DNA of 64,000 nt from NCBI GenBank assembly GCA_030424845.1, contig JAUHWC010000004.1:248001-312000 (forward strand), in the 5' to 3' direction. Positions 1-64,000 of this stretch are shown here, piece by piece. The stretch comes from Alphaproteobacteria bacterium. Its GTDB lineage: Bacteria; Pseudomonadota; Alphaproteobacteria; Sphingomonadales; Sphingomonadaceae. How positions within the stretch are numbered: position 1 is the stretch's first letter; the number at the start of each line of letters is the position of its first letter. The notes under the pieces were generated by a model. That model saw only the letters and a program-made list of their open reading frames with translations, was not told where the DNA came from and ran no database searches. The translations under genes were made by a program, and so were the position numbers.

Positions 1-1
1 G

Positions 2-562
2 GATTTTGCCACGGCACACCTGCCCGCCGTCTTGTCAGCCTTCACCGCAGCCCACCCGCTGGTGGAGCTGGAGGTCACATGCGACCTCACGCTCAACCTG
101 CTGGAGCAGTTCCATGCCGGAAATTTCGATTTCGTGCTGGTGAAGCGCGAGCCATCGGCCCGGCTTGAAGGGGTGTGCGTCTGGCGCGAACCGCTGGTCT
201 GGGTCGCACGCGACGAGGATGCGGCAACCGACCTTGCCAGCGTGCCCCTCGTGGTTTCTCCCGAACCCTGCGTCTATCGCAAGCGGGCAACGGACGCGCT
301 CGATGCGATGGGGCGCGAATGGCGCGTGTCCTATACCTCGACCAGCCTGGCAGGCAGCATCTCAGCCGTGGCCGCAGGCTTGGGCCTTGCCGTTCTTCCG
401 CGCGAGATGGTGCCGGCAACCCTGTGCGCCATCAGCGGCAGCGACGAGTTGCCGCCACTCTACGACACCGAGATCGCCCTGATCGAGGCCCCCGGCCTTT
501 CGGAAACGGCGCACCGCCTGGCGCAACATGTCGTCAGCAAGCTGGAGCGCGGCCAGGCCTAG
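2..562 (+). CDS. LysR-family transcriptional regulator, C-terminal part (cut by window edge)
   Basis: The reading frame is open from the first bases of the window, so the gene starts upstream and the DNA-binding helix-turn-helix is not visible. The 186 visible residues fit the periplasmic-binding-protein-like effector domain of LysR regulators: a FATAHLPAVLSAF start, the segment NFDFVLVKRE, the late SISAVAAGLGLAVLPREM stretch typical of these domains, and a final helix. This domain binds a small ligand and controls DNA binding. The target genes would normally be divergent and upstream, outside the window. The stop codon is TAG at 560-562 and the carbonic anhydrase gene converges on it. The family is fairly sure; the ligand is unknown. 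Confidence 0.85.
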   Translation, partial: DFATAHLPAVLSAFTAAHPLVELEVTCDLTLNLLEQFHAGNFDFVLVKREPSARLEGVCVWREPLVWVARDEDAATDLASVPLVVSPEPCVYRKRATDALDAMGREWRVSYTSTSLAGSISAVAAGLGLAVLPREMVPATLCAISGSDELPPLYDTEIALIEAPGLSETAHRLAQHVVSKLERGQA

Positions 563-618
563 GCGAGTTTTCCCGCAGGCTGGGTGGGGAGACAGGCGGA
601 CAGGTGCCCGCGGTGGAT

Positions 619-646
619 GGGGCCGGACCGGCAAAGGCCCGGCCCC
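619..646. terminator. hairpin between convergent genes
   Basis: The 8-bp arms GGGGCCGG (619-626) and CCGGCCCC (639-646) enclose 12 bases. The hairpin lies between the LysR gene and the carbonic anhydrase gene, which converge. There is no U-run on either strand, so intrinsic termination is only a guess. Confidence 0.35.
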
Positions 647-665
647 CGGGTCCCGGAAGCGGCGC

Positions 666-1412
666 TTACTCGGGTGCGACGAGCAGGCGGCCGTTCAGGA
701 GCTGTACGGGACGGGCAGTCATGCCCATGGCGGTTTCCATTGCGGCAATCTGTTCCGCGCTGGCGCTGACCGGCGCGGGGATGACGTGCCAGTTCACCCC
801 TTCGCTGCACGGCGGCGTGGTCAGCGAACCCATGTAGCGGTAGACAGCGATATCCTCGGCATCGCCGGGCAGCATCGCCGCCGGGTTGAAGCCGGCCGCG
901 TCGAAATCCATCGTTTCGGTATGCGCCGGCGGGGCGGCATCGATCAGTTTCTGCAGTTCGGCGTTCGCGGCACCTTCTTCGAACATCACGCCCAGCACGG
1001 CCAGTTCCCCGGCATCGCTGGCGTGGACGAAGTGGGCCGTCAGCGGATAATGCTCGCCATCAACCGTGTGCTCGGACGGGGTGTGGAAGTGCACCTGCAC
1101 GAGGTTGAAGGTCTTGCCGCCGCTCATCATGGCCGAGCCGGGGGCGAAATTCGCCTGCAGCGTATGGCCGTTATGGACCAGGCTCTGCAATCCGGGTTGC
1201 CACATCACGTCGACCTCGACCTCGCCGGTGGCATTCGCCTGGCCCAGGTCGATGGGGGACTGCATGATGCCGCGCTCGCACAGCTCGAAGTCCTGGTGAA
1301 GCTGGCCCCAACGGTCAGCACCGGTGTCTCCGGTATAGGTCCAGTCGGTTGCTGCAACAGCGGGGGCCGCCAGTGCGGTGGCGGCAACGAGGGAAATCAC
1401 AGTCTTTCGCAT
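666..1412 (-). CDS. alpha-type carbonic anhydrase, exported
   Basis: The enzyme interconverts CO2 and bicarbonate in the periplasm. The 248-residue product has an N-terminal signal peptide ending near AAPAVAA (about residue 21). The alpha-class zinc site is visible as HFHTPSEH, giving His108 and His110, and HFVH, giving His127. The SPIDL motif near residue 52 and the YMGSLTTPPCSEGV segment near residue 190 are also characteristic. The length matches bacterial periplasmic alpha enzymes. The ATG is preceded by AAGGAG at a spacing of 8. The gene lies 45 bp behind terC on the same strand and probably shares a transcript with nhaA and terC, which suggests a role in pH and bicarbonate balance. Confidence 0.95.
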   Translation of the reverse strand: MRKTVISLVAATALAAPAVAATDWTYTGDTGADRWGQLHQDFELCERGIMQSPIDLGQANATGEVEVDVMWQPGLQSLVHNGHTLQANFAPGSAMMSGGKTFNLVQVHFHTPSEHTVDGEHYPLTAHFVHASDAGELAVLGVMFEEGAANAELQKLIDAAPPAHTETMDFDAAGFNPAAMLPGDAEDIAVYRYMGSLTTPPCSEGVNWHVIPAPVSASAEQIAAMETAMGMTARPVQLLNGRLLVAPE

Positions 1413-1457
1413 TCCAGGTGCTCCTTGTTCTTGGGCATCGATTGAAAGTGTTGGTGG

Positions 1458-2456
1458 TCAGCCGGCCTTCGCCGGCCATTCGGCCTCCGGTTCGCCCCTT
1501 GTCTTCCAGAGGGAATAGAAAATGCCCGCCGCGATCAGCGCGAAGGTGACGCCAAGGCTCACCCAGGCGGGAATCTTGCCGCCGTCGAGCAGGAAGTCGG
1601 CCACGAAGATCTTCGAGCCGATAAACACCAGCACCGCGGCCAGCGCATATTTCAGGTAATGGAACCGGTGCACCATCGCCGCCAGCGCGAAATAGAGCGC
1701 GCGCAGGCCGAGGATGGCGAAGATGTTGGACGTGTAGACGATGAAGGTATCGGTCGTGATCGCGAAGATCGCCGGCACGCTGTCCAGCGCGAACACCAGG
1801 TCCGCCAGGTTGATCACCACCAGCGCCAGCAACAGCGGGGTGGCCGCGCGCACCATCCTGCCGGTCTTTTCATCCGGCACCTTCACGAAGAAGTGCTGGC
1901 CGTGCAGTTCCTTGGTCACGCGCATGTGCGTGCTGATCCAGCGGACCACCGGATTGTTGCCCACATCCATCGGCGCATCGCCGGCAAAGAACATCTTCAC
2001 CCCGGTCACGATCAGGAAGGCCGCGAACAGGTAGAGCACCCAATAGGCCTGGGCGAGCAGCGCCGCGCCGCCCGCGATCATCAGGCCGCGTAGCACGATC
2101 ACCGCCATGATGCCCCACAGCAGCGCGCGATACTGGTACTTCGCGGGAATCGCGAAATAGGTGAAGATCAGGCTGATCACGAAGACATTGTCGATCGACA
2201 GCGCCTTCTCGATGAAGAAGCCGGTGTAGTATTCGCTGACCGCGGTGGCCCCGCGCTCGACCCACACCCACACGCCGAACAACAGCGCCACGCCGATGTA
2301 GAAGGCGGACAGCTTAAGGCTCTCGGCAATGCCAAGCTCCTTGTCCTCCTTGTGCAGCACGCCAAGGTCGAAGGCGGTCAACAGGACAACAATGGCAAGG
2401 AAGGCAGCCCAGAACCATACGGGCGTGCCCAGCCAGGCGGCGGTAAGGAATTCCAT
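1458..2456 (-). CDS. TerC/Alx-family integral membrane protein
   Basis: This 332-residue polytopic inner-membrane protein belongs to the TerC family, which includes E. coli Alx, an alkali-induced protein linked to manganese, and tellurite-resistance TerC. Visible family marks are ALSIDNVFVISLIF near residue 85 and a second DLVFALDSVPAIFAIT near residue 220, the two acidic DN/DS repeats of this family, plus about eight hydrophobic segments. Its ATG overlaps the nhaA stop by one base (TGATG), so translation is likely coupled. The neighbours nhaA and carbonic anhydrase favour an Alx-like pH or ion role over tellurite resistance. The family is sure; the substrate is not. Confidence 0.93.
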   Translation of the reverse strand: MEFLTAAWLGTPVWFWAAFLAIVVLLTAFDLGVLHKEDKELGIAESLKLSAFYIGVALLFGVWVWVERGATAVSEYYTGFFIEKALSIDNVFVISLIFTYFAIPAKYQYRALLWGIMAVIVLRGLMIAGGAALLAQAYWVLYLFAAFLIVTGVKMFFAGDAPMDVGNNPVVRWISTHMRVTKELHGQHFFVKVPDEKTGRMVRAATPLLLALVVINLADLVFALDSVPAIFAITTDTFIVYTSNIFAILGLRALYFALAAMVHRFHYLKYALAAVLVFIGSKIFVADFLLDGGKIPAWVSLGVTFALIAAGIFYSLWKTRGEPEAEWPAKAG

Positions 2457-3685
2457 CAGGAAGCGGATCCTTCAACGGGTTGAGATTCTTTTGCCGGCAG
2501 ACTCCCGGCGCCCGCGTTCGCGGCCGCAGGCAGGCTGCGCGCCAGCATGAGGTAGCCGACAAGCGCGGCGATCAGCGATCCACCCAGCACGCCGATCTTC
2601 ACGGCATCGATGGTCTGCTGGTCGTCGAAGGCGAGGTTGCCGATGAACAGGCTCATGGTGAAACCGATCGCGGCAAGCAGCGACAAGCCATGCAGCTGGC
2701 GCCATCCGATACTGTCCGGCAGCTTGGCCCAGCCCAGTTTCACCGCCGCCCAGGCAAATCCGAAGATGCCCAGCTGCTTGCCCAGCAACAGGCCCAGCGC
2801 GATGCCCAATGGCAGCGGCGCGACAAGGTCTGCCAGTTCCAGCCCGCCCAGCGACACGCCGGCGTTGGCAAAGCCGAAGACCGGGATGACGAGGAAGGCG
2901 ACATAGGGGTGCAGGCCGTGCTCCATCCGCTCCAGCGGGGAGCCGTCGCCCGATTTCAGCGGCACGCACATGGCCGCTGCCACACCGGCCAGCGTGGCGT
3001 GCACCCCGCTCTTCAGCACGAAGACCCACAGGATCACGCCGAGCACGACATAGGGCACCGAAGAGGCGACCTTCGCCCGCCCGAAGACCGCCAGCACAGC
3101 CAGCGTCGCCGCAGCACCGCCCAGCATCGCAAGGTCGGTTTCGGCGGTGTAGAACAAGGCGATGATCGCGATCGCGCCAATGTCGTCGATCACGGCAATC
3201 GCCAGCAGCAGCGCCTTCAGCGCCACCGGCACGCGCTGGCCGAGCAGCGAGAGGATGCCGAGGGCGAAGGCAATGTCGGTCGCGGCGGGAATTGCCCAGC
3301 CCGCCAGGTTTTCCGGACTGCCCCAGTTGATCGCCACGAAGATGAGCGCCGGGATCGCCATGCCGCCGATCGCGGCGAACAACGGCAGCGATGCCTTGTC
3401 CCAGCTGTCGAGCTGGCCATCCAGCGCCTCGCGCTTCACCTCCAGCCCCACCAGGAAGAAGAACACCGCCATCAGCGCGTCGTTGATCCACAGGATCAGC
3501 GGCTTCTCGATCACCAGCGGGCCGATCCCGGCGATTGCCGTGGTCTGCAGCCATTGGGCATAGAGCGGCGCGGCCGGGCTGTTGGCAACGACCAGCGCAA
3601 TGGCGGCCGCAATCATCAGCACGATGCCGGCGGCGCTTTCCTTCTGCAGGAACTCGCGCAGCATGGGAGCGATTGTGGCGATCAT
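2456..3685 (-). CDS. nhaA: Na+/H+ antiporter NhaA
   Basis: This 409-residue antiporter expels Na+ (and Li+) in exchange for protons across the inner membrane. The family core is visible: FFFLVGLEVKRE near residue 75, PAATDIAFALGIL near residue 132, which carries the Asp of the transport site, and AIAVIDDIGAIAIIALFY near residue 163 with the paired aspartates. About eleven to twelve hydrophobic segments are present and the length is usual for NhaA. The start ATG at 3683-3685 has AGGGAT just upstream. It is the first gene of the probable nhaA-terC-carbonic anhydrase operon. Confidence 0.97.
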   Translation of the reverse strand: MIATIAPMLREFLQKESAAGIVLMIAAAIALVVANSPAAPLYAQWLQTTAIAGIGPLVIEKPLILWINDALMAVFFFLVGLEVKREALDGQLDSWDKASLPLFAAIGGMAIPALIFVAINWGSPENLAGWAIPAATDIAFALGILSLLGQRVPVALKALLLAIAVIDDIGAIAIIALFYTAETDLAMLGGAAATLAVLAVFGRAKVASSVPYVVLGVILWVFVLKSGVHATLAGVAAAMCVPLKSGDGSPLERMEHGLHPYVAFLVIPVFGFANAGVSLGGLELADLVAPLPLGIALGLLLGKQLGIFGFAWAAVKLGWAKLPDSIGWRQLHGLSLLAAIGFTMSLFIGNLAFDDQQTIDAVKIGVLGGSLIAALVGYLMLARSLPAAANAGAGSLPAKESQPVEGSAS

Positions 3686-3825
3686 GGATTATCCCTGTTT
3701 CGGTACATCTGAGGGAGCCGGGCGATGGCGGAATGGAAGCGCGCGGAAGGCATCAGCCGGCCCGCAAGGGGGGGGTGGGGATGGGGTCGTGACCGGCCCA
3801 CCTCCCGCGCGCACGCAGATGCCTT

Positions 3826-3993
3826 TCAGGCCACCTGCGGATTCAGTCTGTGAATCAGGTCCTTCACCCGCAGCTTCATCTTCTTGAGACGGGTAAGCTC
3901 CAGCGGGTCCGCATCGCGGCGCATCATCGCCGCGCGCAAGGCAGTATCAATGCGCTGGTGCATTTCGGTCAAACGATACAAACGGGCCGTCAT
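3826..3993 (-). CDS. DUF465/YdcH-like small coiled-coil protein
   Basis: This 55-residue cytosolic protein is too short for many gene callers. It reads MTARLYRLTEMHQRIDTALR, continues with a charged DADPLELTRLKKMKLRVKD stretch, and ends NPQVA. The pattern of a short helix with His-Gln followed by the LxxLKKxKLxxKDxI motif is typical of the DUF465 (YdcH) family, common in alphaproteobacteria and of unknown function. It stands alone upstream of nhaA on the same strand. The ATG is preceded on the minus strand by GAGACCAAGG, a plausible ribosome-binding site. Confidence 0.85.
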   Translation of the reverse strand: MTARLYRLTEMHQRIDTALRAAMMRRDADPLELTRLKKMKLRVKDLIHRLNPQVA

Positions 3994-4310
3994 CCTTGGT
4001 CTCCATAACGAGAGTCACGAGGGTGATCGGTCAGCCGGTGCGCTTCGATTTCCGGGGGGAGGGGGGAACCCGGTCAGAAACGCATCGGCTGTCCGATGCG
4101 GTCCGACATCACGAGCGTCGTAGAACAACGCCCGCCAGAGGGGCCCGGCCCGCACATTGAAATTGCGAGCGAATCGCTCCGATTTCAAGGGGGTTTTTGA
4201 AATTTTTTTCTCTATTTATTTCAGTGTCTTATCGAATTCCCGCGGATCGCCTACGGGATAAGGGCCATGTCGGCTTGTGTCTTGAAGGGGGTTGCCGCAA
4301 GGCTGGGCGC
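3994..4310. other. 317-bp intergenic region with two strong hairpins
   Basis: No gene is seen here unless the thermonuclease starts at TTG 4197. The region holds a perfect 8-bp hairpin, CGCATCGG-CTGT-CCGATGCG (4081-4100), and a longer interrupted stem at 4157-4188. In the longer stem, TTGAAAT pairs with ATTTCAA and an inner GAGCG-AAT-CGCTC hairpin sits between them. The second stem is followed by GGGGGTTTTT and then a run of seven T at 4203-4209, as in an intrinsic terminator read rightward. The AT-rich tail (4194-4225) is unlike the surrounding GC-rich DNA. Confidence 0.6.
4157..4209 (+). terminator. hairpin with downstream T-runs
   Basis: The outer arms TTGAAAT (4157-4163) and ATTTCAA (4182-4188) and the inner arms GAGCG and CGCTC form a long stem. 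TTTTT (4194-4198) and a T7 run (4203-4209) follow. No rightward gene ends just upstream, so it would terminate an unannotated transcript or act as a structured leader of the nuclease gene. Confidence 0.45.
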
Positions 4311-4859
4311 ATGGTTCGCCCTGCCCGTTTCGATCGCGGTCCCGCTGCCCGCCGCAACCGGTGGAAGCGCATCTGGCGCAGCCTGCGCATCATCCTGCCG
4401 CTGCTGCTGATCCTTGCCGCATGGCAAGTGTGGAACCAGCCGCGCCTGCGCGCGATGCTGGGCCTGGAGCAGGAGGCAAGCGAACTGGTGACCGGCGGCT
4501 TCGCGCTGTGCGATGCGCCGGGCTATGCCAGCCGCTGCGTGGTGGACGGGGATACCTTCCGCATCAACAACCGGCGCATAAGGATACAGGGGATCGACGC
4601 GCCCGAACGCGAAGGGCAATGCGTGGCCGAAACGCAGGCCGCCGCGCGGGCGACCCGCGCGCTCAATGACTGGTTGAACGAAGCACCCTTCCACATGCTG
4701 CCCGAAGGCACTGTCCCGCGCGACCGGTATGGCCGCGAACTGCAAAGCGTTTGGCGCATGGATGCGGATGGCCGCCGGCAGGACCTGGCACGCATGCTGG
4801 TGCGCGCGGGCCACGCGGCGGACTATGGCCGGGGCGGCAAGCCGGACTGGTGCCGGTGA
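4311..4859 (+). CDS. thermonuclease (SNase)-family protein with N-terminal membrane anchor
   Basis: The product is 182 residues from the chosen ATG. It begins with a basic stretch and one hydrophobic segment (LRIILPLLLILAAW, about residues 27-40), so it is anchored or exported. The SNase domain follows: VVDGDTFRIN near residue 81 with the catalytic Asp, RIRIQGIDAPER near residue 93, DRYGRELQSVW near residue 138, and the late MLVRAGHA strand. These nucleases cleave DNA or RNA at the cell surface. The frame is also open from TTG 4197, but that start would sit only three bases after GGGGG, so 4311 is preferred. The start is uncertain; the family is good. Confidence 0.82.
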   Translation: MVRPARFDRGPAARRNRWKRIWRSLRIILPLLLILAAWQVWNQPRLRAMLGLEQEASELVTGGFALCDAPGYASRCVVDGDTFRINNRRIRIQGIDAPEREGQCVAETQAAARATRALNDWLNEAPFHMLPEGTVPRDRYGRELQSVWRMDADGRRQDLARMLVRAGHAADYGRGGKPDWCR

Positions 4860-4893
4860 TGCCGCCCGGGCGCTAGCAGGGCGGGCCCTGTGC

Positions 4894-5136
4894 TTATTCG
4901 GCGGCGGCTTCCGCGTCTGCTGCTTCCATCCCTTCTTCCGCCACCGGGGTCATCTCGGTTTCGGGAAGGTCGACTTCCACGCCTTCTGCATCGACCGGCG
5001 TGGTGATCAGCTCACCGCCGCTCAGGTCCTCGGCATCGGCTTCCAGTTCCACTTCCTCGGACTGGCAGGCAGCCAGCGAAAGGGCAAAGGCGCCGACAAC
5101 GGCAGCGCGCAGGGCGGTCTTGGCGGGTGATTTCAT
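4894..5136 (-). CDS. small acidic lipoprotein, hypothetical
   Basis: This 80-residue protein has a lipoprotein signal peptide: basic MKSPAK, a hydrophobic core, and the lipobox LAAC with Cys at about residue 22. The mature part is extremely acidic (SEEVELEADAEDLSGG and further Glu/Asp-rich stretches) and ends in an Ala-rich tail. No known domain is recognised. The internal ATG at 5134-5136 is preferred over the longer frame because everything before it is Arg-rich and non-coding in character. It would be attached to a membrane face in the periplasm. Confidence 0.75.
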   Translation of the reverse strand: MKSPAKTALRAAVVGAFALSLAACQSEEVELEADAEDLSGGELITTPVDAEGVEVDLPETEMTPVAEEGMEAADAEAAAE

Positions 5137-5257
5137 GGGTTCACACTCCCTTGTCTGCGGGCGACCCGATGCCACCCGACCAGTGCCGGATTCATGCGAA
5201 ATGACGCGGCCTGACGCAAGGGCGCAAAAGCCCCGCTGACAGCACCGGCGCCCGGCT

Positions 5258-5410
5258 TCAGCCCTTCGCCTTCTCATGCGCGGTGAGCATGTTCTGCAAC
5301 ACGGCCACGCGCTTGCGCTCTTCGGTGAACGCCTTTTCCGGGTGCGCCTCGATCAAGTCGAGGAGATTGCGCAGCTCCTTCTTGCGATCGTCGATCGTTG
5401 TTTCCTGCAT
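5258..5410 (-). CDS. small conserved hypothetical protein
   Basis: This 50-residue, highly charged protein starts MQETTIDDRKKELRNLLDLI and ends in HEKAKG. It is probably a two-helix protein with no membrane segment or signal. The start is fixed by a good ribosome-binding site, AAAGGAGAG, five bases before the ATG on the minus strand. The family is not recognised. It is divergent from the hypothetical gene at 5567, and the 156 bp between them hold nothing further that can be named. Confidence 0.65.
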   Translation of the reverse strand: MQETTIDDRKKELRNLLDLIEAHPEKAFTEERKRVAVLQNMLTAHEKAKG

Positions 5411-5553
5411 CTTTTCTCTCCTTTCCTGGAAATGGAATGAACCAGACGGCAGATGTTTCCGCATTGAGGCAGGTCAATGCCTTCGCCTGGCACCCGTCTG
5501 CGAGCGCCGGCAGGGCGATGATGGCGATACTTCCATCCGGCAACACCTCGCCC

Positions 5554-5566
5554 TATCCTTGCCTGC
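5554..5566 (+). promoter_or_regulatory. -10-like element of a probable leaderless gene
   Basis: TATCCT lies at 5554-5559, exactly seven bases before the ATG at 5567, and no Shine-Dalgarno sequence is present. This would put the transcription start at or next to the ATG. Confidence 0.45.
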
Positions 5567-5962
5567 ATGAGCGGTATCCGCGCCATCGCCGTGCCCGAAG
5601 GCAGCCTGCTCGCCCGGTTCGGCGGGCCTGGCGATTATCGCGACGCCTTTGCCCGCGAGGTGGCAGGCGATGTCTCGCTGGAGCAATTCATAGAGCGCTT
5701 CTATTGCAGTCTGGCCTTCCGCCCGGAAAGGGTGGTGCTGGGCCTGATGGGCCGCGGTGCGTCCAATGCCGATGCCCGCAAGCTAGCCCGCGGCGAGGCA
5801 GGCGCAATCGCGGTGTGGCAAGTGGTGGAGCGCAGCGGGACAGAAATACTGCTGCATTCGCCCGATACCGGCACTGCAAGCTGGCTGGCGGTGACACCCG
5901 CCCCTTCCGGCACCACCTTGCTGTTCGGATCCTGGGTCGGCAACGTCGTCAACTCGGGCTAG
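5567..5962 (+). CDS. hypothetical protein, 131 residues
   Basis: This is a cytosolic protein without a signal peptide or membrane segment. The N-terminal half holds a helical region with the segment SLEQFIERFYCSLAFRPERV. The C-terminal half looks like alternating beta strands (TEILLHSPDTGTASWLAV, TTLLFGSWVG). The pattern is loosely like DUF2867-type proteins, but this was not confirmed and no function is proposed. The start is supported by a -10-like TATCCT seven bases upstream and by the absence of a better in-frame start. Confidence 0.6.
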   Translation: MSGIRAIAVPEGSLLARFGGPGDYRDAFAREVAGDVSLEQFIERFYCSLAFRPERVVLGLMGRGASNADARKLARGEAGAIAVWQVVERSGTEILLHSPDTGTASWLAVTPAPSGTTLLFGSWVGNVVNSG

Positions 5963-6112
5963 CGGGTCATGCTCCACCCGCACCGGTGGTATTCGCGGGT
6001 ATTGCTGGCGGGGTGCTAGGCGCAAGTGCGCGAACAAGGCCCCGCGCAGACGATTTCGGAACGCGGCCCGGGCATGGTATGCCTGCGCCCCGATTGCGAG
6101 GGAGGTGACACG

Positions 6113-6571
6113 ATGGAAGAGAACGGCACGCAGCAAGGCCAGGCGGAAGATCCCGCGCAGGCGACCGGTGTCACGCTTATGCGGCCGACGATTGTCGGGG
6201 CGCTTTACCTGCTCAACATCTTCCTGGGCTTCTCGGTCTTCATCGGGCTGATCCTCGCCTGCATCTGGCGCAGCGATGCGGCGACGCAGTAGTGGGAGAA
6301 GACATACTTCACTTATCTCATCCGCACCTGCTGGATCGGGCTGGCGGTGATCGTGGGCATGTTCGTGCTGTTGGTGGCGACGATGGTGGGCATTTCCATC
6401 GACCAGGCAGGACAGGATGGCCCGCCGCCCGCCGGCATGTTCGCTATCATCATGGACGGCTTGGCCCTGATGCTCGCAACCGCCATCTGGTTCTGCATCC
6501 GCTGCCTACTGTCCCTCGTCAAAGCGGGAGACAGGAAACCGATACCCAAGCCGGAGACTTGGTTGTCCTAG
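6113..6571 (+). pseudogene. three-helix inner-membrane protein gene interrupted by an in-frame TAG
   Basis: The frame starts at ATG 6113 behind a good site (GGGAGGTGACACG) and would encode 152 residues. The first 59 residues include one membrane helix (VGALYLLNIFLGFSVFIGLIL). A TAG at 6290-6292 (codon 60) stops it. The same frame then continues with WEKTYFTYLIRTCWIGLAV, a motif typical of small DUF4870-like membrane proteins, followed by two more membrane helices and a proper stop at 6571. The second part has no good ribosome-binding site. It is a nonsense-mutated gene, a sequence error, or a read-through gene. The DUF4870-like assignment is from motif memory. Confidence 0.75.
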
Positions 6572-6607
6572 GGGGCAACCCCTCCCGCCAACGCGAGGGG
6601 GGCGGCA

Positions 6608-7669
6608 TCACTCGGCCGCCTGCACTCCCCTTTCGCCGTCGCCGAATAGGCCGGGGCCGTCGTCCTCAGCCTCTTCCTCGTTGGCGGCCTTGGCGTTCTG
6701 GCGCTTGTCGAAGCTGGACCAAACGTCCTGCCAGTTGCCCTTGGTCGCGCCCTTGGAATATTCGGTGGCGCGGGTTTCGAAGAAGTTGGCGTGCTCCACG
6801 CCGTTGAGCAGCGGGGCGAGCCAAGGCAGCGGGTGGTCGTCGATCATGTAGATCGCCGGCAGGCCCAGCTGCGACAGGCGCCAGTCCGCGATATAGCGGA
6901 TGTAGCGCTTGATTTCCTTCGCCGTCATGCCGGGCACGGGGCCCTGTTCGAAGGCGAGATCGATGAAGGCATCCTCGAGGCGCACCGTCTTCTGGCACAT
7001 ATCCATGATGTCTTCCTTCACCGCCTTGGTTAGGCAGTCTCGCTCCTTGGTAAAGGCGTGATAGAGTCGGGTGATGCCTTCGCAGTGCAGGCTCTCGTCA
7101 CGCACGGACCACGACACGATCTGCCCCATGCCCTTCATCTTGTTGAAGCGCGGGAAGTTCATCAGCATGGCGAAGCTGGCGAAGAGCTGGAGGCCTTCCG
7201 TAAAGCCGCCGAACATGGCGAGCGTGCGGGCGATGTCCTCGTCCGTCTCGACGCCGAATTCCTGAAGGTAATCGTGCTTGGCCTTCATTTCCTCATATTC
7301 GAGGAACATGCCGTATTCGCTTTCGGGCATGCCGATGGTGTCCAGCAAGTGCGAGTATGCCGCGATATGGACCGTCTCCATGTTAGAGAAGGCGGCCAGC
7401 ATCATCTTCACTTCGGTCGGCTTGAAAACGCGGCCGTATTTCTCGTGATAACAATCCTGCACTTCCACGTCCGCCTGCGTGAAGAAGCGGAAGATCTGCG
7501 TCAGCAGGTTGCGCTCATGCTCGGTGAGGTTCTGCGCCCAGTCACGGCAGTCCTCGCCCAGGGGCACCTCTTCCGGCATCCAGTGGACCTGTTGCTGGCG
7601 CTTCCAGAACTCATAGGCCCAGGGATATTCAAAGGGCTTGTAGGCCTTACGGGCTTCCAGCAACGACAT
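6608..7669 (-). CDS. nrdB: class I ribonucleotide reductase small (radical) subunit
   Basis: This 353-residue R2 subunit holds the di-iron/tyrosyl radical cofactor used to make deoxyribonucleotides with NrdA. Visible are the helix with FFTQADVEV (first carboxylate ligand region, near residue 86), the METVHIAAYSHLLD helix with Glu-x-x-His and the Tyr four residues on at the radical position, and the late RDESLHCEGITRLYH helix with Glu and His ligands. The start ATG has GGAGG at ideal spacing. The acidic C-terminal tail would dock on NrdA. Unusually, nrdB and nrdA are separated by about 600 bp that contain small-gene debris. Confidence 0.97.
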   Translation of the reverse strand: MSLLEARKAYKPFEYPWAYEFWKRQQQVHWMPEEVPLGEDCRDWAQNLTEHERNLLTQIFRFFTQADVEVQDCYHEKYGRVFKPTEVKMMLAAFSNMETVHIAAYSHLLDTIGMPESEYGMFLEYEEMKAKHDYLQEFGVETDEDIARTLAMFGGFTEGLQLFASFAMLMNFPRFNKMKGMGQIVSWSVRDESLHCEGITRLYHAFTKERDCLTKAVKEDIMDMCQKTVRLEDAFIDLAFEQGPVPGMTAKEIKRYIRYIADWRLSQLGLPAIYMIDDHPLPWLAPLLNGVEHANFFETRATEYSKGATKGNWQDVWSSFDKRQNAKAANEEEAEDDGPGLFGDGERGVQAAE

Positions 7670-7695
7670 GTTGTACCTCCGGCGTGAATCACGAA

Positions 7696-7730
7696 ATTCG
7701 AAGATAGGAAAACACGACCGGGATTCGAAG
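7696..7730 (-). promoter_or_regulatory. direct repeat ATTCGAAG upstream of nrdB
   Basis: ATTCGAAG occurs at 7696-7703 and 7723-7730, each containing the palindrome TTCGAA. The pair lies 26-60 bp before the nrdB start. TTCGAA also occurs upstream of nrdA at 10335-10340. GANTC sites overlap the region at 7686-7690 and 7722-7726. The function is not known. Confidence 0.4.
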
Positions 7731-7820
7731 GCAATGGGCTAAGTTTTTGCGGGGATAAATCGTGCGACGAAGCGTTGCTGGTGCGAGTCGGGTGGAGTGG
7801 CGCCGGCCGGAACAGAAAGT

Positions 7821-7946
7821 TCAGTCCTTGTCCTTGCCCATGCGGCGCGCGATTTCCAGCAGCCCCAGGATCGGCCTGGACCACAGCCACGTCAGCAGCG
7901 ATGCCTCCCGCCAGCTGCCGTTCTCGGGCAGGTAGAAGGAACAGGC
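7821..7946 (-). pseudogene. C-terminal remnant of a small gene
   Basis: On the minus strand, the frame after a TAA at 7947-7949 reads 41 residues that look like real protein: FYLPENGSWREASLLTWLWS, then RPILGLLEIARRMGKDKD and a stop. There is no ATG, GTG or TTG at its start. Before the TAA the frame reads into sequence that overlaps the truncated lipoprotein gene in another frame. It is best read as the tail of a gene broken by a stop and a frameshift. No family is assigned. Confidence 0.45.
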
Positions 7947-8014
7947 TTAGGCCTTCCAAAGGCCGTCCAGCATGCAGGAGGACGGCAACTGCGCGTCCCC
8001 ATAACGGCACCTGC

Positions 8015-8167
8015 CTAGGGGAAGATGAACCCGTGCCACAGACCCCACCAGAAGCCGGGCACCTCGCTTCCCGAAGCCACGCCGGCGTCGATCTGGTTGG
8101 CACAGGCAGAGAGCAGCAGGGCAAGCCCGACGGCAGCGGCGATGCGGGGAATATGGCGCGTGGTCAT
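8015..8167 (-). CDS. small lipoprotein, probably truncated
   Basis: The product is 50 residues: MTTRHIPRIAAAVGLALLLS, a lipobox SAC (Cys about residue 22), then SEVPGFWWGLWHGFIFP and a TAG stop. The GFWWGLWHGFI motif is found, from memory, in longer small lipoproteins of proteobacteria, where aromatic and hydrophobic sequence continues. Here it ends at CCC-TAG-GCA. If that TAG were TGG the protein would continue Pro-Trp-Ala, but the later sequence in this frame is not convincing, so there may also be a frameshift. It is probably a decayed gene between nrdA and nrdB. Confidence 0.55.
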   Translation of the reverse strand: MTTRHIPRIAAAVGLALLLSACANQIDAGVASGSEVPGFWWGLWHGFIFP

Positions 8168-8230
8168 GGGCGAACTCCAAGGTGTGTCATTGACATAACA
8201 CACAGATGGTTCCCGGACAATGCACCCAAC

Positions 8231-8259
8231 GAAAAACGGCGACCCGAGCGGGCCGCCGT
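8231..8259 (-). terminator. intrinsic terminator of nrdA
   Basis: Read on the minus strand, ACGGCGGCCCG and CGGGTCGCCGT form an 11-pair stem with one mismatch and a two-base turn, followed directly by TTTTT. It lies 24 bp after the nrdA stop. Confidence 0.85.
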
Positions 8260-8283
8260 CTTCGCGTGACAGAGCTTGTCGGC

Positions 8284-10284
8284 CTACTGGCAGGCGAGGC
8301 ACTCGTCATAGTCCGTCGTCGGCAGTTCGTACTTTGACGGTTCGGAGGTGTTGTCAGCCTCCACGCCGCCGGCAAACCCGGCGCGCTGCACAGATTTGGA
8401 CCGCAGGTAGTAGAGCGACTTGATGCCCTTTTCCCATGCCTGGAAGTGCAGCATCATCAGGTCCCACTTGTCGACGTCAGCCGGGATGAACAGGTTCAAT
8501 GACTGCGCCTGATCGATGAAGGGCGCACGGTCCGCCGCGAATTCGAGCAGCCAGCGCTGGTCGATCTCGAAGCTGGTCTTGAAGGTGGCCTTTTCTTCCG
8601 GCGTCAGGAAATCGAGGTGCTGGACGCTGCCGCCCTTCTCGAGGATCGAGTTCCACACATTGGTGGAATTCTTGCTCTTCTTGTCGAGGATCTTCTCGAG
8701 GTAGGGGTTCTTCACCACGAAGCTGCCGGACAGCGTCTTGTGCGTGTAGATGTTCGCCGGGATCGGCTCGATGCAGGCGCTGGTGCCGCCGCAGATGATG
8801 GAGATCGAGGCGGTCGGCGCGATCGCCATCTTGCAGCTGAAGCGTTCCATCGCGCCCATTTCCTCTGCATCGGGGCAGGGTCCGCGCTCCTTGGCGAGCA
8901 TCATCGATGCCTCGTTCGCCTTGGCGTTGATGTGCTTGAACATCTTCAGGTTCCACACCTTTGCCATCGGGCTTTCGAAACCGATGTTCTTCGACTGGAG
9001 GAAGGAGTGGAAGCCCATCACGCCCATGCCGACGGAACGTTCGCGCATGGCCGAATACTTGGCGCGGGCCATCTCTTCCGGCGCGCGGTCGATGTAGTCC
9101 TGCAGCACGTTGTCGAGGAAACGCATCACGTCCTCGATGAACTGCTTGTCGGTGTTCCACTCGTCCCACTTCTCAAGGTTGAGCGAGCTGAGGCAGCACA
9201 CCGCCGTGCGATCATTGCCGAGGTGGTCGATACCGGTGGGCAGGGTGATCTCCGAACACAGGTTGGAGGTGGAGACCTTCAGGCCCAGCTCGCGGTGATG
9301 CTTGGGCATCATGCGGTTCACCGTGTCGGAGAAGACGATGTAGGGCTCACCGGTGGCCAGGCGGGTTTCCACCAGCTTCTGGAACAGCGAACGGGCGTTC
9401 ACCTTGCCGCGCACGGAACCGTCCTTCGGGCTCTTCAGCTCGAAATCCTCACCCGCACGGACGGCTTCCATGAACTCGTCCGTCAGCAGCACGCCGTGGT
9501 GCAGGTTGAGCGCCTTGCGGTTGAAGTCCCCCGAAGGCTTGCGGATCTCCAGGAACTCCTCGATTTCCGGATGGTGGATATCGATGTAGCAGGCTGCCGA
9601 ACCCCGGCGCAGCGAGCCCTGCGAAATCGCCAGCGTCAGCGAATCCATCACGCGCACGAAGGGAATGATGCCGCTGGTCTTGCCGTTGAGGCCCACCGGC
9701 TCGCCGATGCCGCGCACATTGCCCCAGTAGGTGCCGATGCCGCCACCCTTGGAAGCCAGCCACACGTTCTCGTTCCAGGTGCCGACGATGCCGTCGAGGC
9801 TGTCGGAAACCGAGTTCAGGTAGCAGGAGATCGGCAGGCCGCGGCCGGTGCCGCCGTTGGACAGGACAGGCGTTGCCGGCATGAACCACAGGTTCGAGAT
9901 GTAATCATACAGGCGCTGGGCGTGCTCCGCATCGTCGGCATAGGCATCGGCCACGCGGGCGAACAGGTCCTGGTATGTCTCGTTGGGCAGCAGGTAGCGG
10001 TCGGTCAGCGTTTCCTTGCCGAAGGCCGTCAGGTTCGCATCACGCGCCGGATCGGTGACGATGTTGAAACGGCGCGGATTGACCGTCTTCGAATCGCTCT
10101 TGGGCTGGGCGGCAACCTTCACCGCCTCGGCCAGGGCTTCAGCCGCAGCTTCGCTCACCAGCTCCTCGCTGCCGGCATCCTTCTTTTCCATCGCCACTGC
10201 CTTTTCGGTCTTGTTTTCGGGGGCTTCTGCAGCCGCGTTTTCGTCCAGACCCATTGCTGCTTCGTCCGTATTCCTGAATTCCAT
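8284..10284 (-). CDS. nrdA: class I ribonucleotide reductase large (catalytic) subunit
   Basis: This 666-residue R1 subunit reduces ribonucleoside diphosphates. The first ~70 residues are an acidic, Ala/Lys-rich extension without a clear ATP-cone, after which the conserved fold begins (TDRYLLPNETYQDLFARVA). Catalytic marks include the active-site cysteine in LPISCYLN near residue 188, the NLCSEITLP motif near residue 350, the PTASISIICG loop, and the C-terminal redox pair in CLACQ. The length fits a class I R1 subunit lacking an N-terminal allosteric cone, though a divergent one cannot be excluded by eye. A LexA-type box lies 39 bp upstream of the ATG, and a terminator follows the gene. Confidence 0.96.
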   Translation of the reverse strand: MEFRNTDEAAMGLDENAAAEAPENKTEKAVAMEKKDAGSEELVSEAAAEALAEAVKVAAQPKSDSKTVNPRRFNIVTDPARDANLTAFGKETLTDRYLLPNETYQDLFARVADAYADDAEHAQRLYDYISNLWFMPATPVLSNGGTGRGLPISCYLNSVSDSLDGIVGTWNENVWLASKGGGIGTYWGNVRGIGEPVGLNGKTSGIIPFVRVMDSLTLAISQGSLRRGSAACYIDIHHPEIEEFLEIRKPSGDFNRKALNLHHGVLLTDEFMEAVRAGEDFELKSPKDGSVRGKVNARSLFQKLVETRLATGEPYIVFSDTVNRMMPKHHRELGLKVSTSNLCSEITLPTGIDHLGNDRTAVCCLSSLNLEKWDEWNTDKQFIEDVMRFLDNVLQDYIDRAPEEMARAKYSAMRERSVGMGVMGFHSFLQSKNIGFESPMAKVWNLKMFKHINAKANEASMMLAKERGPCPDAEEMGAMERFSCKMAIAPTASISIICGGTSACIEPIPANIYTHKTLSGSFVVKNPYLEKILDKKSKNSTNVWNSILEKGGSVQHLDFLTPEEKATFKTSFEIDQRWLLEFAADRAPFIDQAQSLNLFIPADVDKWDLMMLHFQAWEKGIKSLYYLRSKSVQRAGFAGGVEADNTSEPSKYELPTTDYDECLACQ

Positions 10285-10322
10285 TTTCGCGCCCGTCCCC
10301 GATCTCTCTCACAACACCAGAT

Positions 10323-10337
10323 GTTCCGCATGTGTTC
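10323..10337 (-). promoter_or_regulatory. LexA (SOS) box upstream of nrdA
   Basis: GTTC-CGCATGT-GTTC is a perfect match to the alphaproteobacterial LexA operator GTTC-N7-GTTC. It ends 39 bp before the nrdA ATG, a promoter-proximal position. An overlapping ACACCAGATGTT (10314-10325) weakly resembles an NrdR box. Confidence 0.6.
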
Positions 10338-10559
10338 GAATCGGCGGGAAGCATCCAGCCTATCGTTTTTCATGCGTCGGCAGGGAAAAACTTATCCCCC
10401 GCCTACCCACAGGCGAAGCTTGCCAAGACCGTTTTCCAACCCCTGGAAAAGCCCGTTCACGAGGTCCGGAACCGTCCATTGGAATCTAGGTCTTGTGGGT
10501 GCCCCCTGCAACCTTGCCACAACCCATAGTGAATCGGACCGATTCCGGACGCAAGAGGG

Positions 10560-10574
10560 TTAATCACGATTTAC
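10560..10574. promoter_or_regulatory. CtrA-like box
   Basis: TTAA-TCACGAT-TTAC matches seven of eight conserved positions of the alphaproteobacterial CtrA site TTAA-N7-TTAA. It lies 276 bp before nrdA and 263 bp before the small membrane protein gene, next to a GANTC-containing palindrome. Confidence 0.45.
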
Positions 10575-10789
10575 CGGCGCTGATGAGCAAATATTAGGGG
10601 TGTATGACACAGGCAATACGGCGCGACGCGTGGAGAGTCCTCCACTTGCGAGCTGCGCAAGCCCTAAAATCGATCTGCGGAAAAAAACCTGTGCAATTTC
10701 CCGGCTGTGAATCTTTTGAATCCGGCATTGAAACATTGCTGCGCTGCGGCACCCGGATGTGGGTATGCGCAGCGAAAAGCTGGACCGCC

Positions 10790-10804
10790 GCGACAGCTTG
10801 CGAC
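10790..10804 (+). promoter_or_regulatory. GCGAC-N5-GCGAC direct-repeat box, copy 1
   Basis: GCGAC-AGCTT-GCGAC is a tandem direct repeat with a 10-base period, the usual geometry of OmpR-family operators. It lies 33 bp upstream of the small membrane protein gene at 10837. Copies 2 and 3 are at 53919 and 63706. Confidence 0.5.
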
Positions 10805-10836
10805 ACAATACACGGTGTTCGACCTAGGAGGGTGAA

Positions 10837-11055
10837 ATGATCGCCTTTTTGAAGGCCATACCGCTGGGAATTTTCCTGACGATCGTGGTCTGCCTGTTCA
10901 TCGGCTCCGCCGGGTCCAGCGGCGGCTTCCTCAACATCTTCAAGTTCGACGTGGTGGTGCGCGAGCTGAGCCTGAATTTCGACCTCTACTGGTCCTGGCC
11001 GATGTTCCTTGCCGGAACCGGCCTGTCCTGGGCCATCCTCCACATGATGGATTGA
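10837..11055 (+). CDS. small inner-membrane protein, hypothetical
   Basis: This 72-residue protein has two hydrophobic segments: KAIPLGIFLTIVVCLFIGSA at residues 6-25 and a C-terminal one around WPMFLAGTGLSWAILHMM. A loop between them (FKFDVVVRELSLNFDLYW) could be amphipathic. The start is well supported by TAGGAGGGTGAA before the ATG. No family is recognised. It stands alone behind a GCGAC direct-repeat box, so it may be a target of the response regulator at 54713. Confidence 0.8.
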   Translation: MIAFLKAIPLGIFLTIVVCLFIGSAGSSGGFLNIFKFDVVVRELSLNFDLYWSWPMFLAGTGLSWAILHMMD

Positions 11056-11078
11056 GGGCCCGCCCCCCGGGCGCGATT

Positions 11079-12026
11079 TCAGCGCCAGTCCGGCCCTGCC
11101 ACATCCAGCCCGCGCGCTTCCAGCATGTCCAGCACGCCGCCGGGCTCTGCCAGCACGCGCAGGGGAACCACGGCCAGCGTCACCCCGTCGCTGGCCACGC
11201 TTTGCGTGATGGCATCGGTCCACAAGTCGCGCAGCTGTTCGCCAATCTCCGCATCGGCCCACGGCCAGCAGCGGCCCAGCGCCACTTCCAGCGGATTGGC
11301 CATTACGGCCGGCACATCATATTTGCGCCAGTCATCGCCGCGTTTCCCAATCAGCTCCGGTCCGATTTCCGTGGCGGTCATCGCCGCTTCCAGGCACGGG
11401 ATATGGCTGCGCGGATCGGCGGCAGCCAGGTCATCCAGCAGGTCTTCCCCGCGAAAGCTCTCGATCCTCTCGGTCGGCACATCCGCACGGTCCGCCGCGC
11501 GCTGCACCACGTCCGATGCATCCCGCGTGGTGTCATCATCGAAGTCCAGCCGCCGCGCCAGCAGGTCGAAACTGGTGATGAGGAAAGACCGGCGGTCATA
11601 ATCGACGTCATGGGCCTCCTCCAGTGCGGCCAGGCGCTGGCGCTGGGCGGTATCGAGATAGTCTGCCGCAACGCTCTTGTCCGGCAGGCGCAGGATATCG
11701 CCACCGGCAAAGATCAGGCGCAAGGCATCACCGGGAGAAAAGCGCGCACGTGACCGCAGGATGACGCGGCCGGCCTGCCGTGTCGCTTCTTCCAGCCGGT
11801 CCGGTTGCCACGGCGTGCTCTTGGGCACGGCGGCAATCTCTCCCACGACGATGATGGTGCCGCGCGGCGTGTCGATGGTCCACATCGGCGCACCAGACCG
11901 CTGAGCGGTGACGACAATCGCGTCTTCGTCCAAACCGGCTTCGGGCGCATTCTGCGCGGCGGCGGGCAAAGGAAGGCAAGCGGCAGCCAGCAGCAGGGCA
12001 TGGCGGGCAAATCTGTGTCGAACCAT
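11079..12026 (-). CDS. TraB/GumN-family secreted protein
   Basis: This 315-residue protein has a clear signal peptide (basic start, LLLAAACLPLPAAAQ, cleavage near residue 25). The mature part begins with the family signature: MWTIDTPRGTIIVVGEIAAVP near residues 48-68, where TraB/GumN proteins have a W-x-x-x-x-x-G strand and a short metal-site motif. The family resembles distant metalloproteases (Tiki-like), but activity in bacteria is mostly unproven. The usual Gly-x-x-His is here Gly-Glu-Ile, so the catalytic motif may be altered. It converges with the small membrane protein gene. Confidence 0.75.
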   Translation of the reverse strand: MVRHRFARHALLLAAACLPLPAAAQNAPEAGLDEDAIVVTAQRSGAPMWTIDTPRGTIIVVGEIAAVPKSTPWQPDRLEEATRQAGRVILRSRARFSPGDALRLIFAGGDILRLPDKSVAADYLDTAQRQRLAALEEAHDVDYDRRSFLITSFDLLARRLDFDDDTTRDASDVVQRAADRADVPTERIESFRGEDLLDDLAAADPRSHIPCLEAAMTATEIGPELIGKRGDDWRKYDVPAVMANPLEVALGRCWPWADAEIGEQLRDLWTDAITQSVASDGVTLAVVPLRVLAEPGGVLDMLEARGLDVAGPDWR

Positions 12027-12074
12027 GTCGCACTGGTGTGCGGCTGACGGTGAATTGCCAGTGAATGGCCGCCC

Positions 12075-13667
12075 CTACGGCACCAGCACCGTGTCCACCG
12101 GGGCCTCGGCCAGGGCCGGGTAGTCGAGCGTGTAATGCAGGCCCCGGCTTTCGTGGCGGCGCAAGGCGCTTTCCACGATCAGCTGGGCGCACTGGTGGAG
12201 GTTGCGCAGTTCGATCAGGTCGGTGGTCACGCGGAAGTGGCCGTAATAGTCCTCGATCTCCTCGCCCAGCAGCTTGATCCGGTGCGAGGCGCGCTCGAGC
12301 CGCTTGGTGGTGCGCACGATCCCGACGTAGTTCCACATGAAGCGACGGATCTCGGTCCAGTTTTGCTTGATCACCACTTCCTCGTCGGAATCGGTCACGC
12401 GGCTCTCGTCCCATTCGCGAACGGTGGGCGGGGCATCGAAGCTGTCCCATTTGCACAGGATGTCCTGCGCGGCGGCTTCGCCGAACACGAAGCATTCCAG
12501 CAAGCTGTTGGATGCCAGGCGATTGGCCCCGTGCAACCCGCTCTCGGTGCATTCCCCCGCCGCCCACAGGCCGGGCAGGTCGGTGCTGGCATCGAGCCCG
12601 ATCACGATCCCGCCGCAAGTATAATGCTGCGCGGGCACCACGGGAATCGGCTGCGTCGTCATGTCGATGCCGAGTCCGATCAGCTTCTCGTGGATCGTGG
12701 GGAAGTGCTCGCGCACGAATTCGGGCGGCTGGTGGCTGATGTCGAGATGGACATAGTCGAGGCCATAGCGCTTGATCTGGTCGTCGATGGCGCGGGCCAC
12801 CACGTCGCGCGGGGCCAGTTCCATGCGCTCGGGATCATAGTCCGCCATGAAGCGGTGGCCGGTTTCCGGGTGCAGCAGGTGCCCGCCCTCGCCCCGCACC
12901 GCCTCGGTAATCAGGAAGTTCTTGACCTCGAGGTTGTAGAGGCAGGTGGGGTGGAACTGCATCATCTCCATGTTGGAGACGCGCGCACCGGCACGCCATG
13001 CCATCGCGATGCCATCCCCGGTGGCCCCGCGCGGCGCGGTGGAGAACTGGTAGACACGCCCCGCGCCGCCGGCCGCCATTACCGTGGCGCGCGCGACATG
13101 GGCCTTCACCTCGCCGGTGCGCTCGTCCAGCGCATAGGCACCCCAGACGCGTCCGGAAGCGGAGTATTTCTCCTCATGCCGGCCGGTGATGAGGTCGATG
13201 CAGCTCTGGTGCGGCAGCAGGGTGATGTTGGGATTTTCCTCAGCCGCCTTGAGCAGCGCTGCCTGCACGGCCCAGCCGGTGGCATCGTCCACATGCACGA
13301 TGCGGCGGTGCGAATGGCCACCTTCGCGCGTGAGGTGCAGGTCCCCGCTGTCGCGGTTGAACGGCACGCCCAGTTCGCACAGCCGGTCGATCGCGGCAGG
13401 CGCGCGTTCGATCACGAATTCCACCGTCTCGCGATCGTTCAGGCCCGCGCCGGCGATCATGGTGTCGCGGATATGGTCGTCAAAGGTGTCGCCGGCATCG
13501 AGCACGGCCGCGATCCCGCCCTGCGCCCATGCGGTGGAGCCGGAATCGAGCTTGCCCTTGGCCAGCACCAGCACCTTGAGCTTGCGCGCCAGCGACAAGG
13601 CAGCCGTCAGTCCGGCGGCGCCGGAACCGATTACCAGGACATCATGATCTTCACACATCGTGGACAT
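12075..13667 (-). CDS. nadB: L-aspartate oxidase
   Basis: This flavoprotein oxidises L-aspartate to iminoaspartate, the first step of de novo NAD synthesis. The 530-residue product has an N-terminal FAD site (DVLVIGSGAAGLTAAL), the STAWAQGGIAAVL motif near residue 47, the substrate loop TREGGHSHRRIVH near residue 113, and the late HYTCGGI and GLHGANRLASNSLLE segments of NadB. A helical C-terminal domain follows. ATG 13667 gives MSTMCEDHDV; a second ATG three codons later is also possible. nadA and nadC are not next to it. Confidence 0.96.
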   Translation of the reverse strand: MSTMCEDHDVLVIGSGAAGLTAALSLARKLKVLVLAKGKLDSGSTAWAQGGIAAVLDAGDTFDDHIRDTMIAGAGLNDRETVEFVIERAPAAIDRLCELGVPFNRDSGDLHLTREGGHSHRRIVHVDDATGWAVQAALLKAAEENPNITLLPHQSCIDLITGRHEEKYSASGRVWGAYALDERTGEVKAHVARATVMAAGGAGRVYQFSTAPRGATGDGIAMAWRAGARVSNMEMMQFHPTCLYNLEVKNFLITEAVRGEGGHLLHPETGHRFMADYDPERMELAPRDVVARAIDDQIKRYGLDYVHLDISHQPPEFVREHFPTIHEKLIGLGIDMTTQPIPVVPAQHYTCGGIVIGLDASTDLPGLWAAGECTESGLHGANRLASNSLLECFVFGEAAAQDILCKWDSFDAPPTVREWDESRVTDSDEEVVIKQNWTEIRRFMWNYVGIVRTTKRLERASHRIKLLGEEIEDYYGHFRVTTDLIELRNLHQCAQLIVESALRRHESRGLHYTLDYPALAEAPVDTVLVP

Positions 13668-13730
13668 GGCGCCCTCATGCCCGCAGCGGGCCAGCGCTGC
13701 AAGCATGGGCCATCGAACAGGGTGGCCGTG

Positions 13731-13745
13731 CTAACTACGCATTAA
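13731..13745. promoter_or_regulatory. CtrA-like box between nadB and the PAP2 gene
   Basis: CTAA-CTACGCA-TTAA matches seven of eight positions of TTAA-N7-TTAA. It sits in the divergent region, 64 bp from nadB and 71 bp from the PAP2 gene start. Confidence 0.4.
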
Positions 13746-13815
13746 CCCTGTTCGCCTAGGGATTCCATCGACAGGGCCGCGCCCCAACGGGTGCCGCGCA
13801 TGAGGGCAGGCGAGC

Positions 13816-14790
13816 ATGAAGTCAGAGCGCGAATGGATCTATGCGGCAGCCGTGCTGACCGCGCTGTGCGTGGTGCTGGCGCTGGGCCTGATGCCGCGTA
13901 TCGACGGCTTGCTGCCTGCGCTGCGCATCCTGCCGGCTTGGATGCTGGGCACGGTGATCGCGGGCATCATCATGCTGTTCGGCCAGATGGCGCTGAACAA
14001 GGTGGAAAGCCCGGCTGCCGAATTCGCGAAGATCTGGCGCAATGAGCGGCCCCGCGTGTTCGCCGCGCTGGCGATCCTGCTGCTGGCGGGCCTCAACATG
14101 GTCTCCTTCATGTGGGTCAAGACGTTGCTCAACTACCTCGTGCCGTTCTGGGCTGACCCGATGCTGGCCCGCGCCGATGCCGCGATCTTCCTCGGCCATG
14201 ACCCGTGGCGGCTGCTGGCCCCCTAGGTCTTTCCGCAGGCCGGACAGGTCTACCACCCCTTGTGGTTCCTGATCATGATCGTGCTGCTGGCGATTGCCGC
14301 CTGGGCGCCGAAGAGCCCGCAGCGCAGCGCCGTGCTGATGAGCTATTTCATCCTCTGGTCGCTGGCCGGGCCGCTGATCCATTGCCTGCTGCCTGCCGGC
14401 GGGCCGATCTTCTACGAAGCGATGGGTTACGGCCCGCGCTTTGCCGATATCACCCCCACGCCCGAAACCGCCGGCGTGGCGCAATATCTCTGGGCGACCT
14501 ATTCCACCGGATCCTTCGGCGCAGGTTCGGGCATCTCGGCCATGCCGTCGATGCATGTAACGATGGCCGCATGGATGGTGATTGCCAGCGCGGTGATCGC
14601 CGCACGCATCCTGGTGCCGGTGGCGCTTGCCTGTGGTGTCGTGACGATGCTGTCTGTCGCGCTCGGGTGGCATTATGCGCTCGACGGGATCGTCGGCGGC
14701 ATCGTGGCGCTTGGCGTTTACCGCGCGAACCTCGCCTGGTTCACCCGCCGCCATGCGAACAGCGATACTGCGGTACCAGCTGCTGCCTGA
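13816..14790 (+). pseudogene. PAP2/inositol-phosphotransferase-type membrane protein gene interrupted by an in-frame TAG
   Basis: The frame from ATG 13816 to the stop at 14790 encodes a polytopic lipid phosphatase-like protein of 325 codons. A single TAG at 14224-14226 (codon 137, CCC-TAG-GTC) interrupts it. Both halves are in the same frame and look intact. The second half holds the PAP2 signatures SAMPSMHVT near codon 241 and LGWHYALDGIVGG near codon 285, so the catalytic part lies after the stop. At least six membrane segments are visible. A TGG-to-TAG change would restore Pro-Trp-Val. The downstream half has no good start, so function is probably lost unless the stop is read through. Confidence 0.85.
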
Positions 14791-14799
14791 ACGGACGGA

Positions 14800-15747
14800 T
14801 CAGGCCGCTTCCACCGCGCTGGTGAGCTGCACGAACACGTCCTCGAGGTCTGCCTCGCGGGTCGAGACATCCTCGATCGCAAAGCCCTGTTCCTGCAAAT
14901 TGGCAAGCACTTGTCCGGCAGTCATCTCCGCCTTGTCATAGGTCACCTCGATCACCCGCTCGCCCACCTTCTCGCATTTGTGGAAGCGCGGATCATGCGG
15001 CAGTTCGGCAATGTCCTTGTCGACCGTGACGGCGACGATCTTCTCGCCCATCATGCCCACCAGCTCGCGCGTGGGCTTGTTGGCGATGAGTTCGCCGTGG
15101 TTGATGATGGCGATCCGGTCGCACAACTCTTCGGCTTCTTCCAGGTAATGCGTGGTCAGCACCACGGTCACACCTTCCGCATTCAGTTCGCCGACCAGCT
15201 CCCACAGCTGCTTGCGCAGTTCCACGTCGACACCGGCCGTGGGCTCGTCCAGCACCAGGATCGGCGGGGAGTGGACCATGGCCTTGGCGATCAGCAGGCG
15301 GCGCTTCATCCCGCCTGACAGCGTGCGGGCATAGGCATTGCGCTTGTCTTCCAGCCGCACCGCACGCAACAGCTCGTCCGACCGGCGCAGCGCCTTGGCA
15401 ATGCCATAGAGCCCGCCCTGGTTCTCCAGCACCTCGTAGGGCGTGAAGAAGGGGTCGAAGATGATCTCCTGCGGCACGATGCCGATGGAAAGCTTCGCGT
15501 TGCGCGGGTCCTCGTCAATGTCATGGCCCCAGATGCGGATGGACCCGCCGGTCTTGTTCACCGTGCCGGCCATGATGTTGATGAGGGTGGACTTGCCCGC
15601 ACCATTGGGGCCGAGCAGGCCGAACACCCCGCCTTCGGGCACATCGAAGCTGAGGCCCTTCAGCGCCAGCTTGGGACCTGACTTCTTGCTGCCGGCATAG
15701 CGTTTGACGACATCGCGGATCTCGATTGCGGGGGTGTTGTCGGACAT
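14800..15747 (-). CDS. ABC transporter ATP-binding protein
   Basis: This 315-residue nucleotide-binding subunit has Walker A GLLGPNGAGKST near residue 43, the Q-loop VPQEIIFD, the signature LSGGMKRRLL near residue 144, Walker B ILVLDEPTAGVD near residue 163, and the H-loop TTHYLEEAEEL. The C-terminal ~90 residues form the extension usual in drug or ABC-2-type exporters. No permease gene is adjacent; it may follow elsewhere. The start MSDNTPAIEIRDVVKRYAG is chosen because the longer frame upstream is Arg/Gly-rich and overlaps the divergent gene's region. The substrate is unknown. Confidence 0.92.
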   Translation of the reverse strand: MSDNTPAIEIRDVVKRYAGSKKSGPKLALKGLSFDVPEGGVFGLLGPNGAGKSTLINIMAGTVNKTGGSIRIWGHDIDEDPRNAKLSIGIVPQEIIFDPFFTPYEVLENQGGLYGIAKALRRSDELLRAVRLEDKRNAYARTLSGGMKRRLLIAKAMVHSPPILVLDEPTAGVDVELRKQLWELVGELNAEGVTVVLTTHYLEEAEELCDRIAIINHGELIANKPTRELVGMMGEKIVAVTVDKDIAELPHDPRFHKCEKVGERVIEVTYDKAEMTAGQVLANLQEQGFAIEDVSTREADLEDVFVQLTSAVEAA

Positions 15748-15836
15748 GGCGCCCCTATTGGCCCCTTGCCGGGCTTGCGTAAAGAGAGCGCGTGATGCCG
15801 GGCCCAAGCCATATTGCCTGAATCGCCCTTGCGCAG

Positions 15837-15849
15837 TAGGGCGTGAGGC
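15837..15849 (+). promoter_or_regulatory. -10-like element of a probable leaderless gene
   Basis: TAGGGC at 15837-15842 ends seven bases before the ATG at 15850, and no ribosome-binding site is seen. Confidence 0.4.
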
Positions 15850-16074
15850 ATGAGCGACACACCCGAAACCACCCTTGTCGAAACGGCCCGCGTCTGGTGC
15901 GATGGCGCCGGTGATATCCGCAATGGCGAGAACTTCCGTTCCGCCGCCCTGGGGCACCCGCGCGTCTACATGCAGATCGATGACACGGGCTTTGTCGATT
16001 GCGGTTACTGTGATCGGCGTTTCATCCTGAAAGGCGGCCCGGCTGACGTGGAAAGCGGCGGCAAGGCAGCCTGA
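15850..16074 (+). CDS. zinc-finger (CHCC, NDUFS6-like) protein
   Basis: This 74-residue protein resembles the small zf-CHCC domain proteins related to the complex I subunit NDUFS6. The zinc ligands are visible as VWCDG (Cys17), GHPRVYMQI (His36) and DCGYCDRRF (Cys51 and Cys54), which fits the Cys-His-Cys-Cys order. It is probably associated with respiratory complex I in alphaproteobacteria. It is divergent from the ABC ATPase gene and likely has a leaderless start. Confidence 0.85.
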   Translation: MSDTPETTLVETARVWCDGAGDIRNGENFRSAALGHPRVYMQIDDTGFVDCGYCDRRFILKGGPADVESGGKAA

Positions 16075-16137
16075 CAGCTGGTCAGCGCGTGTTCAGGCGA
16101 CTCATGTAATGTTGTCTCCAATCATGGGAGAAATGAC

Positions 16138-16548
16138 ATGAAAAAGCTTTTTGCAATGGCCGCTGCCGGTGCCGCGCTTGTCGCCGGTGCAACAGGCGTC
16201 CAGGCCGAAACCCGCCAGGAACGCGCCGAAGCCCGGCTTGCGGAAATGATCGAAGGCCGCGTGGCCGGGGAGCCGCAAAGCTGCGTCACGGCATTCCGTT
16301 CCAACGATATCGAGGTCATCCCCTATATCGGCATCGTCTATGATGCCGGGGATACGATCTATGTCGCCCGCGCCAGCAGGCCCGAGCGGCTGCGCAACAG
16401 CGATGTCCCGATCATCGAGCGTCACGGCAGCCAGTTGTGCCGCCAGGACGTGATGCGCACGATCGACCGACACAGCGGTTTCACAACCGGCGTGCTGTTC
16501 CTCGAGGACTTCGTCCCCTACACCAAGGTCGAAGAAGGCGAGGGCTGA
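16138..16548 (+). CDS. exported hypothetical protein
   Basis: This 136-residue protein has a textbook signal peptide (MKKLFAMAAAGAALVAGATG, cleavage near VQAE at residue 23). The mature part holds two cysteines (SCVTAF and QLCRQDV) that could form a disulphide, and the strand-rich IEVIPYIGIVYDAGDTIYVA. No domain is recognised. GGGAGAAATGAC provides the ribosome-binding site. A hairpin terminator follows. Confidence 0.75.
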   Translation: MKKLFAMAAAGAALVAGATGVQAETRQERAEARLAEMIEGRVAGEPQSCVTAFRSNDIEVIPYIGIVYDAGDTIYVARASRPERLRNSDVPIIERHGSQLCRQDVMRTIDRHSGFTTGVLFLEDFVPYTKVEEGEG

Positions 16549-16596
16549 TCCCTCGCCGGGCCTCAGGCCTGCCGGCACAGGCCGGAATGATTTGCG

Positions 16597-16634
16597 GACG
16601 GCGGCTTGCCCCGGGCAGGTCGCCGTCTGTCTTT
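16597..16634 (+). terminator. hairpin terminator between convergent genes
   Basis: GACGGCG (16597-16603) pairs with CGCCGTC (16621-16627), with an inner TTGCCCCGGGCAGG stem, followed by TGTCTTT. It ends the exported hypothetical gene and lies before the 3' end of the acyltransferase gene. Confidence 0.65.
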
Positions 16635-16680
16635 GGGAGGTGGCTGGAGCAAGGCCCGGCAAATGGCCGAGGCCGCCCGG

Positions 16681-18711
16681 TCAGTCCGCCGCCGTTTCCC
16701 CGCCTTGCCGATCCACCAGCCGCAGGAGGGGGTGCCCGCTTTGCGAGATGGCGCGGGCCATCGCCTGTTCCCCGCATGGTGTGAAGTGGTCGAGATCGCG
16801 ATACATCAGGCAATCATCGACAATCAGGCTTTCCGAAAAGACCAGTTCCGGCTGCATCATGGAGATATAGCCGATGCCGGCCGCCCTTGCGCGCGCGCCA
16901 AGCGCTTCGTCCAGTTCGATGAATTGTGGCAGCACCGTGGGTCGCGGCTCCCAGCCCTTCAGCAAGTGCTGGTAACGCCGCGAATTGATCCGCGGTTCGT
17001 AATAGGCGCCGATCCAGGTGACGTCATAGCCGTATTGGCCCTGCACCCGTGCCAGCCAGGCAACACCCTGGTCGATCCTCTCGTGCCACACACCCATGGC
17101 ATTGGCCGGATCCATGAAGGCGTCCTGGTCATCCGGGTCACCCTCGCTGTCGAGGATCAGGCTGCCACCCAGCTGGTGGTAATAGACCGAGGCGAAATAG
17201 CCTTCTCTGGAAGCAAACAGGCGCTCCTCGATCAGGTCGAAGAAACACTCCTTGCGCCACAGGCTGCATCCGTCGCGGGCGAGCGTGACCTGGAAGCGGC
17301 TTTCAGGCGCCATGCGATAGAGGATGTTGTGCAGGTTCTCCGCATGGCTGTCGCCCATCAGCAAGGTGCCCGGGCCATGCTTATCGCGACATTCGGAAAA
17401 GCGTTGGAGCATCTCATCATCGAGCTGGCTGGTCACGAAGACGCAATCGCCATCGCCGAGCCTTTCGAGCCCGCCCAGCCAGTTGAAGCGGGAGAAATGA
17501 TCGGTGTGGAGGTCAATTTCCGCCTGCTCCACCCCCAGCGTCTGCGAAAGGTAGAAACGCTCCTGCGTATCGGTCTTGTAGGCAACCAGCGAATAGACTG
17601 CGGCAACGGCATAGCATGCGGCAAGGCCGAAGAGCGCGGGCCACCCGTCAATCCGGCGTTTGCGGAAGGGTTGCTCGATCACGAAATAGGTTATGATCGC
17701 CAGCACGAAGGACAGCGCCATCAGCCACCACGCCGTAACGGTGGGGATATGGTAGAGGAACTCGTATTCCGCATCGAGCGAGAGCGCGGAATAATAGCGA
17801 TAGAAGACGAACACCGGGTAGTGCCACAGGTACAGGCTGTAGGAGATCAAGCCGATCCCCACGAAAACCGGGAATAACAGGATCCTGGCCGCCCATGTCC
17901 CTTCGCGGGCATAGAGGATGATGAGGGCGGCCCCCACCGTGGGCACCAGCCCCTTGATGCCGGGCAGCGGCATGTCCTCGGCCATGGTCATCACCGAAAC
18001 CACGATCAGCACGATGCCGGCGAGGCCCGCCAATTGCGCCGGCATGGCCAGCGAGGGCGGGCTGTTGGCGCGAACCGGATTGCGCAGCCAGATGGCGCAC
18101 AGGCTGCCGATCAACAGTTCCTAGGCACGCGCCGGCAGCATGAAGAAGGCGAGATTGGCATCCTGTTCCGCCAACCACCAGCTGAGCCCCAGCCCGGCGA
18201 GGAAGGATATGACCAGCACCTTCATCAAGGCGCTGCGGGCGAACTTCCATACCAGCATCATGCCCAGCGGGAAGAAGATGTAGAACTGCTCCTCGACCGC
18301 CAGGCTCCATGTGTGGAGCAGGGGTTTCAGCTCGCTTGCCTGCCCGAAATAATCGTCCTCGATGTAGAACAGGAAATTCGATGCAAAGGCGCGGATCGCC
18401 ACCAGGCTCTGCACGAAATTGCGCACGTCCCGCCCTGACAGCAGGAACCACGCGGCGATCATGCTGGCAAGCAGCACGATCCACAGCGCCGGCAGGATCC
18501 TTCGCGCACGCCGCTGGTAGAAGCGCTTGATGCTGAAATCGCCCGCATCCAGCCCGTTGGCGATGATGGCGGTAATCAGGTAGCCGCTGATGACGAAGAA
18601 GACATCGACACCCAGGTAGCCGCCGTGGAAGGCGGGAAAACCGGCATGGAACAGGAGGACAGGAACAACGGCCAGCGCCCGCAGGCCATCCACTTCCGCC
18701 CTGTATTTCAT
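16681..18711 (-). pseudogene. OafA/YrhL-type acyltransferase with SGNH domain, interrupted by an in-frame TAG
   Basis: The full frame has 677 codons. It starts MKYRAEVDGLRALAVVPVLL, the standard start of acyltransferase-3 proteins, followed by the HAGF/GGYLGVDVFFVISGYL catalytic region and many membrane helices. The C-terminal third is a periplasmic SGNH esterase domain with MGDSHAENLHN and a late DHFTPCG motif. Such proteins O-acetylate surface polysaccharides. A TAG at 18121-18123 (codon 197) interrupts the motif PARA-stop-ELLIGSL. In homologues this reads, to my knowledge, PARAWELL, so the lost codon was very probably Trp (TGG to TAG). The rest of the gene is intact, so the change may be recent. 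Confidence 0.88.
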
Positions 18712-18920
18712 TGGCCTGGATCCCTGTCTGCGCCTGCCCGCCGAGTTTTGGTTACACAGTATTTCGCACCTGCACAATATTGCAGTGCGGTCGGTCGCGA
18801 TGCCCGCGCAAGAATGCCGGGCCATTTACTTTCCGCCTTGGCCGGGACTAGGCTCCCGCCAATGGCGGACCCGCTGGCCATAAGGCGGGCCGCATGCGAA
18901 ATGCGTGGGAGGGGATGGTC

Positions 18921-19373
18921 ATGCAGTATGCCGTGTGGTTCGTGCGCCTTGTCTATGCCGGGTGGATGATCCCGGCCGGGCTCAATCATTTCTACCAGCT
19001 CTATCCGCAACCACTGGGCAACCAGCCGATCAGCATTGCGGTATTCACCGCGCTGCTCGACAGCGGGCTGTTCACGGTGGTCAAGGCGGTGGAACTGGTT
19101 GCCGGGGTGATGCTGCTGGTGGGATGGCGCGTGCCGCTGGCCCTGATCATGGTGCTGCCGGTCAGCTTCACGGTCTGGTACTGGGACACCGAGTTGCAAG
19201 GCTGGTGGACGGCCTCTGCCATCTATGGCTGGGCGGTTGTCGGCTGCAACGTGGCGCTGCTGCTCGCCTATTGGGACAATTACCGCGATTTCTTCACCCG
19301 CCATGCGCGCCCACACCTGCCGTGGGCAGGCGGCGCGGGGGATGAAGGCTCTGCAATGGAGGCGCAGGCATGA
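18921..19373 (+). CDS. DoxX-like integral membrane protein
   Basis: This 150-residue membrane protein has four hydrophobic segments, starting with VRLVYAGWMIPAGLNHF near the N-terminus and followed by VKAVELVAGVMLLVGW, the layout of DoxX-type proteins. GGGAGG eight bases upstream supports the ATG at 18921 over earlier starts. Its stop overlaps the next gene's ATG by four bases, so the two are probably co-translated and may form a heteromeric membrane unit. The function is unknown. Confidence 0.8.
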   Translation: MQYAVWFVRLVYAGWMIPAGLNHFYQLYPQPLGNQPISIAVFTALLDSGLFTVVKAVELVAGVMLLVGWRVPLALIMVLPVSFTVWYWDTELQGWWTASAIYGWAVVGCNVALLLAYWDNYRDFFTRHARPHLPWAGGAGDEGSAMEAQA

Positions 19374-20020
19374 CCCGCGTGCTCGACATTCTGCGCATCG
19401 TGCTGGGCGCGATCCTGGTGATCACCTCGCTCGACTGGTTCATGCCGTTCCTGATGCCCTTCATGCCCGATCGCGACTTTGCCGATCCGATGGCGGCGCA
19501 GCTGGTTGGCGTGTTCACCACCAGCGGCCTCTTGGCGGTGGCGAAGTTCATCCTGCTGGCAGGCGGCGCATTGCTGGTGCTGGACCGCGTAGTCCCGCTG
19601 GCGCTGGCGGCGATGATGCCGGTGCATGTCTGCGCGGCCCATATTGCCGTATTCGTCGAGGGTGACGCATTGCTGGCAGCGCTGGCGCTGGCCCTGCTGG
19701 CGGCAAACGGCCTGCTGATGCTGGCTTACCTGCCCCACTACAAGGGCGTGCTGGAGAGTGACCGGCATGGCGGCGGCCTGGCAGACGGGGAAAGCGCCAC
19801 GGAAGGCGACTATTACAACAGCCTGTTCGCCAACCCCTTCAGCGGCGCGCCGGCCAAGTCCTATCTCGCCGGCTTTGCCGTCTGGGCGGCGGCCATGTGG
19901 TTCTTCTGGTATGTCGTGCCTTTCACCAATGGCACCACGGGCATGGTCACGCTCGCCTATCCCGGCGTGATCCTGCTGGTCGGGCTGGTGAATGCCCTGC
20001 GCAAGGGAACGGCGGACTGA
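19370..20020 (+). CDS. DoxX-like integral membrane protein
   Basis: This 216-residue polytopic protein resembles its upstream neighbour in its first ~110 residues (an ILRIVLGAILVITSLDWFMP start, then TTSGLLAVAKFILLAGGALLVL). It adds a soluble loop (HYKGVLESDRHGG to GDYYNSL) and two more C-terminal helices. It looks like a DoxX-type pair made by duplication. The four-base overlap with the upstream gene suggests joint expression. No enzymatic motif is visible. Confidence 0.75.
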   Translation: MTRVLDILRIVLGAILVITSLDWFMPFLMPFMPDRDFADPMAAQLVGVFTTSGLLAVAKFILLAGGALLVLDRVVPLALAAMMPVHVCAAHIAVFVEGDALLAALALALLAANGLLMLAYLPHYKGVLESDRHGGGLADGESATEGDYYNSLFANPFSGAPAKSYLAGFAVWAAAMWFFWYVVPFTNGTTGMVTLAYPGVILLVGLVNALRKGTAD

Positions 20021-20059
20021 TCGTTTCCCCCGGCGGTGAAGCGCTGTATGGGCCTTGCC

Positions 20060-20554
20060 ATGGACAATGCCCGGATACTCGTCCTCACCAACGGCGGGAC
20101 GATCGACAAGCAGTATTTCGACGCGATGAGCGAATACCAGGTGGGCGAAACCGCCGTTGGCATGCTGCTGCGCATCGCCCGGGTGGCGGCACCCTTCCGG
20201 GTGGAGGAAGTGCTGCGCAAGGACAGCCTCGAACTGACGGAGGATGACCGCGCGCTGATCGCGGCCCGGGTGGCCGAAGCGCCCGAAACGCATATCGTGA
20301 TCACCCATGGCACCGACACGATGACCGATACGGCCAAGGCGCTGACGGACATCACGGGCAAGACCGTGGTTCTCACGGGCGCCCTCGCGCCGGCGCGCTT
20401 TGCCGAGAGCGATGCCGCCTTCAACCTCGGCATGGCCTTCGCTGCCGCGCAGACATGCGCGCCCGGCACCTATATCGCGATGAGCGGGCAGGTGTTCGAC
20501 GGGCTGAAAGTGCGCAAGGACAGGGCGGCCGGAAAGTTCGTCCCTATCGATTGA
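20060..20554 (+). CDS. single-domain asparaginase-family protein
   Basis: This 164-residue protein matches only the N-terminal domain of type I/II L-asparaginases. It has VLTNGGTID near residue 8 with the nucleophile Thr, and VITHGTDTMTDTAKAL near residue 82 with the second catalytic Thr-Asp pair. The C-terminal domain that closes the active site in the ~330-residue enzymes is absent, and the protein ends in a normal stop. Short forms like this are, to my knowledge, common in alphaproteobacteria. Whether it hydrolyses asparagine is uncertain. Starts at 20036 or 20048 are possible. The 3' end overlaps the convergent nuclease gene by 11 bp. Confidence 0.75.
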   Translation: MDNARILVLTNGGTIDKQYFDAMSEYQVGETAVGMLLRIARVAAPFRVEEVLRKDSLELTEDDRALIAARVAEAPETHIVITHGTDTMTDTAKALTDITGKTVVLTGALAPARFAESDAAFNLGMAFAAAQTCAPGTYIAMSGQVFDGLKVRKDRAAGKFVPID

Positions 20555-21251
20555 GGCGAGCGCTGCCTGTCCGGCAATCGGCCAGAACCGGGCAATTTGG
20601 ACAATCCATGCTGCGCGGTTTGCAAAATCGCTGGCCCAGTTTCTTCAACAGCAGGTGATGCTCGTCCATGTCGGCCGCGCTCCATTCCTCCGGCAGGATC
20701 GGCATCAACGTGTCATAGGTCTTCGCCGTATCGGCCTTCTCCGCCACGATACCGATGCGTTGCATGGTGCGGCGGTGATGTCCGTCGATCACCATCGCCT
20801 TGCGGTTGAAGGTTGAGGCATTCATCACCCCGGCACTGTTCTTGCGCGCCACGCCGGGCAAGATCTCCAGCCACGCCATCGCCTCTGGCGTCGGCAGGTT
20901 CGAAAGATGGGCGAGCGTCACCGAGCCGCGCTGCTTGCGAATGGCCTTGAGGCAGGCAGACAGGCGCTCTGCGGCAACGCGGGGGAAGCTCTGTGCGGCA
21001 AGCATGGCCTCCAGTTCCTCCACCGGCACATCGGCCACGGCATCCCAAGTGCCGAAGCGGGCGAGAAGCGCATCGGTAGAGGCATTGGAAATCGCCGTCT
21101 TGGTCTGCGCGCCGATCACTCCCTGCACCAGCGTCCATTCGGGCGTGCGGCGCTTGTCCGGCGGGCGGATGATGCGCCCGAAACACCCGATGAGCCCGGC
21201 ATGGACGCGCCGCAGTTGATCGGTGCGCGGATCATCGAGGAGGAGTTGCAT
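20544..21251 (-). CDS. endonuclease III-like HhH-GPD DNA glycosylase
   Basis: This 235-residue base-excision repair protein has a helix-hairpin-helix with LPGVARKNS near residue 134 (Lys at the catalytic position), the Asp in VIDGHHRRTMQR near residue 155, and a C-terminal 4Fe-4S motif C-x6-C-x2-C-x5-C (FCKPRSMDCPNCPVLADC). These match the Nth family, though it is divergent from housekeeping Nth, with His-His in the Asp loop. An AGGAG precedes the ATG. It is the last gene of a minus-strand run behind guaA. Confidence 0.88.
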   Translation of the reverse strand: MQLLLDDPRTDQLRRVHAGLIGCFGRIIRPPDKRRTPEWTLVQGVIGAQTKTAISNASTDALLARFGTWDAVADVPVEELEAMLAAQSFPRVAAERLSACLKAIRKQRGSVTLAHLSNLPTPEAMAWLEILPGVARKNSAGVMNASTFNRKAMVIDGHHRRTMQRIGIVAEKADTAKTYDTLMPILPEEWSAADMDEHHLLLKKLGQRFCKPRSMDCPNCPVLADCRTGSARLNR

Positions 21252-21278
21252 CGGCTCCTGGAATGCGGGGGCAGCTCG

Positions 21279-21644
21279 TCAGGCCACCTTGCGCGCCAGC
21301 ACGCCCGCGATCAGCGCGCCTGTTGCTCCGCCGGCCACCTTCAGCCCGTGATTGACCCACGCCATCAGCGGGAAATCCATTTCACCGGCAAGCAGCGTCG
21401 GCATGGAGATGACGTAATAGAACAGGATGCCCACCACCCCGACAGCCGCGCCGATTGCCAGGCGGCTGTCGGCAGCAGGTCGCGCGGCCCAGTATCCGCC
21501 GATGGCGAAGAGGACGAAGGCCACCGCCAGCCCTTCCGGCTTGTAGCCAACCAGGTCGGCTGTTGCGAGAAAGTAGACATAGACCGCGTAGAGCAATTCT
21601 ATCGCGATCCCGGCGATGACAATGCCTTTCCAGTATCCGGCCAT
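21279..21644 (-). CDS. four-helix membrane protein, hypothetical
   Basis: This 121-residue protein has four hydrophobic segments (IVIAGIAIELLYAVYVYFLA, VAFVLFAIGGYWAA, IGAAVGVVGILFYYVI and VAGGATGALIAGVLA). No motif is recognised. It lies 36 bp behind guaA and 27 bp before the glycosylase gene on the same strand and is probably co-transcribed. Confidence 0.7.
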   Translation of the reverse strand: MAGYWKGIVIAGIAIELLYAVYVYFLATADLVGYKPEGLAVAFVLFAIGGYWAARPAADSRLAIGAAVGVVGILFYYVISMPTLLAGEMDFPLMAWVNHGLKVAGGATGALIAGVLARKVA

Positions 21645-21680
21645 GATCCCCTCCCCAGGTCGATCGCAGGTCTTGGCTGC

Positions 21681-23255
21681 CTATTCCCACTCAATCGTGC
21701 CCGGTGGCTTCGACGTATAGTCATAGACCACCCGGTTGATGCCTTGCACCTCGTTGACGATGCGCGTAGCGACATTGGTCAGGAAGTGCGGATCGAAGGG
21801 ATAGACATCGGCCGTCATCCCGTCGGTGCTGGTAACGGCGCGCAGGCCGCAGACCGAATCATAGGTGCGCCCGTCACCCATCACGCCAACGGTCTTCACC
21901 GGCAGCAGCACGGCAAAGGCCTGCCAGATCGCGTCATAGAGGCCGGCCTTGCGGATCTCGTCGAGATAGATCGCGTCGGCCTTGCGCAGGATATCGCAGC
22001 GTTCCTTGTTCACCTCGCCCGGAATGCGGATGGCAAGGCCCGGCCCCGGGAAGGGGTGACGGCCAACGAAGATATCGGGCAGGCCCAGTTCGCGGCCCAG
22101 TTCGCGGACCTCGTCCTTGAACAGTTCGCGCAAGGGCTCGACCAGCTTCATGTTCATGCGTTCGGGCAAGCCGCCGACGTTGTGGTGGCTCTTGATCGTG
22201 ACCGACGGTCCGCCGGTGAAGGACACGCTCTCGATCACGTCAGGGTAGAGGGTGCCTTGCGCCAGGAAATCGGCGCCGCCTATCTTCCTGGCTTCTTCCT
22301 CGAACACGTTGATGAATTCAGCGCCGATGAACTTGCGCTTCCTTTCAGGGTCGGTGACCCCGTCGAGGCCTGCCATGAAGCGGGCCTCGGCATCCACCAC
22401 CACCAGCGGAATGTTGTAGTGGTCGCGGAACATGGTCTCCACCTGCTCGCGCTCATTGAGGCGCAGCAGGCCGTGATCCACGAAGACGCAGGTCAGCTGG
22501 TCACCGATCGCCTCGTGGATCAGGATCGCGGCAACCGAACTGTCCACGCCGCCCGAAAGGCCGCAGATCACCCGGCCATCGCCCACCTGCTCGCGGATCT
22601 CGGCGATCTTGGTTTCGCGATAGGCGGCCATGGTCCAGTCCCCGGCAAGGCCGCAGACATTGTGCACGAAATTGGCCAGCAGCTTCGCGCCATCGGGCGT
22701 GTGCACCACTTCGGGGTGGAACTGCGTGCCATAATACCTGCGAGCCTCGTCCGCGATCACCGCGAAAGGCGCGCCGTCACTGGTGGCAACGATCTCGAAG
22801 CCCGGGGCGAACTGCGTCACCTTGTCGCCGTGGCTCATCCACACCTGGTGGCGTTCTCCCACGTCCCACAGGCCTTCGAACAGCGCGCAGCTCTTGGTGA
22901 CGGTGAGGTAGGCACGACCGAATTCGCCGCCGTCGCCGGTTTCGTGGCCGGGCCGCACCTCGCCGCCCAGCTGCTTGCTCATCACCTGCTGGCCATAGCA
23001 GATGCCGAGGATCGGCAAGCCGCTGTCGAACAGCATCTGCGGAGCGCGCGGGGATCCCTCGTCAGGCACGCTGGCGGGCGAGCCGGACAGGATGATGCCC
23101 TTGGGCTTGAGCCTGCCGAAGGCTTCTTCGGCGAGGGAGAAGGGCGCGATCTCGCAATAGACGCCGGCTTCGCGCACGCGGCGCGCGATCAACTGGGTCA
23201 CCTGGCTGCCGAAATCGACGATAAGGATGGAATCGGGGAGATGGTCTTGGTCCAT
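21681..23255 (-). CDS. guaA: GMP synthase (glutamine-hydrolysing)
   Basis: GuaA converts XMP to GMP with ATP and glutamine. The 524-residue product has the N-terminal class I amidotransferase domain ([20 protein letters not shown] start, nucleophile in GICYGQQVM) and the ATP-pyrophosphatase P-loop [10 protein letters not shown] near residue 237. It ends in the dimerisation domain with the usual PPGTIEWE terminus. The ATG at 23253-23255 gives [11 protein letters not shown]; the longer frame upstream is not conserved in character. Confidence 0.98.
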
Positions 23256-23358
23256 GGGACAAAGCCATTGCCGCCTTGCGCGCGTGCTGTCCAGCGCAGG
23301 CGTGCGGCCCGCCCACAGGCCGGGGAATGACCCTGGGCGGATCAACGGCCTGCACGTT

Positions 23359-23399
23359 GTTGCAAAACTTGCAACAGTTGTCGAATTCTTCGCAATTGC
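23359..23399. promoter_or_regulatory. palindromic operator-like sequences upstream of guaA and two tiny ORFs
   Basis: GTTGCAA-AAC-TTGCAAC (23359-23375) is a perfect 7-bp inverted repeat, and GCAATTGC (23392-23399) is a second palindrome of the same flavour. The next 45 bases are strikingly AT-rich. It looks like an operator plus promoter for the rightward tiny ORFs, about 100 bp from guaA on the other side. Confidence 0.5.
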
Positions 23400-23487
23400 A
23401 CAATTTTATTGCGCGCATATTTAGCAATCGCACAACGGGACTCCCTCTCTCCCTCCCCCTCGTCCCGGCCAACTGGAGTTTGAAACC

Positions 23488-23571
23488 ATGCGCAATTTCG
23501 CAACCACCCTCTTTGCCGCAGCCGCTTCCATCGCGATCACCGCCACCACGCTGAACGCGATCATCGTCTGA
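23488..23571 (+). CDS. tiny hydrophobic peptide, 27 residues
   Basis: This short ORF starts MRNFATTLFAAAASIAITAT and ends LNAIIV. One hydrophobic helix after a short polar start would make it a membrane peptide or resemble a signal peptide. CTGGAG lies about ten bases upstream. It is the first of two tandem 27-codon ORFs between guaA and gyrB. The AT-rich promoter-like region before it and the hairpin after the pair argue for a real transcription unit. The function is unknown. Confidence 0.5.
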   Translation: MRNFATTLFAAAASIAITATTLNAIIV

Positions 23572-23621
23572 CAACGGCACCTATCCTTCTCTCCTCCCTC
23601 TCTCCCGATAAGGATCACGCC

Positions 23622-23705
23622 ATGAAGACCCTGCTCAAGAGCATCTTCCAGTCCTACTTCAACAGCGTTTCGCGCCTGCCCTATCCGGCCATCTGGATGG
23701 CCTGA
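23622..23705 (+). CDS. tiny peptide, 27 residues
   Basis: This short ORF reads MKTLLKSIFQSYFNSVSRLP followed by YPAIWMA and TGA. AAGGATCACGCC supplies a ribosome-binding site. It is basic and amphipathic at the start and aromatic at the end. It is the same length as the upstream ORF, lies 50 bp behind it, and is followed 25 bp later by a perfect hairpin. Non-random spacing and good start signals suggest it is expressed. The function is unknown. Confidence 0.55.
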   Translation: MKTLLKSIFQSYFNSVSRLPYPAIWMA

Positions 23706-23730
23706 CAGGCCCGAGGCCGAAGCAGACCGA

Positions 23731-23756
23731 ACGGCCGCCCCGCAACGGGCGGCCGT
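23731..23756 (+). terminator. perfect hairpin after the tiny ORFs
   Basis: ACGGCCGCCC (23731-23740) pairs fully with GGGCGGCCGT (23747-23756) around CGCAAC. The bases after it (GTGCGTTTGTG) are only moderately U-rich, so termination efficiency is unclear. Confidence 0.6.
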
Positions 23757-23768
23757 GTGCGTTTGTGA

Positions 23769-26398
<2,630 letters not shown>

Positions 26399-26399
<1 letters not shown>

Positions 26400-27484
26400 T
26401 GGATGATGGCCGCGCCATGACGGCGACCGAACGCGGGGGCTTCCTGCTGTTCCTGGCGCTCGTCACGGCGGCCATGCTGCTGGTGGTGTGGCCCTTTGTC
26501 GCCCCGCTGGTATGGGCGACATTGGCCGCGATCATGTTCCAGCCGCTTTATGCCCGGATGCTTCGCTTCCGGAAAGGGCGCGAAAACCAGGCCGCGGCGC
26601 TGGCCTTGCTGGTCATCACCATCGCGGTGATCGCGCCGGCAGTGATCATCGGCAGCATGGTGGTGAACCAGGCGATCGGCCTGTTTTCCGCTTTCCGCGC
26701 TGGCGAGATCGACGTGGCAGGCGCGCTGCACCAGATGATCGACATGCTTCCCGCTGGCATCGGTGCGCGGATGGTGGAATCAGGCTGGGGCGACATGGCA
26801 ACGCTGCAGGCCCGGGCGCAGGAAGTGGCGGAAGACTCCATCGGCCTCATCGCGCGCCATGCGGTTTCCATCGGCGAAGGCATGGCCGAATGGCTGCTCG
26901 CTTTCGGCGTGGGGCTCTACGTCACCTTCTTCCTGCTGCGCGACGGCAAGCAGATCACCCCCAGGCTGATCCACGCCTTCCCCATCGAAAAGAGCATTGC
27001 CGAGCGCATGGCGGAACGGTTCCTCACCATCGTGCGGGCGACAATCAAGGGTTCGGTGGTGGTCGGACTGGTGCAAGGCGCACTGGGCGCGATCACCTTC
27101 TGGATTGCCGGCATACCCTCCGCCATCCTGTTCGGCGTGATCATGGCGCTGTTTTCGCTGTTGCCGGCGATCGGCCCGGCGATCGTCTGGGTCCCGGCAG
27201 CAATCTACCTGCTGGCGGTGGGCGAGATCTGGCAGGGCCTGTTCGTCATCGTCTCCGGCGTTGCCATCATCGGGATGGCGGACAACCTGTTGCGCCCCCT
27301 GCTGGTGGGGCGCGATACCGGCATTCCCGATTGGCTGATCCTTGTCACCACGCTGGGCGGCATCGCCCTGATGGGCCTGTCCGGCATCGTGCTGGGCCCG
27401 CTGGTAGCAGGCCTGTTCATCGCCGCATGGAACGTGTTTGCAGACCAGGACGGCACGCATCGCCGCGCCGGGGCGGGCGGCTAG
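26399..27484 (+). CDS. AI-2E/PerM-family membrane protein
   Basis: This 361-residue polytopic protein of the AI-2E transporter/PerM superfamily has an N-terminal helix pair (FLLFLALVTAAMLLVVWPFV), a central cytoplasmic domain (about residues 100-190), and the C-terminal cluster with GLVQGALGAITFWIAG, LLPAIGPAIVWVPAAIYLL and the conserved GIALMGLSGIVLGPLVAGLF. The family includes permeases and Na+/H+ antiporters, so the substrate is open. The start at 26399 overlaps the gyrB stop; ATG 26417 is an alternative. The stop lies in a CTAG shared with the convergent acyltransferase gene. Confidence 0.88.
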
Positions 27485-28092
27485 CCGATCCGGGCAGGCT
27501 GACCTGCGGTCGCCGCTGCCACCATCTCCTGCGAACTGATGCTGGTTTCGGCATCGAGGAAGGCAAACAGCTTCGCCATGTCGGCGTGGTAATCGCCCGT
27601 GGGCATCACCGCCGGGCCAAGCCCTGCAACCTTGCGCCGGTGATCGGCAAAGCCGCAGACCAGCGGCACGCCCGCCAGCATGGCGATGCGATAGAAGCCG
27701 GTCTTCCACCTTGCCGTTGCCTTGCGCGTGCCTTCGGGCGCAATCACCAGCCTGAACTCTTGCCGGGCGGCAAATTCGTCCACCACCTGCCGCACCACGC
27801 CGCTGCCGGCGCTGCGATCAACCGGCACGCCGCCCATTTCGCGCATGAAGCGTTCCATCGGCCATCTGAACAGCGTATCCTTGCCCATGAAGGCAGGTGT
27901 CACGCCATTGGCATCGGCAATGCCCATGAAGGTGACGAAATCCCAGTTGGTGGTATGCGGCACCGCCACGAAGATGCAGCGCCTGTCAGCCGGCGGGGCA
28001 TGGCCTTCCACCCGCCAGCCACGGACATGGAACAGCCACACGAGCACGCGCCGGGTTATCCGGGTGAGCAGCGAGAGTCTGGAATGGGGCAA
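27481..28092 (-). CDS. PlsC-like acyltransferase
   Basis: This 203-residue membrane-associated acyltransferase of the glycerophospholipid or ornithine-lipid type has the HX4D motif HTTNWDF near residue 46, the substrate motif around FMGKDTLFRWP, and the EGTR motif (APEGTRKA) near residue 118. The start codon is TTG. It shares a four-base CTAG with the convergent permease gene at its 3' end. The acyl acceptor cannot be told from the sequence. Confidence 0.85.
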   Translation of the reverse strand: MPHSRLSLLTRITRRVLVWLFHVRGWRVEGHAPPADRRCIFVAVPHTTNWDFVTFMGIADANGVTPAFMGKDTLFRWPMERFMREMGGVPVDRSAGSGVVRQVVDEFAARQEFRLVIAPEGTRKATARWKTGFYRIAMLAGVPLVCGFADHRRKVAGLGPAVMPTGDYHADMAKLFAFLDAETSISSQEMVAAATAGQPARIG

Positions 28093-28132
28093 TGCGGGTT
28101 ATCGAGCTCCGGGCAGGAGGAATGAGAACGCC

Positions 28133-29179
28133 TCACTCCCCCATATCGAGGTGATCTGCAAGCCAGGGCAGCACGACATCCTTGAAGCGCGCACCGATCT
28201 TGTCCGTATGGGTGCCCTCGTAGACTTCCCAGAAATGATCGATGCCGAACTTCACGAGCTCCTGATGGATCAGCGTGTCATCGCGCACCAGCCCGTCCCT
28301 GTCGCCCACGTCGAGGCCGATACCGTCGAAGCTTTCCAGCGCCGTGACGTGGCTGGAGACCATCGCCAGCGGGGCATTGTTGGCCCAGCGGGCGAGCACC
28401 GCTTCATCCAGCGTGCCGTCATCGGTGACGGCCCAATCGACATAGAAGGGCGGCTTGTTCGGGTTGGGTGACCAAGCCACCGCGCTCGCCAGCCCTGCGC
28501 GCATCCCGAAGCCTGACTGGTCCACGCCTTCACGCGGTACCGATGCCATCGCCGTTGCGCTTTCCACCGTCTCGCGACGAGCGGAGACGCAGCAGGCGCT
28601 CTGCGCCCAGATGCTGTCGAACACTTGCGGATGCGTCATGGCCACCACCCAGGTGCCGTAACCGCCCATCGAATGGCCCACGAGGCCGCGTCCCTCCCGC
28701 GTCGGGATCGTGCGGTAATTGGCATCGATATAGGCGACGAGGTCGGTGGCGATGAAATCACGGAAATTGCCGGTGGTGACGCTGTTGGAATACATCGAAC
28801 CGCCCATCGCGGTGAGCGTGTCCGGCACCACCACGATGAACTCGCGGCCGGCAGCCGCATTCTCGGCAACCGCAGTCGGCACCTGCATGTAGTCGTAGAA
28901 ATCGCGGCCCGAGATGGCGAAGCCGTGGAGGTAGTAGACCACCGGGTAATGCCGCGTCGGGTCCTCGCCATAGCTGGGCGGGAGCACGACCATCACCTCG
29001 CGCTCCAGCGCATTTCCTTCCAGATTGCCTTCCAGCGAGGCGCCGTCGACCATCACCGCTTCCACGGTAATGCCCTCGGGCACCACGGCATCAGGCGCGG
29101 TGATGTTCTGCGCGGCGGCGGGGGCGGCGGCCAGCGAAAGCAGCGCCGCCGTGGCAAGGAGCAAGGTCTTCATCGCCAT
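28133..29179 (-). CDS. secreted alpha/beta-hydrolase esterase (esterase D-like), copy 2
   Basis: This 348-residue protein has a signal peptide (LLLATAALLSLAAAPAAAQ). The catalytic Ser sits in LVGHSMGGYGTW near residue 169, the oxyanion region is YYLHGFAISGRD near residue 87, and a late YEGTHTD carries the likely catalytic His. The fold matches the putative-esterase (esterase D/antigen 85-like) family. It is about the same length and plan as its upstream neighbour, and the two probably arose by duplication. The start overlaps the stop of that gene (TGATG), and GGGGAG lies before it. Confidence 0.88.
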   Translation of the reverse strand: MAMKTLLLATAALLSLAAAPAAAQNITAPDAVVPEGITVEAVMVDGASLEGNLEGNALEREVMVVLPPSYGEDPTRHYPVVYYLHGFAISGRDFYDYMQVPTAVAENAAAGREFIVVVPDTLTAMGGSMYSNSVTTGNFRDFIATDLVAYIDANYRTIPTREGRGLVGHSMGGYGTWVVAMTHPQVFDSIWAQSACCVSARRETVESATAMASVPREGVDQSGFGMRAGLASAVAWSPNPNKPPFYVDWAVTDDGTLDEAVLARWANNAPLAMVSSHVTALESFDGIGLDVGDRDGLVRDDTLIHQELVKFGIDHFWEVYEGTHTDKIGARFKDVVLPWLADHLDMGE

Positions 29180-30213
29180 CACTCCCCGTCAGCAGTGCGC
29201 GCCAGCACGTCGAGGTGCTCGGCAAAGAAGGGCATGACCTCGGTGCGGATGCGCTCGCGGATGCGATTGCCGTGATCGCCCTCATAGAGCTCGAAATCAT
29301 ATTCCACGCCGAACCGGTCGAGCTCGGCCATGAAGGCGCGGTTGCCCTCCAGCAGGAAGTCCTGGTCGCCGATGTCGATGGCGATGGCTTCGAGGCTTTC
29401 CAGCGCCGGCAGGTACTGCGGCAGCATGACCAGCGGCGAATTGGCGGCCATGCGATATTCGGCCAGCTTGTCCATCGAGCGGTCCTCGCGCAGGCCGGTA
29501 TCGACCTTGAGGAAGTTGCCGGAGGTGGGATCGGGCGACCATGCAGCCAGCGTGGAAACGCCCGCCAGTTCACCGAACTGGGCATTGGCCACGTCTTCCT
29601 CGCTCATCGCTTCGATGCGCGCGGCGGCTTGCGCATCGACCGGTTGCGGCGGCAGGCAGCAGGCGCTCATCATGTAGATGCTGGAAAAGACTTCGGGGTG
29701 CTTCATGGCAATGCGGATGGTGCCGTAGCCGCCCATCGAATGGCCGGCCAGGCCGCGGCTTGCCCGGTCGGCAATGGTGCGGAAATTGCCGTCCACCCAG
29801 CTGACCAGGTCACTGGCCACCATGCCCTCGTAATCCCCCACGGTCGGGCTGCTGGAATAGAACCCGCCGCGGCGCAGCGAATAGCCATCGGGCATGACCA
29901 TGATGAAGTCGTTGCCGGCATCGGACGCTGCCTGGACCGCTTCCTGGATCTGGAAACCGGCCTGCTGCGCTTCCACCGGCGCCCAGTAGCCGTGCAGGTA
30001 ATAGATCACCGGATAGCGCCGGTCGGGATTCTCGTCATAGCCGGGCGGGGTGACGACATAGACCTTGCGGTTGGCATCGTTGCCTTCAAGGTTCCCCTCG
30101 ATCGATGGCGAATGGAACGTCAGCAACTCGATCCGCGCTTCTTCCTGCGCCAGGGCAGGTGCGGCGATCGCAAGGCTGGCGGCGCCCAGTGCGCCGATGG
30201 CGAATTTCAACAT
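29179..30213 (-). CDS. secreted alpha/beta-hydrolase esterase (esterase D-like), copy 1
   Basis: This 344-residue exported esterase has signal peptide MLKFAIGALGAASLAIAAPA, the oxyanion strand YYLHGYWAPVEA, nucleophile Ser in LAGHSMGGYGTIRI near residue 169, and His in YEGDHGNRI near the C-terminus. Shared features with copy 2 include EGNLEGN near residue 40, YYLHG, and a CCL/CCV-containing loop after MSA/QSA. The ATG at 30211-30213 is preceded by GGGAGAGACC. It is the first gene of a two-gene esterase operon. The substrate is unknown. Confidence 0.88.
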   Translation of the reverse strand: MLKFAIGALGAASLAIAAPALAQEEARIELLTFHSPSIEGNLEGNDANRKVYVVTPPGYDENPDRRYPVIYYLHGYWAPVEAQQAGFQIQEAVQAASDAGNDFIMVMPDGYSLRRGGFYSSSPTVGDYEGMVASDLVSWVDGNFRTIADRASRGLAGHSMGGYGTIRIAMKHPEVFSSIYMMSACCLPPQPVDAQAAARIEAMSEEDVANAQFGELAGVSTLAAWSPDPTSGNFLKVDTGLREDRSMDKLAEYRMAANSPLVMLPQYLPALESLEAIAIDIGDQDFLLEGNRAFMAELDRFGVEYDFELYEGDHGNRIRERIRTEVMPFFAEHLDVLARTADGE

Positions 30214-30389
30214 GGTCTCTCCCCTCTCGGCCCCGCAGGGCCATTGCTGCGCAGACTGTCCACATTGCGCCCCCGCCTGTCCAGTAATCAAATGTACGAA
30301 GAGCTTCCGCTCGGCAGGCGCATGGTCTAGATTCGAGGAAATGCCCGCAAGGGCCGCCTCAAGACGGCGACTGACGGGAATTGACACGA

Positions 30390-31907
30390 ATGCACGCACC
30401 GATCTCTCAGGCAACCATGCCGAGCCCCGCCCCCGAATTCGCGGACGAGAAGGCCCGGCTCGAGGTGCTGTCCGATTTCGATTCGGAAGCGCTGGAGGAT
30501 GATCCCGAGTTGCAGGCGATCGTGCAGTTCGCCGCCAAGCTGTGCAACGTGCCGGCCTCGATGGTCTCCCTGATCGATGACCAAAGGCAATACTTCCTCG
30601 CCCGCACCGGGATCGAGGAGCGCGAAACGCCGCGCGACATTTCCTTCTGCACCCATGCGCTGGGAATGTCCGACGTGTTCGAGGTGGAGGATGCCACAAA
30701 GGATCCGCGCTTTGCCGACAACCCGCTCGTCACCGGCGCACCGGGCGTGCGCTATTATGCCGGCCAGCCGCTCGTTTCTGCCGAAGGCGCGCCGCTGGGC
30801 ACGCTCTGCGTGGTCGACGTGGAACTGCATGCCGAGCCGCTGAACGCGTTCCAGCGCGAGGGCATGGCGGTGCTGGCCCAGGCCGCGATGCGCCGCCTGC
30901 GCGCGCGCCGCGCCAGTCTGCTCGCCAGCCGCGAGATTGCTCAGAGCGAGCAACGCTTCCGCGCGCTGGCCGATTCCATGCCCGACATCGCCTTTTCCGC
31001 CAGTTGCGACGGGACATTCGATTATTTCAACCAGCGCTGGCAGGACTTCACCGGCCTGCCCCTGCCCTATACCGACGAACACGGCCACCAGGTCCTCCAC
31101 CCGGATGAATACGATGCGGTCACCGCCGACTGGCAGGCGGCGGTGGAGGCGGGCAAACCCTATGAACGGCAGCACCGGCTGCGCCGCGCCGATGGCGAAT
31201 GGCGCTGGGTCATCGTGCGTGCGCTGCCGGTGAAGGTGGGCAGGGATGACGAATGCCGCTGGTTCGGCACCATCACCGACATTCACGATGCGCACGAGAT
31301 ATCAGAGAGCCGCGACATGCTGGCCAAGGAACTGTCGCACCGGATCAAGAACATCTTTGCCGTGATCAGTGGCCTGATCTCGCTGCAGGCACGCAAGGAA
31401 CCCGAGCACGCCGATTTCGCCGATCGCCTGACGCAGACCTTGCAGGCGCTGGGCCGGGCGCATGACTTCGTGCGTCCTTCCGGTGCCAGCGCGCGCGAAA
31501 GCCTGCTGGGCCTGCTCGAAGTGATCTTCACCCCCTATCGAAACGGGGCAGGCGAACCGCGCGTCTTGGTGCGCGGAGACGAGGGCGCGATCAGCCACAA
31601 GGCGGCAACGCCAATGGCACTCATCTTCCATGAACTGGCCACCAATTCCGCCAAGTATGGCGCCTTGTCGGCCGAAGGCGGCCACGTCACGCTGGATATC
31701 GATTCCTCACAAGGCCAGTTGCACCTCCAGTGGAAGGAGCACGGCGGGCCGCCGGTCACGCAACAGGGCGAGGCCGGTTTCGGTTCGCGCATGGTGGACC
31801 TTGCCGTGACCGGGCAATTGCAGGGCAGTTGGGAAAAGCGTTTCGAACAGGACGGGCTGGCAGTCGAGCTTGTCATTCCCGCGAGCGTTATCGCGCCAGA
31901 GGCCTAG
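30390..31907 (+). CDS. GAF-PAS-HWE-family sensor histidine kinase
   Basis: This 505-residue cytosolic kinase has a GAF domain at about residues 20-170 (CNVPASMVSLIDDQRQYFLA, ending TLCVVDVELH) and a PAS/PAC domain at about 185-305 (SMPDIAFSASCDGTFDYFNQ). The HWE-type phosphoacceptor helix follows (LAKELSHRIKNIFAVISGLI near residue 312). The ATPase part has HELATNSAKYGALS near residue 412 and the HLQWKEHGGP strand that names the family. Such kinases often act in light or general stress pathways of alphaproteobacteria, but no response regulator is adjacent. GGGAA and spacing favour ATG 30390. Confidence 0.9.
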   Translation: MHAPISQATMPSPAPEFADEKARLEVLSDFDSEALEDDPELQAIVQFAAKLCNVPASMVSLIDDQRQYFLARTGIEERETPRDISFCTHALGMSDVFEVEDATKDPRFADNPLVTGAPGVRYYAGQPLVSAEGAPLGTLCVVDVELHAEPLNAFQREGMAVLAQAAMRRLRARRASLLASREIAQSEQRFRALADSMPDIAFSASCDGTFDYFNQRWQDFTGLPLPYTDEHGHQVLHPDEYDAVTADWQAAVEAGKPYERQHRLRRADGEWRWVIVRALPVKVGRDDECRWFGTITDIHDAHEISESRDMLAKELSHRIKNIFAVISGLISLQARKEPEHADFADRLTQTLQALGRAHDFVRPSGASARESLLGLLEVIFTPYRNGAGEPRVLVRGDEGAISHKAATPMALIFHELATNSAKYGALSAEGGHVTLDIDSSQGQLHLQWKEHGGPPVTQQGEAGFGSRMVDLAVTGQLQGSWEKRFEQDGLAVELVIPASVIAPEA

Positions 31908-32968
31908 TCCTCCACCGCGAAGCCGGTTCCCTCGGGCCAGTCCGGATCCGCCAGCGCCAGCACCTTGAACAGATCGCCCATCTGGTCGGGATCGGTCAGC
32001 CTGTCACGCGCACGCCGCAGCGCCTCGCGGTGCTGCGGCGCGAATTCCGCCAGCGCATCGGCGCGTTCGCGAATACCCAGCGCGTTGAGCCAATCGCCCT
32101 GCGTGGCCGTGCCCAGCCACTTGGCGCCGCGAGACAAGGCAATCTGCGTCATCTGGTCGAAATCGACATGGGCCGTCAGGTCAGCCTCGCCCGGCGCATC
32201 GAGCGGGCCCAGCTTGCGATGCTCGCGGATCGCCTGGAGGGTGGAGCCGGTGCGCGGCTGGAGATAGCCGTAATCGATGAACAGGGCGACACCGCCCTGG
32301 TTGACCAGCCGGCCGGCCACTTCGAACAGCGTTGCCGCGGCCCCGGGGCAGGTTTCGATCACCGTGCCGACATCGGCCTTGCGCCGCGCTTCGGGAACAG
32401 CGCTGTCCATCGGCTGGCTGCCGGCGACGAAGCGGAAACCCTCGCCATCCTCGGCAACGTCCACCATCACCTCGCGCCAGCCGTTGCCGGTCATCACCAG
32501 CTGGCGCACCGGCAGGGCATCGAGGAATTCGTTGGCCACAACCAGCACCGGCCCTTCCATCGGGATGGTGGACAGGTCGTGATGGAAGACCGCGCCGGGC
32601 ACCTGCTCCAGCTGGATGTCGCGCATCTTTGTGGAGGTCTCGACAAGGTTGATCCGCGGCTCCAGCCCGTAGCGCTTCATCGCCCGCTGCGCATCGCGCG
32701 CCAGGAAGCCGCGCCCCGGCCCCAGCTCGACATAATGCACCGGTTCGGTGTGCCCGGCCCGGATCCAGATATCGGCCAGCCACAGGCCGATCAGTTCGCC
32801 GAACATCTGGCTGATCTCGGGCGATGTGATGAAATCGCCTTCCTCGCCCAGCACCTCGGCCTGCGAGTAGTAGCGGGCGTTGCTCTCACCCATGAACTGC
32901 ATCAGGCTGATCGGCCCGGTAACCGATATCAGCCGCCGGAAACTTTCGGCCAGATCGCCGTCAGCCAT
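31904..32968 (-). CDS. MidA/NDUFAF7-family SAM-dependent methyltransferase (DUF185)
   Basis: This 354-residue protein of the family whose mitochondrial member NDUFAF7 methylates an Arg of complex I has PISLMQFMGE near residue 22, GDFITSPEISQMFGELIG near residue 45, and the SAM-binding YVELGPGRGFLARDA near residue 80. LIDYGYLQPRTGSTLQAI lies near residue 225. The start MADGDLAESF overlaps the 3' end of lgt by eight bases, and GGGAGC lies before it. lgt and this gene form an operon, a pairing common in this group. Confidence 0.92.
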   Translation of the reverse strand: MADGDLAESFRRLISVTGPISLMQFMGESNARYYSQAEVLGEEGDFITSPEISQMFGELIGLWLADIWIRAGHTEPVHYVELGPGRGFLARDAQRAMKRYGLEPRINLVETSTKMRDIQLEQVPGAVFHHDLSTIPMEGPVLVVANEFLDALPVRQLVMTGNGWREVMVDVAEDGEGFRFVAGSQPMDSAVPEARRKADVGTVIETCPGAAATLFEVAGRLVNQGGVALFIDYGYLQPRTGSTLQAIREHRKLGPLDAPGEADLTAHVDFDQMTQIALSRGAKWLGTATQGDWLNALGIRERADALAEFAPQHREALRRARDRLTDPDQMGDLFKVLALADPDWPEGTGFAVED

Positions 32969-33860
32969 TGGCAGCCTGCTCCCTTGGCGGGACATAGGCG
33001 CCATCGATCGGCGGGCGCCGCAAGGACCATATGACAAGGCCGATCCCCAGCGCGATCAGCGGCAGGGTGAGCCATTGCCCGCGGCTGAGGCCGGTTTCCG
33101 CCACCACCCAGGCCAGGTGCGCATCGGGCTCGCGGAAGTATTCGACGATGAAGCGCCCGGCAGAAATCATCGCGGTGAACACGCCGACCAGCAGCCCCGG
33201 CCGATACCGCGCGCGGGTGAGCCAGAACAGGGTATAGAGCACCACGGCCACCAGCAGGCCTTCCAGCAAGGCTTCATACAATTGGCTGGGATGGCGCGGC
33301 ACGAAGGATGACAGGCACTGGCCGTCGGCATGGCCAAGGTCGCAGAAGGTCATCGCCCACGGCACTTCGGGGCCTGCCGGCCTGCCCCACAGTTCACCGT
33401 TCACGAAATTGGCCATTCGGCCCAGCAGCATGGCCGCACCCACGTTCACGGCGATGTAATCGCACACGCGAATGAAGGAGAGGCCGCCGCGCCAGGCAAC
33501 GAAGGCGATGGCGAGCACCACCCCGATCAGGCCGCCGTGGAAGCTCATCCCGCCTTCCCACGTCTTGAACATGTCCGCAGTGCCCAGCAGGTCCGGGCGG
33601 TAGAACAGCACATAGCCGAAGCGGCCACCCACGATCACGCCCAGCATGCAGTAGAAGAACAGGTCATCGGCATGCCGCTTCGCCATCGGGGCGCCCGGAG
33701 CGGTCAGCATCTTGCGCAAGTGGAAGTAGGCGATGAACAGGCCGACGAGATAGGCCAGCGAATAGAAGCGCAGCTTGAAGAAGCCGAGATCGATGCCGTC
33801 GATCAGGCCGAGGTCGCTCCAGTTGATCGCGGGGGCCGATGCGGCCAAGAATTCGAGCAT
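32961..33860 (-). CDS. lgt: prolipoprotein diacylglyceryl transferase
   Basis: This 299-residue inner-membrane enzyme attaches diacylglycerol to the lipobox Cys of preprolipoproteins. Family marks are LRFYSLAYLVGLFIAY near residue 25, the GGRFGYVLFY segment near residue 83, and the Lgt signature GRMANFVNGELWGRP near residue 151. HPSQLYEALLEG and REPDAHL follow, with seven hydrophobic segments. ATG 33858-33860 is chosen; an earlier start would add eight residues before the first helix. Confidence 0.97.
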   Translation of the reverse strand: MLEFLAASAPAINWSDLGLIDGIDLGFFKLRFYSLAYLVGLFIAYFHLRKMLTAPGAPMAKRHADDLFFYCMLGVIVGGRFGYVLFYRPDLLGTADMFKTWEGGMSFHGGLIGVVLAIAFVAWRGGLSFIRVCDYIAVNVGAAMLLGRMANFVNGELWGRPAGPEVPWAMTFCDLGHADGQCLSSFVPRHPSQLYEALLEGLLVAVVLYTLFWLTRARYRPGLLVGVFTAMISAGRFIVEYFREPDAHLAWVVAETGLSRGQWLTLPLIALGIGLVIWSLRRPPIDGAYVPPREQAANG

Positions 33861-33987
33861 GGTCTGATGCCTTTCCTGCTGCACCGGGCAATGGCACAGA
33901 GCGCCCGCTCACGAAAGCCCTGCGCTGCCGGCAACGGCCCTGCAGCAAGGTTTTGCACAATTGCCCGCAGCACACTATCTGGTTGCC

Positions 33988-36768
33988 GTGACCCAGCTGA
34001 AAATACCCCACCAGCGCGAGATCATCGATCGGCGCGCGCTGACATCCGCCATCGAGGCAGCCGTGGAGGAACACGGTGCCGAAGCCGCGCGCCAACCCAT
34101 CGTCGAGCTGCTGCGCGGCGCGATGCAGCAGGGTCGCCATGCGCTGGCAGAGCGGCTTGCCGAAAAGCCCGGCGCCGGGCACGAGATCACCAATGGCTAT
34201 GCCTTCCTCGTCGACCAGCTGATCCGCGTGGTGCACGACCACGTGGTGCACCACGTCCATCCCCTGGGCAAACCGTCCGGCGGGGACCGCCTGGCGCTGA
34301 TCGCCGTGGGTGGCTACGGCCGCGGGGAAATGGCGCCCTTCTCGGATGTCGACATCGCCTTCATCACGCCCACGAAGCCCAGCGACTGGAGCGAGCAGGT
34401 TATCGAGGCCATCCTCTATTTCCTGTGGGACCTGAGCCTGACGGTGGGCCACTCCAGCCGCTCGCTGGACGAGATGGTGCGCATGGCCCGCGAGGACCTG
34501 ACGATCTGCACCGCGATCCTGGAAGGCCGCTACCTGTGGGGCGACAGGGACGTTTACCAGATGGCGCAGGACCGCTTCTGGGGCGAGGTCGTGCCCGGAT
34601 CGGAGCGCCAGTTCGTGTCCGAAAAGCTGGCCGAACGCGATGCGCGGCACAAGCGCATGGGCGATTCCCGCTATGTCGTGGAACCCAATGTGAAGGACGG
34701 CAAGGGCGGCCTGCGCGACCTGCAGACGCTCTACTGGATCGGCAAGTATGTCTACCGCGTGCGCGAGGCAGCCGAACTGGTGGACAAGGGGCTGTTCACC
34801 GCTGCCGAATACCGCACCTTCCGCCGCGCCGAACGCTTCCTGCTGGCGGTGCGCTGCCACCTTCACACCATCGCCAAGCGCGGCGAGGACCGCCTGACCT
34901 TCGACCTGCAGCGCGAAGTGGCGCGGCGGATGAATTACTCCGACCGGCCCGGCAAGAGCGCGGTGGAACGCTTCATGCAGTTCTACTTCATGCAGGCCCA
35001 GCACGTCGGCAACCTGACCGGCGTGTTCCTGGCACAGATGGAGGAACAGACGGTCGAGAAGAAGCCGCGCAACCGGCTGCTGGAACGCTTCCTCGGCCGC
35101 CGGCGCGAGGAGGACCGCACCATCGAGGGCTATCGCGTGCGCAGCGGCAAGCTGGCCGCCCCCGATGACCGCTGGTTCCAGGACGATCCCGTGCGGCTGG
35201 TCGAGATCTTCACCCTGGCCGAGCGCGAGGGGATGGAAATCCATTCCGAGACGATCCGCATGGCACGCCGCGATGCCAGCCTGATCCACGACAACGTGCG
35301 CACGAACGAGCGGGCCAATGCCGCCTTCCTGGACCTGCTGACCGGGCGCAACGATCCCGAAATGGTGCTGCGCTGGATGAACGAGGCCGGCGTATTCGGC
35401 CGCTTCGTGCCCGATTTCGGCAAGGTCAACGCGCAGATGCAGTTCGACATGTACCACCACTATACGGTGGACGAACACACGATCCGCGCCATCGGCCTTC
35501 TGAGCCAGATCGAGAAAGGCGAGCTGGAGGAAGACCATCCGCTGGCCACCCGCATCCTTCCCGCGCTGAAATACCGCCGCGCGCTCTATGTCGCCGTGCT
35601 GCTGCACGACATCGCCAAGGGGCGCGGGGGCGACCATTCGGTGCTGGGTGCGGAAGTCGCGCTGAACCTGTGCCCGCGCATGGGCATGACGGAACAGGAA
35701 ACCAAGCTGGTCAGCTGGCTGGTGCGCCATCACCTGCTGATGAGCGCCATGGCCTTCAAGCGCGACCTTTCCGACCCCAAGACGATCGACGATTTCCTGG
35801 AAGTGGTGGATGATGCTGAGCACCTCGGCCAGCTGACCGTGCTGACCATTGTCGATATCCGCGCGGTCGGCCCGGGCATCTGGAACAGCTGGAAACGGCA
35901 GTTGCTGGGAGATCTCTACTCACTGGCTGACGAGCAGCTGCGCGTTGGCGCAAATGACGAACAGCAGCGCGAACGGCGCTATGCCAACAAACGCGCCGAA
36001 GTGGCCGCCATGCTGGGAGCTGACAAGGCGCACCTGGTGGAAGAGCTCGATAGCCGGTTCGACCGCGACTACTGGATGGCCGAGCCTGCCGACATCATCG
36101 CCATCAACCTGCCGCACTATGCCGCCGCCAAGCGGCTGGAGCATTCGCTGTCGATCCATGCCGAGTACTATCCGGCACGCGGGGCCACGCTGATCACCGT
36201 TATCGGCGATGACCATCCCGGCCTGTTCTTCCGCATTGCAGGCGCAATCAACCTGGCCGGCGCCAACGTGATCGACGCCCGCATCCACACCACCAAGGTA
36301 GGCAAGGCGGTCGACAACTTCCTGGTGCAGGACCCGCTCGGCAAGCCGTTCCGCGAGGACATCCAGATCGAGCGGCTCAAGAAGAAGATCGAGGACGCGC
36401 TCATGGGCCGGATCGACATGGTCGGCAGCCTCGCCCAGCGTCCGCTGCCGCGCACCCGTGCAGAAGCCTTCACCGTGGCCCCGCAGATCTTCTTCGACAA
36501 TGACGCATCCGATCGCTTCACGGTGATCGAGGTGCATGCGCGGGACCGTCCGGCGCTGTTGAACCGCCTGACCCGGGCGATGTTCGAGCGCAGCCTGATC
36601 ATCAATTCCGCCCATATCACCCAATATGGCGAGAAGGCGGAGGACACCTTCTACGTAACCGACCTGCTGGGTCACAAGATCTACAGCAAGGACCGGCTGA
36701 AAGGCGTGGAAGAGGCGCTTCTGGCGGCCATCGCCGCGGGAGAACCGAAAACCGAGGCGGCGGAGTAA
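33988..36768 (+). CDS. glnD: bifunctional [PII] uridylyltransferase/uridylyl-removing enzyme
   Basis: GlnD senses glutamine and modifies PII proteins. The 926-residue protein has, in order, the nucleotidyltransferase domain (GGYGRGEMAPFSDVDIAF near residue 100), the PII-uridylyltransferase helical domain, the HD hydrolase domain (YHHYTVDEHTIRAIG near 490, LLHDIAKGRGGDHS near 540), and two C-terminal ACT domains (LITVIGDDHPGLFFRIAGAI and TVIEVHARDRPALLNRLTRA). A GTG start at 33988 matches the usual N-terminus QLKIPHQREIIDRRAL; TTG 33961 is also in frame. A GNAT gene follows 30 bp later. Confidence 0.97.
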   Translation: MTQLKIPHQREIIDRRALTSAIEAAVEEHGAEAARQPIVELLRGAMQQGRHALAERLAEKPGAGHEITNGYAFLVDQLIRVVHDHVVHHVHPLGKPSGGDRLALIAVGGYGRGEMAPFSDVDIAFITPTKPSDWSEQVIEAILYFLWDLSLTVGHSSRSLDEMVRMAREDLTICTAILEGRYLWGDRDVYQMAQDRFWGEVVPGSERQFVSEKLAERDARHKRMGDSRYVVEPNVKDGKGGLRDLQTLYWIGKYVYRVREAAELVDKGLFTAAEYRTFRRAERFLLAVRCHLHTIAKRGEDRLTFDLQREVARRMNYSDRPGKSAVERFMQFYFMQAQHVGNLTGVFLAQMEEQTVEKKPRNRLLERFLGRRREEDRTIEGYRVRSGKLAAPDDRWFQDDPVRLVEIFTLAEREGMEIHSETIRMARRDASLIHDNVRTNERANAAFLDLLTGRNDPEMVLRWMNEAGVFGRFVPDFGKVNAQMQFDMYHHYTVDEHTIRAIGLLSQIEKGELEEDHPLATRILPALKYRRALYVAVLLHDIAKGRGGDHSVLGAEVALNLCPRMGMTEQETKLVSWLVRHHLLMSAMAFKRDLSDPKTIDDFLEVVDDAEHLGQLTVLTIVDIRAVGPGIWNSWKRQLLGDLYSLADEQLRVGANDEQQRERRYANKRAEVAAMLGADKAHLVEELDSRFDRDYWMAEPADIIAINLPHYAAAKRLEHSLSIHAEYYPARGATLITVIGDDHPGLFFRIAGAINLAGANVIDARIHTTKVGKAVDNFLVQDPLGKPFREDIQIERLKKKIEDALMGRIDMVGSLAQRPLPRTRAEAFTVAPQIFFDNDASDRFTVIEVHARDRPALLNRLTRAMFERSLIINSAHITQYGEKAEDTFYVTDLLGHKIYSKDRLKGVEEALLAAIAAGEPKTEAAE

Positions 36769-36798
36769 CAGGTCCGGCTGCAGGATGGAGAGCAGTGA

Positions 36799-37269
36799 AT
36801 GACAGCAGCACTTTCCATCCGCCGCGCAACGCCCGCAGATGTCGATGCTATCCGTGACCTGGTGCTACGCGCCTACGCGAAATGGGTGCCGATCACGCCG
36901 CGCAAGCCGCGTCCGATGACGACCGACTATGCTCTCGCCATCGCCGACTACCGCTATGATCTGCTGTTCTGCGGTGAGCAGCTGGCCGGCGTGATAGGCA
37001 CCAGTGTGAAGGAAGGCGAACTCAGGATCGTCAATGTCGCCATCGCTCCTGACCATCAGGGCAAGGGCCTCGGCACTCACCTGATGCGGTACGCGGAGGA
37101 ATTGGCGCGCAAGGCAGGCGCCAGCAGCATGCGACTGCTCACCAATAAGCTCATGCGCGAGAACGTGGCACTCTACGAAAAGCTGGGATTTCGGATCGAG
37201 ACGGAGACGCAGGAAGACATGGGCAATATCGCGGTGCACATGGTCCGCGACCTCGGCACCACGAGCTAA
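36799..37269 (+). CDS. GNAT-family N-acetyltransferase
   Basis: This 156-residue acetyltransferase starts LSIRRATPADVDAIRDLVL, has the acetyl-CoA strand and P-loop INVAIAPDHQGKGLG (with an R/Q-x-x-G-x-G/A-type loop) near residue 77, and ends with ENVALYEKLGFR, the typical motif B. The acceptor is unknown. It lies 30 bp behind glnD on the same strand. Confidence 0.9.
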   Translation: MTAALSIRRATPADVDAIRDLVLRAYAKWVPITPRKPRPMTTDYALAIADYRYDLLFCGEQLAGVIGTSVKEGELRIVNVAIAPDHQGKGLGTHLMRYAEELARKAGASSMRLLTNKLMRENVALYEKLGFRIETETQEDMGNIAVHMVRDLGTTS

Positions 37270-37439
37270 TCCCGGCTGGCCAACTCGAACTGGATGTCCG
37301 GATAGTCTGACATTGCCACCGCAAAGCTGCGCCCGGCGATGCATTCCCACCTCGTGTCCAGCGCTGCCTGCAAGGTGGAGCGCGTGCTGTCGAAGCCATC
37401 CAGTTCCTCGAAGGCATCCACCCCGAATTCTCCCGGCAA
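37266..37439 (-). CDS. small hypothetical protein (uncertain)
   Basis: The frame right after the yggS stop, from TTG 37437-37439, gives 57 residues with natural composition: PGEFGVDAFEELDGFDSTRS, then LDTRWECIAGRSFAVAMSDY and a C-terminal FELASRD. It looks like protein rather than an antisense shadow, but it has no ATG and no clear ribosome-binding site. It could be translated by coupling to yggS or be the tail of a decayed gene. The family is not recognised. It converges with the GNAT gene, overlapping by four bases. Confidence 0.4.
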   Translation of the reverse strand: MPGEFGVDAFEELDGFDSTRSTLQAALDTRWECIAGRSFAVAMSDYPDIQFELASRD

Positions 37440-37441
37440 CC

Positions 37442-38107
37442 TCAGCCGCGTTCTCCGAACAGGGCCGTGCCGACGCGCACATGGGTCGCTCCCAGCATGA
37501 TGGCGGTGGGATAGTCCCCGCTCATGCCCATGCTGCGCCCGGCCAGGCCTTGTTCGCGGGCGAGCTTGTCGAGCAATGCGAAGAAGGGCGCAGGCTCGAT
37601 TCCGAGCGGCGGCACGCACATCAGCCCGGCAAGCGGGATATCCGCCGCGCGGGCCTGTTCCACAAGGGCAGGCACATCGGCAATCGCACAGCCGCCTTTC
37701 TGCTCTTCCTCGCCGATATTGACCTGGATGAAGCACGGCACGCGCCGCTGCGCCTTGTCCATCGCCTTTGCCAGCGCCTTCACCAGGCTCGGCCGGTCAA
37801 GCGAATGGATGCAGTCGAACAGGTCCACCGCGTCATCCGCCTTGTTGGACTGCAACTGGCCGACGAGGTGCAGTTCCACGCCGTCATACGCCTCTTTCAG
37901 CGCGGGCCACTTGCCTTGCGCTTCCTGCACGCGGTTCTCGCCGAACACGCGGTGGCCCGCATCGAGCAACGGTCGGATGGCATCGCCGTCATGCGTCTTG
38001 CTGATCGCAATCAGCGTCACCTCGTCCGCCTTGCGGCGGGCAATCATGCAAGCGCGGGCGATCTCTGCCTGCACATTGTCCAGCAATTGGGCTGCGTTTT
38101 CGCTCAT
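37442..38107 (-). CDS. YggS-family pyridoxal-phosphate homeostasis protein
   Basis: This 221-residue PLP-binding protein of the alanine-racemase-barrel fold without racemase activity controls free PLP and amino/keto-acid balance. The PLP Lys lies in VTLIAISKTHDGD near residue 37, and family motifs VFGENRVQEAQGKW near 58 and WHFVGQLQSNK-like ELHLVGQLQSNKADD near 84 are present. SMGMSGDYPTAIMLGATHVRVGTALFGER ends the protein in broken form as expected for the family. Its start is divergent from thiE with a shared palindromic -10 between. Confidence 0.95.
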   Translation of the reverse strand: MSENAAQLLDNVQAEIARACMIARRKADEVTLIAISKTHDGDAIRPLLDAGHRVFGENRVQEAQGKWPALKEAYDGVELHLVGQLQSNKADDAVDLFDCIHSLDRPSLVKALAKAMDKAQRRVPCFIQVNIGEEEQKGGCAIADVPALVEQARAADIPLAGLMCVPPLGIEPAPFFALLDKLAREQGLAGRSMGMSGDYPTAIMLGATHVRVGTALFGERG

Positions 38108-38110
38108 GGG

Positions 38111-38124
38111 CGCGCTATAGCGCG
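38111..38124. promoter_or_regulatory. palindromic bidirectional -10 for yggS and thiE
   Basis: CGCGCTATAGCGCG is a perfect palindrome centred in the 20-bp gap. Read either way it gives TATAGC followed by six bases and then ATG (thiE at 38128, yggS at 38107). No ribosome-binding site exists on either side, so both mRNAs are probably leaderless. Confidence 0.55.
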
Positions 38125-38127
38125 GGC

Positions 38128-38664
38128 ATGGCAGCAATCCAGCCCTTCCCGAATGTCTGGCTCGTCTCCGATGCGCGCAACGATGCCGTGCTGGAACGGG
38201 CGCTCGTCCGCCTGCCGCGCGGCAGCGGCTTCATCTACCGCCACTACCACCTGCCCGATGCGGAGCGGGTGGCACGCTATTTCGCGCTTGCGCGGATCGC
38301 CCGCGGGCGCGAACACGTCGTGGTGCTGGCAGACAGCGCGCTCACCGCGCTCGAATGGGGCGCGGACGGCATCTACGGCGCGCCCCTGTCGCTCTACCCG
38401 AGGCGCGACCTGCTGATGCTGGCGAGCGTGCATGACATGCGCGAGATCGGCCAGGCGAACCGCGTGGGCGCGGATGCCGCGCTGCTCTCCCCCGCCTTTC
38501 CCACCAACACCCACCCTGGCGCACCTTCGCTCGGCCCGGTGAAATGGCGGATGCTCGCGCGACATGCCCGGATACCGGTGATCGCGCTGGGCGGGATGGA
38601 TGGCCAGAACGCACGGCGGCTCGGTTGCGAGCGATGGGCCGCCATCGACGGTTTGAGTATTTAG
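38128..38664 (+). CDS. thiamine-phosphate synthase (ThiE-family)
   Basis: This 178-residue TIM-barrel protein is similar to ThiE, which joins the thiazole and pyrimidine halves of thiamine. Visible are the VWLVSDARN start, the GADGIYG strand near residue 80, VGADAALLSPAFPTNTHPGAP near residue 110 (phosphate or pyrimidine loop), and PVIALGGMDGQNARRLG near residue 152, the final phosphate-binding strand. It is shorter than E. coli ThiE (~211) and some substrate residues are altered, so TenI-like or weaker activity is possible. Confidence 0.8.
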   Translation: MAAIQPFPNVWLVSDARNDAVLERALVRLPRGSGFIYRHYHLPDAERVARYFALARIARGREHVVVLADSALTALEWGADGIYGAPLSLYPRRDLLMLASVHDMREIGQANRVGADAALLSPAFPTNTHPGAPSLGPVKWRMLARHARIPVIALGGMDGQNARRLGCERWAAIDGLSI

Positions 38665-38982
38665 CTTTTTCGCCTCTCAAGCGCCGGGCGCAGGCCATCC
38701 GGCCTGCTTGGCTTTCGCCCTAACGGGCGGCGCGCGGTCGCGCGCTGGCTTCGCCTTCGGCTCAGCGAGCATTGCCGGCCAATCAGATCGCACCCGGTTC
38801 TTGGTCACGGAAGTCAAAGGCCGACAAGCCGCCCGCAGGGGCCCCGCAGCGAAGCGGAGGGATCAGCCCCGAGGACGAACCCGCGGATGCGAGTTCATGA
38901 GGCAAACAAATCACAAACAATTTGACCTCGAGTCCGCACGGATTCACTATGCGCCTCCGCGGGACATCGAGGGAGCAGAAAC
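38665..38982. other. 318-bp intergenic region with hairpin array, possible dispersed repeat
   Basis: The region contains no gene. Three adjacent hairpins are seen: GCAGGCC-ATCC-GGCCTGC (38690-38707), CGCCC-TAAC-GGGCG (38716-38729), and GCGCGCG-GT-CGCGCGC (38730-38745). A GC-rich stretch with CTTCGCCTTCGGCTCAGCGA and a CCCGCAGGGGCCCCGCAGCG block then follows. The style is that of repetitive extragenic palindromic elements, but no second copy occurs in the window. Near the end GGGAGCAGAAAC gives the ftsK ribosome-binding site. Confidence 0.5.
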
Positions 38983-41337
38983 ATGGCGACAAGCGCCCGC
39001 AATTCGGCGCAGTCCGGGGACTGGAAAGCGGCGTTCCGCCGCTCGCTGTCGCGCATTCTCCAGCGGGGCGGATCGATCATCCTCCATGGCCTGTTGGCCT
39101 TCCTTGCGCTGTCGCTGATCAGCTACAGCCAGACAGACCCGTCGCCATCCACCGCCGCTGGCGAAGTGGTGCAGAACTGGATGGGCCGCCCCGGCGCATG
39201 GGCCGCGGATCGGGCGCTGGGCCTGTTCGGCATCGTGTCCATCCTGCTGTTGCCGCTGCTCTATGCCTTTGCCCGCAAGCTGTGGCGCGATTCCGAAGCC
39301 GAGGACGAGGAAGATGCACCGCGCATGGCGCAAGGCCGATGGTGGCAAACGCTGCTGGTGCTGCTGGCCGGCATGGCCTTGCTCTCCACCGTGCTCGCCC
39401 TTGTTACCGACCCCGCACAACGCAACTGGCCCGCCGGATGGGGCGGGCTGGTGGGCCTGCTGGGCGAAGGCGGCTTGCGCGCCCTGGCCGGTCGCCTGCC
39501 CGAAGCGGCGCAATTCTGGGCCATCCTTACCGGCGGCTTTGCCGCGCTGGTGGGGGGTGCCTTGCTGGCGGGCAAGGTCTTTGCCATCGACTGGGCGGGC
39601 CTGCTGACCATTCCGGAATGGGCAAAGCGCGCACCCAGCCTGCCCCGCAGCAGCGCCAACCCGTTCAAGGAACAGGCAGAAAAGCGCAAGGCCACGGCCG
39701 AAAAGACCAAGACCGGGCCCGTCACCATCGCCCAGCCAGATCGCAAGCCGCCGGAAATTTCCGATCCTTCCGCCCCGCCGCGGCAGGCACCGCCGACCAA
39801 GGCCAGGCAGAAGGACCTGTTCGCCGAATTCGACCTGCCCGGCCTTGATCTGCTGGAAGACCCGCCGGCCAACAATGCCCCGGCACTGGACAAGCATGCG
39901 CTGGAACGCAATGCACGCCTGCTGGAAAACGTGCTCGACGATTTCAACGTGAAGGGCGAGATCACCGCCGTGCGCACCGGCCCGGTGGTGACGATGTACG
40001 AGCTGGAGCCTGCACCCGGCATCAAGGCCAGCCGCGTGGTCGGCCTGGCTGAAGACATCGCCCGCAACATGTCCGCCATATCCGCCCGCGTCAGCCCCAT
40101 CCCAGGCAAGACGGTGATGGGCATCGAACTGCCCAATGCCGACAGGCAGATGGTCAGCTTCAAGGAAATGGTCGGTTCCGAAGCCTTTGCTTCGGCCAAG
40201 GGCAACCTGCCGGTGATCCTGGGCAAGGACATTGCCGGCGAACCCGTGGTGGCAGACCTTGCCGCCATGCCGCACCTGCTGGTCGCGGGTACCACCGGCT
40301 CGGGCAAGTCGGTCGGCATCAACTGCATCCTGCTGTCGCTGCTCTATCGCTTCAGCCCCACCGAATGCCGCATGATCCTGATCGATCCCAAGGTTCTGGA
40401 ACTGAAGAGCTACGACGATATCCCGCACCTCCTCTCCCCCGTGGTGACAGAGCCGCACAAGTCCGTGCGCGCGCTTAAATGGGCGGTCGAGGAGATGGAG
40501 AAGCGCTATCGCATGATGTCCGAAATCGGCGCGCGCAACATCGGCGGCTTCAACGAGCGCGTGAAGGCCGCTGCCGCCAAGGGCCAGCCCCTGGGCCGCC
40601 GCGTGCAGACCGGTTTCGACCCTGACACGGGCGAGGAACTGTTCGAGGAAAAGCAGCTCGACTACGAGGTGCTGCCGCAGATCGTGGTGATCGTGGACGA
40701 GCTGGCCGACCTCATGGTCACCGTCGGCAAGGAAATCGAGGTGCTGATCCAGCGCCTGGCGCAGAAATCGCGTGCTGCCGGCATTCACCTGATCATGGCC
40801 ACGCAGCGCCCCTCGGTCGATGTCATCACCGGCGTGATCAAGGCCAACATGCCCACCCGCATCGCCTTCAACGTCACCAGCCGGATCGATTCCCGCACCA
40901 TCCTCGGCGAGCAGGGCGCGGAACAGCTGCTGGGCAAGGGCGACATGCTCTACAAGCCCACATCAGGCGCGCTGCGCCGCGTGCACGGGCCCTTCGTGTC
41001 CGACGAGGAAGTGGAGAAGGTGGCCAGCCACTGGCGCAGCCAGGGTGAGCCCGACTACATCGATTCCGTCACCGAGGAGCCGGAAGACGGCGGTTTCAGC
41101 TTCGATGATGACCTGACGGCATCGGACAACCCCGAAGAACGCCGCTACCTCCAGGCATGCCAGATCGTCTGGGAGAACCAGAAGGCATCCGGATCATGGC
41201 TGCAGCGCCAGCTTGGCGTGGGCTACAACACCGCCGCCAAGCTGATCGAGCGGATGGAGGAGGATGGCCTTGTCGGACCAGCCAACCACGTGGGCCGGCG
41301 CGAGATCTACCGCGACCGGGACGGCAATCCCTTGTAA
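38983..41337 (+). CDS. ftsK: DNA translocase FtsK
   Basis: This 784-residue septal DNA pump clears chromosome termini and activates XerCD. It has an N-terminal domain with four membrane helices (up to about residue 205), a Pro/Lys-rich linker (about 205-290), and the motor with Walker A LVAGTTGSGKSVGINC near residue 430. Walker B (IVVIVDELADLM) lies near residue 570, TQRPSVDVITGVIKANMPTR near 608, and a C-terminal gamma winged helix (LGVGYNTAAKLIERMEEDGLVG) recognises KOPS. The ATG follows GGGAGCAGAAAC. Confidence 0.97.
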   Translation: MATSARNSAQSGDWKAAFRRSLSRILQRGGSIILHGLLAFLALSLISYSQTDPSPSTAAGEVVQNWMGRPGAWAADRALGLFGIVSILLLPLLYAFARKLWRDSEAEDEEDAPRMAQGRWWQTLLVLLAGMALLSTVLALVTDPAQRNWPAGWGGLVGLLGEGGLRALAGRLPEAAQFWAILTGGFAALVGGALLAGKVFAIDWAGLLTIPEWAKRAPSLPRSSANPFKEQAEKRKATAEKTKTGPVTIAQPDRKPPEISDPSAPPRQAPPTKARQKDLFAEFDLPGLDLLEDPPANNAPALDKHALERNARLLENVLDDFNVKGEITAVRTGPVVTMYELEPAPGIKASRVVGLAEDIARNMSAISARVSPIPGKTVMGIELPNADRQMVSFKEMVGSEAFASAKGNLPVILGKDIAGEPVVADLAAMPHLLVAGTTGSGKSVGINCILLSLLYRFSPTECRMILIDPKVLELKSYDDIPHLLSPVVTEPHKSVRALKWAVEEMEKRYRMMSEIGARNIGGFNERVKAAAAKGQPLGRRVQTGFDPDTGEELFEEKQLDYEVLPQIVVIVDELADLMVTVGKEIEVLIQRLAQKSRAAGIHLIMATQRPSVDVITGVIKANMPTRIAFNVTSRIDSRTILGEQGAEQLLGKGDMLYKPTSGALRRVHGPFVSDEEVEKVASHWRSQGEPDYIDSVTEEPEDGGFSFDDDLTASDNPEERRYLQACQIVWENQKASGSWLQRQLGVGYNTAAKLIERMEEDGLVGPANHVGRREIYRDRDGNPL

Positions 41338-41344
41338 CGCTGGC

Positions 41345-42925
41345 CTAGTCAGCCGCGGTCGGCATGCGGCAGGAATAGCTTGATGCCTCGCCTTCCGGCC
41401 CACCCTCGTAATGCGCATATTGCGGGTGCGGGCAAAGTGGCATCCGGCCTTGCGTGTCGGACCCGTATCCGCGTGATGCAGTCACCGATGACGGCGCCTT
41501 GCCTTCCTCCACCCATTCCACCAGCGGGCCGAGCAGGTCGAAGGTTTCATAGGCATCACCGCCCGAACAATGCATCATGCCCGGCACCATGTAGAAGCGC
41601 GCGGCATCATCCCAGCGCTCGCCATTGGCCGCGCCCGCACGCTGGAACCAGTCCCAGGTGTCGAAGGCGGAGAACCACGGGTCCGAAACGCCGTGGAAGA
41701 ACATCATCTTGCCGCCGCGGCCGAGATAGGTGGACAGGTTGGTCCAGTAGGCCGTGTCAGTCAGCCGCCCAACCGCATCCATGCGAACATCATGCATGCG
41801 TGCATCGATATCGATCTCGCGGCTGGCATTGGCCGGGCCGAACACGCCCGGCTGGCCGCTGGGGACATAGCCCGGCAGGCCCGGGCCGTCGAAGGTGATG
41901 CCGGTATCCCAGGGGATCGGCACATAGGTCGGCCGGCCGCTGGCATCGCGTGGCCCGGCAAAGGCCAGTTCCAGCGCCTCCACTTCCGCGGCGGACAGGC
42001 AGCCTTCGCCGCCCTCGCACTGCAAGGCACCGGCATCGAAGCTGCGACATGCCTCGACATTGGCGATGATCCCGTCGGCCAGCCCGTCGCGCGCGTCGCA
42101 CTGCTTCAGCACTTCAGCGTGGATCGCCGCGCGCTGCGCGGGCGAGAAGCCGCCTGCACGCAGGTCTCCTTCAGGCAGGGTGCGGTTGATCATCACCTGG
42201 GCATATTCGATGGCGAGGTTGGAATGGCCCGGACGCATGGCCGGCGCGCCCACCACGATCCCGTCGAACAGTTCGGGATAGCGCTGGCTCGCCAGCATCC
42301 CCTCGCGACCCCCGGTGGAACAGCCAGCCATGTAGGAATGGTGCGGCGCCTTGCCGTAATAGCTGTTAACCAGTTCGCGCGTGGCGAGGGTGACCGTGCG
42401 CACCGAGGTCTCGGCAAAATCGAGCGCGGCGCGCTGGTCCGCCATGAAGCTGTCATCGAAACCCGCACCCTTGTGGCCGCTGTCATGGCTCGCCACGGCA
42501 AATCCGCGTTGCAGCGCGTTGTCCTCGCCCGACGCGGTGGGGCCGAGCGCCGGCCGCACGCTGCCGTTGAGGCCGCCGCCGCCCTGCAACAGGTAACGCC
42601 CGTTCCATTCGTCCGGCAAGGCGAGTTCAAAGCCGATGCCGTAAGTCACGCCGCCGGCACCTGCACGCTCGTTGATCATGCCTTCGATGCGGCAATGCGG
42701 CGGGGCAATCAGCGGCGGCAAGCCAGTGCCGGTCGATTCATGTCGCCCTTCGGCAAAATAGGTCGCCGCCTTGATCTGCATGTCACCCATGCGCTGACCC
42801 GCCATCATCTCGCAACGTTCGGCAGCGCTCGCCTCTCCCTCGCCCAGCGCGGAACTGGCAGCAAAGGGCGCGGCAACGGCGGTTCCCAGCAAGAGCGTGG
42901 CGATGATGCGAATGCGGTTCGTCAT
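41345..42925 (-). CDS. tannase/feruloyl-esterase-family secreted hydrolase
   Basis: This 526-residue exported esterase has a signal peptide (IIATLLLGTAVAAPFAASSA) and the hallmark AGCSTGGREGMLASQRYPELFDGIVVGAPA region near residue 203. There the nucleophile Ser follows Cys. The late VPGMMHCSGGDA (His next to Cys) completes the CS-D-HC motif of tannases and feruloyl esterases. Substrates are phenolic esters such as tannins or feruloylated plant polymers. ATG 42925 is chosen by the signal peptide. It is divergent from an SGNH hydrolase with 118 bp between. Confidence 0.92.
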   Translation of the reverse strand: MTNRIRIIATLLLGTAVAAPFAASSALGEGEASAAERCEMMAGQRMGDMQIKAATYFAEGRHESTGTGLPPLIAPPHCRIEGMINERAGAGGVTYGIGFELALPDEWNGRYLLQGGGGLNGSVRPALGPTASGEDNALQRGFAVASHDSGHKGAGFDDSFMADQRAALDFAETSVRTVTLATRELVNSYYGKAPHHSYMAGCSTGGREGMLASQRYPELFDGIVVGAPAMRPGHSNLAIEYAQVMINRTLPEGDLRAGGFSPAQRAAIHAEVLKQCDARDGLADGIIANVEACRSFDAGALQCEGGEGCLSAAEVEALELAFAGPRDASGRPTYVPIPWDTGITFDGPGLPGYVPSGQPGVFGPANASREIDIDARMHDVRMDAVGRLTDTAYWTNLSTYLGRGGKMMFFHGVSDPWFSAFDTWDWFQRAGAANGERWDDAARFYMVPGMMHCSGGDAYETFDLLGPLVEWVEEGKAPSSVTASRGYGSDTQGRMPLCPHPQYAHYEGGPEGEASSYSCRMPTAAD

Positions 42926-43043
42926 GTGTGGAAATCCCCTCTTCCCCAGTGGTTTCTCGCTACCAAGGCCGCGTGCGATACACAACGCGACTTGTATCGC
43001 ATGCCAGCAAAGCTAACCTCCCGCTTAGATGGGAGAGAACACG

Positions 43044-44288
43044 ATGCGAAATATCTTTACCGGCCTTGCCCTGGCCGCAGGCCTGCTCGGGGCAACGCCC
43101 GCCATGGCCGACGAGCACGCCAAGGGAACCTGGGTTGGCAGCTGGACAGCCAGCCCGCATGCCCCGCTGACGAGCGAGGGGCCGTTTGCCGCCGCCAGTT
43201 ACGAGAACGTCACCATCAGCCAGGTGATCCGCCTGTCCGAAGGCGGCTCTGCCCTGCGCGTGCGCTTCACCAATCGTTATGGCCCGGCCCCCTTGCACAT
43301 TGGCGAGGCGCGCATCGTGCTGCTGGACGATGACGGCAACGAGATTCCCGGCTCCAGCCGCGCGCTGACCTTCGGCGGCGAGGCGGGGGCGGTGATCCCG
43401 CGCGGCGCGCCCTTCGCCAGTGACGTGGTGGAACTGGCGACACAGGATTTCCAGAAGGCCAAGGTGGTCATGTACCTGCCGGACAGCACCGGCCCGTGCA
43501 CCTGCCACCTGACCGGCCTCGACACGCTGGCCGTCTCGGCCCCCGGCAACCACGTGGGCGAGGATTTCGAGCCTGCCTCTACCGCCATGCACCGCGCCTT
43601 CCTGCACACGGTGGAAGTGTTGTCCGACGATGCCCGGGGCACCATCGTCACCTATGGCGATTCGATCACCGATGGCGTGGGTTCCACCCCGGGCGAGGAT
43701 CGCCGCTGGCCGGACGTACTGGCGGAAAGGCTGGAAGCGGCCGGCATGGAATTTGCCGTCGCCAATGCCGGCATCTCCGGCAATCGCGTGCTCAGCCCAG
43801 GCATGGGCGAAAGCGCGCTCTCCCGCTTTGACGAGGATCTGCTGAGCCTGCCCAACGTCACCCACATGATCATCTTCGTGGGCGTCAACGATATCGGCAA
43901 CCGCTACGGCCCGGTACGCGGCGGCGTGGGCGGGCTGACGCTGGACCAGCCGCAGATCGATGCAGCGCAGATGATCGCAGGCTACCGCCAGCTGATCGCC
44001 CGCGCGCGGGCCGAGGGAATCACGGTCATCGGCAGCCCCATCGGCCCCTACAAGGGCGCAAGCTACTGGAGCGAGGAAGGCGAAGCCGCTCGCCAGACGA
44101 TCAATGACTGGATCCTCAATTCCGGCGAGTTCGATGCCACCGTGCGGCTCGATGTCGCCTTCGCCGACCCCGCGGACCCGGCGCAGATGCGCGAAGGCTA
44201 TCACATAGGTGACTTCCTGCACGGCAGCGACGCGGGGCTGAAGGCGGTGGGCGAAAGCATCGACCTGGCGCTGTTCGACGACAAATAG
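43044..44288 (+). CDS. secreted SGNH/GDSL-family esterase
   Basis: This 414-residue protein has signal peptide FTGLALAAGLLGATPAMADE, an N-terminal beta-rich region (about residues 30-195, with VRFTNRYGPAPLHIGEARI), and then the GDSL hydrolase domain. Block I is VTYGDSITDGVGS near residue 206, block III IIFVGVNDIGN near 279, and a late GLKAVGESIDLAL. The layout matches bacterial SGNH esterases acting on plant or surface carbohydrate esters. GGGAGAGAACACG supports the start at 43044. It may act with the divergent tannase-like enzyme. Confidence 0.9.
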   Translation: MRNIFTGLALAAGLLGATPAMADEHAKGTWVGSWTASPHAPLTSEGPFAAASYENVTISQVIRLSEGGSALRVRFTNRYGPAPLHIGEARIVLLDDDGNEIPGSSRALTFGGEAGAVIPRGAPFASDVVELATQDFQKAKVVMYLPDSTGPCTCHLTGLDTLAVSAPGNHVGEDFEPASTAMHRAFLHTVEVLSDDARGTIVTYGDSITDGVGSTPGEDRRWPDVLAERLEAAGMEFAVANAGISGNRVLSPGMGESALSRFDEDLLSLPNVTHMIIFVGVNDIGNRYGPVRGGVGGLTLDQPQIDAAQMIAGYRQLIARARAEGITVIGSPIGPYKGASYWSEEGEAARQTINDWILNSGEFDATVRLDVAFADPADPAQMREGYHIGDFLHGSDAGLKAVGESIDLALFDDK

Positions 44289-44346
44289 GCTGACCGCAGC
44301 ACTGGATAACTGGCCGCCCGCAGCTTTCCGGCTTCGGGCGGCCTGC

Positions 44347-44359
44347 TATTTTGCCGCCC
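44347..44359 (+). promoter_or_regulatory. -10-like element of a probable leaderless gene
   Basis: TATTTT (44347-44352) ends seven bases before the GTG at 44360, with no ribosome-binding site. Confidence 0.4.
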
Positions 44360-45832
44360 GTGCAGGCGAATATCGAAATCGGCAGGGATTCGGGCGGCAA
44401 TCCCGTTCATATCGACGTGGAGGAGCTGCTCGCCACGCGCCTGCTGGTGCAGGGCAATTCGGGCAGCGGCAAGTCGCACCTGCTGCGCCGCCTGCTGGAA
44501 CAGAGCGCCCACCTGGTACAGCAGGTGGTGATCGACCCCGAAGGGGATTTTGCCTCGCTTTCCGACCAGTTCGGCCACATCGTGATCGAAGGCGGCAGCT
44601 ACACCAGCCGCGAGATAGAGGCACTGGCAGGCCGGATCCGCCAGCACCGCGCATCGGTGGTGCTTTCGCTGGACGACCTGGAAGTGGAACAGCAGATCCG
44701 CTGCGCCGCACAGTTCTTGACCGCCCTGTTCGATGCCCCTCGCGAACATTGGTATCCCGCTCTGGTTGCGGTGGACGAAGCGCAGATGTTCGCGCCTTCT
44801 GCCGCCGGCGAAATGGCCGAGGACACCCGGCGCATGACGCTATCCGCCATGACCAACCTGATGTGCCGCGGGCGCAAGCGCGGGCTGGCCGGGATTGTCG
44901 CCACACAGCGACTGGCAAAACTGGCCAAGAATGTCGCGGCGGAAGCTTCCAATTTCCTGATGGGCCGCACCTTCCTCGACATCGACATGCAACGCGCAGC
45001 GGACCTGCTCGGCATGGACCGCAGGCAGGCCGAGCGTATCCGCGATCTCGGGCGCGGCCATTTCCTCGGCCTTGGCCCGGCTGTCAGCCGCAAGCCGGTG
45101 GCGGTGATGATCGGATCGGTAAAGACGGGCGGCAAGAACGCGGCCTCCGGCCTGATGCCGCTGCCTGACGCGCCGAGCGAGGACATGGAGGCCCTGCTCC
45201 ACGCATCGCTGGCAGAGGAGGCCGCCGAGGCTGCACCCGCACGCGCCGCGCCCGCGCCGCCGCCTTCCCCTCCGGTGGAGGAACTGGCCGAGGCGATCTC
45301 GCTCGCCGCCGCGGAGGAGCCGCTGGTGGAGGCCGCAACCGATGGCGCAGTCGCTCCGTCCGCGCAGCCATCGAGCGAAGGCGGCATCGATGCCATCCTG
45401 CAGGAAATGGCGGCGGAAGAAGGCGCGACATTCCAGCCGGCGGCCAACCTGTTCCGCGATTTCGCCATCCGCTGCCGCCAGCGCGGCGTAGCTTCCGCCC
45501 ATGTCGACATGATGGCGTTCAAGCGCCTGTTCGCCATCGCCAGTGCCGGGCTCGGGCGGCTCGACGAGACGCGACGCGGCGCAGTCGAACGCCTTGCCGA
45601 GAATGTCAGCGATGATGTGCTGGCGCCTTATCTCGCCATCGCGGCGGCGGCGGCGGAAGGCCGGAGCGCGCCGGACGAGGAGGAACTGGCGCGCGTTTAC
45701 GGCACCTCGTCACCCGGCCGTATCCGGCGCCTGCTCGAACATCTCGAAAAGACCGGGCTGATCGTGGTGCGCGAGGATTTCGGCGGCGAGCGTTCGATCA
45801 GCGTCCCGGGGCTGGAGGAGTTCGCGGGCTAA
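44360..45832 (+). CDS. HerA-like (DUF87) ATPase
   Basis: This 490-residue hexameric-translocase-type ATPase has Walker A VQGNSGSGKSHLLRR near residue 34, Walker B ALVAVDEAQMFAP near residue 138, and the arginine-rich segment NLMCRGRKRGLAGIVATQRL near residue 170. A long Ala/Pro/Glu-rich linker (about 280-360) leads to a C-terminal winged-helix-like part (GRIRRLLEHLEKTGLIVVRED). HerA-type pumps act in DNA end processing or defence, but no NurA or sirtuin partner is adjacent. GTG 44360 fits a leaderless start; TTG 44351 is also in frame. Confidence 0.85.
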   Translation: MQANIEIGRDSGGNPVHIDVEELLATRLLVQGNSGSGKSHLLRRLLEQSAHLVQQVVIDPEGDFASLSDQFGHIVIEGGSYTSREIEALAGRIRQHRASVVLSLDDLEVEQQIRCAAQFLTALFDAPREHWYPALVAVDEAQMFAPSAAGEMAEDTRRMTLSAMTNLMCRGRKRGLAGIVATQRLAKLAKNVAAEASNFLMGRTFLDIDMQRAADLLGMDRRQAERIRDLGRGHFLGLGPAVSRKPVAVMIGSVKTGGKNAASGLMPLPDAPSEDMEALLHASLAEEAAEAAPARAAPAPPPSPPVEELAEAISLAAAEEPLVEAATDGAVAPSAQPSSEGGIDAILQEMAAEEGATFQPAANLFRDFAIRCRQRGVASAHVDMMAFKRLFAIASAGLGRLDETRRGAVERLAENVSDDVLAPYLAIAAAAAEGRSAPDEEELARVYGTSSPGRIRRLLEHLEKTGLIVVREDFGGERSISVPGLEEFAG

Positions 45833-46470
45833 TCGCCCGAAAACTCCTTCCAGCTCAGGCGATCCATGTGCAGCGGGCTGTCGGTCTTCACATATTCGCC
45901 TGCGGCATAGGTGCGACCCACCAGCTTCATCGCCGGATTGTCGATCCGCAACCGTCCCTCTTCCTCGCCCAGGAAGGCATCGTCCACATGGGCGACCACG
46001 ACCTCGCCGATCACGATGGCGGAATGCGGGCCGGTTTCCACCAGCTTCCAGAGCTTGCATTCGAACTGCACCGGCGCACCGGCGATCAGCGGCGCGTCCA
46101 CCTGCGCCGAAGGACGCGCCTCGAGTCCGGCCAGCGCCAGCTCGTCGATGCCCGGCGGGGCATCGCAGGCGGTCACGTTCATCGCTTCGGCCTGCGCCTC
46201 CCCCACCAGCGCCACGGCAAACTGGCCCGAGGCGCGGATATTGGCGAGGCTGTCCTTTTCCGCCACGCCATCGCGCTGAGCGTCTGCCGCCATGCCGATC
46301 GCCACCAGCGGCGGAGTTCCGCCCATGGCGTTGAAGAAGGAATAGGGCGCGGCATTGTTGCGGCCTTGCCCATCCCTTGTCAGCACCCATGCAATGGGAC
46401 GCGGGGTGATGGTGTTTACCAGCAGCTTGTAGCGCGTGGCGGGATCGAGTTCGTTCATCGCGAATTGCAT
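45829..46470 (-). CDS. flavin reductase-like (FMN-binding) protein
   Basis: This 213-residue protein of the flavin reductase-like FMN-binding family has the N-terminal TPRPIAWVLTRDGQGRNNAAPYS broken motif near residue 22 (FMN contact) and DSLANIRASGQFAVALV near residue 73. PVQFECKLWKLVETGPHSAI near residue 130 and VGRTYAAGEYVKTDSP near residue 185 follow. Relatives reduce flavins or act as small oxidoreductases. ATG 46470 is favoured by a TAGCTC -10-like hexamer seven bases upstream; starts at 46494 and 46515 are possible. The stop overlaps the convergent HerA-like gene by four bases. Confidence 0.87.
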   Translation of the reverse strand: MQFAMNELDPATRYKLLVNTITPRPIAWVLTRDGQGRNNAAPYSFFNAMGGTPPLVAIGMAADAQRDGVAEKDSLANIRASGQFAVALVGEAQAEAMNVTACDAPPGIDELALAGLEARPSAQVDAPLIAGAPVQFECKLWKLVETGPHSAIVIGEVVVAHVDDAFLGEEEGRLRIDNPAMKLVGRTYAAGEYVKTDSPLHMDRLSWKEFSGD

Positions 46471-46571
46471 GGGAGCAGAGCTAGGAACACTCATCGCATG
46501 ACGCAATGCACGCATGATTGCCGCAGGGCAGTTTCGCCTGTAACGAATTAGCCGGAAGAAGGAGAACCTCC

Positions 46572-47534
46572 ATGCGCATCGGCTGCCCGCGAGAGATCAA
46601 GAACCGCGAATATCGTGTGGGCCTGACGCCCGAGAGTGCCAAGGAACTGCAGCCCCAGGAACGCGCCCAACTGCGCGAAGGGCAGATCCTCTACACCTAC
46701 CTCCACCTTGCCCCGGACCCTGGGCAGACCGCGGACCTCCTCAAATCGGGCGTGGTCGGCATCGCCTATGAAACCGTCACCGGGCCGGGCGGATCGCTGC
46801 CGCTGCTCAAGCCGATGAGCCAGGTGGCAGGCCGCATGTCGATCCATGCCGGTGCCAATGCGCTGGAGAAGGTCCACGGCGGGCGCGGCGTGCTGATCGG
46901 TGGCGTACCGGGCGTGATGCCGGCCAATGTGGTGATGATCGGCGGCGGGGTTGTCGGCTTCAACGCCGCGCAGATGTCTGCCGGGATGGGCGGGCAGACC
47001 ACCATCCTCGACCGGAACTCGGAAGTGCTGGAGAAGGTCGGCACCCATTTCGAAAGCCGCGCCAACACCCGCTTTTCCAACGAGGCGAACCTGCTCGACG
47101 CCATCCGCCAGGCTGACCTGGTGATCGGCGCAGTGCTGATCCCGGGCGCGGCGGCCCCCAAGCTGGTGAGGCGCGAGATGCTCAAGGAAATGAAGCCCGG
47201 CGCGGTGCTGGTGGATGTCGCCATCGACCAGGGCGGCTGCTTCGAGACCAGCCGGCCCACCACGCATGACGAGCCGACCTATATCGTCGATGACATCGTG
47301 CATTATTGCGTCGCCAACATGCCGGGGGCCGTTGCCCGCACCAGCACCTATGCGCTCAACAATGTCACCCTGCCACATGCCCTGCGCATCGCGGACATGG
47401 GCTGGCGCGATGCCTTGCGCGCCGATCCGCACCTGGCGCAGGGCCTCAACGTCTGTCATGGCGCGGTCACATTCCCGGCCGTGGCGCGCGAACTGGGCTA
47501 CGAAGCGGTTGATATCGCGGGCATCCTTTCCTGA
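46572..47534 (+). CDS. ald: alanine dehydrogenase with ~51-residue internal deletion
   Basis: The 320-residue product aligns with ~371-residue alanine dehydrogenases along its whole length except for one gap. The N-terminus MRIGCPREIKNREYRVGLTP is normal and should run on to the KVKEP motif, but after AKEL (residue 26) the sequence jumps to QPQERAQLREGQILYTYLHL. The missing piece normally holds the second half of the first alpha/beta unit and the substrate-binding Lys (Lys75 in the M. tuberculosis enzyme). The catalytic His (YLHL), the NAD-binding domain (VVMIGGGVVGFNAAQM) and AIDQGGCFE are intact. The frame is kept. The enzyme is probably inactive. AAGGAG precedes the ATG. Confidence 0.9.
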   Translation: MRIGCPREIKNREYRVGLTPESAKELQPQERAQLREGQILYTYLHLAPDPGQTADLLKSGVVGIAYETVTGPGGSLPLLKPMSQVAGRMSIHAGANALEKVHGGRGVLIGGVPGVMPANVVMIGGGVVGFNAAQMSAGMGGQTTILDRNSEVLEKVGTHFESRANTRFSNEANLLDAIRQADLVIGAVLIPGAAAPKLVRREMLKEMKPGAVLVDVAIDQGGCFETSRPTTHDEPTYIVDDIVHYCVANMPGAVARTSTYALNNVTLPHALRIADMGWRDALRADPHLAQGLNVCHGAVTFPAVARELGYEAVDIAGILS

Positions 47535-47550
47535 AGGCCCGATCGCCGGA

Positions 47551-47565
47551 TTAACCGGCTTCTAA
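47551..47565. promoter_or_regulatory. CtrA-like box before the diguanylate cyclase gene
   Basis: TTAA-CCGGCTT-CTAA matches seven of eight positions of TTAA-N7-TTAA. It lies 23 bp before the ATG at 47589 and just upstream of the -10-like TAATGC (47577-47582), which is six bases from the ATG. Confidence 0.5.
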
Positions 47566-47588
47566 TGCCTTGGCGCTAATGCGCGGGA

Positions 47589-49334
47589 ATGGATTGCAGG
47601 CAAACTTGGGGGCTGTTCCTGCGAATGGCCGCTTTGCTGCTGGCGTTGTGCGCGCCGGCCACCCTGCGTGCTGCCGACCCTTCGGGCAGTCCGGTGCTGC
47701 AGGACCATTGTGTCTCGTCCGGCGATATCGCCTTGCCCTTGCCGGATGCAATTGCCGCTGCCGCTGCCGATTGGCGATGCGACGGGCAGGGCCATGCACT
47801 GGCACCCGAACGCACGATCCTGCGCTTCACGCTCGAAAGCGACAGCAGCGGCGAGGCGCTGCGCTACCTGGTCAGCCGCCGCAGCCCGGTCGGGGAAGTG
47901 CATCTGCTGGCGCGCGACGAGAACGGGGCCATCCGCAGCGCCAGCTACACTCCTGCCGAAATGGGTGTTGCCCGCGCCGGGTCCTACTTCATGATCCCGC
48001 TGCCCGAAATCACCGCCGACACCCGCGAGGTCTTCGCCGTCGTCGACCGGCCCACCCATGTCATGATCTTGCAGCAGGCCCGGCTTGTGGCAAGCGATCC
48101 CGGCAATACCCCGGCCGGACAGGACATGATGGTGTTGCTGGCAATCATATCCGGCATGCTGCTGATGCCGCTGGTGCTGAACGCGGCCTTCTTCCGCATC
48201 CTGCGCGAACCCTTCGTGCTGTGGCATTCGGCAATGGCCATCTCGCTGGTGCTGACGGTGCTGTTCAACTCCGGCCTGATCGTCAGCCTGGTGGATGTGT
48301 CCGGGCCGACCATCAGCCAAATGTCTGTCCTGGCGCTGGGCCTCGCCATCGCATCAGGCGCGATGTTCGCCCACAGCTTCATCGAAGCAGACCGCCTGCA
48401 TCCGCTGCTGCGCCGGGCGCTGCCGTGGGCGGCGATCTGGTCTCTCTTGTTGAGCTATGTCCACGCCAACTTCCCCTTCGTCGGACGTGTCTGGCAGACC
48501 GATGCCTATTACCTTGCCTATCTTCCGGTGCTGGTCCTGTTCATCGCGACGATCGGCGATGCGCTGCGCCGCGGCAGCATGGCCGCGCGTTTCCAAGCTA
48601 TCGGCTGGGGCCCCTTGCTGCTGGTCGGGATCGTCCGCCAGCTGGGCCAGTTCACCCCGATGCTGGAGCCGACGGACGCAATGGTGCTGTTCTATGTCGG
48701 CTGCGTGTTCGAGGTCGTGGCAACGACCTTCGGCGTGACCGACCGTTTCATGGCGCTGAAGCACCAGCGTGACCGGGCCCGCACCGAGGCACAGATGCTC
48801 GAACGCATTTCCGAACGCGATACGCTGACAGGCCTCTACAACCGCCGCGTGATCGAGGAGCGCTTTGCCTATCTGCGCAGCTCCGGCTTTACCGTGGTCG
48901 CCCTGCTCGACCTCGACCATTTCAAGCATGTCAACGACACCTTCGGCCACGGCGTGGGCGATGATGTGCTGCGCGCCGTGGCCGTGGCACTTGCCCCCGA
49001 TGATGACACCAAGGTGGTGCGGATGGGCGGAGAGGAATTCGCCATCCTGCTGCGCGGCCGCAACGCGCTGGCGCGGGCCGAACATCGGCGCAAGGCAATC
49101 CCGCGCACAGTGGCCGCAGCAGTCCGGCTGGACAGGTTGCAGACCGCCAGCATGGACGTGGTCGACATTCCGCTCGATGCCCTCTCCAAGGCGCGCTTCG
49201 AAGACATCTACCGCCACGCCGACAGGCTGCTTTATGAAGCCAAGGCCGCCGGCCGCAACCGGATGATGAGCGTCAGGATGCAGGCCTTCGGGGGACAGAA
49301 GGAAACGCGCCGCCGGAAGAAGGCCGCCGCCTGA
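47589..49334 (+). CDS. membrane-bound GGDEF protein (7TMR-DISM-like diguanylate cyclase)
   Basis: This 581-residue protein has a signal peptide (to about residue 29), a periplasmic beta domain (30-170), seven membrane helices (about 180-385), a short coiled coil, and a C-terminal GGDEF domain (about 405-570) with RMGGEEFAILLRG. The architecture is that of 7TMR-DISM sensors that make cyclic di-GMP. Odd points: no RxxD inhibitory site precedes the GGEEF, and the conserved late strand that usually reads S-x-G-V-A is TASMDVVDIP here. The start is supported by a TAATGC hexamer six bases upstream. Confidence 0.88.
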   Translation: MDCRQTWGLFLRMAALLLALCAPATLRAADPSGSPVLQDHCVSSGDIALPLPDAIAAAAADWRCDGQGHALAPERTILRFTLESDSSGEALRYLVSRRSPVGEVHLLARDENGAIRSASYTPAEMGVARAGSYFMIPLPEITADTREVFAVVDRPTHVMILQQARLVASDPGNTPAGQDMMVLLAIISGMLLMPLVLNAAFFRILREPFVLWHSAMAISLVLTVLFNSGLIVSLVDVSGPTISQMSVLALGLAIASGAMFAHSFIEADRLHPLLRRALPWAAIWSLLLSYVHANFPFVGRVWQTDAYYLAYLPVLVLFIATIGDALRRGSMAARFQAIGWGPLLLVGIVRQLGQFTPMLEPTDAMVLFYVGCVFEVVATTFGVTDRFMALKHQRDRARTEAQMLERISERDTLTGLYNRRVIEERFAYLRSSGFTVVALLDLDHFKHVNDTFGHGVGDDVLRAVAVALAPDDDTKVVRMGGEEFAILLRGRNALARAEHRRKAIPRTVAAAVRLDRLQTASMDVVDIPLDALSKARFEDIYRHADRLLYEAKAAGRNRMMSVRMQAFGGQKETRRRKKAAA

Positions 49335-49353
49335 CCGAAACGCGCGCCTGCGC

Positions 49354-49764
49354 CTATCCTTCGGCCGGATCGACCATGAAGGGCGCAGCGACTTCCGCCG
49401 GGACGCGCATCAACCTGCCGCTTGCCCGGTCCACCATCGCCCATGTCGTCTTCGCCTTGACGATGGCCTTGCCCGAGGCATCGCTGAAAGTGATGTGGCG
49501 ATCGAAACGCGCGCCCGTGGGCCCTTCGCGGATTTGCGTCACCGCTTCCACCTGATCGCCCTCGCGCACATTGCCGCGATAATCGATCTCGTGCCGGGTC
49601 ACGACCCAGGCATAGGCTTCCACGTCCTGCGGGCGCCCGTCCTGTTTCCAGTGCGACGTGGCCACGTCCTCCATCCAGTTCACCCAGACGGCGTTGTTCA
49701 CGTGGCCCATCTCGTCGATGTGCTCTCGCCGCGCGGTGAAGGTCATCGCAAAGCGGTTGGCCAT
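49354..49764 (-). CDS. 4HBT-family acyl-CoA thioesterase
   Basis: This 136-residue hotdog-fold thioesterase of the YbgC/4-hydroxybenzoyl-CoA type has HIDEMGHVNNAVWVNWMED near residue 14, containing the Asp and MGHVNN active-site pattern. Later strands GDQVEAVTQIREG and ITFSDASGKAIVKAKTTW follow. Its ATG overlaps the stop of the upstream peptidase gene (TGATG), so the two are translationally coupled. Confidence 0.93.
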   Translation of the reverse strand: MANRFAMTFTARREHIDEMGHVNNAVWVNWMEDVATSHWKQDGRPQDVEAYAWVVTRHEIDYRGNVREGDQVEAVTQIREGPTGARFDRHITFSDASGKAIVKAKTTWAMVDRASGRLMRVPAEVAAPFMVDPAEG

Positions 49765-51914
49765 CAGTCGCTCACGCCCAGCTGCCAGAAGATGAAGGCG
49801 GCTTCCTCGGCATCTTCACGCAGGCTTTCGAAGCGGCCCGAACGCCCCGCATGGCCGGCACCCATGTTGGTCTTCAGCAGCAGCACGTTGTCATCGGTCT
49901 TGGTGACACGCAGCTTGGCGACCCACTTGGCCGGTTCCCAATAGGTCACGCGCGGATCGTTGAGGCCCGCGGTGACCAGCATCGGCGGATAATCCTGCGC
50001 CACCACCTGGTCATAGGGGGAATAGGACAGGATATGCGTGAAGGCCGCCTTGCTTGTCACAGGGTTGCCCCATTCCGGCCATTCGCCCGGTGTCAGCGGC
50101 AGGCTCTCATCGAGCATCGTGCCCAGCACATCGACAAAGGGCACGCCGGCCACCACGGCACCGAAGAGTTCGGGCGCCTGGTTGACCACCGCGCCCATCA
50201 GTTCGCCCCCGGCGGAACGGCCCGCCGCGCTGATCCGGCCTTCGCCGGTATAGCCCAGCCGGACCAGCCCGCGAGCGACATCGACGAAGTCGTTGAAGGT
50301 GTTGGTCCGCTCTTCCATCTTGCCCTGGAGGTACCATCTGCGGCCCAGGTCATCGCCGCCGCGGATATGGGCGATGGCATAGGCCATGCCGCGATCGACA
50401 TAGGAGAAACGCGTGGTCGAAAAGCCCGGCGCAACGGCATAGCCATAAGCGCCGTAGCCATAGAGATGCAGCGGCCCGCCCATTTCGCGATCCTTGCGAT
50501 AGACGATGCTGACCGGCACCAGCGTGCCATCGCGCACCGGGATCTGCAGCCGCTCCACCGTATAGAGCGAAGGATCGAAACCGCTGGGGATCTTCTGCAC
50601 CTTGAGCACTTCCAGCTCGCGGGTGGCGACATCGTAGTCATAGACCGTGTCCGGCGTGATCATCGATTCGTAATTCAGGCGCAGCTTGTCCATCGCCCAT
50701 TCGGCATTGGCCCCGAGCCCGGCGCTATAGGAGGCTTCGGGAAACTCGATCTGGTCCATCCGGCCAGGCTCGTCGTAATAACGCACCTGCACCTGGTCGA
50801 GACCGGCCAGCCGGCCTTCGGTAACGTAGAAGTCGCGGAACAGCGAAAGACCGGTGAGGTAGAAATCATCCGACCCGCCGATCAGCGTGGTCCAGGCGGC
50901 GGGATCGCTGAGCGGCGCGGTATGGACGCTGAAATTCACGTGATCGCGATTGGACAGGATGAACAGCGTGTCATCGCGCACGTCGACTGCATATTCCACG
51001 CCGGTTTCGCGGGCGCGCACCAGCTGCGCTTCAGCCAGCGGGTTGGAAGCCGGCAGCAGCCATGCCTCGGAGGTTTCATTGTCGCCGGTGGAGATCACGA
51101 TCCACTGCTCGTTCGCGGAAAGGCCCGCTTCGGCGGTGAAGCCCAGCTGGTGCTCGGTGTAGATCTGCACGTCCTCGCCGGCATCGGTGCCAAGCCGGTG
51201 CACGCGCACGTTCTCCACCCGCCAGTTCTTGTTCGCCCGGCCGTAGATCAGCATGGTGTCATTGGCGGCCCAGACGAGATCGGTATTGGTGTCCTCGATC
51301 ACGTCGGGCAGCATTTCGCCGGTTTCCAGGTCCTTGATGTAGACCGTGTAGCGTTCGGCACCGTCCTTATCGACGGACCACGCCACGTAGCGCCCGTTCC
51401 GGCTGACCGAGATATCGTTGATGCTGATGTAGTCGTGGCCTTCGGCCAACTGGTTGACGTCGAGATAGAGCTGGGTCTCGCCACCGCCGACGGGGCGGCG
51501 ATAATACTTGCGGTATTCCTTGCCCGCTTCGTACTCAGACCAGTATTCCCAATCGCCGTCCTTCACCGGGACGCTGGCATCGTCCTCCTTCAGCCGCGCG
51601 CGCATCTCGGCAAAGATGCGCTCCACCCGGTCCTTGTGCGGGGCCATCTGCGCTTCGAACCAGGCATTTTCGGCCTTCACGTAATCCAGCACGCCCGCAT
51701 CTTCGATGACCGGATAGGACGGGTCCTTCAGCCAGTGGTAGGGGTCCTCGATCGTGATGCCGTGACAGGAATAGGAATAGGGTCGCTGTTCGGCGATGGG
51801 AGGCGCTGTGGGAGTGGTTTCGCTCACGCTGGAATTCTCGCTGGATTGGGCCGCCGCGCCTGTTCCGCTTGCCAGCGGGATGGCGGATGAGGCCACGGCA
51901 ATAGCAGACTTCAA
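49764..51914 (-). CDS. S9-family prolyl oligopeptidase (oligopeptidase B-like), exported
   Basis: This 716-residue serine peptidase has an N-terminal signal-like stretch (KSAIAVASSAIPLASGTGAA), a seven-bladed propeller (about 60-430, starting DPYHWLKDPSYP), and a C-terminal hydrolase domain. The nucleophile Ser lies in SAAGRSAGGELMGAV near residue 560, the Asp in the late LVTAGLNDPRV strand, and the His in NMGAGHAGRSGR. These match oligopeptidase B, which cleaves after basic residues. TTG 51914 is preferred because AAGGAA lies before it and it begins the signal peptide; GTG 51947 adds 11 residues. Confidence 0.92.
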   Translation of the reverse strand: MKSAIAVASSAIPLASGTGAAAQSSENSSVSETTPTAPPIAEQRPYSYSCHGITIEDPYHWLKDPSYPVIEDAGVLDYVKAENAWFEAQMAPHKDRVERIFAEMRARLKEDDASVPVKDGDWEYWSEYEAGKEYRKYYRRPVGGGETQLYLDVNQLAEGHDYISINDISVSRNGRYVAWSVDKDGAERYTVYIKDLETGEMLPDVIEDTNTDLVWAANDTMLIYGRANKNWRVENVRVHRLGTDAGEDVQIYTEHQLGFTAEAGLSANEQWIVISTGDNETSEAWLLPASNPLAEAQLVRARETGVEYAVDVRDDTLFILSNRDHVNFSVHTAPLSDPAAWTTLIGGSDDFYLTGLSLFRDFYVTEGRLAGLDQVQVRYYDEPGRMDQIEFPEASYSAGLGANAEWAMDKLRLNYESMITPDTVYDYDVATRELEVLKVQKIPSGFDPSLYTVERLQIPVRDGTLVPVSIVYRKDREMGGPLHLYGYGAYGYAVAPGFSTTRFSYVDRGMAYAIAHIRGGDDLGRRWYLQGKMEERTNTFNDFVDVARGLVRLGYTGEGRISAAGRSAGGELMGAVVNQAPELFGAVVAGVPFVDVLGTMLDESLPLTPGEWPEWGNPVTSKAAFTHILSYSPYDQVVAQDYPPMLVTAGLNDPRVTYWEPAKWVAKLRVTKTDDNVLLLKTNMGAGHAGRSGRFESLREDAEEAAFIFWQLGVSD

Positions 51915-52034
51915 TTGGTTGTTTCGTTCCTTGGCAGGACTGGACACGGCTGGAAAGTCCGCAGTTCCAGCTTTAGGCAGGGGGCGAAGATGTGCTAGCG
52001 CATCTGGTTACACAGACAACCGGATTCAAACCCC

Positions 52035-53855
52035 ATGCTGATGAAGACCCGTGAAACCCGCCTCGCCGCCCTGCGAAAGGAGCTGGCACGCCGCCAGCTT
52101 GACGGGTTCGTGATCCCGATCAGCGACGAGCATCTGTCCGAATATGTCGGCAGCTACGCGCAGAGGCTGGCCTGGCTGACCGGCTTCGGCGGCTCAGCCG
52201 GGACGGTGGCCGTGCTCACGGACCCGAAAGGCGGCAAGGGCGCGGCGATATTCGTCGATGGCCGATACACCATCCAGGTGCGCGACCAGGTGGACGGCAG
52301 GTTCTACGAATACAAATCCGTGCCCGAGGATTCGCTGCCCCGGTGGCTGGCGGACAATACCGGCGAAGGCGCGCAGGTCGGCTTCGATCCCTGGCTGCAC
52401 ACGCAAGGCTGGGCCAAGGCCGCGCGCAAGGAGCTGGAAAAGGTCGGCGCGCAGCTGGTGGCCGTGGACAGCAACCCGGTCGACACTGTGTGGGAGGACC
52501 GGCCCGAACCGTCTGCCGCCCGCGCCTTCCTGCAGGACGAGGCGCTGGCCGGGCGCTCCAGTGCGGACAAGCGCGGCGAGATCGCCGAATGGCTGAAGCA
52601 CGAAGACTGCGATGCCGTGGTCATCTCCGCCCTCGATTCGGTGGCATGGGTGCTCAACATCCGCGGCTCCGACGTGGAGCGGACGCCGGTGGCCCTGTCC
52701 TACCTCACCGTCCATGCCGATGGCACGGCGGACTGGTTCATTGCGCCGGAGAAAGTCCCTGCCGAAGTGGCAGCTGCACTGGGCAATGCCGTGCGCGTCC
52801 GCCCGCGCGATGACTTCGCTGCATCGCTGGCGGAATTTTCCGGCAAGCGCGTTTCCACCGATCCGGGCCGCTCTGTCGTCGCCATTTTCGAGGCGCTGGA
52901 AGCAGGCGGGGCGACCATCGTTTCGGCAACGGACCCGGCGGTGCTGCCCAAGGCCGTGAAGACCGAGGCCGAACAGCAAGGCCACCGCGCTGCCCAGCGG
53001 CGCGACGGGGCGGCCGTTTCCCGCTTCCTCCACTGGCTCTCGGTCGAAGGCCCGCAAGGCACGGTGGACGAGCTTTCCGCTGCCGCGAAGCTGCAGGCCT
53101 GCCGCGAAGCCTGCGGTGACCTGCGGGACCTGTCCTTCGACACGATCAGCGGCGCCGGCCCCAATGGCGCGATCGTCCATTATCGCGTGAGCGAGGAAAC
53201 CAACCGCCACCTGGAACCCAACAGCGTCTACCTGGTCGACAGTGGCGGCCAGTATCCTGACGGCACGACCGACATTACCCGCACCGTGTGGATCGGCCCC
53301 GATGCCCCGCCGCGGGAGGTGAAGGACCGCTATACCCGCGTGCTCAAGGGCCATATCGCGCTGGCGTTGCAGACCTTCCCGGCCGGCACCACCGGTTCGC
53401 AGCTGGACGTGCTCGCGCGCCAGCACCTGTGGGCAGCAGGCGTCGATTATGCCCACGGCACGGGCCACGGCGTGGGCAGCTTCCTGTCGGTCCACGAAGG
53501 CCCGCAGCGGATCGCCAAGCCGCGCGGCGGGCAGGCAGGAACCGAACAGGACCTGCTGCCGGGCATGATCCTTTCCAACGAGCCCGGCTATTACAAGACC
53601 GGCGAATACGGCATCCGCATCGAAAACCTGGTGCTGGTGGAAAGCCGCCGGATCGATGGCATGGAAGGGGAATGGATGGGCTTTGAAACGCTCACCCTCG
53701 CGCCCATCGATGCCACGCTGGTTGAACCCGCGCTGCTGAGCGAGGCCGAGCGCGCCTGGTGGAATGCCTATCACGCACAGGTGCTGGAAGTCGTCGGCCC
53801 GCAACTGGAGGGCGAGGCCCTCGCCTGGCTGCAACGGGCCTGCCAACCGCTCTGA
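52035..53855 (+). CDS. aminopeptidase P (Xaa-Pro aminopeptidase, M24B)
   Basis: This 606-residue metallopeptidase releases N-terminal residues before proline. It has two creatinase-like N-terminal domains (about 1-300, starting LAALRKELARRQLDGFVIPI) and then the pita-bread domain with metal ligands. The ligands are Asp in YLVDSGGQYPDGTTDITRTV, His in AHGTGHGVGSFLSVHEGP, Glu in ILSNEPGYY and Glu in IRIENLVLVE. A short C-terminal extension follows, as in the eukaryote-like long forms. It is divergent from the oligopeptidase gene, so two peptide-degrading enzymes lie head to head. Confidence 0.96.
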   Translation: MLMKTRETRLAALRKELARRQLDGFVIPISDEHLSEYVGSYAQRLAWLTGFGGSAGTVAVLTDPKGGKGAAIFVDGRYTIQVRDQVDGRFYEYKSVPEDSLPRWLADNTGEGAQVGFDPWLHTQGWAKAARKELEKVGAQLVAVDSNPVDTVWEDRPEPSAARAFLQDEALAGRSSADKRGEIAEWLKHEDCDAVVISALDSVAWVLNIRGSDVERTPVALSYLTVHADGTADWFIAPEKVPAEVAAALGNAVRVRPRDDFAASLAEFSGKRVSTDPGRSVVAIFEALEAGGATIVSATDPAVLPKAVKTEAEQQGHRAAQRRDGAAVSRFLHWLSVEGPQGTVDELSAAAKLQACREACGDLRDLSFDTISGAGPNGAIVHYRVSEETNRHLEPNSVYLVDSGGQYPDGTTDITRTVWIGPDAPPREVKDRYTRVLKGHIALALQTFPAGTTGSQLDVLARQHLWAAGVDYAHGTGHGVGSFLSVHEGPQRIAKPRGGQAGTEQDLLPGMILSNEPGYYKTGEYGIRIENLVLVESRRIDGMEGEWMGFETLTLAPIDATLVEPALLSEAERAWWNAYHAQVLEVVGPQLEGEALAWLQRACQPL

Positions 53856-53918
53856 GCAGCCAGTCTGAACCCCCAGCTAAACCGGGTCTTGCAGGGCGCT
53901 GAACAGCCTTGTGAAAAC

Positions 53919-53933
53919 GCGACAAATTGCGAC
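53919..53933 (+). promoter_or_regulatory. GCGAC-N5-GCGAC direct-repeat box, copy 2 (with a third half-site)
   Basis: GCGAC-AAATT-GCGAC is followed by ACA, and a further GCGACAA half-site lies at 53961-53967, about three helical turns on. A -10-like TAGAAC is at 53976-53981. This lies upstream of the EF-hand/response regulator/kinase operon and is identical over 15 bases to copy 3 at 63706. Confidence 0.55.
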
Positions 53934-54071
53934 ACAAAGGCCTTCGCGCGGCATACAGCTGCGACAATCGCCGCCTAGAACATCGAACATGGGCAACGGG
54001 GTGCCGCAATCCTCCCACCCCTTCAAGGCGGCACACCGTTGCTCTAAACCATGTCCCGAATGGAGAGTCCG

Positions 54072-54680
54072 ATGCGAAAAACCCTCACCCTGTCCCTCGC
54101 CGCGCTTGCGCTTTGCGCCGGCGGTGCCGCCGCGGCCCAGAACGCCACCCAGGTGCCCGAACGCGGGTCGATGCGCGGTGCCGAACAAACCCGCGAACGC
54201 GCGGAAATGCGCGCCACGCACATGTTTGTCCGGCTTGACGTGAACCAGGACGGCCAGATCAGCTCTGCCGACCGCGAAGCCCTCGCCAACCAGCGCTTCG
54301 ATGCCGCCGATGCGGATGGCGATGGCACCATCTCGCGCGAGGAATTCGCTGCCATCCGCGAAAACCGCCAGGAACGCATGGGCGAACGCCGCGAACGCCG
54401 CGCCGAAATGCGCGCCCAGGCCGGCCAGCGCAGCGCCGAAGGTGGTGAGCGCATGGCCCGCCGCGACGGCCGCCGTGGCGGCGCAATGCGCGGTGCACGC
54501 GGCTTGCTGCGCGCCGCCGATGCCGATGCCAATGGCGCGGTGTCGCAGGAAGAGTTCGTCAGCGCCGCACTGGCGCGCTTCGATGCCGCCGATGCGAACA
54601 ATGACGGGACCCTCACCCGCGAGGAGCGCCGCAATGCCCGCCCCGAAGGCAGGCATGGACGTGGCGGCGCAAGAGGCTAA
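54072..54680 (+). CDS. exported EF-hand (calcium-binding) protein
   Basis: This 202-residue protein has a signal peptide (KTLTLSLAALALCAGGAAAA, cleavage near residue 22) and four EF-hand-like calcium loops in two pairs: DVNQDGQISSAD and DADGDGTISREE near residues 57-90, then DADANGAVSQEE and DANNDGTLTREE near residues 155-190. A very Arg-rich linker with RRERRAEMRAQ lies between. It would bind Ca2+ in the periplasm. GGAGAGTCCG precedes ATG 54072. It is the first gene of an operon with a two-component system and may act as its accessory sensor. Confidence 0.85.
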   Translation: MRKTLTLSLAALALCAGGAAAAQNATQVPERGSMRGAEQTRERAEMRATHMFVRLDVNQDGQISSADREALANQRFDAADADGDGTISREEFAAIRENRQERMGERRERRAEMRAQAGQRSAEGGERMARRDGRRGGAMRGARGLLRAADADANGAVSQEEFVSAALARFDAADANNDGTLTREERRNARPEGRHGRGGARG

Positions 54681-54712
54681 ACAGGTTCGCTCAACAGGGG
54701 CTGACAACAAGA

Positions 54713-55447
54713 ATGGGCGAACAGGCCGAAATCAAGCTGCTGCTGGTCGATGACGAAGCCAGCCTGCGCGAACCCCTGGCGGAGTATCTGGTCCGCCAGG
54801 GGTTCGTCGTCGAACAGGCTGCCGATGCATCCAAGGCGCGCAGCCTGCTGCTGGACGGCAGGCCGGACCTTGTCCTGCTGGACATCATGATGCCGGGGGA
54901 GGACGGCCTTTCGCTGTGCCGCCACTTGATCGAGGCCAAGCAGCTGCCGGTCATTTTCCTGTCCGCCAAGGGCGAGGCAACAGACCGTATCGTGGGGCTG
55001 GAAATCGGCGCGGACGACTATGTCGTCAAGCCGTTCGAACCGCGCGAGCTGGTGGCGCGCATCCGTTCCGTGCTGCGCCGGGCCAACAAGCAGGCACCAG
55101 CTGCCGAAGCCGATTCGCTGTATGAATTCGAAGGCTGGACGCTCGATCCGCTCAAGCGCCGCCTGACTGACCCGGAAGGAACGGTGATCCCCATATCATC
55201 GGCCGAGTTCCGGCTGCTCTGCGCCTTCCTTGACCATCCGCGGCAGGTACTCGACCGTGACCGGCTGCTGGACATGGTGCAGGGCCGCGAAGCCCATCTG
55301 TTCGATCGCGCGGTGGATAACCAGGTCAGCCGCCTGCGCCGCAAGATCGAGGAGGACAGCCGCGATCCCAAGTTGATCCAGACCGTCTGGGGCGGCGGCT
55401 ATCGCCTGGCAGCAGACGTCAAGCGCACGGCGCCGGAAAAGGACTGA
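54713..55447 (+). CDS. OmpR-family response regulator
   Basis: This 244-residue transcription factor has a receiver domain with acidic pair DDE (13-15), phosphoacceptor Asp57 in LVLLDIMMPGEDG, Ser84 in FLSAKGE and Lys106 in YVVKPFEPREL. The C-terminal winged-helix (Trans_reg_C) domain spans about 130-238 (FRLLCAFLDHPRQVLDRDRLLDM, then VDNQVSRLRRKIEED). Its stop overlaps the ATG of the kinase gene by one base, so they form a pair. The GCGAC direct repeat upstream of the operon is a candidate binding site for it. Confidence 0.95.
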   Translation: MGEQAEIKLLLVDDEASLREPLAEYLVRQGFVVEQAADASKARSLLLDGRPDLVLLDIMMPGEDGLSLCRHLIEAKQLPVIFLSAKGEATDRIVGLEIGADDYVVKPFEPRELVARIRSVLRRANKQAPAAEADSLYEFEGWTLDPLKRRLTDPEGTVIPISSAEFRLLCAFLDHPRQVLDRDRLLDMVQGREAHLFDRAVDNQVSRLRRKIEEDSRDPKLIQTVWGGGYRLAADVKRTAPEKD

Positions 55448-56853
55448 TGCGCCGCTTCCTGCCGAAGAGCCTGCTTGGGCAGATGCTGCTGGCCGTGGCG
55501 CTGGCGCTGCTGGTGGCACAGACGCTGTCCGGTTTCCTGCGCTTCAGGGCAGAGGAATTGCGGCGCGAAAACGGGCTGATCAATGCACTCGCCTTCCAAC
55601 TGGTGGCAGACCCGCGGGTCGATTACCGCACCGGTGAGCGCAGCAGGGAGACACCCCGCCAGGAACGCCGCCGGCTGCGCATCGAGCGCGCGCTGGCATC
55701 GCCGGTCCACAGGGGTGAGCGGCAGGATGCCGAACGGCTCGAACGGTTGCGCACGGTGCTGACCGAACAGGGCACGCAGATCGACCAGCTGGTGGTGCTG
55801 ACGCGCCCCGTGGCCGAAGACGATTACATCATGCGCAGCCTGCGCCGGATGCGCAGCGATTCCGACATAACCAATCGCGATGGCTGGGATGCCGAGGGTG
55901 ACATGCTCCTCGCCGGCCTCAAGCGCGAGGGGGAGGAGCAGTGGCTGGTGGCCCGCGTGCCGCTGCCCAGTGACGATCCGCGGCGGTATACCGGCATCAT
56001 CATCCAGACCCTGCTGATCTACATCATCCTTGTCGGCGGGCTGGCGCTGCTGCTGCGGCGGATCACCCGCCCGCTGGCCGCGCTGCGCAACCGCATGGAA
56101 ACCTTCGCCGCCACGCGCGAAACCACCGGCCAGCTCGAACCGTCAGGCCCGGAGGACACCCGCCGCCTGATCAGCGCGCACAACGCCATGGAGGCGCGCA
56201 TTGCCGCGCTGCTGGGCGAAAAGGACGTGATGCTGGGCGCCATCGGGCATGACCTGAAGACACCGCTGGCCGCGCTGCGCGTGCGCATCGAATCGGTCGA
56301 GGACGATGCCGAGCGCGCCAAGATGGCCGCCACGATCGAGGACATCACCAGCTCGCTCGACGATATCCTCTCGCTCGCCCGCGTGGGTCGCCCCAGCGAT
56401 CCGCTGGAACGCACCGAGCTTTCCGCCCTCGTCGCCTCGGTGGTCGAGGAATACGAGGACATGGGCAATGACGTGACGCTGGGCGAAACCCAGCGCATCG
56501 CCCTGCGGCTGCGCGCCACCTGGCTGCGCCGTGCGCTGCGCAACCTCATCGGCAATGCGCTGCGCTATGGCGAGAAGCCCGTGGTTTCGGTGCTCAAGGA
56601 TGGCGAACAGGCCGTTATCCGCATCGAGGATACCGGCCCCGGCATCCCGCAGGATGAAATCACCGACATGCTAGAGCCTTTCACCCGCGGCGAAGCATCA
56701 CGCAATCGCGAAACCGGCGGCGCGGGCCTCGGCCTCACGCTGGCACGCGCCATTGCCGAACAGCACGGCGGCACGCTGACGCTGGCCAACCGGCTGGGCG
56801 AAGGCAACGAAGTGATCGGGCTGCTCGCGGAAATCCGCCTGCCGCTGGGTTAA
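55447..56853 (+). CDS. membrane sensor histidine kinase
   Basis: This 468-residue EnvZ-like kinase has a first membrane helix at about residues 11-30, a periplasmic domain rich in Arg and Glu (31-182), and a second helix at about 183-204. A HAMP region follows, then the HisKA helix with [14 protein letters not shown] (His268) and a HATPase_c domain ([40 protein letters not shown]). It would phosphorylate the adjacent OmpR-type regulator in response to an envelope signal, perhaps calcium or the EF-hand protein. The stop overlaps the convergent ATPase gene through TTAA. Confidence 0.95.
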
Positions 56854-58424
56854 CGCATCAGCCCGCCGACAAGGTTGCGCACGAAGCGGCCCGCAACCGA
56901 ACCGCCGAATTCGCTGGCGATGGTGCCGGCTGCGCTGGTGGCGGCATTGCGCATCGGGTCTGACCGGCTGCGGCGGCCGGTGACCTTGGCGGCAATGATC
57001 GTGGCGGCGGAGCTGGCAGCAGCGCCCAATGCGGCCTTGCCGGCCTTCTCCCACAGCGAGGTTGTCTTGCGGCTGCGCTTGCGCACTTCCTCCTCGCCCT
57101 GCTCTTCCACCTCCTTTGCGGTTTCGGCAGCATCGGCGGCCTTGGCCAGCAGCACTTCCTCGGCGCTTTCGCGGTCCACCTTCTCGTCATATTTGCCATC
57201 CACCGGGCTGACGGACTGGATGATCGCGCGTTCCTTCGCCGTCACCGGGCCAAGGCGCGAGCGCGGCGGCTTGACCAGCGTGCGCTGCACGATGGAGGGC
57301 GCGCCGTCATCCATCAGGGTGGAAACAAGCGCCTCGCCCACGCGCAGTTCGGTGATCGCCTCTTCCACGTCGAGATCGGGATTGATGCGGAAGGTTTCGG
57401 CAGCAGCCTTGATCGCCCGCTTGTCGCGCGGGGTGAAGGCGCGCAGCGCGTGCTGGATGCGGTTGCCCAGCTGGCCGGCCACCTCCTCAGGGATGTCGAT
57501 CGGGTTCTGCGTCACGAAATAGACGCCCACGCCCTTGGACCGGATCAGGCGCACGACCTGTTCGATCTTTTCCTCCAGCGCCTTGGGCGCATCGTCGAAC
57601 AGGAGGTGCGCCTCGTCGAAGAAGAACACCAGCTTGGGCTTTTCCGGATCGCCCACTTCGGGCAGCGTTTCGAACAGTTCGGCCAGCAGCCACAGCAGGA
57701 AGGTGGCGTAGAGCTTGGGGCTGCGCATCAGCTTGTCGGCGGCAAGCACGTTGATGTAGCCGCGGCCCTGCTCGTCCACCTGCAGGAAATCGTCGATCTC
57801 CAGCGCGGGCTCGCCGAAGAACAGGTTGGCTCCCTGGCTCTCGAAACTCAGCAGCTGGCGCTGGATCGCACCGACGCTGGCCTTGGTGACATTGCCGTAT
57901 TCGCCGGACAGTTCCTTGGAATTCTCCGCCGCCCAGGCGAGCACCGCCTGCAGGTCCTCGAAATCGAGCAGCAGCAGGCCTTCATCGTCGGCATGGCGGA
58001 AGATGATCTGCAGCACGCCTTCCTGCGTGTCGTTGAGATCGAGCAGGCGCGACAGGAGCAGCGGCCCCATTTCGGAAACGGTGGTGCGCACCGGATGGCC
58101 CTGCTCGCCATAGAGGTCCCAGAAGATCACCGGGTTATCGGAGTAGGCATAGTCGTCCATGCCCAGTTCCTTCGCGCGACCTTCCAGCTTGTCGGCATGC
58201 TTGAAGGTGGGCGATCCGGGCATCGAGACACCGGAAAGGTCGCCCTTCACGTCGGCCACGAACACAGGCACGCCCGCGGCGGAGAAGCTTTCCGCAAGGC
58301 CCTGCAAGGTCACCGTCTTGCCGGTGCCGGTGGCCCCCGCGATCAGGCCGTGGCGGTTGGCCCGGCCCAGGTTCAGGCTCTGCCGGTTGCCAGCCAGGTC
58401 ATTGCCGATGAAGATTTCACCCAT
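56850..58424 (-). CDS. DUF853/YjgR-type HerA-like ATPase
   Basis: This 524-residue ATPase has Walker [17 protein letters not shown] near residue 30, [13 protein letters not shown] near residue 53, Walker [18 protein letters not shown] near residue 275 and a [22 protein letters not shown] stretch near 315. These are typical of the DUF853 (YjgR) group of HerA/FtsK-like proteins of unknown role. The C-terminal ~90 residues are acidic, then basic, then Gly/Ala-rich ([20 protein letters not shown]), suggesting membrane contact. ATG 58424 is chosen; the frame is open far upstream but over the pabBC gene. Confidence 0.93.
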
Positions 58425-58519
58425 GATTACGTCCCGTTCCCCTGCCGAAGTCTGTATGGCTGTTGCTTGGCGCATGCCGCTATTCGCGGTCAAGTCATAG
58501 ACATCAGCCGATTTCCGGC

Positions 58520-58532
58520 TAGAGCGAGGCGA
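58520..58532 (+). promoter_or_regulatory. -10-like element of pabBC
   Basis: TAGAGC (58520-58525) ends seven bases before ATG 58533, consistent with a leaderless mRNA. Confidence 0.4.
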
Positions 58533-60332
58533 ATGTCCGGAACCACGCCCTTTGTATTGCTGGATGATGCGCGCAGCGATGCGCCGCATGATGCGCAGCT
58601 GTATGAGAACCCGCGCGCCGTTTTCGTGGCGCACCGGCCGGGCGATGTGGAGCGGGTGCTGGCCGAGGCAGAGGCCGCGCGGATTGAGACCGGCGGCACG
58701 CTGGCAGGCTATCTCGCTTACGAGGCGGGTCTTGCGATGGAGCCGCGCCTTGGCCCGCTGGCCGCTGCGCGCAGCGGTGCGGCAGGCCCGCTGGTATGGT
58801 TCGGCCTGTTCGATGACGTGACCACGATTGCCAGCGCCGATGTGCCCGCCTGGCTGGAGGGAAAGGGCGGCACCGGGCCTGCCAGCATCGGCCCGATGGA
58901 CCCGCAGATCTCCACCGGCGCCTATCTTGAACAGTTCGACCGGCTGCAGGAAGCGATCCGCGCGGGCGACATCTACCAGGCCAATTACACCATGATGCTG
59001 GCAGGCGCGGCCCATGGCGAACCGCTGGCCATCTATCGCGCCATCCGCCCTGCTGCCGCAGCCGGATATGGCGGGGTGATCTTCGACGGGTCGCACTGGC
59101 TGCTGTCCTTCAGCCCGGAATTGTTCTTCACCCTCCACGATGGCGAGGCAAAGGTGAAGCCGATGAAGGGCACCCGCCCGCGCGGCAGCACCGAGGCGCT
59201 CGACAAGGCCTTTGCCGAGGAGCTTGCCGGATCGGTGAAGGACAAGGCCGAAAACCTGATGATCGTGGATCTCATGCGCAACGACCTCTCCCGCGTGGCC
59301 GAAGCCGGCAGCGTGCGGGTGGACAGGCCCTTCGCCATCGAAAGCTATCCCACGGTGCACCAGATGGTCTCCACCGTGCGCGCCACCATGCAGAGCGGCA
59401 AGGGCGCGATGGACTTGTTGCACGCGCTGTTTCCCTGCGGCTCCATCACCGGCGCGCCGAAGATCCGCGCGATGGAACTGATCGACGAGGTCGAACGCGA
59501 TGCCCGCGGTCCCTATTGCGGGGCGATCGGCCGGATCGACGGCAAGGGCGATGCCGCCTTCAACGTCGCCATCCGCACCGTGCGCCTGACCCCGGGCGAG
59601 AACAACCGCCACCATGTGGTTGCCGGCGTGGGCGGGGCCATCGTGGCCGACAGCGAAGGCATGAGCGAGTGGCGCGAATGCCTGGTGAAAGGCAGCTTCC
59701 TGCGCCGCGAGGCTTCCGGCGCGGACCTGATCGAGAGCATGCTGTTCGACCCCGAGAAGGGCATACCGCTGCTTGAACTGCACCTTGAACGGATGAAGGC
59801 AAGCGCGCTGGAACTGGGCTTTTCCTTCGACCGCCACGAGACCCGCAACCGCATCCAGGCGCTGTGCTTCGAGCTGGAGGAAGCGGCCAAGTTGCGCATC
59901 CTGCTGGCCCGCAGCGGCGACGTGACCCTGCAAGCCGTGGCGCTGGGCGACGGGGTGATGCCGCAGCCCGTCACCTGCAAGCCCATGCCGCTGCCGGTGG
60001 TGACGGGGGACTGGCGGCTGCGGCACAAGACCACGGACCGCGCGTTCTACGACATGGCCCGCAAGGCCGCGCAGGACGAAGGCGCGGCAGAGGCGATTTT
60101 CCTGCGTGATGACGGTCTGGTAACCGAAGCGAGCTACTCCAACATCTTCGTGGAGCGGGATGGCAAGCTCCTCACCCCGCCGCTGGCGCTGGGCCTGCTG
60201 CCGGGTGTGCTGCGCCGCTCGCTGATGGAGGATGGCCGCGCCGAGGAAGCGGAGCTGACGCTGGACGACCTGGCAAACGGGTTCCTGCTCGGCAATTCGG
60301 TGCGCGGATTGATGAAGGCAGTGCTGGCATGA
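58533..60332 (+). CDS. aminodeoxychorismate synthase component I fused to 4-amino-4-deoxychorismate lyase
   Basis: This 599-residue fusion makes 4-aminobenzoate for folate. The N-terminal ~370 residues are PabB-like chorismate-binding enzyme: [15 protein letters not shown] near residue 147, [18 protein letters not shown] near 210, and [18 protein letters not shown] near 300. The C-terminal ~220 residues are a class IV aminotransferase fold (PabC), with the PLP Lys probably in [11 protein letters not shown] and the late [10 protein letters not shown] strand. PabA is not seen here. The stop overlaps the next ATG (ATGA), so it is coupled to the aminotransferase gene. Confidence 0.94.
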
Positions 60333-61504
60333 GTGGACAGGTAAGCGAGATGCTGGGGCGGATCGAAGCATCCCCCACAACGGCCATGACCGATCGCGCC
60401 ACGGAGCTGCGCGAACAGGGCCGGGACATCATCTCGCTTTCGGTCGGCGAACCCGATTTCGCCACCCCGCCGCATGTCATCGCAGCCGCCAAGGCCGCGC
60501 TGGATGGCGGGGACACAAAGTACACGCCCGTCACCGGCACGATGGCCCTGAAGAAGGCCGCGGCGCTGCATTTCGAGCGGGACCTTGGCATCACCACCGA
60601 TCCCTCGCGGATCATCGTCACCTCCGGCGGCAAGCAGGCGCTGTTCGAAGCCATTGTTGCCACCGTGTCCGAAGGGGACGAGGTCATCGTGCCCTCGCCA
60701 TGGTGGGTCAGCTATCCGCAGATGGTGCGCTTTGCCGGCGGCAGCGTGGTGCCCTTGCGCACCCATGCCCATCGCAACTTCCGTTTCGATCCGGGCGAGG
60801 TGGAATCGCTCATCACCCCGCGCACCAACTGGCTGATGCTCAATTCGCCCGGCAACCCCACGGGCGCTGTCTATCCTGCCGACATGCTCAAGGGCATTGG
60901 CGACGTCCTGCGCCGCCACCCGCAGGTGATGGTGCTGTCCGACGATATCTACGCGCCGCTCAACTATACCGACGGGCCGCATGCCACCCTGGCGAACCTG
61001 TGCCCGGACCTGGCAGACCGCATCTGCACCGTCTCCGGCGTATCGAAAAGCCATGCCATGACCGGCTTCCGTATCGGCGTGGCCACGGGGCCGAAATGGC
61101 TGATCGACGCGATGGGCCGGCTGCAGAGCAATTCCAGCGGCAATCCCGCCAGCATCAGCCAGGCCGCCGCCGTCGCCGCATTCGAAGGCCCGCAGGATTT
61201 CCTCAGGGACTGGCGCGACCGCTTCATCGCCCGGCGCGACATGGTGGTGCAGGCGATCAACGCGATTCCCGGCCTGTCCACGCCTGTGCCGGATGGCGCC
61301 TTCTACTGCTACATCGATGCGAGCGAGCACATGGACCGCTTCGGCGGGGACGATGGCAAGCTGGCGCTGCACCTGCTCGATCACGGCGTGGCCGTGGTCG
61401 CCGCCAGCGCCTTCGGCGGCAGGAACGGCTTCCGCATCTCCTTCGCCACGGATGAAAAACTGCTGGAAGAGGCAGTCCGGCGCATTGGGGTAGCGCTTGG
61501 CTGA
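60329..61504 (+). CDS. class I PLP-dependent aminotransferase (aspartate aminotransferase type)
   Basis: This 391-residue aminotransferase has [18 protein letters not shown] near residue 33, [15 protein letters not shown] near residue 63, [12 protein letters not shown] near residue 171, and the PLP Lys in [17 protein letters not shown] near residue 236. Arg in [10 protein letters not shown] binds the substrate carboxylate. The family includes aspartate, prephenate and broad-range enzymes. It is the second gene of the pabBC run and overlaps it by four bases. Confidence 0.94.
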
Positions 61505-61515
61505 GCCATTCGTGC

Positions 61516-61528
61516 TAGGGGCCGCCGC
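61516..61528 (+). promoter_or_regulatory. -10-like element of the RluA-type gene
   Basis: TAGGGG (61516-61521) ends seven bases before ATG 61529; no ribosome-binding site is seen. Confidence 0.4.
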
Positions 61529-62203
61529 ATGAGTGACCTCGAAATCCTGTTCGAAGACGGCGAAGCCCTGGTGATCGACAAGCCTTCGGGCCTGCCGGTC
61601 GATACCCCGCGCAAGGGTGGCCCATCGCTCGAAGCGCGGCTGGACGAGCTGAAGCTGGGCTTCCAGCGGCTGCCGCAAGCAGTCCACCGGCTGGATACCG
61701 ACACCAGCGGCTGCCTGCTGCTGGCGCGCAATCCCAAGGTGCTCAAGCGCCTCAACAAGGCCTTCGAGGAAAAGCTGGTCGACAAGACCTATCTCGGCGT
61801 GCTGGCAGGCATTCCACAGGAGAAGGAAGGCACCGTTTCGCTTTCCCTGTCCAAGGTCAGCAGCGCGCAGAAGGGCTGGCGGATGATCCCGGCGAAGAAG
61901 GGCAAGCCCTCCGTCACCCATTGGCGCGTCGTGGCAGAGGCCAACGGCCGCGCACTGGTGGAGTTCCGCCCGGAAACCGGGCGCACGCACCAGATCCGCG
62001 TCCATGCCGCCAGCGGCATCGGCATCCCCCTTCTGAGCGACCCGGTCTATGGCGAGAAGGCCGGCTTTGCGCGCACCATGCTGCATGCCAGCGCACTCAC
62101 CGTTCCGCGCGAGAACAAGCCCGCAATCGAGGCGCATGCCCCCATGCCGGCCGACTTCGTCTCGCTGGGTTTTGCCCCACCGAAGCCCGCGGAGGCCGGG
62201 TGA
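61529..62203 (+). CDS. RluA-family RNA pseudouridine synthase
   Basis: This 224-residue enzyme has LFEDGEALVIDKPSGLPVDT at the start, the catalytic motif AVHRLDTDTSGCLLLARN near residue 50 with the Asp nucleophile, and RPETGRTHQIRVHAASGIGI near residue 148. There is no S4 domain. It modifies a uridine in rRNA or tRNA; the exact target is not known. It lies one base before arfB. Confidence 0.94.
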   Translation: MSDLEILFEDGEALVIDKPSGLPVDTPRKGGPSLEARLDELKLGFQRLPQAVHRLDTDTSGCLLLARNPKVLKRLNKAFEEKLVDKTYLGVLAGIPQEKEGTVSLSLSKVSSAQKGWRMIPAKKGKPSVTHWRVVAEANGRALVEFRPETGRTHQIRVHAASGIGIPLLSDPVYGEKAGFARTMLHASALTVPRENKPAIEAHAPMPADFVSLGFAPPKPAEAG

Positions 62204-62204
62204 G

Positions 62205-62609
62205 ATGGGCGCGATCCTCGATAGGGCGCAGGCACTGGCCGAGGAGAGCTTCAGCGCCGCGTCCGGCCCGGGTGGGCAGAACGTCAACAAGGTGGCAACC
62301 GCAGTGCAGCTGCGGGTCAATATCTACCGCCTTGGCCTGCCGCCGCGAATCTTTGCCCGGCTGAAGGAACTGGCGGGAAGCCGCCTCAACGCGCGCGGCG
62401 AAATCGTGATCGATGCACGCCGTTTCCGCACGCAGGAAGCCAACCGCGCCGATGCCCGCGAAAGGCTGGCAGAACTGATCGAGGCGAGCCTGAAGGAACC
62501 GAAAAAGCGTGCGCAAACAAGGGTCAACCGCGTTGGCAAGGTCAAGCGGTTGAAGGCCAAGAAGGAACACAGCGAAAAGAAGGCCAATCGCGGCAAGGTG
62601 AGTTGGTAA
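62205..62609 (+). CDS. arfB: ribosome-rescue peptidyl-tRNA hydrolase ArfB (release factor-like)
   Basis: This 134-residue protein frees stalled ribosomes by hydrolysing peptidyl-tRNA. It carries the GGQ motif in SGPGGQNVNKVATAVQLR near residue 21 and the typical RFRTQEANRADARERLAELI helix. The basic C-terminal tail (KKRAQTRVNRVGKVKRLKAK and on) inserts in the mRNA channel. The ATG lies one base after the RluA-type stop, so translation is coupled. The longer upstream frame overlaps RluA and is rejected. Confidence 0.95.
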   Translation: MGAILDRAQALAEESFSAASGPGGQNVNKVATAVQLRVNIYRLGLPPRIFARLKELAGSRLNARGEIVIDARRFRTQEANRADARERLAELIEASLKEPKKRAQTRVNRVGKVKRLKAKKEHSEKKANRGKVSW

Positions 62610-62751
62610 CGGCTGCCATCAAGGCCCCTGCCGCCTTGACTTTTCCCCGATTCTCCCCCAATGGCGCGCGTCGAAGGGCGGCGCCTGTTGCGTCGCCTGT
62701 TGTTTTTCAGGGCCGTGATGCCCTCAACCAGACCTTTTTGGGAATAGAGAC

Positions 62752-62916
62752 ATGGCGAAGCCCGCAACCGTCAAAGTCCGGCTTAACTCGACCGAATCCG
62801 GCTTCTTCTACGTGACGAAGAAGAACCCGCGCAACATCACCGAGAAGCTGTCCTTCCGCAAGTATGACCCGATCGTGAAGAAGCACGTCGAGTTCAAGGA
62901 AGGCAAGATCAAGTAA
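62752..62916 (+). CDS. rpmG: 50S ribosomal protein bL33
   Basis: This 54-residue ribosomal protein starts [20 protein letters not shown] and continues with [20 protein letters not shown], ending KEGKIK. It matches the alphaproteobacterial bL33 without the zinc-binding cysteines. It is short and easily missed. GGAATAGAGAC lies before the ATG. It stands as a single gene between arfB and lolA. Confidence 0.97.
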
Positions 62917-62997
62917 GCAGGCCGTTCCCGTTCGGGATACGGACATGCTGAACGATCGGAACCCTTCCGGTTCAGTGACAGTTCAATGCTCCGCCAC

Positions 62998-63010
62998 TAG
63001 GATTGCGAGC
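62998..63010 (+). promoter_or_regulatory. -10-like element of lolA
   Basis: TAGGAT (62998-63003) ends seven bases before ATG 63011. This supports the shorter start over the open frame from 62945. Confidence 0.4.
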
Positions 63011-63676
63011 ATGGACCGACTGAAAGCCCTTTCGATCAAAGCCCTGGGCGCCGCGACTGCCGGCGCCCTTGCTGTTTGTGCGCCGGTGGCGCTGCTGGCC
63101 CCGGCCACACCGGCTGCCGCGCAAAGCGATGCCCGGCTGGACCGCGCCGTGCGGGCCTTGCGCTCCATCATCACGATGAAGGCGAATTTCACGCAGACAG
63201 ACCGCGGCGGCCAGGTGCTGACCGGCGAGCTGACCCTGCGCAACCCGGGCCGCATCCGCTTCGAATATTCCAATGATGTGAACATGCTGATCGTCTCCAA
63301 CGGGCGATCGCTGGCGATTGCCGATTACGACGTGCAGCAGCTTGAACGCTATCCGATCAGCGATTCGCCGCTGGGCGCGCTGCTCGATCCGGACAAGGAC
63401 CTGGCGCAGTATGGCAGGGTGGTGGCCACCAATTCGCCGCAGGTCATCAGCGTCGCGGTGTCTGACCCGAACAAGCCCGAATTCCCGGAACTGACGCTGA
63501 TCTTCGTGGAGAAGCCCGGCGCGCCTGCGGGACTGGAACTGAGCGCCTGGGTGGCGCTGGATTCGCAGAACGTGCGCACCACGGTGCGCCTGTCCAACCA
63601 CCGCTATGGCATGTCGGTGCCGGACAGTGCGTTCACCTATCGCGATCCGCGCGGAACGTCCCGTCGCCCAAGGTAA
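63011..63676 (+). CDS. lolA: outer-membrane lipoprotein carrier protein LolA-like
   Basis: This 221-residue periplasmic chaperone carries lipoproteins to the outer membrane. The signal peptide runs to about residue 37 (VALLAPATPAAAQ). The mature part has the LolA features ALRSIITMKANFTQTD near residue 50, GELTLRNPGRIRFEYSND near residue 75, and LIVSNGRSLAIADYDVQQ. The late strands LTLIFVEKP and AWVALDSQNVRTTVRLSNHR follow. It is upstream of the candidate small RNA and xthA. Confidence 0.93.
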   Translation: MDRLKALSIKALGAATAGALAVCAPVALLAPATPAAAQSDARLDRAVRALRSIITMKANFTQTDRGGQVLTGELTLRNPGRIRFEYSNDVNMLIVSNGRSLAIADYDVQQLERYPISDSPLGALLDPDKDLAQYGRVVATNSPQVISVAVSDPNKPEFPELTLIFVEKPGAPAGLELSAWVALDSQNVRTTVRLSNHRYGMSVPDSAFTYRDPRGTSRRPR

Positions 63677-63705
63677 ACGGATCGCCGCCGAACGGTGGTG
63701 GCCGT

Positions 63706-63720
63706 GCGACAAATTGCGAC
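63706..63720 (+). promoter_or_regulatory. GCGAC-N5-GCGAC direct-repeat box, copy 3
   Basis: GCGAC-AAATT-GCGAC is identical over 15 bases to the copy before the EF-hand operon. It ends 10 bp before a -35-like TTCAAA (63731-63736), which is 17 bp from TATATT (63754-63759), an activator-type position. Confidence 0.55.
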
Positions 63721-63730
63721 CTTTCATTCA

Positions 63731-63759
63731 TTCAAACGACAGGCGCCGATACCTATATT
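63731..63759 (+). promoter_or_regulatory. sigma-70-like promoter of the candidate small RNA
   Basis: TTCAAA and TATATT are separated by 17 bp. The predicted start is near 63766. Confidence 0.5.
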
Positions 63760-63765
63760 GTGACT

Positions 63766-63895
63766 TGTAAGAACGGCTGGTGGATGCGGGTTTCCCCCCT
63801 GTTGCCCGACCGCCCTCATGGCCCGCCTTACCAAGCGTGACGAACGCTAAGAACGGAAACCCCCGTCCCATTTGCCCCCGGGACGGGGGTTTTTC
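63766..63895 (+). ncRNA. candidate small RNA, ~130 nt, between lolA and xthA
   Basis: A transcript from the promoter above would run to a strong intrinsic terminator. It has C-rich stretches (GGTTTCCCCCCTGTTGCCC) able to pair with Shine-Dalgarno sequences and a nine-base direct repeat TAAGAACGG (63768-63776 and 63848-63856). Two very short ORFs are possible (18 codons from 63784, 10 codons from 63818 starting MARLTKRDER), but neither has a good ribosome-binding site. No known RNA family is recognised. Confidence 0.45.
63859..63895 (+). terminator. strong intrinsic terminator
   Basis: ACCCCCGTCCC (63859-63869) pairs perfectly with GGGACGGGGGT (63880-63890), followed by TTTTCTTT. It lies 64 bp before xthA and more than 180 bp after lolA, so it ends a transcript starting between them or a long lolA mRNA. 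Confidence 0.9.
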
Positions 63896-63959
63896 TTTGC
63901 CGGTGGTGAAGCTGCCAGCGCGCTTGCTGCAAGGCGGCAAGCAACCTAAGCAAAGCGGC

Positions 63960-64000
63960 ATGATTTCGATTACCAGCTGGAACATCAATTCGGTCCGCCT
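63960..64000 (+). CDS. xthA: exodeoxyribonuclease III, N-terminal start only (cut by window edge)
   Basis: Only 14 codons are visible: MISITSWNINSVRL. This is the standard N-terminus of exodeoxyribonuclease III/AP endonuclease (the SWNINSVR strand holds the first metal-site Asn). The position next to lolA is usual in this group. The rest lies outside the window. Confidence 0.85.
   Translation, partial: MISITSWNINSVR

Follow-up and report, generated by a model that had tools for sequence, protein, structure and literature searches.

A tandem 10-bp repeat very probably marks where an OmpR-type sensor-regulator pair controls its own operon and, in some lineages, a small RNA

Enterobacterial OmpR controls small RNAs (sRNAs) such as MicF and OmrA/B, and the pho box of PhoB is a direct repeat with an 11-bp period that replaces the -35 element about 10 bp before the -10 element. 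OmpR sites are characterized, in the relevant passages of PMC5559549, by AC pairs 10 nt apart, one of them inside GXXAC. Two envelope regulators of Caulobacter are also relevant here: ChvGI, which in the section of PMC9731502 devoted to it activates the sRNA ChvR, itself a repressor of a TonB receptor, and UzcRS, which is summarized in part of a review (PMC8963506) as a two-component system that responds to metals and has numerous targets in the envelope. A keyword search, mostly of open-access full texts, found no description of an operator, an EF-hand/OmpR/EnvZ-like operon and an sRNA like those reported below.

The window, that is, the whole 64,000-nt stretch of DNA analysed, contains a forward-strand operon encoding a secreted EF-hand protein (54072-54680, in a frame open from 54051; signal peptide MRKTLTLSLAALALCAGGAAAA read from the sequence), an OmpR/PhoB-family response regulator of 244 amino acids (54713-55447) and an EnvZ-like sensor kinase of 468 amino acids (55447-56853). 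The first matches Pfam EF-hand_5 (E=1.8e-21) and other EF-hand models; the regulator matches Response_reg and Trans_reg_C and has the helix DNQVSRLRRK in its DNA-binding domain; and the kinase matches HATPase_c, with HisKA below cut-off and two membrane helices by hydropathy (centred at residues 13-24 and 189-199). A regulator with receiver and winged-helix Trans_reg_C domains beside a transmembrane kinase, together with an operator of tandem direct-repeat form and 10-11 bp period before their own operon, places the locus among OmpR/PhoB-family two-component systems. The best NCBIfam models were OmpR for the regulator and EnvZ for the kinase (the latter below cut-off), with scores short of those for the E. 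coli equivalogs (OmpR NF007005, 244.1 versus a cut-off of 331; EnvZ NF007004, 160.6 versus 415). The closest named relatives of the regulator come from Altererythrobacter, Tsuneonella, Qipengyuania and Erythrobacter, and 137 of 246 sampled genomes of the order keep it at E<=1e-65. As argued below from comparative sequence data, the repeat before this operon is very probably the site from which the sensor-regulator pair regulates its own expression and also, in certain lineages, that of an sRNA.

The original prediction had singled out the direct repeat GCGAC-N5-GCGAC, and we recovered its three exact forward-strand copies at 10790-10804, 53919-53933 and 63706-63720, the last two identical over 15 bases, as well as the additional GCGACAA at 53961. 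The motif itself needed correction: GCGAC-N5-GCGAC sits at the centre of a longer motif, GNKACAAWTYGCGACAAWT, composed of two 10-bp OmpR-type half-sites of the form GNKACAAWTY. Such a tandem 10-base direct repeat had been put forward as the usual operator form of OmpR-family regulators, and it agrees with the rule of GXXAC and AC spaced by ~10 nt in the passages on OmpR cited above. When both strands of the window were scanned with a matrix built on 88 sites from other genomes, congeners included, the three repeats obtained the three highest scores (26.4, 21.6 and 17.4 bits), followed by a score of 9.8.

The highest-scoring site belongs to the operon promoter, which contains four half-sites starting at 53919, 53929, 53950 and 53961 (+0, +10, ~+31 and +42). 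Half-sites 1 and 2 (GCGACAAATT and GCGACACAA; 53919-53937) form the 10-bp direct repeat proposed as the operator of the regulator. Half-sites 3 (GGCATACA, from 53950) and 4 (GCGACA, 53961-53966, corresponding to the GCGACAA noted above) lie 11 bp apart within 53950-53966 and are followed by a likely -10 element, TAGAAC, at 53976-53981. This arrangement is conserved: 87 of 89 loci have a GCGACA-like half-site 4 (5 or 6 of 6 letters), which is at +42 in 75 and at +43 in 12; a conserved GG.A.A half-site starts 11 bp before it; and a TA-containing -10-like element begins 9 bp past it in 76 of the 87. Half-sites 3 and 4 cover the expected -35 position, which, by analogy with PhoB-type sites, suggests activation, so that the EF-hand/regulator/kinase operon is most likely controlled by direct activation, which amounts to positive autoregulation.

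Conservation of the long motif was assessed at 90 loci, comprising the 30 top-ranked regulator matches from the search of 246 genomes of the order and 60 others (one of the 90, L333, is incomplete), the 60 having been chosen without most loci fetched for an exact pre-operon site and without the most divergent matches. A matrix refined from 12 seeds found sites above 8 bits in 89 of the 90 upstream regions. Their consensus, GNKACAAWTYGCGACAAWT, is a direct repeat with a period of exactly 10 bp, and the G and the ACA show almost no variation in either half. In five-fold cross-validation, which is slightly lenient because the seeds and site choice came from the same 90 loci, 88 of these Sphingomonadales loci scored above the maximum of 450 dinucleotide shuffles (15.2 bits) and 89 above the shuffles' 99th percentile, while the top reverse-strand score was 5.5. 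A sequence-model scan of 13 genomes of the genus listed the operon promoter once per genome, accounting for 13 of the 30 loci obtained. The exact long core, GCGACAANTTGCGAC, had 60 matches across the order compared to 20 for the reversed pattern. Across the whole class (385 genomes), we found 17 matches in 15 genomes versus 7 for the reversed pattern, and because only two of the 17 were at a regulator locus, the letters of the box appear to drift between orders though its form persists.

To follow the box beyond these loci, we applied the matrix to 78 named regulator loci with a threshold of 11.7 bits, the 99th percentile of 1560 shuffles. The loci outside the order are the informative ones, because some Sphingomonadales loci may share species with the training genomes. 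On the forward strand, 20 of 21 Sphingomonadales-type loci passed (the exception being L030), as did 10 of 28 intermediate regulator loci, several of them from Rhizobiales (L041-L045, L047, L054, L060, L068 and, barely, L062), leaving 18 of the 28 without a forward site above the threshold; none of the 29 distant regulators (L071-L099, 36-45% identity) had one. The forward site lies 64-304 bp before the regulator start in six intermediate loci (L042, L043, L044, L047, L060 and L068). Reverse-strand passes numbered 0 of 21, 13 of 28 and 1 of 29, respectively, the last (L090) at 12.1 versus 11.7 bits. Separately, the strongest reverse-strand boxes, at 24 to 31 bits, were found near regulators of these other groups in L043, L046, L047, L052, L060 and L066, and such strong opposite-strand boxes near regulator genes suggest that a second gene is under divergent control. 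In L041, L042 and L055, the regulator and an EF-hand-like gene point away from each other (by reading), the box in L055 being weak.

Box and regulator also co-occur across genomes. The regulator was present at E<=1e-65 in 43 of 46 genomes with an exact core compared to 137 of 246 overall (P=9e-10, membership compared by hand). Two of the three exceptions (G317 and G353) have a 47-50% relative directly behind the box (L185 and L186), and in the third (G218) the match sits inside a gene (L160). Within the helix DNQ[VI]SRLRRK, residue N203 is found in 32 of 33 box-associated regulators versus 2 of 33 others, in sets hand-picked from the 78 loci with 13 intermediate or unclear ones left out, and both N203 and the box track phylogeny. 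Because the box is conserved with the regulator, within and beyond the order, and has the OmpR-family operator form, the autoregulation by the adjacent OmpR-type regulator that was originally predicted stands as the best reading, and autoregulation of the operon is very likely. We infer that the adjacent regulator is the binder of the box and that control is by activation; the explanation as a whole, with the box as the operator of this response regulator, is one in which we are confident, if short of certain.

The original prediction had also assigned the box two further targets, of which the sRNA holds with reservations (8 of 30 promoters) and the 72-residue membrane protein does not (0 of 12 congeners). 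The sRNA lies between lolA and xthA at 63766-63894 on the forward strand, with its 5' end placed from the -10 element TATATT at 63754-63759, 48 bp past the start of the 21.6-bit box (63706-63724). It is predicted to fold into a 5' hairpin with a C-rich apical loop, TTTCCCCCCTGTTG, at 63791-63804, and alignment and folds place a AGCGTGACGAACGCT hairpin before an intrinsic terminator at about 63857-63892. A 286-base query had DNA matches in 136 of 199 family genomes, mostly around 63786-63894 and some of them marginal. In an alignment of 34 sequences, a TTCCCCCCTGTTG run, a GCGTGACGAACGC hairpin and the loop UUCCCCCCUGUUG are invariant, both partners have changed in four base pairs of the terminator and in one adjoining the loop, and 32 of the 34 folded 5' domains have a C-run in the apical loop (by inspection). 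At gathering score, 63766-63894 had no match in Rfam, the best below-threshold hit being at E=0.03 and 19.4 bits versus a gathering score of 40; the only gathering-level match of the window is a terC RNA (RF03067; 4094-4156, reverse strand; 63.5 versus 39.9 bits). The promoter of its own, intrinsic terminator and conserved exposed loop predicted for the locus are those expected of a base-pairing sRNA under a response regulator, and the sRNA presumably acts by base pairing. Sites complementary to the loop with <=2 mismatches numbered 22, one being the sRNA locus itself, compared to 9 for the control. The one candidate, a TonB-receptor mRNA with a G-run before its ATG (L401, where the start codon used is doubtful), was rejected as an sRNA target, the G-run being absent in 11 matching congeners.

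How far the box extends to this sRNA bears on the strongest alternative, namely that the operon's own promoter is the only target and that the sRNA box and other sites are coincidental or lineage-limited. Among 34 sRNA promoters, comprising the best 30 DNA matches and four loci added because the box search had found them, 12 in six genera have a box above 8 bits (four from the genus of the window and four from g96), and the 22 without a good box by this measure favour the alternative. So does the model scan of the source genome, which at E<=5 listed eight sites with mostly weak E-values: the operon promoter was first at E=0.0085, the sRNA site had E=0.11 and the 10790 site E=1.25. Against it, 8 of the 30 promoters taken regardless of the box carry one, again across six genera, and the order-wide exact-core search, which is blind to position, also picked up this promoter in another genus, in three of its genomes (L176, L178 and L198). 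Moreover, all 12 sRNA boxes lie either 46-48 bp (7) or 58-59 bp (5) before the best -10-like hexamer, and two spacings about one helical turn apart suggest an activator acting from one face, although the spacing classes partly follow genus and ancestry because the 12 boxes are concentrated in two of the six genera. Overall, we consider a single-target system unlikely, and the sRNA is likely a second target of the box regulator.

Further candidate targets come from the 58 exact-core matches outside the source genome, whose surrounding genes were called from codon usage by a simple method that had 23 of the window's frames as its training set. These include 28 before the EF-hand/regulator/kinase operon (the kinase being beyond the end of some loci), three in the lolA-xthA interval upstream of the sRNA (all from g96), seven before RcnB-like secreted proteins (six of them from one genus), two after a SapC-like gene and before an apparent small RNA with a terminator, and 18 at other places, some inside genes. 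The RcnB-like proteins have R/D/E-rich repeats and start 112-159 bp past the box start in L184, L214, L216, L217, L219 and L221; in L222 the box is 75 bp before the called frame, which starts earlier. The Pfam RcnB match of the single protein checked was below cut-off. The gene upstream of the box in L168 and L170, which we take to be SapC-like, is followed in both (two genera) by a possible second small RNA, CCCTCATGGCCCG..., with a TTTTTT terminator about 60-200 bp past the box. L173 (G303) has a box upstream of an EF-hand gene that is situated apart from the genome's best regulator match, and the EF-hand protein may therefore be a target in its own right. A PQQ-dehydrogenase promoter has the box in the source genome and one congener, and a further site lies by SnoaL/MFS genes (C9:136802). 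We did not count a metallo-beta-lactamase-fold gene (G000 C2:38827, L351, L352 and L362) as a conserved target, because in all three genomes compared the site shares sequence with an open frame, a similar stretch occurs within a frame of L197, and the conservation may be coding. A 105-residue secreted protein by nrdR (box at C7:35747, 20.4 bits) was likewise set aside as lineage-specific at best: its two copies in G014, the only other one of 58 genomes to match strongly (8 more match weakly), are boxless, with a best score of -2.5 bits.

A second alternative is that a different conserved regulator of the same operon binds the box, co-conservation with the adjacent regulator being indirect. In its favour, sRNA promoters often share a second element, GTTCATT...GCAAGCC (by inspection), which is necessarily some other factor's. 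However, the box has OmpR form and tracks the regulator's promoter, standing before the EF-hand gene at most Sphingomonadales loci and a short way upstream of the regulator itself at several loci from other orders, and we judge this alternative improbable. The Caulobacter envelope regulators were also rejected as binders after comparing motifs with our matrix by eye, since the motif given for ChvI in the relevant section of PMC9731502 is TTGC-N3-GCAA and that given for UzcR in the review (PMC8963506) is CATTAC-N6-TTAA, both unlike the box. As a separate observation, the second element takes the form ~GTTCATT-N5/6-GNAAGCC over the -35 region in many sRNA promoters (L100-L129; about 63724-63745 in the window; by inspection) and is unlike any of the published motifs considered here.

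The bare pattern on its own is weak evidence, because its one-mismatch count is at chance level and it is not enriched genome-wide. The exact pattern occurs three times in the window versus 0.70 expected, with at least three copies in 2 of 100 shuffles; with one mismatch there were 17 versus 15.5 expected, and the genome-wide check proposed with the original prediction gave 19 matches in 2.83 Mb compared to 56 for the reversed pattern used as control. Even so, coincidence in GC-rich DNA has next to no probability as the source of the boxes, since conservation before orthologues far exceeds that in shuffles and the order-wide exact core outnumbers its reversal by 60 to 20. Chance is refuted for the copy at 53919 and is the best reading for the copy at 10790. 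The latter (10790-10808, forward strand, 17.4 bits), before the gene for the 72-residue membrane protein (10837-11055), is not conserved: the <=300 bases upstream of this gene scored 1.4 at best in 12 of 12 congeners, and the box is likewise absent in a thirteenth (L132). We therefore rejected this protein as a target; the 10790 box is probably outside the system and lineage-specific at best.

Returning to the adjacent regulator as binder, we propose that the EnvZ-like kinase phosphorylates it and that it then binds tandem 10-bp half-sites of the form GNKACAAWTY. At its own promoter it would occupy two tandem pairs, with pair 3-4 on the -35 region and the -10 element starting 9 bp past half-site 4, and would directly activate the EF-hand/regulator/kinase operon. 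The same operator would control the sRNA with the exposed C-rich loop in the genus of the window and some others, this sRNA being the presumed post-transcriptional arm, and the EF-hand protein may feed back on the kinase or on divalent cations. The full picture is more tentative, and we give it somewhat less than an even chance: an old alphaproteobacterial envelope or divalent-cation response in which an OmpR/EnvZ-like pair is produced alongside a periplasmic EF-hand protein from a self-activating promoter of four half-sites, with a C6-loop sRNA as output, to which some lineages would add a second sRNA and RcnB-like secreted proteins. If true, this would parallel OmpR and its sRNAs and would have a distinct operator code readable across orders. 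An uncharacterised two-component system would gain a readable operator, making its targets predictable from sequence, and would be tied to two further components: an sRNA family that is absent from Rfam and has an invariant loop, and a periplasmic EF-hand protein, possibly the system's partner in sensing.

Compared to known systems, half-sites 3 and 4 resemble the PhoB pho box in having an 11-bp period in place of the -35 element, but differ in sequence and are accompanied by an upstream pair. ChvGI with ChvR, as covered in part of PMC9731502, is similarly an alphaproteobacterial envelope regulator with an sRNA arm, but its ChvI motif (TTGC-N3-GCAA) differs and the kinase here scores 70.1 versus a ChvG cut-off of 740. 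UzcRS differs by its motif, CATTAC-N6-TTAA in the review's account (PMC8963506). Pseudomonas CarSR/CarO and EfhP are comparable in being a two-component calcium response and an EF-hand protein; the relevant part of PMC10574481 describes no EF-hand gene co-operonic with the pair. For EnvZ/OmpR, the likeness is in the half-site GNNACA and its 10-bp period, which resemble the consensus TTTTACTTTTTG(A/T)AACATAT given in the passages of PMC5559549, while the system here differs by its co-operonic EF-hand protein, other half-site letters, equivalog scores below cut-off and a conserved four-site promoter before its own operon. Based on these sequence comparisons, we regard the system as an OmpR-family regulon with a likely sRNA arm.
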